In this document: positions 1 to 64,000 of the stretch, one piece after another
Numbering within the stretch: the stretch's first letter is position 1
Layout of the letters: the number at the start of each line of letters is the position of its first letter
Assembly (NCBI GenBank): GCA_000827495.1
Contig: KN817536.1
Span: forward strand, 124,001-188,000
DNA length: 64,000 nt
Origin: Hypholoma sublateritium FD-334 SS-4
Taxonomy: Eukaryota > Basidiomycota > Agaricomycetes > Agaricales > Strophariaceae
Direction: 5' to 3'
Position numbers and translations under genes: made by a program
Notes under the pieces: generated by a model
What the model was told of the DNA's origin: nothing
What the model saw: only the letters and a program-made list of their open reading frames with translations
Database searches by the model: none

Positions 1-60
1 GATTTGTTGGAGGACACAAACGAGCGTAGAAGAGCGGTGGTTGACGCTACACCACACAAG

Positions 61-450
61 TTAGAACGACAATGACCCTCGACGTGTCAAACACTCACGA
101 GCATATCTTCTACAGACCGTTGCAGGACCTGAGATGAGACGAGTGTGCAATTGGAACGTAGTATTTCGCCTCGAACGCGCTTGTATCTCCTCGACGTCCT
201 GCATAAATTGGTCATCGTCGGACTCGCTGTCACTAGAACTGCCGTCTTCATATCTTTGGGAAAGTTTGAGTCGTTTTTGAAGGGGATTTCCTTCGGTAGT
301 GATTCGCCTTTTCAGCTTTCTATCAGCCGGCGGCGTTGGCAAGAAAGATATTGCTTTCGGTTGGAGGGCACCGATGGAATGAGGTGTATCAAGAGTATTA
401 GTTTTAGGCGCAAGCGCAACGCGCGGTGATTTTGAGGGGGTGTGCAACAT
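61..450 (-). CDS. Hypothetical nuclear-type protein, 5' part only (runs off the left edge)
   Basis: The ATG is at 450 on the minus strand and the frame stays open to 61. A likely donor (CAG|GTCCTG) at about 128 suggests the first exon is roughly 450-129 and that the rest of the gene lies outside the window. The visible part has proline-directed motifs such as TPSKSPR near residue 4, a basic stretch (RKLKRR) near residue 45, and an acidic serine run (SSSDSESDDD) near residue 71. That composition suits a phosphorylated nuclear protein, but I do not recognise a family. It is divergent from LYS12, with about 276 bp between the two start codons. Confidence 0.5.
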   Translation of the reverse strand: MLHTPSKSPRVALAPKTNTLDTPHSIGALQPKAISFLPTPPADRKLKRRITTEGNPLQKRLKLSQRYEDGSSSDSESDDDQFMQDVEEIQARSRRNTTFQLHTRLISGPATVCRRYARECLTRRGSLSF

Positions 451-726
451 GGCTTCTATGGGCCAAACTGCTCCTAGGGGTTTATGAGGGGATGAAAGGA
501 CGATGAATTCAAGTCGGCGTCACTTTCGTTTAAACCACGCGACGCGTTCATCGGTCAAATAACCCACAACAACTTAAAAAACCACCACATCACCTGACTG
601 ACGCGTTCTCTGCATCGGCCGAAGCCGCGGCAATGAATATTTTGTCGGGGATGAATTTCTGGACGAACATCTTATTGGCTCGTTTGATTAGTGCTTTCCT
701 CTCTCTCTCCAGACAACATTCTCGCC
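451..726. promoter_or_regulatory. Divergent promoter region, unknown gene / LYS12
   Basis: This 276-bp gap separates two divergent start codons and must hold both promoters. A pyrimidine-rich stretch (ctttcctctctctctcc) lies just upstream of the LYS12 ATG. I see no clear TATA box. Confidence 0.35.
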
Positions 727-2338
<1,612 letters not shown>

Positions 2339-2555
2339 AACTTTATCAATAGGAGCAGGAGGTTGAACTCCGGCCAAATCAAATGTAGACAACTGTCTGA
2401 CTACATACATACCGCCTTACCTTTCTAATTGGTAACATGCACTTACTTCTATCGACAGTTGTTTCTGGCTATCAGTTCTGTATATGAAATATGATGTATA
2501 TTTGGGGCTGGAACATGACAAGGCTAGGCCACAAAAATTGTTGAACATAATCAAG

Positions 2556-3695
2556 TTAGAAAGCGGTATTCAAGGTGCGAATGGGTCGAGGGGAGGCAGG
2601 GAGTCCAACACGGATTCTGGCAGCGGAAAGAGGTTGCCGGTTGTCTAAATTGAGGGGCGCCGGCAGCCCAAGTTTACGCAGCTTCGGGGGAACCGGTGGT
2701 CTATTTGAATCTCCAGGAGGTGTAGGAGCAGCACGGGGATTCAAGAGGCCTGTTCCGTATGCCAACTTCGGATTTGTCGTGTCAATATAAGGCAGAGACA
2801 CGGGGTCCGAGATCTTGAGAGGAGACTCCGGAACTTTCAAAGGAAGAAACGGGTTGCGGAAGGAATGCCTGTGCAACAAGTCCCTCCTCCTACCAGCAGG
2901 AGACCTAGGTGCGCCGCTACGAGCTCCTGCTCGTGCAAGAGTAGCACGTTGTCCACCGGTGACGATTGCACGAGGAGGAGAGGTGGGACTTTTCCTCAGA
3001 GGTCTTTCTCCAACGTAGATCTGGGGAATTTGAGGTGGAGATTGGACAGGATAGATGGGTGCTCGATATCCTCGCTCGAGACTGTCTGGGTACTTCGGCT
3101 GTACGTCGGGGACGGACTGCATTGGTAATCCCAGAGAACCCGTGGGGCTCGGTGAGTTGGCGCGATACATAGGAATGATAGGATGTGCTTTCTTGCCGGC
3201 CTGCCGTTGAATGGCAATTTTCAAGCGCGCAATGCGTCCACCATCTACGGGCTGCATAGGATCCACATCAGGCACTGCGGTAGGCTCAAACCGATGGCTC
3301 AGCCTCCACCAATCCATCTTCTCATTCTTGCCTTCTACCATCCACCACGAGGGTTTTGCATCGACGACGCCCGCCTCTGGTTCAGGGACCTTCACCTGGC
3401 GTCTCGACCTTTGGATGACGAGGAAGAGACCAACGAGACCAACAACAAGCACGATGCTCAAGGTAATAGCAAGCGCGGTGAAGGTGTTTTTCGTAGTTAT
3501 CTCCGCTTCGGTGAGACCACGACTTGGAAGAATGGTGTCAATAAACTCGGAATTGGTAATTGGGATGCACACTCACGCGAAGACTTTCACCAAGGCTCTC
3601 CGGGTGAGACCTTTGTAATGACCAACATCAGCATAGCCAGGTTGGACCAGCATAATTTGAATGATGAAGATCCAGCTCCAGAATTGAGAGGCCAT
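2556..3695 (-). CDS. Single-pass membrane protein with signal peptide, unknown function
   Basis: The start is the ATG at 3695. Exon 1 (3695-3577) encodes a hydrophobic leader of about 22 residues ending near QPGYADVG. A 54-nt GT-AG intron (3576-3523) restores the phase into the long second exon. The join gives 361 aa. Only about 30 residues lie between the leader and a strong transmembrane segment (FTALAITLSIVLVVGLVGLFLVI, around residues 53-75). The cytoplasmic tail is about 285 residues, rich in Pro, Arg and Ser, with many SP and PP motifs and no domain I recognise. A small ectodomain, one membrane span and a long disordered proline-rich tail suggest a scaffold or sensor-like membrane protein, but the role is unknown. 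Confidence 0.7.
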
Positions 3696-4539
3696 TGTTG
3701 ATAGCAAAAAGACTTAACCTGAGTCTTTCGTCACAGACGGTGCTATAGTGGGTGAGAGTCCAGTCTGAAGAGCGCCCATTGTGCACCCCAGGGTATTTAA
3801 CTGTCGGATGAAGCACAGCCATCAACCCGGGTTGTCAATGATGCTCATCATTTTGTGGGCTGTTCGCCGTTCGGGGAGGACGCCCGGCCGGTTTGAATAT
3901 AAAAGTGTTGCCTATCTCAAGCCCGTCTTGTTAGTAGTTACCAAAATGAAGTGATTTTATCCTGGGGGTCCTCTTGATTATCAGCCGCTGCGTTTATGCA
4001 ACGTTTATGTCGAAGGACTCCAAGCCTGACCGCAGGTCGCGCTTGCATTGCTTTTGAGTTGCTTGATCTGAAATTGCAGACTAGCCGCTTGCACCAGGTG
4101 CACCATAGACTCGTGTCAACCAGGCTCTCAAAAGAGGATGATGTCGGCCTGAGTAGGCGCCTGAGCAAGCTGCCCAGTGCCCACAGCTACTGGCGTGGCT
4201 GGAAACGGTGATCTGGGAAAACCTCGTGACTTATATGGGTTACATACAGCCCCGTGACATCGAACATGAATTTGGAAGGCGCTTGCCGCGGGATGGAAAG
4301 CTATGCCACTGTTTGTAGTACCTAGTGCAACTCGCCCCTCCGCTCAAATTACTCCTGGCAGTGGTAGACTTTATTTGCGACGACTGAGAAGATCCTGTCA
4401 ACTTTGATATATTCTTCCGCGTTCGGATCTTCTCAGGCTCAACGTATTGACCAACTTACTCGATTGGTATCGCAAAGTTGAATCTGTGTTGAACGCCTAT
4501 TTGTGACTCGGATTGCTGGCATCTCGCCTTCCAATACAG
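3696..4539. promoter_or_regulatory. Intergenic divergent region, 844 bp
   Basis: It lies between the divergent membrane-protein and GW-rich genes. A TATA-like TATAAAAG is at 3898-3905. The short open frames here have no coding character, and I see no RNA gene or repeat. Confidence 0.35.
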
Positions 4540-7500
4540 ATGGCGAAGAAAACGAAGGGAAAACAAAAACAGGACGAAAAAGGGGCTACTGAAAATGTTG
4601 CCTTAAATCCGCTACCAGCGACAGGGAATGCCATGGACGCTATGGGTACCGGTACGTTGGACACCAAGTTGTTGTGATACCATCGGCTTATGCTTTATAT
4701 CACGGGGACGTATAAGTCGTTCGTGCCAATTCTCCTGTAGGAGCAGAAATCTCTACATGGGGAAACGCGGCCAATAATTGGGGCAACGCGGAGCCGCAAG
4801 CTGGAGATACCTGGAGAATGACCAGACAAGAACCAGAAGAAGCTTGGGGCGACCACACGGCAAGCCTACTACAACCCCCAGGACCTGCTCACGGTATCTT
4901 ACCGACCATTCCGGAACAAGCGTCAGAATATAACCAACATGGGCGATCACTGTCCGACATTGGAGAAAATCGAGGATCTCAGGACTATAGTTCAGCTTAT
5001 GACTCCCGCCAGGACTCGCCTGACCCTCGCTACGCAGAAGGACAGCAGAATCAAAACTTGACAGCCACCGCAGCTCCATCTGCAATAGGATCGCCTCGTC
5101 CTCCACCGGTTATTTCTATCACGGAAGCTGCCCACAGTCTTATCGGACAAAAAGTGAATTCGGCCAGCGAAGCAGCGAGAAGGTTGGAAGAACAACAACG
5201 ATCGCGCCTCAACGCGCATCCCATCCACGCGCCTGGGACTTCTCCTGCGATTCATTTTGAAACCCTCAAAGATCATCCCAACTACATGGCAGGCGCGCAA
5301 ACACCTATGTCCTCGGCTTCTGCAGCCGCAGCCCTCCACGAATCAACGGCCAACCGGCTAAGGGCGCAAACCAAGAAGTCTTCTAAACCTATTCAACCAA
5401 CTGTTCCGGCTCCTCCTGGGAAGACAACTTGGACATATCCTAAGACACTTACGCCAGGTTCAAGACCGGCAGCAGCAATACCACCCGACTACAGCTGGAC
5501 CATGACTGGGGGTAACGAATGGAGCAATAAGCACCGCCAGTCGAAAAGCGCAACTGTACATTGGTCTCAAGGGAACGCAAATGATGCATGGGGTCAGCAG
5601 ATGCCTCAGCATGGGCAGCAAATCCCTCAGCATATGCACCAAGGCCAACCGGCTCGCTCCCAAGCTCAACAACGTCCACAACATCAAAAGCATCTCTCAC
5701 ATCCAATCCATCCCGCACAGCAGCAACGCCTACCGCCAGGGCAAAACACAAGTTGGAAAGGCTGGGGAAGAGACGGAGGGCAAGAGGAAAGATCGGAAAG
5801 TGGAACCGATGAAGATAATATGTACGACGAGTGGGGTCGAGGTGGTGGTGATGGATGGCGTCAACAAGGTGATTCTGGTCATCAACGGGCCGGCGGGGGC
5901 TGGGGTGAACAAAAGCAAAGCCAACAGCACGCCCACCTTCGGCAAGGCGATCAAAAGGTGGGTCGAGGTCGCGGAGAAAAACGTGCAGACGATCAGTGGG
6001 AACAAGATGAATGGGGGCGAGCGCGACAGAGTGAGAATGGTTGGGATCAAGGGGATGCTGCTTGGGGTCAATCCAACGACGGCTGGCCTCAGGGACGAGG
6101 TCACGGACAACAAGCTCATGGCCAAGGGCGCGGGCAAGTCCAAGGTCAAGGACGCGGACAAGCTCGGAGCGAAGGTCGTGGACAATTGCAATCTGAAAAT
6201 GGGTGGGGTCAACAGGAAGACAATGGATGGGGTCAACAGGAAGACAACGGATGGGGTCAACAGGAATCAGCGTGGAACAAAGCTGATGGGGATGGTGATG
6301 GTGGTGGTGGTGGTTGGGGGAAAGCCAGCGATGCTGGCTGGGGACAAGGGAACGGCGAGTGGCAAACCGGTGGACGTGCATCGCCAGCTGAGTGGGCCAC
6401 TGCTCAGCAAAAACTGGCTGGTTACAGTGCTGCCGACCCTGCCATGATGACCAGAACTATGGCGGAACAACACAAGGTGCAAATCATGAATGCGATGCTC
6501 AACCAAGCCCAAAATCAAAAGAACCACAACATGACGACCGCGCAACACCAGGCGGCCCAACTACATGCTGCTCAGCTCCAAGCCCAATTAGCGGCTACTC
6601 AAGGGGCGAAACTTCCTCCAAAAGCGACAGCGAAGGAAAGTAACGGCTGGGAGGCCTATGATGCTGACAATGGGTGGGGATCTATTGATTCGAGTGATGG
6701 TGAATATGATGTAGATCGCCGTGTTCATTTCTCGCCCAAGCGTTCGGACCTTTGGGGTGGAAGTCCGCGCAGCCTTCCATCCAAAACGTTGGCGCAAGCA
6801 CAGCAGCAGCAGGGAATTGCGGCAACAACCATCAATCTACCCTCAGGTGTTCGGTTTGTCGAATCAAAGGGTGCAGCATTTTCATTCGTCCACAACGCAT
6901 TTTTTGGCAACGCGCGGCTAGCTCGTGAGCGGATTCACTGGATGTTTCCTGCAAATAAAGATGAACGGGTAGCAAACATGCTTGCATGGGTTCAAAAGAT
7001 GTCATTTAACCTAGCTACCTTCGGAGTGCGTTTTTATTTTTTTTATCCAGTTCCGTTCCGTTTGAAAGTGACACGTTTCTCAACTCGCAGCTGATAAAAT
7101 TCCTCGAGACTCGTGAGCGCGGTGCACTCTTCTTGAATGTCCTCTTCAGAATGCGCCAATATGCCAGAGAACCCGCTATAGACTGGTTGACTTTCAATCA
7201 GCTGCAAAGTACAATGGATAAAACTTTGCAGGAGTCTGTTGCATTCTACGATCCCTCACGCCAGGTCATGGTTTTTGTATACCTGCCATCTCAGACGGGC
7301 AACAGTATAGCCATCTGGCGCCGAAAAATCAACGTCCCTGATAGCGCGAGGACGAAATACCAGGCTGAAATAAACGCCGTCACCAAACTTCTAAGACCCG
7401 AGAAGGACTACGTGGTGATGGTTGACGAGTAAATTCTGCACTTTAATGTGTCCGTGAGAATTCTTTGCTGACCGGAGTTTTATAGACTTCCAAAAGCGAA

Positions 7501-7639
7501 ACCCAAGGTACCCCAGAAGGGCCAGTTACGAAAACCAATGAAGGCAACAACAGCCAAGTCAGCTTTGAAGATGAAGACAAAAGATGCTCAAGGGAATGCA
7601 AAGAAGAAACGGAAGTGGTGGAAATTCTTTCTCAGCTGA
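4540..7639 (+). CDS. GW/WG-rich, Gln/Gly-rich protein with conserved C-terminal domain
   Basis: Four exons (4540-4651, 4741-7025, 7091-7428, 7486-7639) join in phase to 962 aa. The N-terminus is Lys-rich (MAKKTKGKQKQ). Residues from about 38 to 700 are low complexity (Gln, Gly, Ala, Pro), with roughly twenty Trp residues mostly next to Gly, such as STWGN, NNWGN, DEWGR and repeated NGWGQQED. A more ordered region follows, from LPSGVRFVESKGAAFSF through WMFPANKDERVANMLAW, LIKFLETRERGALFLN and RRKINVP. The tail is Lys/Arg-rich (KKKRKWWKFFLS). I do not recognise a named domain. The spaced WG/GW dipeptides resemble Argonaute-binding GW proteins, which is a compositional inference only. The alternative is a generic RNA-granule or prion-like protein. 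Confidence 0.8.
6198..6269 (+). repeat. Coding minisatellite, 3 x 24 bp (NGWGQQED)
   Basis: Three direct 24-bp copies at 6198-6221, 6222-6245 and 6246-6269 encode NGWGQQED, NGWGQQED and NGWGQQES. They differ at only a few bases. They lie inside the GW-rich region and are a likely site of copy-number change. Confidence 0.85.
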
Positions 7640-7947
7640 GTAACCCGTCGTTCAAGTTAATGTAATTCTGGTATCTCTGTTTGTCGTCGTTGGATTGTTT
7701 TCCGCTTGTACTTTTAAATCATTTCCCTTCTACGTCTTCCTGTAGCTTATACCTTATTATATATATCCGCATATCGCGTTTTTGTACGACATTATCGATA
7801 CCCTTCATCCCATTTTATTTATGTATGTACCTTTCTGTTTCTGCCTCTAAGACTCCGCGCTCAGCTGTGATTATTATCATATCACAGTCGTCAGTCAAAC
7901 TTGTCCGCGCCAATTCATTTTTATGCTAAGCTGACACATCTATAGAC
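7640..7947. other. Intergenic stretch, T/C-rich, 308 bp
   Basis: This is the 3' flank of the GW-rich gene and the 5' flank of the next gene on the same strand. It is T- and C-rich (runs such as tatattatatat-like AT sequence near 7755). I see no gene here. Confidence 0.4.
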
Positions 7948-8810
7948 ATGTGGCTTCTCATGTTGCCACCTGACTCCTTACACCATGACGCAAGTGATGA
8001 CATTTACAACCTTGATAGGTCTGTTTGTAGTCTTTGTCTAATGCATCGATATCTAACTTGGTCCATCAACAGCAACGATCCACCTTCTTCTTCCTACTGC
8101 TCCGTTATCCACGGCACAACTTGGTCGATCCTGGCTTCGAGCTCATTGCCAGTCAATATTGACACTGCACAACCCTCTGGACGAAAATACCCTGCCATCG
8201 TTCATGCTACTATCATAACCGCATTTCTTCTGCCTATCGTTGCCCTCCCCTACTTAGCAGCGAGAAGGCAAATAGTGCCTCTCCATCGAAAGCTTGAGAT
8301 TCTGGAGAAAGACGTTCACTCAATAAGGAACGGCCTTGCTATTGCAGTATCCAATCAAAGGTCGACAACTTCCGAACTTCACAATCTGCAGACAGCAGTC
8401 AATGTTACTCTGAAGAAATCCAACGAGCTACGAAACCGAGCCAATTTTCGTGCGGAGGCTAAACGAGCGGCTTTGAACAGATCTCTGAGCGATCTACACG
8501 GACTTCTCAACGGTGCACGGCAGTCAAGGTACTCACAATTCAAATCCTACCCCAATTTAACCCCGCGTCAAAGCCAAAGTAATTATCAAGCACGAGGCTG
8601 ATAAATCGATTTTCTAGTGACGCCCAGACCACCACCTTACATGCTCTCGGAATGTCTTTGGCCGAAGTTGCCGCATTTATGCAAGAAATCGAACGCAATT
8701 TAGGGTTAGAAACGTCGGGTTCAAGTCAAGATCAACGCGGGATCGAAAGACTCAGGTTGCTCGCTCTGCGAATGCAGAGTTTGCCACATACCTCCAACCA
8801 GAATATTTGA
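7948..8810 (+). CDS. Small membrane-anchored coiled-coil protein, unknown function
   Basis: The second exon join is well supported: exon to 8528, intron 8529-8617, then 8618-8810. The start is less certain. From the ATG at 7948 there is a possible in-phase 54-nt intron (8019-8072); it contains no stop, so it could equally be coding. The protein (about 240-260 aa) has one hydrophobic segment (IVHATIITAFLLPIVALPYLA) followed by a charged heptad-rich region (LEILEKDVHSIRNGLAIAV) and then a second helical stretch (LGMSLAEVAAFMQEIERNLG). This layout resembles small mitochondrial or ER inner-membrane organisers, but I recognise no family. Confidence 0.6.
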
Positions 8811-9330
8811 CCAGGTCCAAATCTTGTTATAGTCTGTAGTCGTAGTGCCTGTAACTACCTATATTCACTCGGTAAACAATTTATTGTTGGAGTTCGATTG
8901 TTGTTTGAGGGCCTGAGGCTTGAACTTGAGCGCTTGAGCGTCTAATTGTGCAATTAGTTTGGTGTTCATGCCTCTCATGCGAATGATTTCATTGAATTTT
9001 GTAAGTACCTACTAGGAGTACCGGGCTTAAATTATGCCACCGAAATGCCGCCATTATGTATGCCACACCTAAACTCCAAATAAAAGAGCTGACCCGTAAA
9101 CATGAGGTAAGTAGAATGATTGCCAAGCATTTGTTTTCTCACATTTGCGTTGAGCGAGTGTCTGCAGTTATGTAACTTGCCTCATTGCTAGATGTGCCTC
9201 TAACGCTTCACCTCACCACCGGAATCCTACTCCCATACTATGCAGTGCATAGTCCCGTTATTCTAAGGCTGATAATTTGTTATTCCCCCTATCCTCCCGT
9301 CCCCTGCAAGTCCCCTGCGTATTCCAGCCA
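8811..9330. other. Intergenic stretch, 520 bp
   Basis: It lies between two genes on the plus strand. A C-rich pyrimidine tract (cccctatcctcccgtcccc) sits just before the next ATG, a common place for fungal transcription starts. I see no RNA gene or repeat. Confidence 0.4.
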
Positions 9331-12300
9331 ATGGCGGACACTCAGCCTTTCCTGTCGCATCAAGATGCGCTCAATATTCAGCCTCCTCGGAATATAAATC
9401 CGGATACTCAAGAACAACGCGGGCTGCATGCGGCCCATCCTGAATCTCCTTCAGGCGAGGAACAGGCTTTAGAATCGCACGAAGTTATCGAGTTACAGAG
9501 TTTTAGTGAGAGGAAAGCATGGATCGAGGAAAAAATCAAGGTAAGTCATTGGCTATCTATTTCATGAACATGTTCACCATATTTCTCTGTGGCTTTAGTT
9601 CTTAGAGGCTTTACCTCCCATCGAAGTATTTATTGGCCTGCATTCAATCCGGTCGGGAGCAGAAGATATACCAGGGCTTCCCACAAGACTCGAACTCGAG
9701 CAATGGATGGCTGAACACGACATAATTGAGAAGGAAACAGAGATATTTGATACGGGAGAGTTGAAGAAGCTCAGACAACTCACAAAAGGTCAGTAGCCTA
9801 TAGCCTCGATGAAACTCGTACGCTCTAAGTTGCATAACTTTGCAGCCGCTACGCAGAGGAATCTATCACCCGAAGATACAGATGTCATTGAATTGACTTT
9901 GACGACCATCTATGCACTGGACAAATTACTTCACCTTCTTCGCGACCGCTCAGAAAACTTGGAAATGATGAGCGTAAGACTTTCATGGGAAGAGAATCGG
10001 CGGACGGCCTGGGCAGAGCAACGGCAAATTATTGAAGATTTAAATGCTTTCGCAGCCAATCGTGCCCGCTGGAACGGATCGATATATGAACAGTCCACGT
10101 CTTTCGAAGATTCTGGTCTCTTGCGCCGTGGATCAATCGCCTCCCAAGCTTCTGCCAGCTCTGACAACCTCATAAGTTCACCTGCATTCTCCAGAAGTAA
10201 TCGCTTCCGATTGGCAGAAATGCTATCCCGAGATGCAGCTCAGTTCACTGGTAGGGTTACGAGTCTTAGACACGGCAAAGTCGCAGCCGCTGGAAAAGCA
10301 CTGGACAAGTTGATTGATCAAAGTCGCAAACCTGTACCCGACGAGCTCCTGGATGAGCAGGATCGACTTGAGGAAAAATGCATTAATGAGATGGAAAATG
10401 TCAGCAAATTTGCAATGAATCTAGTCATGCAATGGAGAAAGTGAGTGCTTTACGTTATACAGTTACCTTCTCACATATTGACCAGTGGTACAGGGCAGAT
10501 GAGGTTTATGTCGAAACGAAGAAAGATGATATCTCTGCGTCGAACCTCATTGAAGAGATCGAGATTGCTAAACTCTACCACCCAACAGCTCGTCAAAGCA
10601 CCTCTTTTTTGTCTCGTGCAGATACCATATTCAAACGACTGGCCATCCGTGGAGACCCGTCGTCGCCCAGCAGCTTATTTCCACGTCCAGAACACGTCCT
10701 ATTCCCTGACCAAAAAACTGCAAACGAAAGCTTGGTCAAAGCGCTCTCTGACAACATCGTAAACGCTAACAAACTGTCAATGTCTGTCAATGCTGCTGCG
10801 AAAGAATACAAGAACTCGTACGAGGCAGTAAGGCAGGTCGAAACCCTGCTTCAAGATGCCGGCCAAAGCATTACGGATCTATTGACCGTTGTCAAAAAGT
10901 TTGAAGAAGGCATACCCAGCGAAGAAGGGGATGGTTCTCCCCCTGACCTTACGTCAGCGTTATGCCTTGATCCTGCCCGCCATGCCCTATTCGTCGCACT
11001 TTTGCCCTCGTTACTAGATGAGGCGGGAAAAGCAATAGTCACAGCTGATCAATACCTCTACACTGGTCCTTCCTTACTTGCGGCGCTGGATATTCCCGGC
11101 ATCGACAGTAAATTCAAGGAAAATGCAACTTCTGAAATAAGGAAACTTTCTTTACTCCGAAATCAAGTTGGTGGCTTGCGTGAAAATTCAGCGAAACAGT
11201 TGAATCTATTGCGCGATTCCAGGAAAATTGCTTCCAATATCAATTCGATATCAGCCTTGTTGAGGACTACAAAGATGCAGATGGCTGACCTCATGGAACG
11301 CGATCGTTGGCGCCAACAATTCGGTAGCATGGATGCTCCACCTACTCCAGAAAGCCCTACATCAGAATTGCCGCTGCTTTTGACAGAGTGTTCAGAATTT
11401 GAGGAGCGACTTTCACAGCTCAGCACCAGCACTAAAATTGATATCGTGCAACCGCTTCAGCAATTATCTGCGCAGTTGGAATCCAATTTGTGTGCACACT
11501 TATTTGAAAGAGCTGCAGCTCTTCAGCGTTCATTGGAAGGTGGACATCGGCTTTCGAGGCTACTGGGAGGTATCCGAGAGCAATCATCTGCTATGGTTGC
11601 TATCCGAGACGATTTCCATATCATCATGTCCCATATTGAAGACGCAAAAATACGAGTTACTAGCATGATTGAGGAAGTCCTCGATGCGAAGACAGAGGAA
11701 GATGCTTTTGCTTCTAAGTCAAGCGATCAAGACACCCCGGATATTGGTTCGAAGTATCTAGAACCTATACAAAGCCAGGCCGCTGTGTTCGTTGACAGTA
11801 TTTCCAGTCGGGTCCCATTTGTAGCCCAGCATTCTGCATCGAACAGTGGTCGAATGTCTTCGCTCAAATCACCTTCTCTGCCAGGCGATCTTCACACTCG
11901 TGGATCCGATGAAACGGTCGTAATACCGTTCGATCTGGCAAGTCTTGATTCAATAGTACGCAGCGATTCCAACTCCTATGCATTGAGAACAAACGGTTCC
12001 GTTGAAACACTGGTGCAGCTGAAAGGGTACTTTGATGCGGCGGTCATGGCACAGGGGATCGACTTAGAAATCCTCACTATTTCTATGGACGTGGACAGCG
12101 TCACCGAAGCTCTTTTAGGGCAAAAAACCTTGCTCATGAATCTCCCTCGTCAGGCCGACGACACTCTACAGCATTTACAGGAAATGTTGAACTCACTGGA
12201 AACAATATGGTTGCAGCATGCGGATATCACTCTTTCGGTTTCTTCCACCCGCGGATCAATGCAAACACTGGATGCAAGGTCAACATCCCTTGGAGCTTCC

Positions 12301-15300
12301 ATCCGTGAACGTATTTATAAAGCCAGAAGTGAATCCTTACATGCTGTTGAAGCCCAATCCAAGAAATTGGGGCAAGATGCCACAGAGCTGCAAGGCGCGG
12401 TCAAGCAAGCTATAGACTTGGAACACAGACATCGGAATGAACTTGAGGCAACCCGTGTTCGCCAGATCAAAGAACAGGAAGAACGCCTCGTGGCTGAAGA
12501 GGCAACACGTATCCAATTGGAAATTGCGCGGGCGGAAGAAGTGATGCGGCAGTGTATGCTTGAAAAGCAGTTAGCTGAGGAGCGTGAACAGGAGACTACG
12601 AGGCGACGGGAAATGATAGAGCTCGCTGAGAAACACCGTGCTGATCAAGAGGCCACTGAAGCCGAGGAACAACGTCTCCGCGAAATAGAACGAAGGGCGG
12701 AGGCGGCGCGACTTGCAAAAGCAGAAGAACAACGAGCCCAGGAAGAGGCTGAAAGAGCTTGCTTGGAGCAAGAGCGAATGGATGCGCTGCAAAGATTGCG
12801 CTCGATTGAAGCTCAACTAGAGGAAGAACGCCGACTCCATGCCGAGAGAGAGTTGTCAGCCGCTAATTTGGCTAGCAGCCAACAAGACAAAATGGAGGAA
12901 CTTACCAGGAGACAAGCAGAAATGGAACTGCTTGCCGAGAAGAGTGCGCATTTGGCGGAAATGGAACGTACCGGTAAACAGAGAATGCAGAAAGAAGTGA
13001 AGGAACACGAAGAATACCTTATGCGGCGATATTCAGAGTTACAACAGCTTGTCCAGGATCAAGCCCGTCAGGCAGAGACAGATCGCGTTGAGAAGGAGCG
13101 TTTAGAGCAAGAAGCGAAAGGATACGCGGAAGCGCTCACGGAACAACATATGAAAGATGTGTTACTGGCGGAAGAAAGTGCAAAACAACTGGAGCTCGCA
13201 CGTGCTGAACGCAAGCGCGCGGAAATGGAAGCCAGAAAACTTGCTCAAGAACTTGAAGAACAACGAACGGCTCAACTTTCAGGGACCAAAGAGCAAGATA
13301 TGCTCCCGATGGAAACAGAGGGGCATCTGGTACACAACGATGAAGATGTTCGAGGTAGATTATTTTCTCTTGCGCTTCTTGAACGATGCCCACTTAATCG
13401 TTTCTGCTTAGATGTATTTGGCATAGTGGAACCGCAGGCTATGTCTTCTTCATCCAATTCTAAGGACTTGGTGCATCTTCAAACACAAGTTCTCGCGTTG
13501 AGAAAGCGACTTCGGTCTATTCGCATACACGAAACCCTTTCGCCTCCAAAAGGTTCTACCAATCTTCCAACAGAAGAATATTTCCAGAAGATGCAGGACG
13601 AACTTGGTGCTATTGCAGTGAATGTTCAGGTGCTGCCTGTCGAAACCGACAACGCTAATCTTGACGTCGAACTGAAGGCCTTGAGGGACGAGGCTCAACA
13701 ATCCGAGCTATCTCTTCAAAAGGTCTACGGATTGGTCGACATGTCCGCTGCTATCAATCAGTGCGATGCTGCCCTGAGCGACTTGCTTGAACATGTTGAT
13801 AGTTACCCAAGCGCACCCCTTCTAATGTTATCGACTTTTAGAAGTGTTCCTACGACCTCCCCAGAAGGACAATTAACAGCTCGACTTGCCTTCACCGAAA
13901 ACATTGTCAAAAGCATGGACTCCAAATTTGCAATCGTGTCAAATGATAATCGAGCGAAATCCGAGCATTCGCGAATAAATCAAACTTGGAACGAACTACA
14001 CGAAATGGCCAATGACCGAGTCAACGGCAGAAAGTCCAGACCATCTAGCGTTGTTAGTAGGAACAGCTCTGGCCGTAATAGCAGCATATCAAATACAGCT
14101 GGTCCATCAAGTCAACCTCGTGCGGCCAAAAAAGTTGGGTCATATTCGCATCTTTCAGTTGCGTCAATATCTGGTACTTCAAAAGGGAAGATGCTTGCCC
14201 CCCCTGTTCCTCCTCTCAAGGCCCGTCGAGCTGTATCGAACACAAGCGACAATATTGCCCGCTCAACGAGTCGGTCGTCGAGCATCTCGACAGTTCGCTC
14301 TGTCTCAGGGCCCACCAAGAAGGGCGCCGTCAAACCAAGTGAAGTTGTGGGTCGGTCATCCAGTCGACTGTCCTCAACATCGACCGTTCGATCTGCTTCC
14401 GGTCCTTTCAATACTTCGCTATCAGGGACAACGTTCGCATCACGGCAGCGTACGATAAGCCTGTCAAATACCGTTTCGACTCCGCCTCCGCGGTATTCTC
14501 TAACAACTTCACGCTCCCGCTTAAATAGTGAAACAAAGCGCGGCATCTCGCCTGCCATTTCAGAGACTTCATCTTACTCCCATTCTCATTCTTCTGTGGG
14601 CCCTCGTTCATCATTGAATGCGTCTACTTGGTCGCGCGCGCCGAGGGATTCATTGTCCTCCCTCCTTCCACCTCGCGTTGCAACTCCGCATAAGAAAGTA
14701 ACACCACCTGTCCGAAAGAAATATGTGGCTGATCCCAAGAACAAACTGGATGTCGCTGTCGGCGATGTTGTGAACCAGCTTGAAGTGGGCATCAATATAG
14801 AAAGCATCTCCGAGAGTTGGCGAGACCAAAGTGGAAAGTACTGGATTGGCAACCAAGACCCCAAGCTTTGTTTCTGTCGAATTCTGCGTTCCCAGACCGT
14901 CATGGTACGAGTGGGTGGTGGCTGGACGGAACTCTCCAAGTAAGTGCTTTTATTCTTTTTAATGAATCTTAATGTCAACTAATTTAATTACCGCAGATTT
15001 ATCAAAGACCACTTTGCCGATAGTTTCCGCATCGCTTCGGCCCCGGAATCCCCTCCGCGTCCAGGTGCAGAACGGTGGATCAGTTCGGCAACGCTATTGG
15101 AGTCACGCGAGTCGCTTTCACCTCCTCGAGCTCCTCAAACGCCAGAACCAACCACATCATTCCTGCCGTCCTTTGCTCTGGTCACGCCAAGCGGGCAAAG
15201 CCCCAAATCAATCAAATCGCTTTCCCCTCAGTCTCTCAGAAGCTCGCCTTTGATGCCCCTACAATTTATGCGGCGTGCAGAACCTGGTCCAGATCTCGCT

Positions 15301-15393
15301 CTGCTTCGACCAGCGACTCCAACTAAGACGCCGCTCCGCAGTCGACTTTCTACTTCAAACACGCCCTCTCGTAATTCCGTCTGGAGGCCGTAA
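9331..15393 (+). CDS. GAR (GAS2) domain microtubule/actin linker, Kar9-like candidate
   Basis: Exons 9331-9540, 9599-9788, 9846-10440, 10494-14939 and 14997-15393 join in phase to about 1,945 aa. An in-frame 57-nt segment (13355-13411, GTAGAT...TTAG) is probably another intron, which would give 1,926 aa. The N-terminal third is helical and could fit the spectrin-like Kar9 region. A long Glu/Arg/Gln-rich coiled coil runs from 12400 to 13290. A Ser/Arg-rich linker follows, with SxIP-like basic Ser stretches. Near the C-terminus is a GAR domain (VAVGDVVNQLEVGINIE, YWIGNQDPKLCFCRIL, VMVRVGGGWTELSKFI), which binds microtubules in GAS2 and spectraplakin proteins. The likely role is cytoskeletal cross-linking for nuclear or spindle positioning. 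The GAR call is firm; the Kar9 relation is inferred. Confidence 0.82.
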
Positions 15394-15645
15394 TTGCAAG
15401 GACATTTCCTATACACGTACTTATATTCACATCACGCACGGTTACTCCACGCTATAAGAAAAGGAATACCACAGACTTTCACGGAATCTTACGGTCTGCT
15501 TAGTCAATACCACATCTGCAATATCTATCAACTTCTCCCCCGCTTTCGTGCTCTATATATTTGTTTGTCCTTGTACTGTTACCTCTATATCATACATCCA
15601 GCCATAAATAAATGATCGTTATTACAGATAAATTCCGCCAAAACA

Positions 15646-17551
15646 TCAGAACTTGGTCCGCTTCTTTGGCCGAGCAGGTTCTTCGTTCTCCTTATCGATC
15701 TTGAGTTCCAGACGATGAGTCCTCTTCATGTGCCGCTTCAGGAGATCCTGCCGCACGAAAGTAGTCGCCGGCACCGGACACAGGTGGCAAGAAAACGGAC
15801 GGACGCCAGTGTGGCTGAGCTCGTGGCGCTTACACTCGTTCTTCCGCAAAAACCGAGCAGAACTTGGGTCAAGAGATATATCAACGAAGGGCCTGAAGAA
15901 ACGTAGAAAAACCAACACACCAATGCAGGCACTTGAACGGCCGCTGATCTAGGTGCGCGCCGACGTGGATCAAAATGTGGTCCCGCCGCTTGTTGACCTG
16001 CTTGCAACCCGCGACATAGCAGCGGAACTCCTCAACGAGCTCGCCGCGCACGGACAACTTCCCCGCGAACGAGATCAGCCATCGCTTGTCGTATTCGCGG
16101 CCCTGGTTACGCAGACGGTACCGCTCGGCCTTGGCCTTGAGCTCTTCGATATCGATGCCGCGGTGTGCGTCGAAGACGGGCGTGCCGAGGTTGACGGGCG
16201 GCAGATGCTGTTGGCCGGCCTCGCTGGCATACTCAAAAACCGACGGCTCTGGGTCAGCTTGTAGGGCGTTTCTGCGCGTGGTGACCCGCGAGGAGTAATT
16301 CCGCTTCAAGCCCAGGGGCTGTAGGAAAGGAGAGTACTCTGAGCTGGACGGGCTCTGGAATGCATCATCGTCACTGGCGTAGTGTGCATCGCGGGAGGCA
16401 TTTTTCAGTAGAGGCAAGGCATATGAATCGTCAGGTGGCGAACTAGTCTCCGCCCTTGGAATTGGGAGAGGTTGCTCCGTCTGATAGTGCAAGCCCATTA
16501 TGTGTATGTTCTGAGCAGGGGCTAGAAGAATAGGTACATTTGGCAGACTGCTGCCGAAATCGATAGATGGTGTCGATACACTACCGCTGTGATTCACTTG
16601 AGAGAGAGACGGCTGGAGATTGGGAAGAATTTCGGCAGGATCGACGCCTACACAGTCCCCGTTCCAGGAGGAAAGGTCCACCGTGCGCAAGTTTATATCG
16701 CTGAATGGCAATGATAGACCTGTTTCGCTCGAGAGCGATGTCCATGCCAAGGATTTATTGTCACCGCCAAAAGTACCCATAAGCGGAGGTTCTCCATTTC
16801 CTGAGATACTGGGGGGCAAAGACGCAGAGACATCAAGATCATTTCCCGCACCCATACGCTTAAGAGTAGCCTCTGCCGTTGCCGAGAGTTGGGCAGCAAA
16901 ATCTGCCACAGAGAGTCCAGTCGCGGCTGACAGTTTCTCAAGCGACCAAGTAACATCCTCTTCTCTATCGCCTAACGCTTGTGGCGCGTCTGGTAAATGC
17001 GTGGTTATAGGCGCAGGGTCCGAAGGGAGTGAGTGATCTAGTTCGGAGGTAGTAGCACTACCCACAGAAAATTCAGCAGCTCTGAGAATAGAAGAAAGAG
17101 TCCAAGGAGAGCCTAGTCCACAGTCCGATTGCTGGAGTTGTGATGTGTCAAAAGAACCGCTCCCTGCAGCGACGTCGTAAATCGAGTCCGTCCGATAAGA
17201 TCGACAGTGCCGGTGAAAATCTTCTGTCGGGGAAGGATTCCCAAGATGATAAGGTGACGCCTTGATAGGTTTATTCTCAACTTCCTTGTCTAAGTCCACG
17301 TTCTTTATCCCAAGTCCTGCAAGCGCGGGTATCATTCCGAAGGACAAGTGCGTTTCTAGATGGTTAGATTGAAAGTCATAGTTATCCGGTTGAGTGTCTG
17401 ACGCTGAAGACATGTAGTAGCTTTCGGGCCAGTCTCTATGTAGAATTAATGGAGTGGAGGTCGTAGGATATGTGTTCATGAACGGAGGAGTCGAAGCAAA
17501 AGCAGCAAAAGCGGAGTCGGGGCCTGGGTGGGGGGACTCGCACAAAGCCAT
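15646..17551 (-). CDS. C2H2 zinc-finger transcription factor
   Basis: The ATG at 17551 and two exons (17551-15921 and 15862-15646, intron 58 nt) give 615 aa. The N-terminal 480 residues are Ser/Pro/Leu-rich and disordered, with no known domain. Three adjacent C2H2 fingers lie near residues 505-590. Finger 1 is C-x4-C-x12-H-x3-H (CYVAGCKQ...HVGAH). Finger 2 is C-x2-C-x12-H-x3-H (CLHCSARF...HELSH) and is split by the intron, so it forms only when spliced. Finger 3 is C-x2-C with a longer loop (CHLCPVPATTF...HMKRTH). A basic tail (RPKKRTKF) is a plausible nuclear signal. The DNA target is unknown. It is divergent from the Cyc2-like gene across 247 bp. Confidence 0.85.
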
Positions 17552-17798
17552 TGTGAGCGATTAAAAGAATATATAGTATGTTATGAAAAAAGAAGAAAAA
17601 TGGCTTATCCCTCAAGGACGGCGAACAAAGAAGGGTATGGGCGGGCAACTTCAAGTTGGCCTTACGCGCCGGGGACATGGTCGTGCGCAATTCTGCGCCC
17701 CCGCCTTACTTATACGCAGAAAGGGGTATTTGCGCTTGCTTGGCCTCGTCATTAGCGCAGGCGGGGAAAATCGGCCCGCAATCACGACCTCGACGACA

Positions 17799-19037
17799 AT
17801 GTGGCGGCGTGTCCCATGCCTTCGCCCCCAACAGTTCGCTGTCCAGAGAGCATGGAAGAGCACCCGCAGATCCACGAGACCCCCAAAATCTTCGCTGTTT
17901 GAGTCCACGCCAGCCCCATTTCTACCCCGGCCACCCACACCTGTTTTCCACCTATCGGAGCCCAGAATACCTACCCATGTACGAATTGGAACCTGTTTGG
18001 TCGCCTTTGCTGCTGGCTTCTCGATTTATTTCTTTCTGGATGACCCTGAAATTGTTGGACCGCCGCCAAAACCTCCTGTGTTGTCTCCCAACCAGTTTGC
18101 CGTGACAAAATTGAACTCTGCGGAAGCTTCCGGTCCTAGCACTAAGCTGGTGAAAATTGCATCTCCTCCCCATCTACTCCCTCTGAACAATTCAAGCGAC
18201 GCGTCAATATGGTCTGTATTCATCAAGGACGATGATATCCAGGTGGAGCGTGCATACACCCCCTTGCATGGCGTAGACAGCAACGGTGACATGCTGTTCT
18301 GGATCAAGAAATATCCAAAGGGCGAAGTTGGCCGTTGGATTCATTCAAAGAATCCTGGAGATAAGATCGAAATTCGTGGTCCCATAAAAACATGGCCATG
18401 GAAGGACGGCGTATGGGACGAGGTTGTGATGGTAGGTAATACCAACCTGATGCCTTTGACCGTGAATTCATTACAATCTATAGATTTCAGGTGGAACTGG
18501 CATCACCCCGTTTGCTCAGCTGTTCAATAATCTCATATTGAAATCTCCATCAGCGACAAACACACGTTTTACGCTCATACACTCTTCCCGGGTTCCCGGC
18601 GAACTCCCTCCGGCCGTTATTCTGGAGCCTATGGTAGCATTTGCATCGGGAAATCCAGATAAATTCAAACTGCATGTATTTGTGGATGAGGTGGACGCAT
18701 CTAAGCCGCCTGTCTCTATTGAGAACATCAATATGGGGCGAATTCAAGAGGCAGGATTGAAACGCTGCCTTAAGGGACCCGAAGAGCCATCAAAAGCCTG
18801 GTGGAGAAAGTCTCCTGTTCAACGTCCACAACAAAGCAATAAGCCTCGGATTCTGTTTCTTGTGTGTGGACCAGAGCCGTAAGAATCTTTCTTGTCCCCT
18901 GCGCTGATTTTTCTGACAGTCCCTGAAGTATGATAGATGCTATTGCTGGACCATATGGCCGCAACTTTTCACAAGGTCCAGTTGGAGGTATTCTCGGAAA
19001 GATGGGCTACACATCAGATGAAGTGTACAAATTATAA
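17799..19037 (+). CDS. CYC2: Cyc2-like mitochondrial FAD/NAD(P)H reductase
   Basis: Exons 17799-18435, 18491-18878 and 18929-19037 give 377 aa. The N-terminus is Arg-rich (MWRRVPCLRPQQF), as in a mitochondrial presequence. It is followed by a membrane segment near residues 65-85 (GTCLVAFAAGFSIYFFL). The reductase core shows the flavin motif ERAYTPL (R-x-Y-T), a beta-barrel domain, then the nucleotide motif VGGTGITPF, which is completed across intron 1, and CGPEP near the end. This architecture matches the cytochrome-b5-reductase-like protein Cyc2, which helps attach haem to cytochrome c in the intermembrane space. A plain NADH-cytochrome b5 reductase is the alternative, but the presequence plus internal anchor and the extra insert favour Cyc2. 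The stop is only 58 bp from the convergent dihydroorotase stop. Confidence 0.78.
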
Positions 19038-19095
19038 TATGCTGCAATATATTCCACCAATTTCGCCGCCACAATAATGGTTTTACTGAGCACTC

Positions 19096-20377
19096 TCAGT
19101 CCGCAGTGCCATCAAAAATCTCCCATCCAATCTCCTTTCCAGCCCAAAAAGGCACTAAGCTCTCCGCTCCGAGCGCATACTTTGCGTCGACTAGCGTTCC
19201 TGGTTTAGTCTTCCTCAGGAATACAGTTCGTGAATATCTTTGACCTTCGACGGGATATTTATAGAATGAGCGTCCATTTACACTTGTAAATCCCTCCAAT
19301 TTGTCCAGTGCCCCGAAAGACTCTAAGAGGTGTGCCACTAAAGGAAGGAGGATTGGAGAAGTATAAACACCAGCAGCACATGCGTGAGTGGGCGAACTCG
19401 TTGATTTGGCGTGCGGAGGGTGGGGCGCCGAATCAGAGCCAAGGAAAAAGCGCGGGTGTCCTAGATAATTGAAGGTATGGTGAAAAAACGAATAACCTCC
19501 TGAAGATAGAGCTCTGACCTTCTCTGACAATGTCTTGGAGAGCTCGTCGGTCATCCGGATATTTAGCGACAGGCTTGCAGAAGTTCCACGACTGTCCAGC
19601 CCAATCATCCACGATGAGTGCAAGATGATGCGCCGTAATTGAACAAGCTACGGTGGGGCCGCATTTCTTCACTGCTTCGACCGCTGCTCTTGTTGTAGCG
19701 TGTTCCAGGACAATACGAAGGGCAGGGAAGGCCTCATGAATTTTGAAGAGGTGCGGCAGGAAGGAGGGCTCTGCATTGAGAACGTGGATGTTCTGAGTAG
19801 AATGTAAATACGGACAGCAGTCGGAGGAGTGCAATACCAACCGTATTGGCGTCTGAGGGTACTTCCCCGTGAAGATTTAGCACCATGTCAACTTCTTGCA
19901 TGGCCTCAAAGATTGGATAGTAAGCCTCATAAGATTCAATACCCCCATCCGAATTGGTGGTTACACCTCGAGGGTAAGACTTCACTCCTAAAAGGCCACT
20001 TGCAATTACAATCGAGAGTCCGTGAGCACACATATTTTGATATCATACCGTAAACACCAGCTTTGTTGGCCTTTCTGATTTCGTCAGCAGTGAGTTCAGG
20101 GCAGAGATATAGTGTCATGAGATAGGTGACATTGGGGTCGATCCTCTCCAGGTCAGCCTTGTATCTCAGGGCCTGTTCAGTACTGGTGACAGGCGGCTTC
20201 AAATTTGGCTTTTGGATATTCAGATCTCGTATGGATCGAGTGGAAGCGCGTCTCGCGCACCATAACATATGCGACGTCAAAACCCCCCTTGCTAACATGT
20301 GGGACGATAAGCTCCGATATAGCCCCCTGGCGTAGATGGACGTGGAAGTCTGCAGGCGAGTTGATTGAGATAGACAT
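19096..20377 (-). CDS. URA4: Dihydroorotase
   Basis: Five exons (20377-20261, 20208-20049, 19987-19842, 19792-19519, 19460-19096) join in phase to 353 aa, the normal size for the monofunctional enzyme. It cyclises carbamoyl-aspartate to dihydroorotate, step 3 of pyrimidine synthesis. Visible motifs are DFHVHLRQG (two metal-binding His), KSYPRG (the Lys expected to be carbamylated), LNLHGE (metal His), LEHAT (metal His) and GSDSAPH (catalytic Asp). The start is the ATG at 20377, because upstream in-frame codons are not ATG and the protein begins MSISINSPADFH. It is divergent from the kinesin gene (287 bp) and converges tightly on the Cyc2-like gene. Confidence 0.93.
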
Positions 20378-20664
20378 TGCAGTCGATGGCAATGACGAGG
20401 GCCGAGGCAGGGAAATAAGCGGTCAAAGACGCTAAGCTCTATTGGCGAGGAAATTTGAGGCAGCCGAAAGAGGAAAAAGATAAGATCACAAGGACAGGGT
20501 CGCGACCACGTGATTAGAAACACGCTGATGGTTCAGTTTTACGGATTTGGTTACAGCTCGCTTCACTGACGACAACTCTCATTCTCCCATCGCGTCGACA
20601 GCACCCCGCCAACCTACATCCGCGAACCACAGTTAAGAATCGCCAATTTTGCCACGATATCATC

Positions 20665-23600
20665 ATGGTTGCCGCTGGCTCCATTACCGTCGCAGGTCCT
20701 TCTCTTCCGCCTTTGTCTGGCCCGCCGTCCGCTCACTGACGTTTCCTTACAGTTCGAGTACGGCCCCCGACGCCATGGGAGGCTGCACGACTCCCAGAAC
20801 CGTGCTACGACTCTTCATTCAGGGGAGATGGTGCGTTGTCGACCCCCGGAAAGGTCGTCAACACGTCGACTCTGCGAGATATCGTTCAGCTCGTAGACGA
20901 CCGGATCCTGACGTTCGACCCCGATGAAAAGGACCGCACGAAGGCGTTTATGGAGCGTGGATTTATGCCCCCTGGGACGAAGCGGTATAAAGATAGGCGA
21001 TTTATGTTCGACCGTGTTTTCAGTCACGAGGCACGACAACAAGATGTATATGAAGCTACATCGCAGCCGCTACTCAAGGGTCTTCTAGACGGGTACAATG
21101 CAACAGTATTTGCCTATGGAGTAAATTTGCACACATTTGCGTTTATTTCAAAAATTAATCCTCAATTTCTAGGCTACTGGTTGCGGCAAAACCCACACCA
21201 TTAGTGGGACCGATGTCGATCCCGGTATCATCTATCTGACTATGGCTGACCTGTTCCAACGGATAGAAGACAGACTAGAAGAGTGGAATGTCGAAGTCAT
21301 GGTTACCTTTTTGGAAATCTACAACGAAGAGATCCGCGACTTGTTGGCTGAGCCAGGGTCGGCCACTCAACGTGGGGGACTGGCCATTCGTGAGGACAAG
21401 ACCGTCAAAGTCGTGGGTCTCGTCGAGATGAAACCGCGAACGGCGGAGGAGGTCAAGGAGATTGTCCTGCAAGGCAACCTCAGGCGCACGCAGAGTCCAA
21501 CGCATGCTAATGAGACAAGCTCCCGATCACACGCTGTGCTGCAAGTCCATGTTACACAATCGCCCCGAACGGCCGCGATTACCGAGCAGCGGACGATGGC
21601 CACCCTTTCCATCATCGATCTCGCAGGCAGCGAGCGCGCAGCCGCTACGACCAATATGGGTCAGCGAATGGTGGAAGGTGCCAATATCAACAAGTCGCTA
21701 CTTGCTCTCGGTAACTGCATCAACGCACTCTGTGAAAGCGGTGGCGCAGTGCGCCATGTACCCTACCGGAACAGCAAGCTCACGCGCCTACTCAAATTCT
21801 CGCTGGGCGGCAATTGCAAGACCGTGATGATCGTCTGTGTGGCACCAACTTCCAACCATTTCGATGACACCCATAATACCCTTATATATGCAGAAAGAGC
21901 GACGAAGATCAAGACCAAGGTTGTCACCCGAAATGTCGTAAACGTTGATCGCCACGTCGGGCGCTACGTCGAAGCCATCAATAGACTCAACCTGGAGATT
22001 GCGGAGCTGAAAGGCAAACTGGCAGGGAAGCGCAATTCTGAACAGGATGTGCAAAGTCGGAAGAAAGCCGAAAGCAAGGCAGAGGTCGAACGCGCCCGAA
22101 ATGACCTCCACACCAAACTGGACCAGACAAAGTCCTCAATTATTGATGGCGCAATGTGCTCAGGAAAACTTACGGTGGCCAAGGTTAAACTCGGTGCAAT
22201 TCAGACGAGACTGGCAGAAATCGACTCCGAAGGCCTGACAAACGCGTCTCAAGCGGAACATGCGCTCCTGAAGGCTCTGGCTGGCCCAGAAGAAGAGGTC
22301 ATCAAGCCCGCATCAGCGTTGAATATTCGCCTTCAACGCTCCTCAAACTCCGACGCGATGTTCGACGCGACAATGCGGGCAGTCTCCCAGCGCAAGTCTG
22401 AGAAGCTTGACGAGATCAGCCAGGAGAACGTGAAGCTGGAAGCTCAACTGCAGAAGGCGATTCTGGACAAATTGAAGGCCCAAAGCGAAGGCGAAGCTAT
22501 GCGAGACACTGTGGGAGACATGGCTGACACTTTGGTCAAACTTATCGGAATGCTCGGGAGGTGCACTGTGCTGGTTGGGGAAGCGGCAAATGCTCTCAAT
22601 AACCCGCCAGAGGCCGAAGGAGATCTGTCAATTTCGCGCAAGAAAATTGCGAACACGCTGGAGAGTATGCGGGAGAAGAATGACGCGACGTTCCAGCAGC
22701 TGCTGGGCCACTCAACGGAATCGTACGTTATGAAGAACAGTGTTGCGGAGCCGTCCGTGTTCGACAATTTCCAGAACTACGGAGCTACATTCGGTCGCCG
22801 CATTAGTTCAGGACCTGCCGTTCTGCAACAGGGGCTGACCAAACCCAGCAGTTCTCGGCGCCTATCGACTTACGCGAACACCTCCATCTCAGCGTCACCC
22901 CCTCGACGATCACACAAGTCTCCACGAAAGTCGCTCCGTTCTAGCCTTGTCTCCCAGCCGTACCGGCGAGCTCCTGAGAAGGAGAAGAAAGCGCCCAAGT
23001 CAGCCAAGAACGTACAATGGCGCGATGAGGCTGGCCAGGGTAGCATTGATGACGGCGGCCGAACGGCGAAAGCCATTATCGTTCAAGTAATCCCTGCCAG
23101 CCCAGCTTCTGACGTCGTCTCTGCCAAACCTTTGGCACGAGCACCTTCTCCTCTTACACGGCCAGGCTCTGCACTCGGTTCTGAGAGTGACTGGGAAGAC
23201 GACAATGAGAGAACGGATGACAGTTTGAGTATGAGCTTCCTGTCTGCTTCGACCTCAGCGCCTAATCGCCTGAGTGCTTCCACTTCGTCCCGCACTACAA
23301 GGCGCCCGCGTGCAAGTCACCTGAACCCTGGCTTTTTAAAATCTAAATCCAAGGGTTCTCTTCTTGGTAGCCTCCGAGAAGACGACGAAACACCGGATAG
23401 TCGAGGCTATCCCTTGTCGGACATGAACATGAACCGAGTGGGCGCCAACGACGATTCGAGTTCCAGCGATGGAAACTTGCATATCCCGAAAGTGCGCGAT
23501 CGAAACCCAGCATCGCCAAATCGCCGTGCGCCCTCGACTGGCAAGGCAAGTGCGCTGATGGCATCGGCGAGCAAAAGCTCTGGGAGGCGGCGGTCGAATA

Positions 23601-23893
23601 TCGGACCTGTGCGTAATGAAAAGTCCAGACGGCGCTCGAGCTTGATCCCGCAGCAAGTCGCTCCGTCACTCGCAGAGGACACCGGCAAGACCAGCGCTCG
23701 TCGGGTGCTTATTTCTGCCAGTAGCCCAGCGAAGAAGCGACCTTCCCTGACACGATCGTTGACTGGTGGCTCAATTTCACTGAAGCTCAAACCCGCGGTG
23801 GGCTCAGTAAGCGTAGCAAACCTGTCCGCCATCTTCGATCCTAATACCAGCGGAGACCTTGGGGGGAAATCCTCGAGGCCCACATGGCGCTGA
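20665..23893 (+). CDS. KIP3: Kinesin-8 family motor (Kip3/Klp5-type)
   Basis: Three exons (20665-20695, 20753-21120, 21173-23893) give 1,039 aa. The first exon holds only 31 nt of coding sequence. The N-terminal motor domain has VRVRPPT, the P-loop ATGCGKTHT (assembled across intron 2), the switch I region NETSSRSHAVLQV, the switch II motif DLAGSERAA, and NSKLTRLLKFSLGG. The GATGCGKTHT form of the P-loop and the long L2 insert (FMPPGTKRYKDRRFMFDRVF) point to kinesin-8, a plus-end-directed motor that shortens microtubules and controls spindle length and nuclear position. A short coiled coil follows the neck (about residues 390-460). The last 450 residues are basic and Ser-rich, as in kinesin-8 tails that hold the microtubule end. 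Confidence 0.92.
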
Positions 23894-24244
23894 GAAACCT
23901 TTCGCCTTTTCTACAGACTTTCCATTTGGCTAGTTCACGACATCTGTAATTTGTACCTTCCCGTTGACGATTATTACTATGTCGCAGATTGTTTTCGCAC
24001 CTGTTTACGACCCCCATGCCTAATTCCTCCTCAATACCTTCTGTATCACCCTATGTTGTTTCTATACCCTTCGAGTGTCTGCAGAGTCTTCCGGTTAGAC
24101 TCGCTATTTCCATCAGCAATGGATACCACAATTTTGAATCTTGCAAGTAGCCCAATAGTTAGCCCGCAAAAACTTGCGATAAATGCATTACTTGGCTTGC
24201 GAGAGCGAAGTCGCTTTTAAGATGGGAACCAATGATATAGCAAT
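23894..24244. other. Convergent 3' flanks, 351 bp
   Basis: Kinesin-8 (+) and the p24 gene (-) end here. The sequence is T/C-rich in the first half. A short open frame of 89 codons shows no protein-like pattern. I see no other feature. Confidence 0.4.
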
Positions 24245-25107
24245 CTAAATTACACGCTTCACTTCGAAGAAGGACTGAGGACAATCAGTTAGTGACAGAT
24301 CAATGTCCTGCAAATTGGGAGGGACCCACCTTCAAGTAATATATCTGCCAGGCAACAACAGAGAACAGAACAATAGTCTGTAGCACTGACCACCATTTTA
24401 CGCGAGAGTTTGTAGATTCTGCCGTGTTTCTATGCGCCCGCTCTCTGACGACAATGTACTCTTGTTCGTCCTTCACTGTTGCCAATCCCATTGCCAATTG
24501 CCGAATTTCGCGTTCAATGGGCGCAACAACATCTGGCACGAGAGTAAATATTACTGCTCTGTGGAGATAGTATTGCACTCACCGTCTCCTGAGACATAAA
24601 TGACACCGTGCACGTTGAAGCTGCATGTAATCTTAGTTCCGCAGAATGCCAATAAATGTCGAGCCACATACCTGACCATCTTGTCTGCGATGGCGCTCAT
24701 TTGATTTGAGAAGCAGTATTCGTGTCTCCCGTCTGTCAGCGCCGTGATAGCCAGTTGACCCGTTGACTGTCTGATTTGTTTCCCGAGTACCTTCCCTGTT
24801 GGGTCTGAAAGCTGAAAGGCGGGTGAGCGAAAGTAATTGGCTGGGAAAGAGGCAAATACCCAGAAATCGATATCGAGATGGCCACCTTCACCGACTTGGT
24901 AGGTCACAGTCATCTACGCTGTTTTGTTAGGTCGGGTAATTCTGCGACGTCACTAATATGGACCTTGTCGTGGACATGGAGATCTTCAAAGAAACACTCC
25001 TTCTTTCCGGCAGGAACTTCAATTAGATGGGCATTTAGGAGAGAAGGGATTATCATAAGAATAGAAAGACATGTGAGGAGAATAGAAGGGGTATAGATTC
25101 GTGACAT
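24245..25107 (-). CDS. EMP24: p24-beta / Emp24-type COPII cargo receptor
   Basis: Five exons (25107-24964, 24913-24672, 24620-24583, 24532-24330, 24274-24245) join in phase to 218 aa. The order is a signal peptide (LLTCLSILMIIPSLLNA), a GOLD domain with its two Cys (KKECFFED and HEYCFSN), the segment SFNVHGVIYVSG, a short coiled coil, one C-terminal membrane span (VLQTIVLFSVVAWQIYYLK) and a cytosolic tail SFFEVKRVI. The tail carries the FF ER-export motif, and its sequence matches the p24-beta/TMED2 subfamily. These proteins cycle between ER and Golgi and help package GPI-anchored cargo. The last exon is only 30 nt and encodes the whole cytosolic tail. It is divergent from RanBP1 across 176 bp. 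Confidence 0.93.
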
Positions 25108-25283
25108 GGTGGCAGGTAACGGTGAAGGAGTGCAAGCGGCGCGAACACGACACAAGCGGAAATAGACCCCGGATATGGGTTTCGGGGTCCGCTCGTATCA
25201 CGGACTTCAATATTTTCTATTGACTCTCCGATCAGCACCAATCCCTCTCGTCCATTTACCACCCACACCATCATCCATCCGCA

Positions 25284-26160
25284 ATGTCCGACAACGTTTC
25301 TGCACTAGTTCCAAGGGTGCGTACAGTCCCCTGTCCTTTCCGATCTCAGCAATACCTAGTCGCTGACGCCGTCTATTCATCTCCGGGTCGTCTGATCGTT
25401 CTTCTCGCTCGTCTAGGAGGAGGAAGTCGATGTCCACTTCGAACCCGTAATCCGACTCACCGAGCAAGTCGACACGAAAACGCACGAGGAGGACGAGGAG
25501 GTTCTTTTCAAGATGTGCGTCGGTGTAATCGACGCGATCGCTATAAATCGGGCCACTAACCCACTTGCAATCTCAAAGGCGCGCTAAGCTCTTCCGATTC
25601 GACGGAGATTCCACCGAATGGAAAGAAAGGGGAACTGGCGACGTTCGTCTCCTCGCACACAAGGATACCAAGAAGGTCAGGCTGGTGATGAGACGCGACA
25701 AGACTTTGAAAGTCTGCGCGAACCACATCAGTGAGTCTGGCGCTCCATCCGCGATAACCCGCACCTGATGGCGCATCTACAGTCTCTGGCGACATGCGAT
25801 TGCAACCCAATGTTGGATCCGACAGGAGTTGGGTCTGGAAAGTCGCTGCAGACTTCTCTGAGAACCCCCCAACGTCAGAAACCCTCGCCATCCGGTTCGC
25901 CAACCCAGAGAGTTAGTCGTGTGCACTCGATTGATGGGAAATCTTGACTAACATAATTGATCTTCTTAGATGCCGCTCTCTTCAAGACTGCCTTTGAGAA
26001 CGGCCAGAAGGCCAACCTTGGGCAGACATCTACTGACGATAAGAGTGATGCCAAAGATGACGAAGAAAAGGAAGAGGAGGAGGAGGAGGAGAAGAAGGAA
26101 GTAGAAGTCGCGGAGGAGAAGGAGAAGACCGAGACAACTGAAGAAGAGAAGAAGGACTGA
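25284..26160 (+). CDS. YRB1: Ran-binding protein 1 (RanBP1/Yrb1)
   Basis: Five exons (25284-25316, 25417-25514, 25579-25730, 25783-25911, 25970-26160) give 200 aa, the normal size. The protein is one Ran-binding domain: [62 protein letters not shown] and [20 protein letters not shown] Glu/Lys-rich acidic tail of about 45 residues follows. RanBP1 binds RanGTP in the cytoplasm and helps RanGAP release cargo after nuclear export. The KVCANH and DRSWVW motifs are diagnostic. All introns are 50 to 100 nt with GT-AG ends. Confidence 0.94.
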
Positions 26161-26449
26161 TTCTGTTATGGCGACACTTTCTCCACATCTTACTTGACTA
26201 TTACCCAAACCTTTCTGCCATACCAACCCCTTAACAATTCCTATTACCCGTCTCAAATGTTACAATCTGGCACAATACGGAGAGTTGTAAAAACATGTAA
26301 CCATCGCGCACCCCTTCTGCCTCCCGGTCTTGCTAATAGAGCTGCAGTGGAAGAGGTATATTACAACAAGATGATGCACTATCATTACATTCCTTTACAT
26401 TAAGTTGAAAATCCAGGTATACCAATACTGGTAGAAACTCATAGTAACC

Positions 26450-28821
26450 TTACAGAGTTGATGCTTTATACGCACGCTCCTCTTTTGCCCAAGTTTCCCA
26501 AAATGAAACACCCTCACCGCGTTTCCAGTATCCAGGCGGTGAGGTCCCTTTGACCGTATCGGCTGCAATGAGAACATGCGCAATGGTCTGACGGTAGCCG
26601 AAGACAGTTGAGTATCTTTACCTTCTCTTCAGAGTGAATTTGCTCACCGATCCACTAGAAAATTGAACAGGGTATGAGATTCTTATTTGTGTTGGCAGCT
26701 ACAGGATCACTTACGGTGCTTCATACATAGGTTCAAGTAGCAAAGTTTCCTGGAGATCCTCAGCAATACATCCATCGGGCTCAACACATTGATTTACCAT
26801 TATTCCTCGCAAGCCACGAGCACCACCTCCACGCTCGAACGCCTTCTTGCATATTTCATCAAGGGCAGCATTGGTAAATCGGATTTCGATGCCGGAGTAT
26901 CCAAAGAGGGATATGTATTGCGACACAAGTGAACCTTTCACTTCCGTCAAAATCCGTCGGAGATCTGGGATTGTCAATGGGGCCAGTGAAGTTATTGACG
27001 GCAGTCGCCCAACAAATTCTGGGATAAATCTTCGTGTCTTATTAGCAAATCTGCACATGCAGAATGGAATAGTCAACTATTCACCCATATTTGACAAGGT
27101 CTACAGGATTTGTTAAGATGTAAATGATGAGCGCATGCAACTGAGAGAGAGACATTACCTGCAGTTTCGACCAGATCGAGGGGGTTCTTCTGGCTCTTGC
27201 TGTTGGAAGTGAAAAAAGGCAGTGGTGATGACTCAGAGGCCAATTTGGCAGTAAATCCGATGGACTGAGGACATACATTCATAAAGACATGTCACCGAAC
27301 AAAGTAAATCCCACTCACCCCTTTTGCCATTCTTTGCTGGATGATTTTATCTAAACCCACAAAAGCCCCGCTTAAGATGAATAACACATTGGAGGTGTCG
27401 ATGTGATATACATCGGGTTTGGCTATCGTGGAAATTCAGATTAGCTACGTGATTTATGATATTGAGAAATCTTACGCGTAGCGATATGTGGTGCACGTTG
27501 CCCGCCTCTCGTAGTAGGATCCCCAGCTGAAGGTGGAATGATATCTGCAGCACCTCCCCCTTTCGCTTGCACGGTAACCACCGCGCCCTCTAGCATTCGC
27601 AGAAGAGCTTGTTGTACGCCCTCACCTCCAACGTCTCTCGAGCCTTCTGATCCAGAACTAGAGCGCCGCGCAATTTTATCAATTTCGTCAATGTACACGA
27701 TGCCGGTGCTAAAAAATCGCGTGAGATGTGGTAGCAATTCTCGAGTCTCAACTTACCTCGCGCGTACTGGATCCCAATTAGCAGCTTGAACCTTGAATGT
27801 AGGTTTATTTAGACTCAAAGAAGTCGAAGCGAAAGCTAGAAATTACCAGTCTTTGTATTGCCATATCCACGTCCTCGCCGACATCTTTTCGACGAATTTT
27901 AGGTATCGTCCTCATGAATTGAAGATATCACCTACATCCGGCCTATAAATACGTTGAGCATGGTCCGCGGATTAGGTGAAAGTTCTCACCTGCGTGAATG
28001 AGGTAGCATCGCTAATGGAAAACGGTACGTCCAACACTTTGGCCAGTGTTCGGGCAAGCAGCGTTTTCCCTAGAGCAGATGTCAGTACATTTTTTTTCTT
28101 ATTCAAGGCAAACGAAAGCCTACCAGATCCTGTCGGGCCCCTAAAATGTCTTCAGCACTGTCCCCCTCGGAAGCCTGGGCCAAGATACTCACAGTACTAG
28201 CACGTTGCTTTTCTCGAACAATGGTGCTCGTTCCCGGCTGCGTAGAGACGTCAAAGAAGGAATGCTCTTTCTCATAGGACGCAATCGGGCAGCAGCGACC
28301 CCAGATGACTCTAGAAGACCCGTTACTGTCGAATACGCCGCTTCAATATTCAGACTGCCTGTACAAACCATAGCTCGGATCAACAAGGTCGTTGGCATTG
28401 AATGTGTCGAAGTCGCCAAAACCAGCGGGAGCAATATTTGCTCGGACGCGATTGTAGTGGTTGAATACTCTATGACGGATGTCAGAACGCAGAGGTCGTA
28501 GTTCTCAAACAGAAACTTACGCGACGGAAAGAACCTTCTTTGCTTGCTCTTGGCCGACAACAAATTGGTTGAGGTATTCAACGAGCTGTGTGTGGCAAAC
28601 CGCGTTCCCGCTGAGAGGCTGACAAGTGTCCGAATTATCCTTTAACATACCTCGCGAGGTGTTGCTGCATTGGATCTAAGAGGATTATATGACTGTTCCC
28701 TATCTTCGAATTCTTGACTATAATTGCGTGGCTGAGTACGTATAGTTCGGATTGCAGATCCGGTACGGCCACGGAATGCATTGAAGCCAGCGGCGTTAAT
28801 CAAGTTGGATGACCACACCAT
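26450..28821 (-). CDS. MCX1: Mitochondrial ClpX-type AAA+ unfoldase (Mcx1)
   Basis: This gene has at least a dozen small exons. It starts at 28821 with an Arg-rich presequence-like N-terminus ([20 protein letters not shown]). [22 protein letters not shown] opens the AAA+ domain. The Walker A motif GPTGSGKT is built from a 17-nt exon (28140-28124) and its neighbours. The pore loop AGYVGEDVD needs a 7-nt exon (27942-27936). Walker B is [11 protein letters not shown], and arginine-finger and sensor 2 segments include [15 protein letters not shown] and [12 protein letters not shown] third tiny exon (26654-26648, 7 nt) leads to the C-terminal [14 protein letters not shown]. There is no N-terminal zinc-binding domain, as in other fungal Mcx1. 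An apparent frame change near 28420 is removed by a 64-nt intron. It probably works in the matrix, with or without a ClpP partner. Confidence 0.88.
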
Positions 28822-29162
28822 ATTGGTCGTTGAACGCAGTGTTACTTATACGTAGAAGGCACAGATAATGCGAGAACAGGATGGTGGCTAAAGAGTAGCG
28901 AGTCGAGTCCGAAGCAAGTCCGAAGTTAAGACCCTGGTCCCTACAAGAAGCTCAACTGACAGCAGCCGTCATACATATCTGTGTAGATGCCCAATTTGGT
29001 AAACGCATATTTGGTCGTGAATCAAAGCGATGGCAATGTCCTCTGCTTCTAATACTGATCAGCGGAGCCGAACTATAGCTTACACTGGGCAATACTCATC
29101 CAAAGTATTCAGGCACTCCAATCTAGTGCCGTCTTTCTGACAGAACTACTATTACAACAATC
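28822..29162. promoter_or_regulatory. Divergent promoter region, ClpX / Cactin, 341 bp
   Basis: Both start codons face outward from this stretch. I see no clear TATA box, repeat or RNA gene. Confidence 0.35.
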
Positions 29163-31638
29163 ATGGGAAGACGTTCCCTCTCTCCTTCTCCTCGTAGGCG
29201 GCACGAAAGCGACGAGCGACCAATGGAGCGCGATTCGCGCTCCTCTCGTCACGAAAGTAGTCGGCAGCCCAAGGAGGAGCGTCATAAGTCACGGAGAAGT
29301 CGCAGTAGAAGCAAAGAAAAGGACTCAGATAGCCACCGTCGCAAACGGGAGCGAAGCCGGAGTAGAGATGGAGAGCGCAAGGACAAAAAGTGGGTAATTT
29401 CTTCTGCACGGTGTTGCAGTCTTAATATTTAATCTCTAGACGTAAGCGGGATAAATCGGAGGAACGAAGAGCAAGAAAGGCGGAGAAGAAACGACTTCAG
29501 GAGGACGAGGAAGCGCGTCGCGTTGCTGAACTCAGCATTTACAGCGCAACTGACAACCCATTCCATGACATCAACCTTGGGCAACAGTTCAATTGGCAGA
29601 AGAAGAACGAGATGGAACGTAAGAAAGGGCTCACTTTGGCCGAAGTACAGCACAAAGACGCTGTTCGACGACAAGAAGCTAAAGAGGAGCTTGAACGACT
29701 GAATCGACGCCGGGCCGAACGTGAGGTAGAAGCTAGACTTCGTGAAGAAGAGGAAATGAGGATGTCACGACTCCAGGAATCGGCGCAGATGTCGGAGTGG
29801 CTATCTAAAGATGGGGACTTTCAATTGGAACAAGAGAGAAGAAGGGCCGCTATTCGCATCAAAGAGAAACGCGCAAAGGCTATTGATTTCTTAGCTCTGA
29901 ACCTGAAATATGTCAACGCGCCAGATGAAGACGAAGAGGATAAAGACAAAGAAGATGAAGACGCTGGGTTGGAAATTGATTTGGACGAGCCGTACAACAT
30001 ATTCGGAGTAAGTGGCGTTCACAGTATCGTTGTCTTTCTAGGAAAGTTAACATTCGCAATAGAGCCTGTCGCCCGACCAAACGCACGAACTACACGATGA
30101 TATCGAACATTATCTTACTCTAGAAACCTCAGATACCAATCTTGATTTCTGGACAGTAAGTTTGTCCGCGTAATACGTCATGCGCGTACTCACAAAATCC
30201 GTAGAACATGATGGTCGTGTGTAAAGACCGCTTGGACCAAATCGAATCAAACCAACGAATGGGAATTGCAGCAACTGCCGCAGTGGAATCCGATATCGCC
30301 AATTTGTTGTCCGGAAAAACATATGACGATTTAAGCTCTCTTCAGCGGAAGATACAGGACAAGCTTACCAGCGGGGAGCCCGTAGATACAGACTACTGGG
30401 AAGGTCTACTCAAGAAATTGTTGGTGTGGAAGGCAAAGGTACGTTAGTGACAAATAGTGTATGACCTATACATTAACCACCACTCTAGGCCAAGCTCAAG
30501 AGCCTCCATGAAGTCGTTGTTCGTAATCGATTGGAGCAATTACGGAAACGCCAACGCGACGAAGCGTTGCAAGCACAAGAAGAACTCCTTGCAGGCGTTG
30601 CAAGGCACGCATCGCGCAGGAGTGCTTTGGATGTTGCTGTTGAAACGGACACTGCCGAGGAGATTGTTCCTGTAGAAGAAATGGAAGCATATGATCGTTC
30701 CATGAGTCCTCCCTTGATAGATATAACCAAGCTCTCACCCGACGAGCGAGATATCGATATCGTACTCGAAAGGGAGGATCGCAGAATATTGGTATGTTCC
30801 TTACATGCACGTTCTTGATCGCTGCTGACAGACCAAAGTTCGAGCAACGGAGAGCTGTCGCAGCTTCTCGTTTTGTTCCGAAAGTATCTCAACCTGTTGC
30901 TGTCGAAGCTCCTGAACAAGAAGCCGCAAGTGGTGCAGACCTTGCTTCCGAAGCTCTATACAGAGCTGAGGCCGAGAAGGATCTCGACGAAGAGGAAGAG
31001 TTGTTCAATCTGGAAGAAAATATCGCCAATCCCACCACCTACAATTGGGAAGATAAATATCGTCCGCGTAAACCAAGATACTTCAATCGTGTACATACTG
31101 GATATGAGTGGAATAAGTACAATCAAACGCATTATGAGTAAGTTGGCCATTGCTATCCGTGTATTCAAACTTGTCTAATATCTCTCCAGTACGGATAACC
31201 CTCCTCCAAAGGTCGTCCAGGGATACAAGGTTTGTTTCCATGTCCGGCTTAAGTTGAAATACCAACTCAGGAATTCTCATTAATTCAGTTCAATATATTC
31301 TATCCTGATCTCATTGACAAGTCGAAGGCGCCCACCTACAAAATCGTCAAGGAGCCAGGAAATGACGAAACAGTTCTATTGCACTTCAGTGCGGGACCTC
31401 CCTACGAAGATATTGCTTTCCGCATCGTCAATCGTGAATGGGAATTCTCCCATAAGCGGTGAGGGTCACTTACCTGCCGTGAAACTCGATACTTACTTTC
31501 ATCTTTGCAGTGGGTTTCGAAGCAGCTTTGATAGAGGGTGCCTGTCCCTTTGGTTCAATTTCCGTCGCAATGTAAGCACGAATACTTATCAAGGCGAATT
31601 GGCAGTGACAAAAAAAAACCCAGTTCTATCGCAAATAG
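29163..31638 (+). CDS. Cactin, spliceosome-associated protein
   Basis: About ten exons encode roughly 640 aa. The N-terminus is Arg/Ser-rich (SPSPRRRHESDER, RRSRSRSKEK), as in splicing factors. It is followed by a helical charged region (DNPFHDINLGQQFNWQKK), a mid domain (DYWEGLLKKLLVWKAKAKLK) and the conserved C-terminal cactin domain: YNWEDKYRPRKPRYFNRV, YEWNKYNQTHYD, VVQGYKFNIFYPDLIDKS, APTYKI and FSAGPPYEDIAFRIVNREWE, ending WFNFRRNFYRK. The last four residues plus the stop come from a 15-nt coding end (31624-31638) after an intron. Cactin acts in the nucleus in splicing and, in fission yeast, telomere silencing. The first intron uses a GTGGGT donor. The C-terminal domain makes the call certain. 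Confidence 0.93.
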
Positions 31639-32177
31639 TCGCGTTCTCTTACACAGGATCGCTATCGATAGTATTATCTCGACTGTATATTTATACTCAG
31701 ACTTGACTCACCAAGTTATTCAACTCGCACATTGTACCATCCATGTTGAGGACCTATTGATATCTACCCATAACCATATTTCCCTTGGATTTGTAACTGC
31801 TGTGAAGAGACCGCCAATGTCGCCGGTGAAGAAATTTTCAAGGTAAATTCAACAGAATTCTCCATGCACACCTTGAACCTTGCTCAGAACCATGAAAGAA
31901 AAAAATAGTTGCTATACTACTATTGTTTCGATGCTGTTATTGAGTCCTCATGCATATTGTTTTCCTCTTACAACCAACATCGCCTCAATGTCGCCGACCC
32001 CTATACATGTACAAGACCACAGTGTGCGACTCGGATAATCGGCTTATCAATCAAGTGACGCGTTATGACAATCGCGTCTCCTTAAGGACCCCAACGTTCT
32101 TTCTACGCCATACTAATTTGTTCATCGCCCTTCTTCTTACACATCCGACGAAATAACACACACTCCGATATATTACA
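31639..32177. other. Intergenic stretch between Cactin and UBA1, 539 bp
   Basis: It holds the 3' flank of Cactin and the promoter of UBA1. It is AT-rich with several TATA-like runs. The small open frames here have no protein character. I see no RNA gene. Confidence 0.4.
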
Positions 32178-35100
32178 ATGGCAGAGTCTTCAAACGCTGC
32201 CAACCAAATGGACATCGATGAGACCGCCATCGATGAAGGCCTATACTCGCGTCAACTGTAAGCTTCTGTATCTTGCTTGGTCCACATTATAACGTGTTCA
32301 TTCCGTCGACCGTCAGATATGTACTAGGACACGAAGGTACCTTTCTCATGTTTTACTTGCTCTGACTCTGATTGTCTTTCAACCTTTCATTACAGCCATG
32401 AAGAAGATGGCTGCGTCTAATGTTTTGATCGTGGGCATGAGCGGTCTGGGCGTGGAGATCGGTATGACTTTCAAGCCTTACAGTATACAGTGGTTGACTG
32501 AACATATATTATAGCCAAGAATATTGTTCTTGCCGGTGTTAAAACCGTCACAATCTTTGACCCTGCTCCTGTTACTGTCCAAGATCTGAGTTCACAAGTA
32601 CGTTTGACGGGATCATCTGGGTCACTTCATGGTTTCTTATTTCTTCACAGTTCTTTTTGCGCGCCGGAGATATCGGAAAGGCGCGAGCGGCTGCGACACT
32701 TCCACGTCTAGCTGAATTGAATGCATATGTTCCCGTTCGAGATCTTGGAGGAAAGGCGGGCGACGAAGTTACAGTTGCTCTTATCAAGGGCTTCCACGTG
32801 AGTGCAATTATTTTTGACGAGTTTTCCATTTACCTGGTGGGATATTTAGGTCGTAGTACTTTGTGGGGTCTCATACAAGAAGCAACTGGAGATCAACAAC
32901 TGGACACACGAGAATGGTGTTCACTTCATTGCTGCAGAGACCAGGGGTCTTTTCGGGTACGTCTTTATTTCAATGCCCCTCAAGCTCTCTGCCCATACAA
33001 GCTATGATTAGTTCTGCATTCAATGATTTCGGCCCCAAATTTACTTGTGTCGATCCTACTGGCGAGCAACCATTGTCGGGTATGATTGTCTCCGTAGACA
33101 AGGTATACTCTTCTTAAGAGTTTCTATTCAGTTGGATACTAACTTGAACACAGGACAAGGAGGGTGTTGTCACATGCCTTGATGAGACGCGCCATGGCCT
33201 GGAGGATGGGGACTATGTAACGTTCTCTGAAGTACAAGGAATGACCGAGTTAAATGGTTGCGAGCCCCGCAAAATTACAGTCAAAGGGCCATACACGTTC
33301 AGCATCGGAGATACTTCAGGGTTGAGCGATTATAAGACTGGTGGCATCTTTTCTCAGGTCAAGATGCCCAAGCTGCTGGATTTCGTATGTTTCATCTGTA
33401 TCTCTACCGCTATTGATCCTGACCAGGATACCAGAAACCTTTAACAGAGTCTCTCAAGAGTCCAGAATTCTTCATTACTGATTTTGCCAAGTTTGACCGT
33501 CCAGCTATCCTTCACGCTGGTTTCCAAGCAATCTCAGAATTCGAGTCTCTGCACAACCGTTCTCCCAGACCAAGAAACGACGAAGATGCAGACGAGATTG
33601 TTGCATTGGCGAAGCAGCTTGATTCAGACGCGGATGAAAAGGTTTTGAAGGAAATGGCATATCAAGCTACGGGTGATTTATCGCCAATGAATGCTGTATT
33701 AGGTGGCTTTGTCGCCCAAGAAGTTCTCAAGGCTTGCTCTGCGAAATTCCATCCTACCTTTCAGCACATGTATTTCGACTCTCTGGAGTCGTTACCCAAC
33801 AATCTGCCCACTGAAGCAGATGTTCAACCTATTGGCTCGAGATATGATGGCCAAATTGCTGTTTTCGGAAAGTCTTTCCAGGACAAAATCGCGAGCCATC
33901 GCCAATTCCTCGTTGGTTCAGGTGCTATCGGCTGCGAAATGTTGAAGAACTGGAGTTTAATGGGCGTTGGCTCTGGTCCGGATGGAATCATTCACGTCAC
34001 CGACCTGGATACCATTGAAAAAAGTAATTTGAACCGTCAATTCCTTTTCCGAGCCAAAGATCTAGGTCATTTCAAAGCTGAGGTTGCCGCCGCCGCCGTG
34101 GCTGAAATGAACCCAGACTTGAAGGGGAAAATTCTTGCAAAACAGGAACCTGTTGGTCCAGCGACAGAAAGTGCGTAATTCGATTTTTCCATATGTACGT
34201 TCACGCTAAAGTGATTGTCAATTTAGACATATATGATGAAGCTTTTTTCGCTGGAATTGATGGTGTAACCAACGCTCTGGATAACGTCAAAGCTCGTATG
34301 TGGTTTAATCGTATAAATTCGCAGTTTCTAACGTTAATTACCGGAAGGCTTGTACATGGACCAACGATGTGTCTTCTACCGTAAACCCCTGCTTGAGTCT
34401 GGAACTCTTGGCACCAAAGGAAATACTCAAGTCATTATACCCAACCTGACGGAGTCGTATGCCTCTTCTCAAGATCCTCCGGAGAAAGAGACACCATCGT
34501 GCACTATCAAGAACTTCCCAAATGCTATCAATCACACCATCGAGGTTAGCTTGTCAGTTATGTCAATGTGGAACGTGACGTCAATTTTCCTTATAGTGGA
34601 GCCGAACCCAATTCGACCACTTGTTCGTCAAACCGGCACAAGCGTCAAACGCGTATCTCTCCGAACCAAACTACCTAGAAAGCACCCTAAAGTATTCGGG
34701 ACAACAAAAGGAGCAGGTCGAACAGATTGTGTCGTTCCTTGTGACAAATAAACCTTTGACCTTTGAAGAATGCATTATTTGGGCTCGTCTTCAATTTGAG
34801 CGAGACTACAACAACGATATTCGCCAGCTTCTCTTCAGCTTACCTAAAGACGCTGTAACAAGCACCGGACAACCGTTCTGGAGTGGGCCCAAGAGGGCTC
34901 CAGAGCCGTTAGTTTTCAATTCCAGCGAAGTAAGTGCATCATAATTGAATTGATCATTCATATTAATCGTTTCCCTTCCTGGCTACTAGCCTACGCACCT
35001 GGAGTATGTCATTGCCGCCGCTAACCTACATGCATTCAACTATGGTCTTCGAGGAGACAACAATCCCGCGCTCTTCCGCAAAGTTGTAGATTCTGTCATC

Positions 35101-36099
35101 GTCCCTGAATTTACTCCCAGAAGCGGTGTGAAAGTCCAAATAAACGACAGCGACCCGGTCCCTGCAGCGGAAGGAAGTACCGGTTAGTTTCCAGTTCCGT
35201 AAAGGGTGGTTGTTTTGTTAAACAAAATTTATAGATGATGACCCCGAAGATTTGACTTCGAAACTACCTTCTCCGTCATCTCTTGCAGGATATCGTTTGA
35301 ACCCATGTGAATTCGAGAAGGACGATGACACCAACCACCATATCGACTTCATCACAGCTGCTTCCAATCTCCGAGCCATGAACTACAACATTACACCGGC
35401 AGATAAGCACACCACGAAGCAGATTGCAGGAAAGATCATTCCAGCCATTGCAACCACGACGTCTCTTGTCACTGGCATGGTCTGCCTTGAACTCTACAAG
35501 GCACGTATTCTCATGTTTGGCGTCCTTCTGAGCACTGATTTCGTCCTGATAGATTATTGACGGGAAGAACAAATTAGAAGATTACAAGAACGGTTTCGTT
35601 AACCTCGCTCTGCCGTTCTTCGGATTCTCTGAGCCAATCGCAGCGGCCAAGTCCAAGTATGGCGAGACCGAGTGGACGCTTTGGGACCGCTTTGAGTTCT
35701 CGAATGATCCCACCTTGGCTGAGATCCAGCAGTTCTTCGAGGAAAACCACAAGCTCACCATCACGATGGTCAGTCAGGGCGTGAGCATGTTGTGGAACCC
35801 GTGGATTGGAAAGAAGAAGGTTAGTCCTAACGCGAGATGGATCGCAGCGCCAGATGCTCATCATTCACTTTTTTGACTCAGAGCGATGAGCGTTTGCACA
35901 TGAAATTCAGCGCGTTGGTCGAGCATGTCAGCAAGAAGCCCATCCCGCCCCACGTCAACTATCTGATTGTAGAAGTCATGGTATCCGACGAAGACGACGA
36001 GGATGTCGAGGTGAGTGGTATCATATCATTCAAAATTGGTACACGAAGTCTGATGCAACACCCATCACTCAGGTCCCCTTCATCGTCGTTCGAATTTAG
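32178..36099 (+). CDS. UBA1: Ubiquitin-activating enzyme E1
   Basis: The gene has seventeen exons and encodes about 1,010 aa, full length for E1. Exon 2 is only 20 nt (32317-32336). The inactive adenylation half begins [20 protein letters not shown]. The active half has [14 protein letters not shown] and [14 protein letters not shown] for ATP and ubiquitin binding. The catalytic cysteine lies in [18 protein letters not shown]. The later [16 protein letters not shown] leads into [21 protein letters not shown], and the C-terminal ubiquitin-fold domain ends VPFIVVRI. The LYK-to-IIDGK join needs a GC donor at 35501 (intron 35501-35552), because every nearby GT breaks a highly conserved stretch. 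The enzyme forms the ubiquitin thioester for all E2s and should be essential. Confidence 0.95.
35501..35552 (+). other. GC-AG intron in UBA1 (AAG|GCACGT...GATAG)
   Basis: The intron is 52 nt. It joins ELYK to IIDGK in phase 0. Reading through it would put LARILMFGV into the chain and then stop at 35558. The donor equals the common GTACGT with T2 changed to C. Confidence 0.85.
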
Positions 36100-37468
36100 G
36101 CACCTACTTTCACGCACACATCACATAAATAGCAATTGTACATAAAGCTTAAAAGATCTTGAGACTGTAAATGTATTTTCGTTAGACGGGCACACACGCA
36201 GAACCACCCGGACTTGAAACTGACTCATGAGGTACCCACGCTGCAGATGTCATGCGCAACAGAACAAGCATGTGCATTGCATCCGTATGTATCAGACACA
36301 AGTAGTAACATAACGGAATTGCGGCTATGTACACGAACAGACTTGCATAATTGTGCGTATGAGAAAGGGGTGACATATACGGCGAATCTGAAGGTAAGGG
36401 GGGTAAACGGGTAACGGTAGGGGGTCGGCAGGGCATGGTATGGCACGGGTTCGGAGGAACGGGTGTGGGTGGCGGGTAGAGTGAAGAGGACACGTTCGCA
36501 GGGCACGAACAGGTAATATATGAACAGATGAAGCGCAAAAGAAGGACAAACGATGTTTTTGTGCTTTTGGGAGTCGAATAAGACTCGTGACGCCACCTCC
36601 AAGGACGCAAGGGGCTAGAAAAAGACGAAGGAAAAGAGAATAAGAAAACGCGAAAAATCAAGAGTCGTAAAAATATGCCGGTACCAAGCGATAGGCGGGG
36701 GGTACCGTGACGATTAGTGTGCGTAGGTAATGAGATAAATACCGAGGGCGGGGGGCGGGCGCAGCGCGGACAACGATACAGGACATGTCAAGACGGTGAG
36801 ATAATGGTGGGCAAGTATCAACAGATGCACGCCACATTGTGCTGCAGAACAAGGCTCTAATAAAAAATGAGTCCGGCAGAATTGGAGACAGACACAAAGC
36901 TCGATTCCTAGTAGGGCGGGGCGGGGACAGGCGGGTGGCGCCACTTTCTTCATCGCACTTTCTCCGGGGCTGGGGGGGGGGGGTGGTAGTGAATGATGGG
37001 AGACGGGTGTCGAACCGGGATGGCACGGTAGCGACAGTGGATGTCGGACGGAGCGGTGTTCCGGTGACGCGGGATGGATGCGATGGATATCGGAGATAGC
37101 CCTACGTGCCCCACGGATGACGCGAATGTCTGCGAAGCTTGGGAGGAACGCCGAAAAGCGTAATAAGTGACAAGAGAATCACAGCAGCGGATGATAGCCC
37201 GTATTCACAGTGAGAAGACAGAGAGGGAGGAAATAGTACATGCACGTAACGGGAACACGGAAAGAAACGGAATAACCCAGGGGCTACTGGAGAAGGCATA
37301 TGTAGACGGGTTGCTGGTCGAGCGTAGTGTAGGTTCGATGGCGATGCTGATGACGATGACGAGAAACGGAATCTAGAGAAATAGAGGCAGAGAAAAAGAC
37401 GAGACAGGCCCCAGTGTGCGTATCAGCTCAATTGACACGTCTAGGTGCCTTGCGGGTGAGCAGTGCGT
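36100..37468. other. Long convergent 3' region, UBA1 / cyclin, 1.37 kb
   Basis: Two genes point into this stretch. The spacing is large for this window. It has a pure G run of about 13 at 36972-36984. Open frames up to 159 codons are present but are low complexity (Pro/Ser/Cys) and start without context, so I do not call a gene. A long 3' UTR of the cyclin, or a noncoding transcript, is possible. Confidence 0.4.
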
Positions 37469-39910
37469 CTACCAGGTGGGCTGCATTCCAATGCTAGGAA
37501 TGTGGATGTATGCCTGCGAATGCGCGAGGTAGCCAGCCGACTGGTCCATCCACTTGCTCGAGACGTCATTGAACGGCATATGCTCGTTGGGCATCATGCG
37601 GAGGTCGCTATTCTTGTACTCGAAACGCGACTGCGAGTACGAGCGCATATGATGACGCGATGCCTCCTGATCGTACGAGAGCGAATGAGAGCGCGAATGG
37701 GGAATGACGAGTGTCGGGATGGGCGCAAATGGGTTGTAGGCAGCCTGGCTCATATGAAACACAGACGAAACATCATGCACATAGACCGGTTGCGCCTTGA
37801 CGGGCATGTACCGGCCAGCAGGGTTCCAGTTCTGATTGTTGTAGGCAACGTCGTGAGGGTGATAGCTTGCAGGATAGTGTTGCATGGGATGAACGGGCGC
37901 TTGAACGGCGACGTACTGCCCGCTGACGCGGTTTCGGTCGCGTAGAATAGGCTCATCTCCAGCAGGACTCCATTTCGCCGGAGGCGGCAGGGCCTTGACC
38001 GCGGGAACGTCTGGGAAGTTCCATTTTCCGGCGCCCAGGGTCTGGCCATGACTCAACCCGGAGCCGTGAATTGTGTGGGCGTTCTGAGAAACAAGCTTGC
38101 TCGCTCGGCGCTTGGGAAGATATTCCTCTCGAAGAGGACCGTCCTCATCGAGATCAATCTCCAGCGCATCCAAGGCATTCTCCTTTTCGTCTCGCTCCCT
38201 CAGGCGATCTTCCAGACCGATAAAGACGGGTTGCGGCAGAGGCGAACCGGACTTGAAGGTAGATGGCACCTTGATGATCTCATCAATAACGCGACGCATG
38301 ATCGAGTGCGGGTTGGAAGATGGGCGCGATATCGGCTGTGGGTATGCCGGCGATGAGAGCGCCGTGTGGTAAGACATGACGTGAGCAAGCCATTGTGACC
38401 ATTGCTGGGAAGAGATCGATAAGTCATATGTGAAGATGTCAAGCGTGAGCGCCTCAAGTCTATTCAGAATCTGGATAGGAATGCTGGAAATTGAGTGCCT
38501 GTGAGAGAGGTGACCATTAGCATTATGAAATCATCAAGGAAAGAGGCACTCGGCGTACCAAGTCTTGTTGCTGAAGGTATGATCGTCCAACCATTTGTTC
38601 GCTAGCATACATCCGAGGACCACAAGGCGAAATACGACGCTTCCTTCTGATGTATCATTGTCGAAACCGGTGCACCCGTCGGCCAGAAGGGCGGATTTGA
38701 AGGCCCTTTCTTTCACTAGCTCCTCACTAAGCGGAGCTGCCCCGAAGTAAACAGGGAGCCGCACAATGTACCAGACTGCCAAAAGAGCGGCTGATGGCTG
38801 CAACAAGGTTGCAAGCAGAAGCGAGTGTATAGAAGGCGCCAGGTAGCTAGGCGCTGCGGTGGGATACGCCGGCGCATTGATGCTGCATATATAGATTAGC
38901 GTCAAGCAAGAAAGGTGTGAATAGGATGAGACATACGAAGGTTGGGTGAATGCGGGCGACAGACTGAATCCTGTGGTGCATACCTTCCATACATAGGTAG
39001 CCATCCATTCCGCCAATGGTTCCGAGAGAGTTTTGTAGCCAAGGGTCGGGCTAGACGTAACATTGTCTGGATGTGGGTCCTGTTCCTTTGGTGGCTCGGC
39101 TAAAGTAGGGAAGACCGGCGGCGGATGATAGGTTTCCACGTTAGCCTGCTTTCCCTGATAGTAATCGGCCAGAGCGTATTGTTCCGCATACTGACTCGAG
39201 AAGGAAGCGGGGTATGATACTACGTCTGCTACTGCGCGATCAACAAAGGCGCCAAAGGGGGTTATAGGCTCTAGAGGACTTGAGTCATTGTCCGGGCCAC
39301 TAGCCAACCCAGGTGACTGATCTTCGTAGATGGGCGAAAAGACGCCCGCCTGATAGGATCGATTACTGAAGGATGCGGAATCGCTGACCATCTCAACTGG
39401 AGAGGAACCATGATGCACGCGATCTTCGGGCATGGCAGTGGCGGCTTCGGGGCCCACGAGGAAGTCCACATCCCAGCGCATGTTGTTGTCAATTTGAGCT
39501 TGATCATGGGCAGAAAAGGCCGGGTCCATGGTGGCATCGCACTTGCGCTGTACACCGCGCAGATAGTTGCTGGCGGCGGGGTGCTGCTGTTGCTGGACCG
39601 GATTGTACAGGGGCGGGAAGGGCGCTTCAGCGTCTGTCCCTTTACTGACCGGCGCGTTGTCCGCGACGGTCAACCCTTGCCGAAAATCCTGCATGGTGGC
39701 GTCCTGGCTGGAAGGAGGTCGCTGCTGACTCCTCCTCCAGGAAGGGAAAGCGGCGGCCCACTCCTCGCGGGAGCCCAGAGAGGGGTGGGGGCCCAGTGGC
39801 AGGGTGGCGCTGGTGTTGCTGGACGGCAGTGAGAGGCCTCGGACACGGTTGTACGGCTTAATGACGGGGTGCGCTTGCGCCTTTGCGGAACGAGGGACGG
39901 GGACTGGCAT
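37469..39910 (-). CDS. Pcl/Pho80-type cyclin with long disordered arms
   Basis: Three exons (39910-38937, 38882-38559, 38498-37469) join in phase to 775 aa. The middle of the chain is a cyclin box: HSLLLATLLQPSAALLAVWYI, VKERAFKSALLADGC, VVFRLVVLGCMLANKWLDDHTFSNKTWHSIS (split by intron 2), IPIQILNRLEALTLDIFTYDLSI and QWSQWLAHV. The features VLGCMLANKWLDD and the IPI..LN.LE pattern match the PCL1/2/9-like group, which activates Pho85-type kinases in G1 and polarity control. The N-terminal 300 and C-terminal 300 residues are Pro/Ser/Tyr/His-rich and have no domain I can name. The first ATG in frame is at 39910. The frame stays open well upstream without an ATG, so an upstream exon is possible. 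Confidence 0.8.
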
Positions 39911-40345
39911 CTGCAGAAAGGGAGACGAGGCGTGCGGTGCGGCGGGTCCCCCGAGGCTGTGGGACGGCGGCACTGCTGGCGTCTGGTGGTGCTCCGTGGA
40001 GCGTGCAAGAGAGCGGAGGGGTTGGGTCGTGAAGGCTGTCGTGAGATGGCAGACGCACAGCGAAGGCGTGCCTTTTAGAGTGAGTGAGCCCAGCTACTGA
40101 AGAATGAGACGCCCGTCGCCAGAGATGGGAGAGAGGAGGCCTGACGATGGGGGGTCGATCCGCCTGCTGTTGGGAGATGCCGGAAAATAATCACCCCCCC
40201 TCTTATATACTCCTATTACGTAACCCCTTTGATCCCCGCGTGTTGCCACGCACGCGCGCAGTCAGCCCCACGCGTCCAGCCGCGGCTCATCTGTTTAGTG
40301 TGTGACTCAATTGTCCTTGGCGCACATCCACTCCCTCCACAAAGA
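39911..40345. promoter_or_regulatory. Divergent promoter region, cyclin / FAR11, 435 bp
   Basis: A TATATA at about 40205-40210 (tcttatatactcc) lies between the two genes and could serve either. A C run (ccccccc) precedes it. If the cyclin has an upstream exon, part of this stretch is coding. Confidence 0.4.
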
Positions 40346-43300
40346 ATGAATGCCCTCCTGCAGGACAACAATGGGAACCAGAACCAGGTTTCCGCCGCCG
40401 ACTCCATTACGCTCGGACAGTTGAAGGCCATGGTCGGCACCGTCCAGAAGCCAAAGGTCAGTGGGGCCACCTGCTTCCAGTCCCTGTGAGATCGACCGGT
40501 GTTATTTGTGCAGCAATCCCTCTTTGATTTCAAATATGACGACGAGGACACTGTTATGAACGAGATCGAGGAGTTCTACTCCTACATTGAGATGCCCCAG
40601 GTCGCAGAGAACATGAAGGCTTGGGAGGGCTCATACCACGATGGCATGTCCATGCCGCCAAAATTAGCTCTGCCTCTCCTAATACCGTGTCCGCAGGAGA
40701 ATGGACAAAATCATCTATTTCTAAGCGGCGGGCTCATGTTGATTACCTTCTTGAAAGTCTGGAGCATCGCGACACTGAGGTTCGATTCACAAACGCGCGA
40801 CGCCTGTTCTATGTCCTGCAGGGTAATCCACTCCAATTACGCGTTGGTCGTTTACTGAAGCCTCGAGCCAGGGACATTTGGGGAGACTGTGTCCCCAGAA
40901 CATCAACTGCACTGGATATTTGAGAACTGCAAAGTAGTCCGAGCTGCAAATGGTGTGAGCGCCATTGTAGAAGCCTTGAAAATTGCAGGCCGGAAACATG
41001 ACCTTCTGTGGTGCGTTTCATGGCTAAGAAAGAACACACGCATTGCGTTAATATCAGTGATAGCAATATCTCGGACCAACAGGCTGCCCACCTCCATATA
41101 TCCGTGCAGGACAAGTCTGATCTCATCGAAGAAGTGTTAACTGAGGTCTCTGTGTATCTCGGGATGCTATATCACTTGATCGAAGTGTTCAAAGGGCACG
41201 ACGACTTTGCAGACGAACTGAGTAAGTTGTCCAGATAATTTTCTGAAGCTTTCTCATTGATAATTGGTCAAGTGAGTCTGGATCCCCCATTGCCCGTCTA
41301 TCTCTTCAACGTAGTCTCTAATTTACGGGATAAAACCGCGAAAGGATATCCAATCAAGAAGGTACCTACTCTCTGCCTATTCATTGGAAAGCAATCTCAA
41401 AATGGTTTTGCTTAGCTGCTTCTTGTCCTGTGGAAAACTCTTCTGACCTGCTGGGGCGGCGTGCGCGACCACGCCAGAGTCAAGAAGCTCGCGCGCGAAC
41501 TCGCAGGCCTCCCACCTGCAAGCGACACCAGTGCGTCCCCCACTAACACCTACCTCCGCCCCTAACACCCGCCGCAGCCGACAAAATCAAGTCTTCGCCT
41601 ATCGACATCGACACTTTCCACACAGAAACGTCTGTCAAGTACCCAACATTCACACCGCCCGCCCAGCCGCCGCCGTCGCTCATTCACGCGCCGATCGCGC
41701 AGTCGATCAGCCCGTCCGTGCTCACGCGCCGCCTCGCCAAGGCATACACGCCGATCCCCGTGCGGCACCACTACCACCACGACGACGACGGCGGCGCGGG
41801 GATGCCCATGCAGTTCGCGCCGCCGCCGCCGCCCCCAGGCGCGTTCCGGCACAACCCGCAGCCGCCGACGCCCGCGCCGTCGCCGCCGCCGCCGCCGCCG
41901 AACAAGCCGAAGAAGCAGCAGTACCAAACGGACCAGTCGCGCCCGTTTCTGTTCCCGTTCGCGAAGGGCCAGCCGGGCGCGCGGCGCGTGCCGTTCGCGG
42001 TCGACGAGGCAGACACGCTGTACAGCAAGCACATGTACATCAGCCTTGCGCTTGCGCAGATGTGGCGCACGCGCGACGACTGCATGACGGCGGAGAGCGG
42101 GCTGGACCGCATGCCTGGCGCGGAGGAGGGGTTCAAGTCGTCGACTTTCGATGCGGATGTGCGTATTGTAGTTTGGGCTTGCGTAGTTTTACTGACGACT
42201 TACGGTGAATAGGAGGCGGAGGCAGGCGAACCGTTGCCTGATCTCGCACTGCTGGACAAGATGATAGATGAAGCGGCGGAGATGATGACGAACGCACAAA
42301 CCAGCGCCGAGAAGCGCAAGGCGCAAGAGAGGAGGGAGGATTTAATGCGTCTAAAGCGGGTTGAACAAATATACGTGCGTTCGTTTCGGAAGCATCAGAG
42401 AGACTGTGCTCATATCTGCATATCTGCGCGCAGAGTGCCATCTTGCCCGTGCTCTCCGGTTGGGTGCTCATCCTGCTCAAGCTGCTGCTGGCCACCGTCT
42501 CTGCGAGCTCCAATGCAAGCATGCAGGCCCCGCAGTCTTCCACATCTTCGGTCTTCCCGCCCGCAGGCATGTCGCGTTAGTATAAATTGAGGTATCAGCC
42601 GTAGAAACATAATCTGACTGACTATCTAGCGCAGGAACAAGCTCCTTCTGTACCGCCGACGTTGGACGATATTGACGTCACACGCCATCGCGAGATTACA
42701 TCCAAAGCCGTCTCTGCTATATTACTGCTAGTTTTGAAGTGGTTCAAAGTATCTCGTACGCTTTCACTTTCTATTTATCGCACAAACATTAATGAGGTGT
42801 GCGATGTAGACATCATGAAGTTCCACCATCTAGGACAGCATCTGCTGGACACCAATTGCCTTCTGCTTATCCTCAAGATGTTCGGTCTCCAGGAAGTGAC
42901 GAACTCCGTAGTTTCTAAAGTCGACTCGCCAGAGAACAAGTTGAGCTGTGTGATATACCGCCGCGCATGCTCCTTTATTGACACCCTCCCAGCTTTTTCC
43001 GATATTGTCTCACCAATCTCTCAAAAAATCCGCAGCCTATCCGACCCGAAGACGACATGTACCGGCCGCCCAAGCAAAGCATCAAGAAGTTTACCACCCT
43101 GCCGAGCGGCGAGAAACGTGAAGAAGAAATCGACCTCATCACTGAATACTCCTGGCGGAACTTTTTCTCGACGATCAACTTTGCGAAGATCATGCAAAAG
43201 CTATCTAAGGGCCGCTCGCATAGGATATGGATGCTTGTACAGTACAAGAGCTCGGTACGCTTTCTTTGGAATTTAGCATTGGATTGAGTTTAACGGTCGA

Positions 43301-44491
43301 ACTACCCAAGGCCGTTCTCAAGCGTGTGTTGAGAGTCAATCATCCTATGTTGCAATTACATGTCTTGAAGTTGATCAAGAGCCAAGTGCCTTTCTGTGGA
43401 CGCAAGTGGAGACAATGTAAGATTGTGCATTTTTAATTACACCCACTATTTAATTTCGCTTCCTTCTCCAGCTAACATGAAAGTTATTACGGCAATTTAC
43501 CTCAACTGCAGACCAGACCTGCGAGACGAATGGCTAGCAGGAATTGAGCCTGACGATGCTGGCGAGGCCCAGGTAGGAACTCACGTTGCTGAATAGGCGA
43601 AATTAAGCGAAATTACATTCGAACTGACATCTCGTAACAGGCTCAGGAGCAGGCTTTACGCCACCTCGTTAAATTTTGTGAGCACCAACTCTTCTTCCCG
43701 CCGTGTAATCACGACTCACGACATCGCATGTCAAAGACAACACGAAAAGATATGGGCCGGCAGCCAACCCCAATCAACAGAGTCCGATACACAGGCGTTC
43801 AGGTAGCATGTCCCAGATGGACGGCCTGCACTCGGATCCGGCACTCTCCAGCCTCATCCGTCCAATCGGCACGCCCAACGTTGTGGACTCGGACGTCTTC
43901 CCGCCTGCTCGCTCGCGCGCGCCTGACCACTCGCTGTTTCTGCCCTTCATTCCCGAAGACATCGCGTTCGAAGAGGAGTACGAGGAGTACCTGTCGGACC
44001 TCGGCTGGGCGGATGATCAGATCTCGGCGGACAACTCGATGTTCACCGGCGGGACGTCCGCGTGGCACCGCCTGCCGAACTTCGTGTCGGAGATGACGGA
44101 AAGCATTAGCGACAGCGAGAGCGTCGTCACCATCGAGGACCTCGGCGACGAGGGCCACCTCGACCCCGGCCACATCAAGGTCGTCGATGAGAACGTGAAC
44201 AACTGGGAGGTCAGCAGGCTTTTCGCGTGCGCACAGTCGTGATGGACGGCTAACGATTATGTATTTGCGCAGCATATGAGCCCCAAGACAATGGCCGCGC
44301 TGCCCAAATCGCCGGCGGGCGGACGCCGCGGGAGTGGGCAGGGCCTGCGCCCTGTCCTTCCCTTCGCGCTGGACGAGGGGAGCGCGATCGACGACGAGGA
44401 CGACGTCGAGCCGACGCACCTCGGACGCGAGCCGTCAGGCGAGTTCCCTGCCGGCGCGAGCGTCGATGAGGTTGAGTATGCATATGGGTAA
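40346..44491 (+). CDS. FAR11: STRIPAK subunit Far11 / STRIP (N1221 family)
   Basis: About seventeen exons encode roughly 1,000 aa. The N-terminal N1221 domain is clear: LFDFKYDDEDTVMNEIEEFYSY, HVDYLLESLEHRDTEVRFTNARRLFYVLQG, HQLHWIFENCKVVRAANG and LYHLIEVFKGHDDFADEL. A GC-rich Pro/His/Gln exon (41580-42160) follows, with QTDQSRPFLFPF. The C-terminal half has FHHLGQHLLDTNCLLLILKMFGLQEV, EYSWRNFFSTINFAKIMQKL, LKLIKSQVPFCGRKWRQ, and an acidic end. Far11/STRIP scaffolds the PP2A-linked STRIPAK complex, which controls hyphal fusion and fruiting in fungi (HAM-2, PRO22). Two joins need GC donors (40644 and 42567). The last codons end at 44491. A final intron to a GTGTAA at about 44541 is also possible and would add one residue. 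Confidence 0.9.
40644..40696 (+). other. GC-AG intron in FAR11 (GATG|GCATGT...CGCAG)
   Basis: The intron is 53 nt, with a CTAATA branch-like site. It joins GSYHDG to EWTKSSIS in phase 1. Without it the two conserved blocks lie in different frames. The GT four bases downstream gives the wrong phase and an early stop. Confidence 0.75.
42567..42629 (+). other. Probable GC-AG intron in FAR11 (GCAG|GCATGT...TCTAG)
   Basis: The intron is 63 nt. It joins FPPA to AQEQAPSVPPTLDDID in phase 1. The frame stops 12 nt downstream if unspliced. A weaker GT donor upstream (GTCTTC at about 42551) with the CGCAG acceptor is the alternative. Confidence 0.5.
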
Positions 44492-45327
44492 GCCTGCCGT
44501 GCCTTCTTCCGGAGTGCCGCTTATTGTGCAACAGGGTGTAATCATGCCGCGGTAGTCATTTGATTATGGGTGGACGTAATTTGGAATCATGTACTGTTAA
44601 TAATATTTTTGTGTGCACTGGGTCGGCAGTAGGAACTGTAGATCGGCTCGAAATTTGATATGTGGGTCGAGATACGCTGCGGGGTCCGCAGTTGATATTC
44701 GGGAGAAGGCGTTAAAGTGAAGGGGATACAAGCCTTAGAGTCAGGGGTCACTCATGTAATACCATGTTGAATAGAGCTTTAGTTTGGCTTCGGTGGAGGA
44801 TGGGAGGGAGAATCAATGAACTCATAACGACGCTCAAAAGTTGAGTAAAAACAGCAAGAAGATCGATACACGAGATGTTCGTCACCGGGGTATATTAACC
44901 TGCCAAAGGATCTTGGAGAAACGAGGCGATGCTGACAGGAAGTTGTTACGAAAGGAGGAGTTTTTATTTGTGTATGCGCGGTGTGTGGACTTGCTTTGGA
45001 CTGTGTTTTAACGTGTCATCCACAATTTGGACGCTGTCGGGGCATGTTGATCCTGGTGGCTCCAGACACACCACCGCACCTCCTCCTCCGTCCCCGCTTC
45101 CACTCCCCGTCGTCGTTGCCCGATGCTGCCCATAACGAACACTGCAGGTCCACCCACAATCCCAGTACTGGGCCCTGGGTCCGTGCGTGGACCCATATTA
45201 TTCCCACGTATCTGACATAAGCTTGTTGATTCGTGGCTTGTTTGCTTGCCTTTAACCACCACCTTCCCCCCGCCAAACTAGCGACAAACAGCTGCAACTG
45301 TGCTCGATAATCCGTTCAAACAAAGTC
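44492..45327. other. Intergenic stretch, FAR11 to forkhead, 836 bp
   Basis: It holds the FAR11 3' flank and the forkhead promoter. A C-rich pyrimidine stretch (ctcctcctccgtccccgcttccactcccc) lies around 45080-45110. I see no RNA gene or repeat. Confidence 0.4.
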
Positions 45328-46668
45328 ATGTCGCAACAACCTCCGCAGGCCATGCAAGCCATGATGCCTGACCCTAACCAGGATATGTCTGGGAACTATT
45401 ATCCACAAGAGAGCGACCTCACCGGCGGGCTCCCTATCAACCTAGACTCCTTGCGAGATGGGCCACCTGGCAGCAAGCCATTCTACCCTTATTCTACCCT
45501 TATTCGGTATGTGCCCGAGCAACAGGGTCCTAAATACACTCCTTTCTCGGCCATTGACGGTTGATCATGAACACTCACAATGTTGCATTGTACTCAGCTA
45601 CGCAATCAAAGGGTCGCCAAACCAGAAATTGCTGCTTGAGGATATCTATTATGCTATTGAGTCGCGAGTGAGTCAACTGGTTGAACTGTCCTTTGTTCGG
45701 TAATGTTCAAATCGCTTTCCCAGTTCCCTTACTTCCGAACGGCGCCAAATGGCTGGAAGGTAAGCGATCGTGAAAACTTGAGGCTTCGAGTCGAGTACAT
45801 TCCGTTAAATGAGTTGGCTGTTTTGGACGTGAACGCGTCGTCGCGGACGCGATGTTGTTATTTGACTGGTTCTGTTTGTTGTTAAGAGTTTATTATTTCG
45901 AAATCCTTTTATCCAAACAGGGCACTGATTTCTCCCCTTGGTTCTCTCAGAACTCCGTCCGCCACAATCTTTCCCTCAATCCATGCTTCGAAAAGGTCCC
46001 ACGTCCGCTTACCGACCGAGGGAAAGGCTCCTACTGGACCGTCAACGAGAATGTAGATCCCCGCACCGGCGTGCACCGCATTCGCAAGAAGAAGACGAAA
46101 GGCTCGAAGAATCGCACCTCTGAAGAGCCTGATGCGGACTACCACCCTTCCGAAGGTGGCTATGAAGAGCACGCACAGTTCGTCGCTTCACCACCGATGC
46201 ATACCGAGGATGGTGGCGCAAACCGGCAGCAACCTCAACAACCCCCCGTGCCTTATCCCCCTTATCCGTAAGTCTTCTAATATCTGTTCTATATGCGCTC
46301 ATCAAAGCTTATCTCACTCTAGTTACAGTCCCATGACTTTCGACCCGAACTTCCCGATGATTCCTCCTGGGATGCGATTCCCGCCGCCTATCCCGGGACC
46401 GATCCCTCCGATCCCTATCTCACCTGATGAGGGAATGGAGGTCGACGAGAACGGCCATGTCAACTGGAGGATGGCTTGGCTCAAAGAAATTGGCCACTTG
46501 CAGCAAATCACCGCAGAACAGGAGAAAGCCGGTGTCGACCCGGAATGGTACAGGATGATGCTCCTCCGTGTGCGAGGTGCATTGATGCCTCCACCCATGA
46601 ACCCGGAAATGATGCATGCTATGGCAGCATCACATATGCAACCACCCCAGCCGAACCCAGCCGATATG

Positions 46669-46702
<34 letters not shown>

Positions 46703-46716
46703 AACAGCAGCAATAG
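45328..46716 (+). CDS. Forkhead (FOX) transcription factor
   Basis: The start is the ATG at 45328 and the stop is TAG at 46714. The DNA-binding domain is near the N-terminus and spread over four exons: [11 protein letters not shown] / [23 protein letters not shown] / [12 protein letters not shown] / [19 protein letters not shown], followed by [19 protein letters not shown] is the recognition helix. A basic region ([11 protein letters not shown]) follows, probably a nuclear signal. The rest is Pro/Met-rich with a conserved-looking [15 protein letters not shown] helix, and ends in about 15 consecutive Gln encoded by CAA/CAG repeats. Fungal forkheads act in cell-cycle and developmental control; the target here is unknown. 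The intron before NSVRHN is long compared with neighbours because an upstream AG is skipped. Confidence 0.9.
46669..46713 (+). repeat. CAA/CAG microsatellite coding polyglutamine
   Basis: About 15 CAA and CAG codons end the forkhead protein directly before its TAG. The two codons are mixed, so slippage may be moderate. Confidence 0.9.
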
Positions 46717-47107
46717 ACGCGGTTAGTAGCTTGGACTGGTGGACATGGCTGATGTTTTATATTTGTTAACGTTTCACGATTCTCATGTAATGCCCTCGAT
46801 GTTTTATTTTCGTTCGATATTCTGTACAAGCTACTGTAAAGTTTGTAAATACTCTTTCGTGTCCTTGTCATACCTACATAATCTGTACGGCCGAAGTTAA
46901 TCGATTGTTCTCCTAGGAAAACTTAGCGGCCGAGCGCCAAGTTGAATATGCTGACATGCAAGCTGCTGACGTCATCATGCCGCAGCCAATTACCGGTGTT
47001 CGCTGATCAAGATTTTCTCTGGAACCTGCGAAGCTCTTACACAGCAGCCATCTCACTACTTATTCACTCACGCCAACACTCTCCACTGTCTTTTCCACTA
47101 GTCCAGC
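46717..47107. other. Intergenic stretch, forkhead to DRE2, 391 bp
   Basis: It holds the forkhead 3' flank and the DRE2 promoter. CCAAT at 46986-46990 and a CRE-type palindrome at 46967-46974 lie 110 to 140 bp before the DRE2 ATG. I see no gene. Confidence 0.45.
46967..46974. promoter_or_regulatory. CRE/ATF-type palindrome TGACGTCA upstream of DRE2
   Basis: This perfect 8-bp ATF/CREB site lies 134 bp before the DRE2 start codon, and a CCAAT box follows 12 bp later. It is a candidate binding site for a bZIP factor. The same 8-mer also occurs by chance in an intron of UBA1 near 34576. Confidence 0.4.
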
Positions 47108-48186
47108 ATGTCACCCACTGCCGTCTACTCATCGAACGAGAGCGTCCCCACATCCTTCCAGTCTCAGACATCTCCTTCAAAAGGGGCTGCCTTGGCCATT
47201 GGCTCTCTCTCGACAGCCGAGGATGGAAAATATCAAGCTTTGGTATCGAAGCTGGAGCCCACGCGGAGTGTAGAGAAACAACTTCTCGACCGCATCGTTG
47301 ATCAAGGTAGGCTTTTCTCGCATCTTCTTCCTTGTCGTTTGACCGATCTTCGGCACGTCAGCTACCGTTTTGGAGCCTTCAGCGTATTCATCTATCCATG
47401 TGGTTCTCAGTCCGTCTGATTACCTGTCCCTGGAGTCAAATCTCCCTTCACTACTCCGCCAACTCCTTTCTGCATTGACGCCGCTGGGTACCCTCCATCT
47501 TCTCCATCTAACTAGCCCTCCGAAAATCCTCTCATCCGAGCTCACGCTTGCCGGATTCACCACCATCTCTTCCCCCACAGACAGCGTGACGATCATAGCG
47601 CAAAAGCCGGCGTACGCCCCGAGCGCTTCACTGTCTTTCAAGAACCGGTCTGCAGGATCGGTCCCGTTGATGAAGCTCAACCGCAAGCTGGATCCGGCCA
47701 AGAAGCAGGCGCTCTGGGCCATCGCCTCGTCTCCGGCGACACCCCTCGTCGACGCCGAGGCGCTGCTTACCGCCGCGGACAAGGCGCGTCCGGTGCCAAC
47801 GTGTGAGCCCGTGGCAGCTTCGGCGCCGCGGCGCAAGCGCGCGTGCAAGGGCTGCTCATGCGGTCTGGCGGAGCTCGAGGAAGAGGAGCGCAAGAATGGC
47901 AAGGTCGTGCTGTTGGACGGGGGGCAGGACGGAGAGACGATGGAAGTCGACCAGGCGGAGCGAACGCGGCTTGTGGCCGCTGCGAAGGCGGCGCCTAAGG
48001 CGACCAGTAGTTGCGGTAGCTGCTTCTTGGGCGATGCGTTCCGCTGTGCGAGCTGTCCATACCTTGGTGCGTAGTGTTTTCGCGTGCTGCAGGATATCGG
48101 TGACTAATTACTGTATGTGTACAGGCCTACCGGCGTTCAAGCCGGGAGAGAAGGTAGAGATTGACTTCAGCATGGATGATCTGTAG
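47108..48186 (+). CDS. DRE2: Dre2 / anamorsin, cytosolic Fe-S assembly
   Basis: Three exons encode about 320 aa. The N-terminal half is the degenerate methyltransferase-like domain ([32 protein letters not shown]). A linker leads to [19 protein letters not shown]. The C-terminus carries both cysteine motifs. The first is C-x13-C-x2-C-x-C (TCEPV...ACKGCSCG). The second is the twin C-x2-C-x7-C-x2-C ([15 protein letters not shown]). The end, [20 protein letters not shown], is the family signature and is completed by the last exon. Dre2 takes electrons from the diflavin reductase Tah18 at the start of cytosolic Fe-S protein assembly and should be essential. Confidence 0.95.
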
Positions 48187-48810
48187 CGTCACTCTTTCAT
48201 TGATGTGCATGATCATGAACTGAAAATAGTGCCTGTCGTATTTAGAGTACATATGTATTGATTTTTTGTATAACTTCCTACCTTGCCATTCTTAAAAGAT
48301 GACCAGACAGAATATTTCTCATTATCAGACACCGTCTGTGGGGGAGAGGTCGTCTGCCTTCTGTCGACCTGTGAGGTTGGCGCGGGTCTTTGGTGGGGCT
48401 GTATTAATAATATTATAAAAATCAGCTGCGTGGAGCATACACAGGAGGGTCAGTCAAATCCGAGTCGTGCAAATATGTTACGGCCACGCCTACGTACAAA
48501 TAATGGATGAATCCCTATTCAAAAAAAGTTATTTACACGGTCAGTGGTTCTGTGTTCTGAATATTTATTAGCAGTGGCTCAGCAAGAGTTTGGCGCTTAT
48601 TGCGGCCCGACAACCGTTCGGAAGCAAAAGAAGTTTGTGTCAGCGATAAAATAGCTTACCTTCCGCTGCAACCCCTCTGTGCCGCCGGATCCACTGCTCC
48701 TTGATATCGGCGCGAGATTTTTACTACATACATCCAATTCCATGCTATTTGATTGAGTCTACTGCTTCAATTTCTTGTAGACCTCCACCTCCCTCACGTT
48801 CATCTAGATA
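48187..48810. other. Intergenic stretch, DRE2 to BCD1, 624 bp
   Basis: It is AT-rich and lies between two genes on the plus strand. A 75-codon open frame at 48283-48510 lacks protein-like composition. I see no RNA gene or repeat. Confidence 0.4.
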
Positions 48811-50303
48811 ATGGCTACACGGACACCCCTCCATCCCTCCCTGCCGCCCAAGCCACAGTCATCCGAGGCCGATCCCGTAGCACAAGTCTCCTACAACTCC
48901 GCACTGACGCACAATACCTCCTCTTCTTCCTCGTCGTCGCGCCAGCGCATGTGCACAGTGTGCGCAGCGCAACTCGCAAAGTACACCTGCCCGGGCTGCG
49001 CGACGGGCACCTGCTCCGTGCGGTGCGCCGGCGCGCACAAGCGCGCGACGGGGTGCTCCGGCGAGCGCAACAAGGCGCAGTACGTGCCGCTGAACGAGTA
49101 CACGTGGGGAAAGATGATGGACGACTATACGTTCCTCGAGGACATGGGGCGCAAGGTCGAGGACTGGGGGAAGGAGATCGTGAAGGGAGGGTATATGGCG
49201 GGCGGCGGGGCCGGGGCCATGGCTGACCGGGGGCGAGGGAGAGGCCGAGGTCGAGGTGAGCGCGGGCGGGGGCGAGGGAGGGGCGGGGCGTCGGGTGCTA
49301 CTCCCGCGAAGACGAAGCGCGATATTTTAAGGATGCAGCTGCAAGTGCAGGATATTGAGATGGAGACGTTGTCTGTCGGAATGGAACGACGCAAGGTCAA
49401 CCAGTCAACATGGGACTTCAGGTATTTTTTATTGTATCTCAATCGAAGACGAATCGCCGACCGCTTAATGCACGTAGAAATCAAACAGCTCTGTTAACGA
49501 TAGAATTCAAGCTTTACAAACCCAAGGATCCACTTGCCCCTTCGTCAACGCCTCGAGAACCTCCTTTTACACTACTCACCCACAAGAATAATATCAAGAC
49601 GGTATTAATTCAAATCCTCCGAACCCACATACACGAACGGAGCCATTCCAAAAAAGATAGTACTCATCCCGAATGGGTGAAGCGGCTTGTCTACCCAGAC
49701 CCCGACGATCCCGAGTCATTTGAACATCCAAAATGTGTAATGGCGGCCCAGCTCGACCCCCTCGCAGTCAGAGATCCACGAGTAAAATCCGCTTCCTATT
49801 CCCTTGACCCCAGCCAACCACTCGCGAGTGCGCTGCGTCACACAGAATTCGTCGAATTTCCTACGATCGAGATTTGGGACGAGTTTACAGGTACCATCCT
49901 TGACACAGAGGGAATGATACGGCAGCGTCAAGAAGATAGTGCAGTGAAGAGGAGGAAGCTGAATCCCAAGGCAGGGAAAGCCACCATTGCTGGGCTTCTT
50001 GGAGGCTACGGAAGTGACGAGGAGGAAGAGGAAGCACTTGAGCCTCCAAATGCATTATCAACGATACACAACTATTCTGCCAGTGACGACGAGCAACCCT
50101 CCGCGGCTGGACCGGAGGATGAGAATGTTGAAATGGAGGATGGGGGGTTGGAAGGATCAGATGACGACGATGGGGATGTGCAAGTTGATCCTGTGGCTCT
50201 CCTCGAGCTATTGCGGGCCGCGGGTGGTGGTGGTGAAATATCAGCACTCGACGGACAAGACACACTAGATTGGGACGACGGGGATGGAGCTGAGCTAGAA
50301 TAG
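48811..50303 (+). CDS. BCD1: Box C/D snoRNA assembly protein Bcd1 (HIT zinc finger)
   Basis: Two exons (48811-49421 and 49478-50303) give 478 aa. A HIT-type zinc finger lies near residues 47-80: CTVCAAQLAKYTCPGC, CSVRC, and HKRATGC. It continues into NKAQYVPLNEYTWGKMMDDYTFLED, the Bcd1 signature. An RG-rich insert follows (GRGRGRGRGERGRGRG). Then come NQSTWDFRNQTALLTIEFKLYK, HPEWVKRLVYPDPDDPESF and FPTIEIWDEF, and an acidic tail. Bcd1 is needed in the nucleus for stability and assembly of box C/D snoRNPs. The intron join is exact (AG|A for Arg). The stop is only 21 bp from the convergent Med18 stop. Confidence 0.93.
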
Positions 50304-50324
50304 CATTGACATTAAAACGATGTT

Positions 50325-51097
50325 TTAGACGTCCTGACGACGCAGGTCTAACAGCCCCTTCATAAGTAGCTGGACTTCAAGCACCGCTTCGATGGCGCTT
50401 TTCAATGGAGTTTCTTGTGTATTGCGGATAGGCAGGGCTGTCTTTACTTCCACTTCCCAGAGCGTGTCAGTATGCGCCGGCGTAGGAAGCTGCGTTTTGG
50501 GGTCAACCTAGGATACCGGCACGCGTGAGTGTCGCGCATAATTGACGCGCTGATTGAGGAGTCTACCTGTTCCTGTTGGAACATCAAGATGAGGAGGCTG
50601 CCTCTGCGGAAGGCGTAACCTCGCTTGTAGATTTGAGATCGCCGGCTGCCCAAAATGCTGGGTTAATATCGACCCCGGAAGTGGTCAGTTAGAAAGCTCG
50701 TGCTCACACATATCCCAGCGCCGCAGCGAAGCTCAAAGCATCCCCGGTAACCTGACATGTCGCCCAGGGCCTAACGGTTGCTTCTGGGTGCACGCGCACC
50801 GATTCGGGCTTCAGATAAGAGAAAAGCTCCCTGTGGCGGCAGTTAGGTGGTTGCTAGCTGGACATCGGCGACGCACCATGTAGCTTTAGGATCCGAAATT
50901 TCTTTCCTAGCACGCAGAATGATAGGCTCCGACCCGGAATCACGCTGCACTTGGGCGTCGAGTGGCTCGAAGACGATTTCTCGGCTTTGGAAGGGCTGCG
51001 ACGACTCGCTGTGCAGAGTTATCCGGTTGAGGATGGGTTTGAGATCTTGCGAGAAGAATTCGCCGAAGAGCGCAGCTTCATAGCTGTGCGATGACAT
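50325..51097 (-). CDS. MED18: Mediator subunit 18 (Srb5)
   Basis: Four exons (51097-50877, 50830-50708, 50657-50567, 50507-50325) join in phase to 205 aa. It begins SYEAALFGEFFSQDLKPILNRITLHSES, the start of the Med18 fold, followed by REIVFEPL. Later segments are YVILGSRRSQIYKRGYAFRRGSLLILMFQQEQ, LWEVEVKT and the conserved C-terminal LEVQLLMKGLLDLRRQDV. Med18 is a head-module subunit of Mediator that pairs with Med20 and links activators to RNA polymerase II in the nucleus. No single line of evidence is a catalytic motif, but the order and spacing of the blocks fit the family well. Confidence 0.87.
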
Positions 51098-51920
51098 GGA
51101 TCTAGTACGATTTGTGCTTTACACTGGCGCGTAAAGAGTTTTACTAGTCAAAGACGTGTTGTTTAGTGTTGACCAAGTGTTGAGCGTGACGGTGCTGTTC
51201 AGTCTCTTCGGTTGTGTCCGGACTCCGGACCGTTGCGCACATGTATGACGCGTGGACATGCAAATCAAAGATTCGCTCTGCGGGCGGAAACGCCTTGAAA
51301 CGCGGTATCCATGCCGCCGTTTACGAGGACTGGGGTATGTACGACGCTGTTTCAAAACTAAGCCACTTTTTCGAGGAGTGACTTGGGAGTGACTGATAAA
51401 TTGCGATTCGAATGAATGAAGGCATATGGGGCCATGCTAGTTGGACACCGACGTAGGACTCGAAAGTAAAACCCAAGCGATTCCCGACGGCCTTGTCAGC
51501 CCATACGCCAATTGACGACCGCTGACGTGACTGCTGTCTTGTGTGCTGGTCATTTGGAGTTTATGTCTTCCGAAGGGCGTCGGGGGACGTGTCTTGGATT
51601 GTCAAAGCTGCATTGCATACCAGAATATTCAGGGCGGATCCGTCGGTGTGCGGTTATGGTAATAATTATACGTTGTATCCGTTGTAATAGTGAGACGCGC
51701 TGTGTGGTTAAAAGCTAGCGTTTGAGGTGTCCAGGATTAGATCGCCTTGAAGGAGAAAGCAGTGTGACAATCAAAGCCGAGCAGAGCGAATGGCAGACGG
51801 GACAGCCATACGCACTCCTTCCTTCTGTCATGTCCTACAAGCCCTCGGCTCCTTTCAGCTCCTCATATAAAACAAGGCAACAGCCATCAGGTAGGCCTTC
51901 CCCTTCCCAATGTATCCGCC
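51098..51920. promoter_or_regulatory. Divergent promoter region, MED18 / CUE-like gene, 823 bp
   Basis: A TATA-like TATAAAA at 51866-51872 is 49 bp before the ATG of the CUE-like gene. A dense ccttcccct pyrimidine stretch precedes that ATG. I see no other feature. Confidence 0.4.
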
Positions 51921-54900
51921 ATGAAAAGTCCCCTAAAGCGCCTCTCCTATATTCTCGCGTTCATAGGCGAGCCGACTCCTACGCGTCCCAAGCTGTCCAA
52001 AGAAGCCTCCGACAACCTCCTTTCCTACTACTCTTCACCCATAGCAGACGAGGGCCGAGATTACTCACAACAACGAAGTCCGGAGAAACCTCAGTCAAAC
52101 CGCGCCCATGTCAAAGCCAAAAAGGCGTCTGCTGTCGCTTCGACCTCCTCATCCTCGGACTATTCTGATGACTCCGAAGTCACCGACGCTCGCGACATTC
52201 CTTCAGAGGCTTCTTCATCTGTGGCCAGGAGGTCTGGTACGCCCTCAAAAGGCGGCGCGGACAAACGGCGCATAGCAATAGTCCAGATGGATCATGTCAG
52301 CGACACAGCCCGTAAATCAAATTCGGACACTGCGTCGACCAACAATTCGATACGCTCTCGTCGTGGCAATGCCAACAGCTTCGCCGGACTTGCCCTCGTT
52401 GCCCCTCCCGATGCCGCCGTCCAGTCATACGCGCAACTAACGCCTCCATCAACGGCCCCTCCCGCGGCGGCTGATAATAGGTCCAATAGTCATTTGATGG
52501 ACGATCATGAGAATGGACGCCATCGTTCATCTTCTGCTAGTCCTGCCGGCCGTCTGTCGCGTGATACTTATACGGGCAGCGTGGGTTCTGCGCAGGGCAC
52601 ACGGGCTGCAGCGGCACCAATTTTACCTGCAGACAATGACAAGACAAAGAAGAATACAAAGCCAGATGACAAGTATAATCTTATTCTGGCCCCGCTGGAT
52701 GTCTCTCAACGCTCAGCCACATCACAGTCATCCTCTCCCGCCACGCACTCCGATCCTGTGGACTGTGGCCGCAACGTCGTGTCCCCCTTGGATAGAATGT
52801 CGAGTCCACAGATGATGAGCCCTCTACCGATAGTGACGCCGTCCATTGGAGAAGGAAAGGAAATCGATAAGCCGGTCGCGGGGCCTGTTGTTGTAAAATT
52901 GGATAACCTAGCGTCGAAGACATCGCATTCCACGGCATCCTGGAGATCAGACAGTCCTACGCCTTCACATGGTTCTGCCAGCATTCATGGAAGCACATAT
53001 AGCTCGTCGGCCACATCCTCATACTTGCGCTACGAGCCAGGTAAGCTTATGTGATGCTATATGTGGCCCAAACAATTAATCATATTGTTCAACCTGTAGC
53101 AATATGATGAGCTCAGGTGTCTGATGATGATGACAACTCTATATTATACCTGTAGCAATATGATGAGCTACAGGAACAGACACATGAGCTAATGTACAAA
53201 GAGGAAAGGAATGTGAACTCGTACCTCAGGTGTCTGATGATGATGACAACTGAGGAAGAGGAGTGAAAAGAGTGCGAAGGTATACTGAGCGCACACGTGA
53301 CGATGTGAATGACGTTCTGTATCTAGGTATAGTATATACTCTCAACACACCCCCTACAGAACGGAAAGAAAGAAAATAGAAAGAGAGAATAAAATAAAAT
53401 CAAATGATAAAACACAAAAAGAGTCGACTTTGTCGAGTATTTAGAAGATGAAAGCTTGGGTTATTTAATTTGTGATAATGGTATGTTCAATCATACCGAG
53501 AGCTCGACGGTGCTTCGCAAACAGCGGGAACGGCAGGGGCTTCGTGAACAAGTCAGCAGGCATGTCGGCCGTGGGCATCCAGGACGTGGTGAAGGTCCCA
53601 TCAGAGACATGTTGACGGATGAAATGGTGACGAATGTCAATGTGTTTGGAGCGAGAGGATATAGCAGAGGATTTGGATAAAGCAAGAGCAGCTTGGTTGT
53701 CAGAGAGCAAAGGAAACGGTTTGGGAACGGGGAGTTTGTTGAGTTCCAGAAATACACGCATCCAGATAGCCTCCTTCATGGCTAGGGCCAACGCATAGTA
53801 TTCAGCCTCTGTCGAAGAACCTGCAACGGATTTCTGTTTAGCAGCAGACCAAGAGACCAAAGAGTTCTCGTAGTAGAAGCAGTAGCCCGAGATACTCTTC
53901 CTGTCGTTAATGTCCGAGGCCCAGTCAGAATCGGAGCAGCCAACACACTTGAGATAGCCTGCCAGAGATTCAGGGGTACGTTCAGAATCTTTGTCGCCAA
54001 AGCATAGGAGGAGGTCCTTTGTGCCAGCAAGGTAGCGGAGACAATGTTTAGCGACCAGCATATGTGCACGAGTTGGGTTGGCATTGTACTGAGCAAGACA
54101 CATTGCATAGTAGACAAGTTCTGGACGGGTGAACCAGGCAATGTAAATGATCTGACCTGTGAGCCGCATGTAATTGGTGCGGAGATCTGCATCAGAAATG
54201 TCAGGGAGCGCATTAGGAGGAGCAGGTTTGAGTTCTGCGAGTTGGCCAGAAAAAGGGAGGGAGGCAGGTTTGCAATCCGTCATATTCCAGTCGTCCAGCA
54301 TCTCCTCAATGTACGATTTCGATGACAAGTAGAGTTTCCGATTTGTACGATCACGGATGAGCTTGATCCCCAAGAAGCGCGTGCATTCACCCATGTCAAC
54401 AATGTGAAGGCGTTGCGAGAGCTGAGCAATGAACCAGAAATACAGGGGCTTGGAGTTGGTGATAACAAGGCCATCATCGACGTGCAGAGGGAGGTGCATG
54501 ACAAGTGATCGTCCGCAAGCAGGCATCGAGATAGTGGGGTCAGGAGGAGACATCCACTCGCCAAAGAATACACCATGGTCAACCTCGCATCTGATCATTC
54601 CAAGGCCAAGGAGCAAAGACATGAGCAGCATGTAGAATTCGTATGCAGAAGCACGTAATCCATACAGGGCCACCAAAATCTTGCGTACCTTACCAGGTGT
54701 TTTGGTAGGATAACCAGGGATGGCCCCTGCATACATGGGAATGCTGTTCTTAGCATGAAGGAAAGCGGTCTTGCAGTCAAACTGAAAGATGTATAGATCC
54801 TCAGCAGTAGCGTAGGCGAGGAGAATGCGGATGCTGGTACTCTTCGCCACTGGGGCATAGGTGATCCCGTACGTATCCGCTGGCTGAGAAGACCCATCGG

Positions 54901-57900
54901 CGACCAATCTAGCCTTCTCGTTGCCAGGTATCCGTTTGCCATCACTGTCAAATTTGAGGGCATAGACCCAGGCAAGGCGGATCGTGGATTTCCCGGCGGG
55001 CAGATCAACCTCCTCAAATGCTTCCATCGTGACCATACTCTGCATCTCCCGATCCATAGCCTTGCGCCAGAGATCAACATCAGTGCGGGACACAGCTTCA
55101 TGGTAGAATTTTGGCGGTTTGTTGAGGTCGTATTCCTGCCGACGAGTCCACCGAGAGACCGTGGGCGCAAGCGACGCGAAGCAGTATTCGCGGATGATGT
55201 CGTGTTCCAACGTCATCAACGTTTCGAATTTCGGCTGATCCGGAAGCTTGTCATAAGCAGCCAGGGTGATGTAGTCGACCACAATGTCCTCTGACCAGAT
55301 GTGCAGATAGTCGGAGGTCGCCGCAAGAGCCTGCCAATGAACACGGTTAGCCTCATCCCAACGACGAGCCGAAACATCCTCTCTGGCGTTCAACAACCCA
55401 GTCTCTCGCCTGTGCACCACAGCACCCCCATCTCGCGCAACAACACTCATACCCGCCGCCCGACTCCCGTGCATCTCCGCACCCACAGTCAAAGGGCAGT
55501 CTCGATCATCGGCACCCCCATGCGCAATGAGAGCATCAACCTCCACATCCACTTGGCATGCGCAAACATCAGCACCCCCATGCACGATGAAAGCAGCATC
55601 CACAACGCCAACCTCAGGAAATACGCCAGTGTGACAGTCTCGATCGTTGGCACCCCCATGCACAACGAGAGCAGCAGCCAACAAGACAATTTCCTTGTGC
55701 GCACTGCGCAAGGCAGCCCGCCTATCATCTACGATGGCCTGAACAGGCACTGTAACTGTCCGGTCAAGGGAATGTATGCGCGAATCGCGTGAATCCACTG
55801 GCGGAAGAGGGATAGGTAACTGCCTAGGAATACCCAATCGACCAGGGCGCAGCTCGTCGAATATTATATCATCGGAGAAATGTATCTTCCTGGACACAAC
55901 GTCCTGGTAATACCACCCCTTGCGACCCTCTTCATAGCCAAGAAAAATTCCCGTACGACGCATAGGACCACCCTTCGAGCGCTCCTCCTTCTTGATCAAG
56001 GGATAACAGAAGCAGCCAAATACCCGAAGGTGACCGAGATCCGGTTTGACTTTGTAAATCTCCTCAAATGGAGTAACGCCCGCCGCAAGAACAGACGAAG
56101 GTGTGCGATTTCTGACATATCGATTGACCAGATACGCAAAACCCCAGTACTGACCAGGCAGACCAGAGTCCGCGAGGAGCGTAGCACCCCCATCCGCAGT
56201 TGTTCGGATGTCACGCTCAGCGATGCCCATCTGCTGGTGTGCATGTGGCGCGCCCTGCTGCACCTGGATGCCTTTTGACCTAAGGTAGTCCGCCACCCGT
56301 CCCATGACAAATTCCCGAGCACCGTCACAACGCACAACGAGCACCTTGCAACCAGTAGTGCGCTCCAGCCATTCAATGAAGAACACAAGGTGCTCAAATG
56401 TGTCCAAACGCGACTTCTGTAGGTTCGTCGAACCCCAAGTAGAGCGCACGTCTCGAATATTGTGGTTGTACACGCAGCGGCCATTGACCGAAGGAGTAGG
56501 GTGGGGACCGGAAGTGTCCATGACAAGGAGTTGACCAATATGCGCGGGACGATGTCCAAAATGATCATATGTTTTCCGCGGCCGCTTGCCTAGCAGACAG
56601 GGAACACAGACATCACCATATGAAATCGGGCCATCAAGGCGCACCCCTGATGCATAATCCTTGGTGATAACAGCACGAGTAGCGTCCTGGCCAATGTGAC
56701 CCAGCCGGCGGTGCCAAAGATCCTGCGTCAACGGAGGGGCCTTGAAATTGACCACATACGCTGTCACGTCATCACATGCAGCAGGAGGCAAAGATGAGGG
56801 TGCAGAAGGTGGAGGCAGAGGACCAAAGACAGTGCCAGGAGCAGGTCGAGGAACAACATATTTGCTGTTGAGGAACGACAAGCGATGATGAAACTCAGCC
56901 ACAATCTCCAACCCAGGGAAGGTCGGATGAGTGTCTGGAAACTGGATTGTTGTCAACGGAGGTGTACCTGCGCCAAAAATGATAGGCACGCCTCGTTCCT
57001 GGAAGAACCCAACCGACCAAAGGTCAATGGGAGCATCCGGAGCATGCAGGCATTCCCGGAGACGAAGCAGAGCAGGTTCTCCTCTGAACGTCACAAGCAC
57101 ATGAACATCACCCCGTGCAAGCGCCCGAAGAGTCCCGCAATTCGCCGTGCCAACATCGATAGCCTGGGTCTCATCATAAGTCGTGAAGCTAGCCCGGTCC
57201 CGAATAATGTGGTTGGTACACCCGGAATCCAGAACAGTGTTGAAGCGGCTGGCCATCGACAAAAGAACGACAGGAGAGATGACGGAGGCGAAAGCAAAAG
57301 GTTCACACGCAGGCAAATACACATCACCAGCTAAAAGGCTGGGAAGATCATCATTGATGTAGCTACGGACACAGGTAAGACCAGCCCACGGTACTATCCC
57401 GTCTCCATCGCCCGGATCTTCGGCAGGAGCAACCTCACCAGGAGCCTCCTCATCTGATGTCTCCTCAGGTACGTCTGCAAGCATCGCACGAACAGGGCGC
57501 TGGCCAGCCATCCCACCACCAGCGCGATAGCACCGATCGGCAGTGTGTCCAACCGTGTTGCAGTTTGTGCATTGGAAGGTAGGACGAGCGGAACGTGCAG
57601 AGTCGGAGGGTTTGGCCGCAACAGCGCCTGGTCCAGCAGAAGCAACAGCCAATGGAGCAGCGGGAGGAGCAGGGACGGAGGATGCAGGAGCAACAGCAGC
57701 GGCGCCAGCAGGATGACGCTGACGGAACTGTGGTCCATGGCGGAGCTTGTTTAAGGAATTGTGCATCGTTTCCGCGGAATCCACCACATCCAGGAGTTCG
57801 TAGAGCGCATTGATGTCCGAGTCCGCCACACGTTCGAGAGACGTCGAGTAAATTGTAGTGACGGAGTCCAAGGAAGGTGGCAACTGCGCAAGGAAACAAA

Positions 57901-60900
57901 ACATCAAGTACCTGGCTTGCAAGAGGAACCGCGCGGACACGAGCTGAGCCACATATTCGCGCCAAGTGGACACATATTCCAGGACGCGCGTTGGATGGCA
58001 AGTCAACGTGGTCAATTTGTGGAACAGCGCACCAGCCTGGGTGAAGTTATCCAGACCCATGCCGCGACGCAGTCGTTGATAGATAGACCGGGCCGTTTGG
58101 TGGGTAGCCGGACCAGGGGGTAAATACGACCGGGCATGAGCACCAAGCTTGGACGTCAACACCCATTGAACCCGATTGTCATCCTCCCACCACTTGGCAT
58201 ATGCAGTGCGATCTGCGGCCGACGACAGAGCAGTCAGGGCAGCTGGAGGTAAGGAGGCACGAATATCCGAACGAAAGGAGGGATCGAGAGGAGGTAAGTT
58301 GGGATCGAGGCCGTCCAAGTCTGTACCATAGTCCAAATCGCAGATATGATCGTAAAGCCCAAGGCTAGTAACCGTCTGGTCCACCGATTGCACCCACGCA
58401 TTAAAATCGCGACGAGAGTTGAGCGATGGGATGTGAGTCACGGAAGGGAGTACCTTCAATGGAGCGACATAAACTGGAGCTGCAGCAGCAAGGTGTGGAG
58501 ACGGAGGAAGGGGGTTACGCAAAGCAGACCTAGGAGTAAACGGCGAAAGAAGAGGTTGACGGACACTCTGAGGGATATGAGGAACAGGTAAATCCATAAT
58601 TTCAGGCAGTCTGGTAGGAGGTGCACGCGGAGAGTAGGACGGAATGCGAGGCGTAAACGGGAGCGATGGTAGGGACCTGTTCTGAAAATGCTGGAAATGA
58701 GGTGGCGCTTCACGAGACGGTTGCGGTTGGAGTGCTACATTCCGTGGAGAAGGAGCGTAACGTGCCATTGATCGGCCATGCGTTGAAATCCCCGCATTTG
58801 CGTCAGGCGGCAAAATTGGGCGAGAAGGATCCAGAGACTGAGGCCGACGAACATCCGGTGAGTCCCTAATGGCCGTACGCTGGACAGCTGATGTAATAAG
58901 TTCAATAGTTGTGACAGGATCTGAATTCGGCGCTGGGCGAGGCGTGAAACGACCACGAATGTCCCTGGGCGGAATGCGCGAGTTCGATGGGCGAGAACCC
59001 TGCGGTAACCAGGCGCCGGCGCGTTGGGCGGATTCGGCAGACATAAATGCAATGGATGGAATCGATACTGAATGCGTAATGGGAGAAGAAGGGCGAGGAG
59101 TGTGCCGAAGTCGCGTCGGATCCCCAGGAAACATGAATATATGCGCGGAATTTCGGCTCCGGCAACCCGACCGCTGTAGCAGGAGGCAATAATGAGTCCA
59201 AACGAAGGTATTGCGAGCAAGGATCAGAAGATCCAGAAAGGCGAGCTCGAGAGAGAACGAGTATTTTACTCGGGGCCCATAACCTGTTCAACCTGTAGCA
59301 ATATGATGAGCTCAGGTGTCTGATGATGATGACAACTCTATATTATACCTGTAGCAATATGATGAGCTACAGGAACAGACACATGAGCTAATGTACAAAG
59401 AGGAAAGGAATGTGAACTCGTACCTCAGGTGTCTGATGATGATGACAACTGAGGAAGAGGAGTGAAAAGAGTGCGAAGGTATACTGAGCGCACACGTGAC
59501 GATGTGAATGACGTTCTGTATCTAGGTATAGTATATACTCTCAACACATATAAATCACAATAGGTGTTCATGCAACTGCAGGGCCATTGCCACCACCACC
59601 CAGAGCCATGTTCAACATCGACATATCCACTCCACCACCACCTCGCCCTCCTCGTCTTCACTCGCCAACGCCCACTCCAACAGCGTCTCGTATACGAGGT
59701 GATATGGAAGCGGTCAAACAAGCTCTTCAACTACCACCTTCTGTGAACGCTGTTTTGGCCTCGAAACTGTCTACTCCGCCGCCAGGGGAAGCTTTGAAAG
59801 TCCAGGAGGCTAAGAAGGAGACTCGCGACGATAAGGAAGAATCGGAGGAGGCAGTCCCTAATAAGCAGACAAACGAGTAAGTCATGCTTATATAGGTGCT
59901 TTAACATCATATTTACAATTGTTCAAGGTCCAGCGACCAAGAACTATCGCGACCAACGTCCGTTCATCGACGAGAAGCTGCTACATTGTCCAATTCGACC
60001 TCCTCCGACGCTTCTAGTGTGCTCTCTCCGGAGCTCTCTCCGGAAGACAAACAATCGTCCAAGACATCTGCAGATGACCTCAATGAGCCTGTTGCAGTTG
60101 TTGTAGTCGCTCCTCCGCGTTCCGAAAAGCTACCTCCGACTCCCATCGATCATTCGAAGTTTGATAAATGGCTGAGCGACAATCCCGAGGTCGCACAGTA
60201 TGATACGCGGCGGAGCACGTCTTTCGACGAACGACGCGAATCGCCCGAACGCTCGTTATCTTACTCGGCTGCTGGTTATGCGACGGACGCGCCGAGTCCG
60301 CCGCCGAAGAGCCTGCGTACTAGTTTGACGAACAACTTGAAGCGCTTCTCTGCCCTTCCCAGGACGCCTTCGCTGTCGTCCAAGTCTGGAAATCGGACGT
60401 CGAGCAGCACGCGTTATACGTTGTCCAGGACGCCCTCACCCTCTATTCCTATATCCCCGCGCCCCGCATTCAAGAAAATCAAATCCAGCAACCCCGCTGC
60501 GCTCTTCTGCCACGAAGTTCACGGCCAGAACACGACATTACAAAGATGTGCCATATACGCTGCTAAAATTAACGAACTCTACATACACGACTGCGGCCTG
60601 ATGGAATGGCTTGATGACTGCAAGACCCGAGGTGCGCGTTCGCATGCCAGTCACAGACGACAGAGACAGTACTAACCTTTTGCGTCTCCTGCAGGCCCGA
60701 ATACCCAGCGCGGGCCGTCGACACAGCCGTTCACACCCCAACCTCGCCAGACCTCACGCTCATCCATGATCTCCGACGCGACCTTCCCCATCCGGCCGGA
60801 CGCCTCGGTCGCCACCGACCTCCTGCAAGGCGCATACCGCGACATCACGCCCACAGGCATGCCCCCACTCCTTCCATACCCCTCCCTTGCGCTGAACCCG

Positions 60901-61503
60901 CCGCCCGCGAGCACACGCCCCACGCGCTCGCAGTCGAGCGCGAGCAGCGCGACCGCGACCGCATCCATCCGCTCGCTCGCGCCGTCGCCGTCGCTCAAGG
61001 GTGGCTTCTTCGCATCGCTTGGGCGTAAGGCGAGCATATCGAGCGGCCGAAAGGATAAGTTCCTGCCGACGATCTCGAACCCCATCGCCGTGGCCGTGGG
61101 CCCACCCGGCCGCACGGGCAGCCATGCAAGCGCACAGTTCCACCGCTCGAGCAACAGCGCGAGCGGCAATCCGCCCTCGGCTCCGGGCGGCCCGCGGGCG
61201 CCCCCGCACCGGGCGCAGCGCTCGCAAACCTTCATGGCATCGCCACCCGCCACCTCCCCGGCAGAGCGCCCGGGCAACGAAGAATTGACCCGTCGCCCCT
61301 CTCTGTTCAACCTTACGCTGGATACCGTTATTGATATACACCCGGACCCAGAGTTTTCGCAACAGGTTGACAAGCTCCACGCGTTGCTACCGCAGGCAGA
61401 TCGCGATATCCTCGCGGGCTACCTGCGACACGCGGGTCAGGATATGCTGGCAATTGGCCAGTATCTTGAGGACGAACGGATGGGCACCATCCAACGCTTT
61501 TGA
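51921..61503 (+). CDS. Ser/Pro-rich protein with CUE-like C-terminus, interrupted by a retrotransposon in intron 1
   Basis: Four exons (51921-53040, 59582-59876, 59928-60631, 60695-61503) join in phase to 975 aa. The first intron is 6,541 nt because it contains a complete copia element. Without the element and one target copy it would be 75 nt, like its neighbours. Across the gap LRYEPG continues into PLPPPPRAMFNIDIS. Most of the chain is disordered, Ser/Pro/Thr-rich, with phosphorylation-type motifs (SPERSLS, RTPSPSIP). A short ordered part is IDHSKFDKWLSDNPEVAQYD. The last 60 residues (VDKLHALLPQADRDILAGYLRHAG, DMLAIGQYLEDERMG) look like a ubiquitin-binding CUE-type three-helix fold. Function is unknown. 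If intron 1 is not removed, translation stops at 53054 after 377 residues and loses the CUE-like end. Confidence 0.8.
53081..53085. repeat. Target-site duplication, left copy (CATAT)
   Basis: These five bases directly before the left LTR equal 59547-59551 directly after the right LTR. Confidence 0.93.
53086..53347 (-). repeat. LTR (3' LTR in element sense), 262 bp
   Basis: It runs TGTTCAACC...CTCAACA on the plus strand. It contains a 27-bp direct repeat (53112-53138 and 53225-53251) and a 22-bp repeat (53092-53113 and 53148-53169). Confidence 0.97.
53348..53355 (-). promoter_or_regulatory. Polypurine tract
   Basis: In element sense AGGGGGTG lies directly next to the 3' LTR, where plus-strand DNA synthesis would start. 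It is short and interrupted by one T. Confidence 0.65.
53465..59134 (-). CDS. Copia-type gag-pol polyprotein, intact, 1,889 aa
   Basis: One frame runs from ATG at 59134 to TAA at 53465 with no frameshift between gag and pol. In order: gag with a CCHC knuckle near residue 520 (C-x2-C-x4-H-x4-C); aspartic protease near 632 (LDSGCTNH); GAG-pre-integrase near 805 (LWHRRLGH); integrase with DTSGP near 872, CDGAREF near 938 and GIAERD near 972 as the D,D,E triad; a Gly/His-rich linker with HGGA repeats; reverse transcriptase near 1450-1600 with FDCKTAFLHA and HVDD in place of the usual YVDD; RNase H near 1735-1850 (SDSDWASD, SSTEAEYYAL, LSDNQAAL). All catalytic acidic residues I can check are present. 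The leader from LTR to ATG is about 150 nt. Confidence 0.96.
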   Translation of the reverse strand: MFPGDPTRLRHTPRPSSPITHSVSIPSIAFMSAESAQRAGAWLPQGSRPSNSRIPPRDIRGRFTPRPAPNSDPVTTIELITSAVQRTAIRDSPDVRRPQSLDPSRPILPPDANAGISTHGRSMARYAPSPRNVALQPQPSREAPPHFQHFQNRSLPSLPFTPRIPSYSPRAPPTRLPEIMDLPVPHIPQSVRQPLLSPFTPRSALRNPLPPSPHLAAAAPVYVAPLKVLPSVTHIPSLNSRRDFNAWVQSVDQTVTSLGLYDHICDLDYGTDLDGLDPNLPPLDPSFRSDIRASLPPAALTALSSAADRTAYAKWWEDDNRVQWVLTSKLGAHARSYLPPGPATHQTARSIYQRLRRGMGLDNFTQAGALFHKLTTLTCHPTRVLEYVSTWREYVAQLVSARFLLQARYLMFCFLAQLPPSLDSVTTIYSTSLERVADSDINALYELLDVVDSAETMHNSLNKLRHGPQFRQRHPAGAAAVAPASSVPAPPAAPLAVASAGPGAVAAKPSDSARSARPTFQCTNCNTVGHTADRCYRAGGGMAGQRPVRAMLADVPEETSDEEAPGEVAPAEDPGDGDGIVPWAGLTCVRSYINDDLPSLLAGDVYLPACEPFAFASVISPVVLLSMASRFNTVLDSGCTNHIIRDRASFTTYDETQAIDVGTANCGTLRALARGDVHVLVTFRGEPALLRLRECLHAPDAPIDLWSVGFFQERGVPIIFGAGTPPLTTIQFPDTHPTFPGLEIVAEFHHRLSFLNSKYVVPRPAPGTVFGPLPPPSAPSSLPPAACDDVTAYVVNFKAPPLTQDLWHRRLGHIGQDATRAVITKDYASGVRLDGPISYGDVCVPCLLGKRPRKTYDHFGHRPAHIGQLLVMDTSGPHPTPSVNGRCVYNHNIRDVRSTWGSTNLQKSRLDTFEHLVFFIEWLERTTGCKVLVVRCDGAREFVMGRVADYLRSKGIQVQQGAPHAHQQMGIAERDIRTTADGGATLLADSGLPGQYWGFAYLVNRYVRNRTPSSVLAAGVTPFEEIYKVKPDLGHLRVFGCFCYPLIKKEERSKGGPMRRTGIFLGYEEGRKGWYYQDVVSRKIHFSDDIIFDELRPGRLGIPRQLPIPLPPVDSRDSRIHSLDRTVTVPVQAIVDDRRAALRSAHKEIVLLAAALVVHGGANDRDCHTGVFPEVGVVDAAFIVHGGADVCACQVDVEVDALIAHGGADDRDCPLTVGAEMHGSRAAGMSVVARDGGAVVHRRETGLLNAREDVSARRWDEANRVHWQALAATSDYLHIWSEDIVVDYITLAAYDKLPDQPKFETLMTLEHDIIREYCFASLAPTVSRWTRRQEYDLNKPPKFYHEAVSRTDVDLWRKAMDREMQSMVTMEAFEEVDLPAGKSTIRLAWVYALKFDSDGKRIPGNEKARLVADGSSQPADTYGITYAPVAKSTSIRILLAYATAEDLYIFQFDCKTAFLHAKNSIPMYAGAIPGYPTKTPGKVRKILVALYGLRASAYEFYMLLMSLLLGLGMIRCEVDHGVFFGEWMSPPDPTISMPACGRSLVMHLPLHVDDGLVITNSKPLYFWFIAQLSQRLHIVDMGECTRFLGIKLIRDRTNRKLYLSSKSYIEEMLDDWNMTDCKPASLPFSGQLAELKPAPPNALPDISDADLRTNYMRLTGQIIYIAWFTRPELVYYAMCLAQYNANPTRAHMLVAKHCLRYLAGTKDLLLCFGDKDSERTPESLAGYLKCVGCSDSDWASDINDRKSISGYCFYYENSLVSWSAAKQKSVAGSSTEAEYYALALAMKEAIWMRVFLELNKLPVPKPFPLLSDNQAALALSKSSAISSRSKHIDIRHHFIRQHVSDGTFTTSWMPTADMPADLFTKPLPFPLFAKHRRALGMIEHTIITN
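55495..55690 (-). repeat. Three degenerate repeats in the integrase-RT linker (HGGA motif)
   Basis: A unit with plus-strand core GCACCCCCATG recurs three times, about 70 bp apart. In the polyprotein this gives VHGGANDRDC, VHGGADVCAC and AHGGADDRDC. The spacing suggests an old tandem duplication that has diverged. Confidence 0.7.
59273..59284 (-). promoter_or_regulatory. Primer-binding site for initiator tRNA-Met half molecule
   Basis: Directly inside the 5' LTR, the plus strand reads GGGCCCATAACC. That equals the anticodon stem-loop of eukaryotic initiator tRNA-Met (CAT anticodon). So the element RNA pairs with the middle of the tRNA, not its CCA end, as in Drosophila copia. Confidence 0.8.
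59285..59546 (-). repeat. LTR (5' LTR in element sense), 262 bp
   Basis: This appears identical to the LTR at 53086. In element sense it begins TGTTGAGAGTATATAC, with a TATA-like sequence a few bases from the end, and ends GGTTGAACA. Confidence 0.97.
59547..59551. repeat. Target-site duplication, right copy (CATAT)
   Basis: This is the partner of the duplication at 53081. Length 5 bp is normal for copia integrases. Confidence 0.93.
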
Positions 61504-61760
61504 TCATGTTTGCTTAATTTGCTTTACACTATAACTACGACTACTTTCGTTCTTTATTGCCTTGTACATTTTTTTATTGGCGCATTTGTTTTCTGTAGTA
61601 TATCGGACGGCTCTCTTTTAGCCATGCACACTTGGGAACAAACACTACGTAGTACGACACGACGGACTGGAATAATTTAATGGCATGCTTTGATGTCCAA
61701 GCTTCTTATCACCTTGTTATTGCTGGCCTGAATCCTCGCGATGGCCGCGGATTATTATTG

Positions 61761-63591
61761 TCAGTCGTCGCAAATACTAGACGTTTCAACATGGTGAGAA
61801 GCGGATGAAACACATAGATATGACAAAAAACCTCTTTGCGTTGACCGGTTGCTCTGAGGGGGATTGGGCAGCTGCCATCCATTTTGCGCGGCTAAATTTC
61901 TCGTAGATTGTGGTCGCAGGAGCATATTCTCCACCTCGTTGGCTGCACTTGCTGACCGATCAGAAACGTTCGCGGACGTAAATGAGCGATCCTGCGCCGT
62001 ATTCCCAAAGTTTGGGAATGGTTGGCGATGGGGAACGTTTCTTGCGTGGCCTGTTGGATTGGCCATACTAAATGCGCCACCGTTGATCCGATTGACGAGC
62101 GGTGTCCTTTGCACCTTAGACATATATAAGGATTGACAAATGTTGTTCGCCCCAGGATAAATAGAGAAATCATACCCCGTTTGCTTCCATACCCCCAACG
62201 ATCGCGTTCAAATTTGTGCTGTTCATTTGGTTCCCTGGGTTGTTTTTGGCTTTGAGCCGGAGGTCATCGTGGTACTGGCCTTGAACTTGGGGGCCAGGCC
62301 CTGCCACGTTGTCATTGCCGTTTCCTGGCCCGAACAGTGCCTTTCTTTTCAGCTTGTCGAAATGTGCCTTCACGGGTACAAAGTAAGGTTCGTTCGCCTT
62401 GAGTTTGAATATTGGGTAACTCTGCTTACTTTCAATTTTGCATATTCTTTGTCTCTTTCTCGAGAGCCCTCTTGCAACTCGCGAACTTTCCTGCGCTCTA
62501 GCTCCAAGTCACGTTCCAATTCTGCAGAAGATGCGGCAATTGACGCGGGACCAAGTTATTTTGAGTGCTAGCACCACAGCACAATTGAGTTACATGCCTT
62601 CTTTTTTGGTATTCAAGAGATGCAATTCTCCATTGGCTACAGAAATGATTAAATGGCGCCTTCCAGGTGCTAACCTTCACGACGCGACCAACCAACCTTC
62701 TCTGACCACGTTGTCGAGTTGCTTTTGGAGCTGCGCATTTTTATCATTCAGATTTCGGACCATTGCATGTTGAAACGTGCTATGCAAAGCAAACGTTTCT
62801 CAGTTAATGTAAGGTGGCGGGCGATGTAGGACCAGGGTACTTTTCTTGGTGTATCTGGTACTGCCAAAAGGATATTGCCCTTGCCTCTGAATCAGCAGCG
62901 ACAAAGGTCTAATAATATGGACGAAGCTGACCGACTGCATACTTCTAAGATTATAGAGGGAGCCAACCCAGATAGAACAGACTGTGGGAAGAGGCATCAA
63001 AAGGATGGGTGGATATATGCGCTCGATAATCACAGTTTTATAGTCATTTGTCGGTTGAAGGGAGCAAACCTAGGGTGTCTGTATAGTATCGCCGGTTGTA
63101 TGCGAAAGCAACAACGAAACTCACAACGACATCATCTCTAGTTGACCATATCGTCAGGCCCAATATCCATGGAATAACGGAAAGTAGTTCACGGCTCAGT
63201 CAAATTGGTTTCGCAAGCTGCGAAGGAACTGTCAGGGATGTAGCGGCGGCGAATAGGTAATACAATACGTACCCGGACAAAGTCGAGCGGCGTTAAACAA
63301 CTCATTCGCGCAGTCGACTGTCCACCAACATATCAACCTCGGACGACGGGTCTTGGGAAAGTATGCTATTTTATCTCACTGCAGAAAATGTGAGAACCTG
63401 TAGAACCAAATTCAGATAGTCCTCTGCAAACTCATGGACGTCTCGGCTCACAAGTCGTCTTGAGGACGCAGTTCGGACCCTTGTCAGCTGGTACTAAACT
63501 TGTGAAGCCGATGCCAAGCACTCACAACGACAGCCTTGTCCAACAGCGATCTATGGCAAGTCAACCGATTACATTTTAAATCCGAATCCAT
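61761..63591 (-). CDS. HEI10/CCNB1IP1-type RING E3 ligase for meiotic crossovers (many tiny exons)
   Basis: The N-terminal half is hidden in very small exons. Spliced coding pieces are 63591-63526, 63458-63452 (7 nt), 63397-63380 (18 nt), 63317-63273, 63217-63193, 63137-63125 (13 nt), 63069-63034 and onward. They read MDSDLKCNRLTCHRSLLDKA, then VVTTCSHIFCIDCANELFN, then AARLCPACETNLTEPDDVVV and CSLQPTNDYKT. This is a RING of form C7-C12-C25-H27-C30-C33-C44-C47. Next come SVLSGLAPSIILEVCSRAIS and FWQYQIHQE, all hallmarks of the HEI10 family. A coiled coil follows (VRNLNDKNAQLQKQLDNVV, ERDLELERRKVRELQ), then a disordered Asn/Gln/Pro-rich tail ending at the TGA at 61761. HEI10 proteins mark crossover sites on the synaptonemal complex. 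Exon ends around 62780-62860 are uncertain. One intron (62597-62522) seems to use a GC donor. Confidence 0.85.
62522..62597 (-). other. Probable GC-AG intron in the HEI10-like gene (GAAG|GCATGT...TGCAG)
   Basis: The intron is 76 nt. It joins LNTKKE to ELERDLELER in phase 1. The GT four bases downstream gives a stop within a few codons. Confidence 0.6.
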
Positions 63592-64000
63592 GTAGACGGA
63601 GATGGGAGGAAAGTGAAGAGATGGTGGTCGGAGCCCGGAATGTGTTCAACGGATCAAAATTTCGAGTGTCTGTAGATCGACTTTACTGATGGTGGCTGAC
63701 GCGCTGACGCGTTGACGACTGGGGTACATACCCGAAAGGAAACACAATCATCAAATGAGGAGATTGCCCAGTCAGGCGACGTCGGATAACGCCGCCCTCT
63801 ATAGAGGATGAATAACAACATCCATTTCACGCTACTAATCCCCTCACTACAGCATAACAGAGATATCGCTACACGGAACCATGAGTGGCTCAGGCTACAA
63901 TTTTTGGGGCGAGAAACAAGAAAGTGCGATGCTGTCTATGTATGCGAGTAGATAACAATGTAGTGTTCGTGTCGAAAAGAAATGAGCTATATAAATTACG
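63592..64000. other. Right-edge stretch upstream of the HEI10-like gene, 409 bp
   Basis: It should hold the HEI10-like promoter. I see no further gene, although a plus-strand gene could begin beyond the edge (an ATG is at 63881). Confidence 0.35.

Follow-up and report, generated by a model that had tools for sequence, protein, structure and literature searches.

A copia retrotransposon between the predicted branch point and the 3′ splice site of a short intron in the mushroom Hypholoma sublateritium

Here we report a young Ty1/copia retrotransposon inside the first coding intron of a gene of Hypholoma sublateritium FD-334 SS-4, found in a window of 64,000 nt (the whole stretch of DNA analysed; contig KN817536.1 of assembly GCA_000827495.1, positions 124,001 to 188,000). 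By prediction, it landed downstream of the branch point of this intron but short of the 3′ splice site, and the host allele is probably truncated by splicing into the long terminal repeat (LTR) of the element. On the splice signals, a gene cut short is more likely than one that carries a working giant intron. The locus is a natural allele in which a single insertion shifts the 3′ splice site 6.5 kb from the predicted branch point and at the same time brings a new AG at almost the original spacing (20 nt vs 18), and it is relevant, in a mushroom, to the rule that splicing takes the first AG beyond the branch point.

LTR elements that supply splice sites are already known from mammalian introns, where, according to two papers, LTR elements, antisense ones included, provide splice acceptors and poly(A) signals that can disrupt the gene, and insertions near exons are the hazardous ones (PMC1794541, PMC3088655). 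In the present case the host is a fungus and the intron merely 57 nt long when empty, so that every insertion position lies near a splice signal. Transposons in introns also alter the host transcript in white-apricot of Drosophila (copia) and in niaD of Fusarium (Fot1), which involve other hosts and other elements. Among the titles listed by a literature search, mostly of papers outside subscription, none dealt with this locus or with a mushroom intron in which an LTR element separates branch point from acceptor.

Structure and age of the element

The element (6,461 bp; 53086-59546, minus strand) is bounded by a 3′ LTR (53086-53347) and a 5′ LTR (59285-59546), both on the minus strand and 262 bp long, with the ends TGTT...AACA and 0 differences between them. 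It is flanked by the target site duplication (TSD) CATAT on the plus strand (left copy 53081-53085, right copy 59547-59551). The Gag-Pol reading frame (53465-59134, minus strand) comprises 1,889 codons with 0 internal stops, and its translation matched four Pfam families in copia order, namely gag_pre-integrs (residues 791-850), Pol_BBD, SH3_retrovirus (1027-1096) and RVT_2 (1371-1628); the integrase core (rve) was not among the four. The paired TG...CA LTRs with a 5-bp TSD, and the integrase-side domains preceding the reverse transcriptase in one Pol, are shared with the fungal Ty1/copia elements (Pseudoviridae). What we take by eye to be a CCHC knuckle, a DSG motif, a D(35)E spacing and a VDD motif were also read in the translation. 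Three imperfect 60-nt direct repeats (70-72% identity) lie between the integrase-side and reverse transcriptase domains (55483-55680).

A primer-binding-site-like stretch, GGTTATGGGCCCCGAGT (59268-59284, minus strand), adjoins the 5′ LTR. Its start, GGTTATGGGCC, directly follows the LTR in all eight other copia elements viewed, and GGTTATGGGCCCC is present in six of these eight. The initiator Met tRNA is a candidate primer; the single genomic site checked for a primer tRNA matching this stretch contained no tRNA. At the other end, a purine-rich tract adjoins the 3′ LTR (53348-53359, minus strand; CTGTAGGGGGTG read on that strand).

The original prediction of a complete and apparently young copia element is borne out by these features. 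Because the LTRs are identical over 262 bp, the element may fairly be called young, as an undated insertion; by the rule of three on 0 differences in 262 bp, the LTR divergence lies below about 1.1%.

The host gene and the acceptor of its first intron

The host gene is encoded on the plus strand. Exon 1 (51921-53040) contains 373 complete codons and 1 nt, which gives a phase-1 intron, and exon 2 (59564-59876) shares its first codon with exon 1 and opens with the VHATAGPLPPPP codons. They are followed by intron 2 (51 nt; 59877-59927), exon 3 (59928-60631), intron 3 (63 nt; 60632-60694) and exon 4 (60695-61503), which includes the stop codon (61501-61503). As it stands, intron 1 (53041-59563, plus strand) has a GTAAGC donor and an AATAG acceptor, the latter placed by alignment with homologs. 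With this acceptor, every exon is open and in frame, and the full protein has 981 aa. As had been claimed, the element lies antisense in a short host intron, with the host reading frame resuming on its other side.

Homologs of the host protein occur across the Agaricomycetes. A search with residues 300-975 of the spliced protein, built on the earlier 53040/59582 join, gave 231 proteins at E ≤ 0.001, the best 120 of which were listed; the best among the matches listed came from Galerina marginata (57% identity). Some sources call the relatives CUE-domain proteins. Pfam returned no family for the host protein at E ≤ 0.001, and none at E ≤ 1 for its last 244 residues and two relatives. In a check of the assembly for a second allele, the 3′ exons of the host matched one place only.

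The acceptor had originally been placed at 59581, with LRYEPG joined directly to PLPPPP across an intron of 6,541 nt (75 nt when empty). When 60 homologs were aligned with the host (59 rows shown), most of them read PG-[VLI]H[AS]TAG-PLPPPP at the junction. From 59564, the window reads GT GTT CAT GCA ACT GCA GGG CCA TTG, which together with the last G of exon 1 translates as G-VHATAG-PL. The two acceptors were compared by global score in pairwise alignments of the host with the best 120 listed homologs. VHATAG, with at least four of six residues identical and all six aligned at the junction, was found in 116 of the 120, and PGPLP, the product of the direct join of 53040 to 59582, in none (0/120). 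The acceptor at 59563 improved the score for 116 of these listed homologs; in three of the exceptions (P0010, P0013, P0014), whose sequences are diverged or shortened at the junction, the score fell by 6-8 points, and the fourth (P0080) does not reach it. Two Termitomyces proteins among the 59 rows shown (P0034, P0036) carry about 20 extra residues exactly at the junction, starting with GK (= G|GTAAG), and these look like a retained phase-1 intron in public protein models.

Because the homologs show VHATAG, we place the end of intron 1 at 59563 and not at 59581; the intron therefore measures 6,523 nt now and 57 nt once the element and one TSD copy are removed, 18 nt less than claimed in each case. 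The join of 53040 to 59564 restores VHATAG and connects the conserved exons in frame. Splice signals alone would not have revealed the correction, as the AG at 59581 has the higher acceptor score (5.1 vs 4.1 at 59563) and also the better branch site (score 2.5 vs 1.2). Six conserved residues were missed in this way, and acceptors called by eye require homologs.

Splice signals and the predicted transcript

Splice signals were scored against introns from chaperonin genes of the same genome (31 of 37 matches used). Of 35 introns proposed, 30 were kept at a score ≥ 5.5; they range from 45 to 143 nt with a median of 54, in agreement with the original estimate of introns near 55 nt. A candidate intron of 143 nt with strong signals indicates that not all introns are shorter than 70 nt. 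The signal model was built on 29 introns (45-81 nt; branch A to intron end 8-33 nt), for which three of those kept (107, 114 and 143 nt) were omitted and two other introns of the host were added; its scores are biased upwards, since this small set was in part selected on those very signals (GT, branch motif, YAG). Two ab initio predictions for the window, which yielded 1 and 10 introns, were set aside.

The donor at 53041 (GTAAGC) scored 6.4. The best branch site of the empty intron is ATTAAT (53075-53080, plus strand; predicted branch A at 53079), situated left of where the element inserted and 18 nt from the native intron end; its score of 6.1 exceeds that of 91% of the 3,333 YAG sites in the window. 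The first AG past this branch point now belongs to the LTR edge TGTTCAACCTGTAG (53098-53099, plus strand). It is the predicted new 3′ splice site, located 20 nt from the branch A, and would yield an intron of 59 nt (53041-53099). Its acceptor score of 6.7 is above that of 94% of the 3,333 window YAG sites, whereas the native AG (CACAATAG; 59562-59563, plus strand) is weak, with a score of 4.1 that is above only 65% of them, and stands 6.5 kb from the predicted branch point.

The strength of the LTR acceptor was set against 20,000 random inserts, of which 43% brought a first YAG at a usable distance and 3.7% brought one as strong as that of the LTR. The LTR acceptor is thus better than usual yet unremarkable, and it need not exceed chance, since so many random inserts would supply a usable YAG. 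The LTR edge TGTTCAACCTGTAG is unchanged in the LTR relative on C29, which may merely reflect integration constraints. The LTR carries CCTGTAG twice, and the second copy forms another well-scoring acceptor (53154-53155; score 6.4) that would give an intron of 115 nt.

These signals suggest the following course of events. A young copia element inserted antisense into the 57-nt intron, landing past the predicted branch point but ahead of the native acceptor. The spliceosome would then define an intron from the donor at 53041 and the branch point at 53079 to the first downstream AG, at 53099 in the LTR, and exon 1 would be spliced to the LTR at 53100, where the frame stops promptly. The 53040/53100 splice reads as a protein of 375 aa that ends in EPAI before the stop, and this is the likeliest product. 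The transcript would presumably terminate shortly beyond, in the A-rich region near 53390, or undergo degradation, and the insertion allele would lose roughly the C-terminal 60% of the host protein (981 aa). We regard this explanation as a whole as probable. A preference for the short 59-nt intron would be consistent with intron definition, the main mode of splicing in fungi according to one study (PMC2397502).

A possible but distinctly less probable outcome is that the intron is retained, that the LTR acceptor stays unused and that the transcript ends inside the element. A stop follows immediately within the intron, and the retained reading of 377 aa, ending in EPGKLM, agrees with the length given in the original prediction; about the last 60% of the host protein is missing here as well as under LTR splicing. 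An AATAAA in an A-rich stretch (53388-53393, plus strand, the host-sense direction) may act as a premature poly(A) signal, and intron retention predominates among the splice variants of the fungi examined by the same study (PMC2397502). Against retention, the stretch from 53041 to 53099 still has everything that a short intron needs, namely a donor, a branch site and an acceptor.

Removal of the entire 6,523-nt intron (53040 joined to 59564), with a long intron tolerated and a normal host protein made, appears unlikely. In its favour are the donor score of 6.4, the 143-nt candidate and the host exons, all of which stay open and in frame once the acceptor is moved to 59563, although an intact frame is uninformative on splicing because the insertion is so young. 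A branch site at the usual distance, as expected of a functional 6.5-kb intron, was not found: after the insertion, the best branch score for the native acceptor is 1.2, below all 29 reference introns (lowest 3.1, or 2.2 in the leave-one-out analysis). This lack is suggestive rather than extreme, because the branch site is poorer still at 18% of the 3,333 window YAG sites; branch points may also be degenerate. Upstream of the native acceptor, two AGs (59524-59525 and 59530-59531) leave only about 25 nt for a branch point without an intervening AG, and a higher-scoring acceptor lies 6.4 kb closer to the donor. A short intron from the right edge of the element to 59563 is conceivable. The LTR GTATAG at 59526 would give only 38 nt, less than the shortest reference intron (45 nt), and the six donors that would give 46-93 nt score from -0.6 to 5.0.

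We also consider it improbable that the 6,523-nt intron is spliced by means of a cryptic or LTR-borne branch site (e.g. CTCAAC at the LTR end) with the LTR acceptor bypassed, perhaps through masking of the element by antisense RNA or chromatin. If true, splicing of this intron would mark a major departure, in a mushroom, from intron definition. Silencing of the locus by methylation or RNAi against the element, with little transcript of either kind, is very improbable. In its favour, genes of Pleurotus ostreatus are described as inactive where a transposon influences them and active in the allele that lacks it (PMC4905642); against it, the assembly yielded just one full copy of the present element.

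Truncation by splicing into the LTR thus remains the preferred reading. Of the two fates originally envisaged for the host, truncation is supported by the splice signals and continued splicing is the doubtful one. The proposal to treat the locus as a natural test of intron length is weakened: with the predicted branch point parted from the 3′ splice site and a good AG 20 nt after it, a 6.5-kb intron left unspliced would be no measure of a length limit.

Related elements in the genome

Copies were searched for in the assembly of 46.1 Mb (281 contigs), and all counts are lower bounds. The search recovered a single full copy of the element, and the sole other LTR match (C29) is 85% identical (86% by BLAST) and is accompanied by 57 bp of internal sequence; in this sparseness the element differs from the fungal Ty1/copia elements with which it shares its structure. 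A C-terminal piece of the Gag-Pol protein (844 aa) gave 50 matches in the assembly, including the element itself. As the nearest other match is merely 52% identical, the genome is read as holding many distinct copia families, several of them with long open frames. Among the best 120 listed database relatives of this piece, the top 20 are 48-64% identical over 65-99% of its length, and the few named proteins include those of Agrocybe and Panaeolus.

The flanks of eight other copia elements, out of the 49 other matches, were inspected by eye for signs of intron targeting. Seven of the eight have a clear LTR pair (98.2-100% identical) and a 5-bp TSD (C2 GATCT, C23 ATATC, C24 GAGCA, C36 GTGCC, C40 CGTAG, C61 GACTG, C96 TCGAG), and the eighth (C48) gave just a 58-bp match. 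No insertion among the eight was demonstrably intronic, with flanking genes judged from open frames only, and their target sites had no evident common motif. At C23, GTAAGT...TTGCAG spans the joined site, but the coding-looking frames on both sides read the opposite strand, and the site was rejected as an intronic insertion. The inspected flanks tentatively suggest that the intronic position of the present element is incidental, with no sign of intron targeting.

Other copia families also seem to have moved recently, given the near-identical pairs C24/C115 (99.7% over 3.4 kb) and C40/C51 (98.2% over 2.1 kb). At C80:105133-110032, two distinct copia matches are no more than 5 kb apart and are possibly nested.
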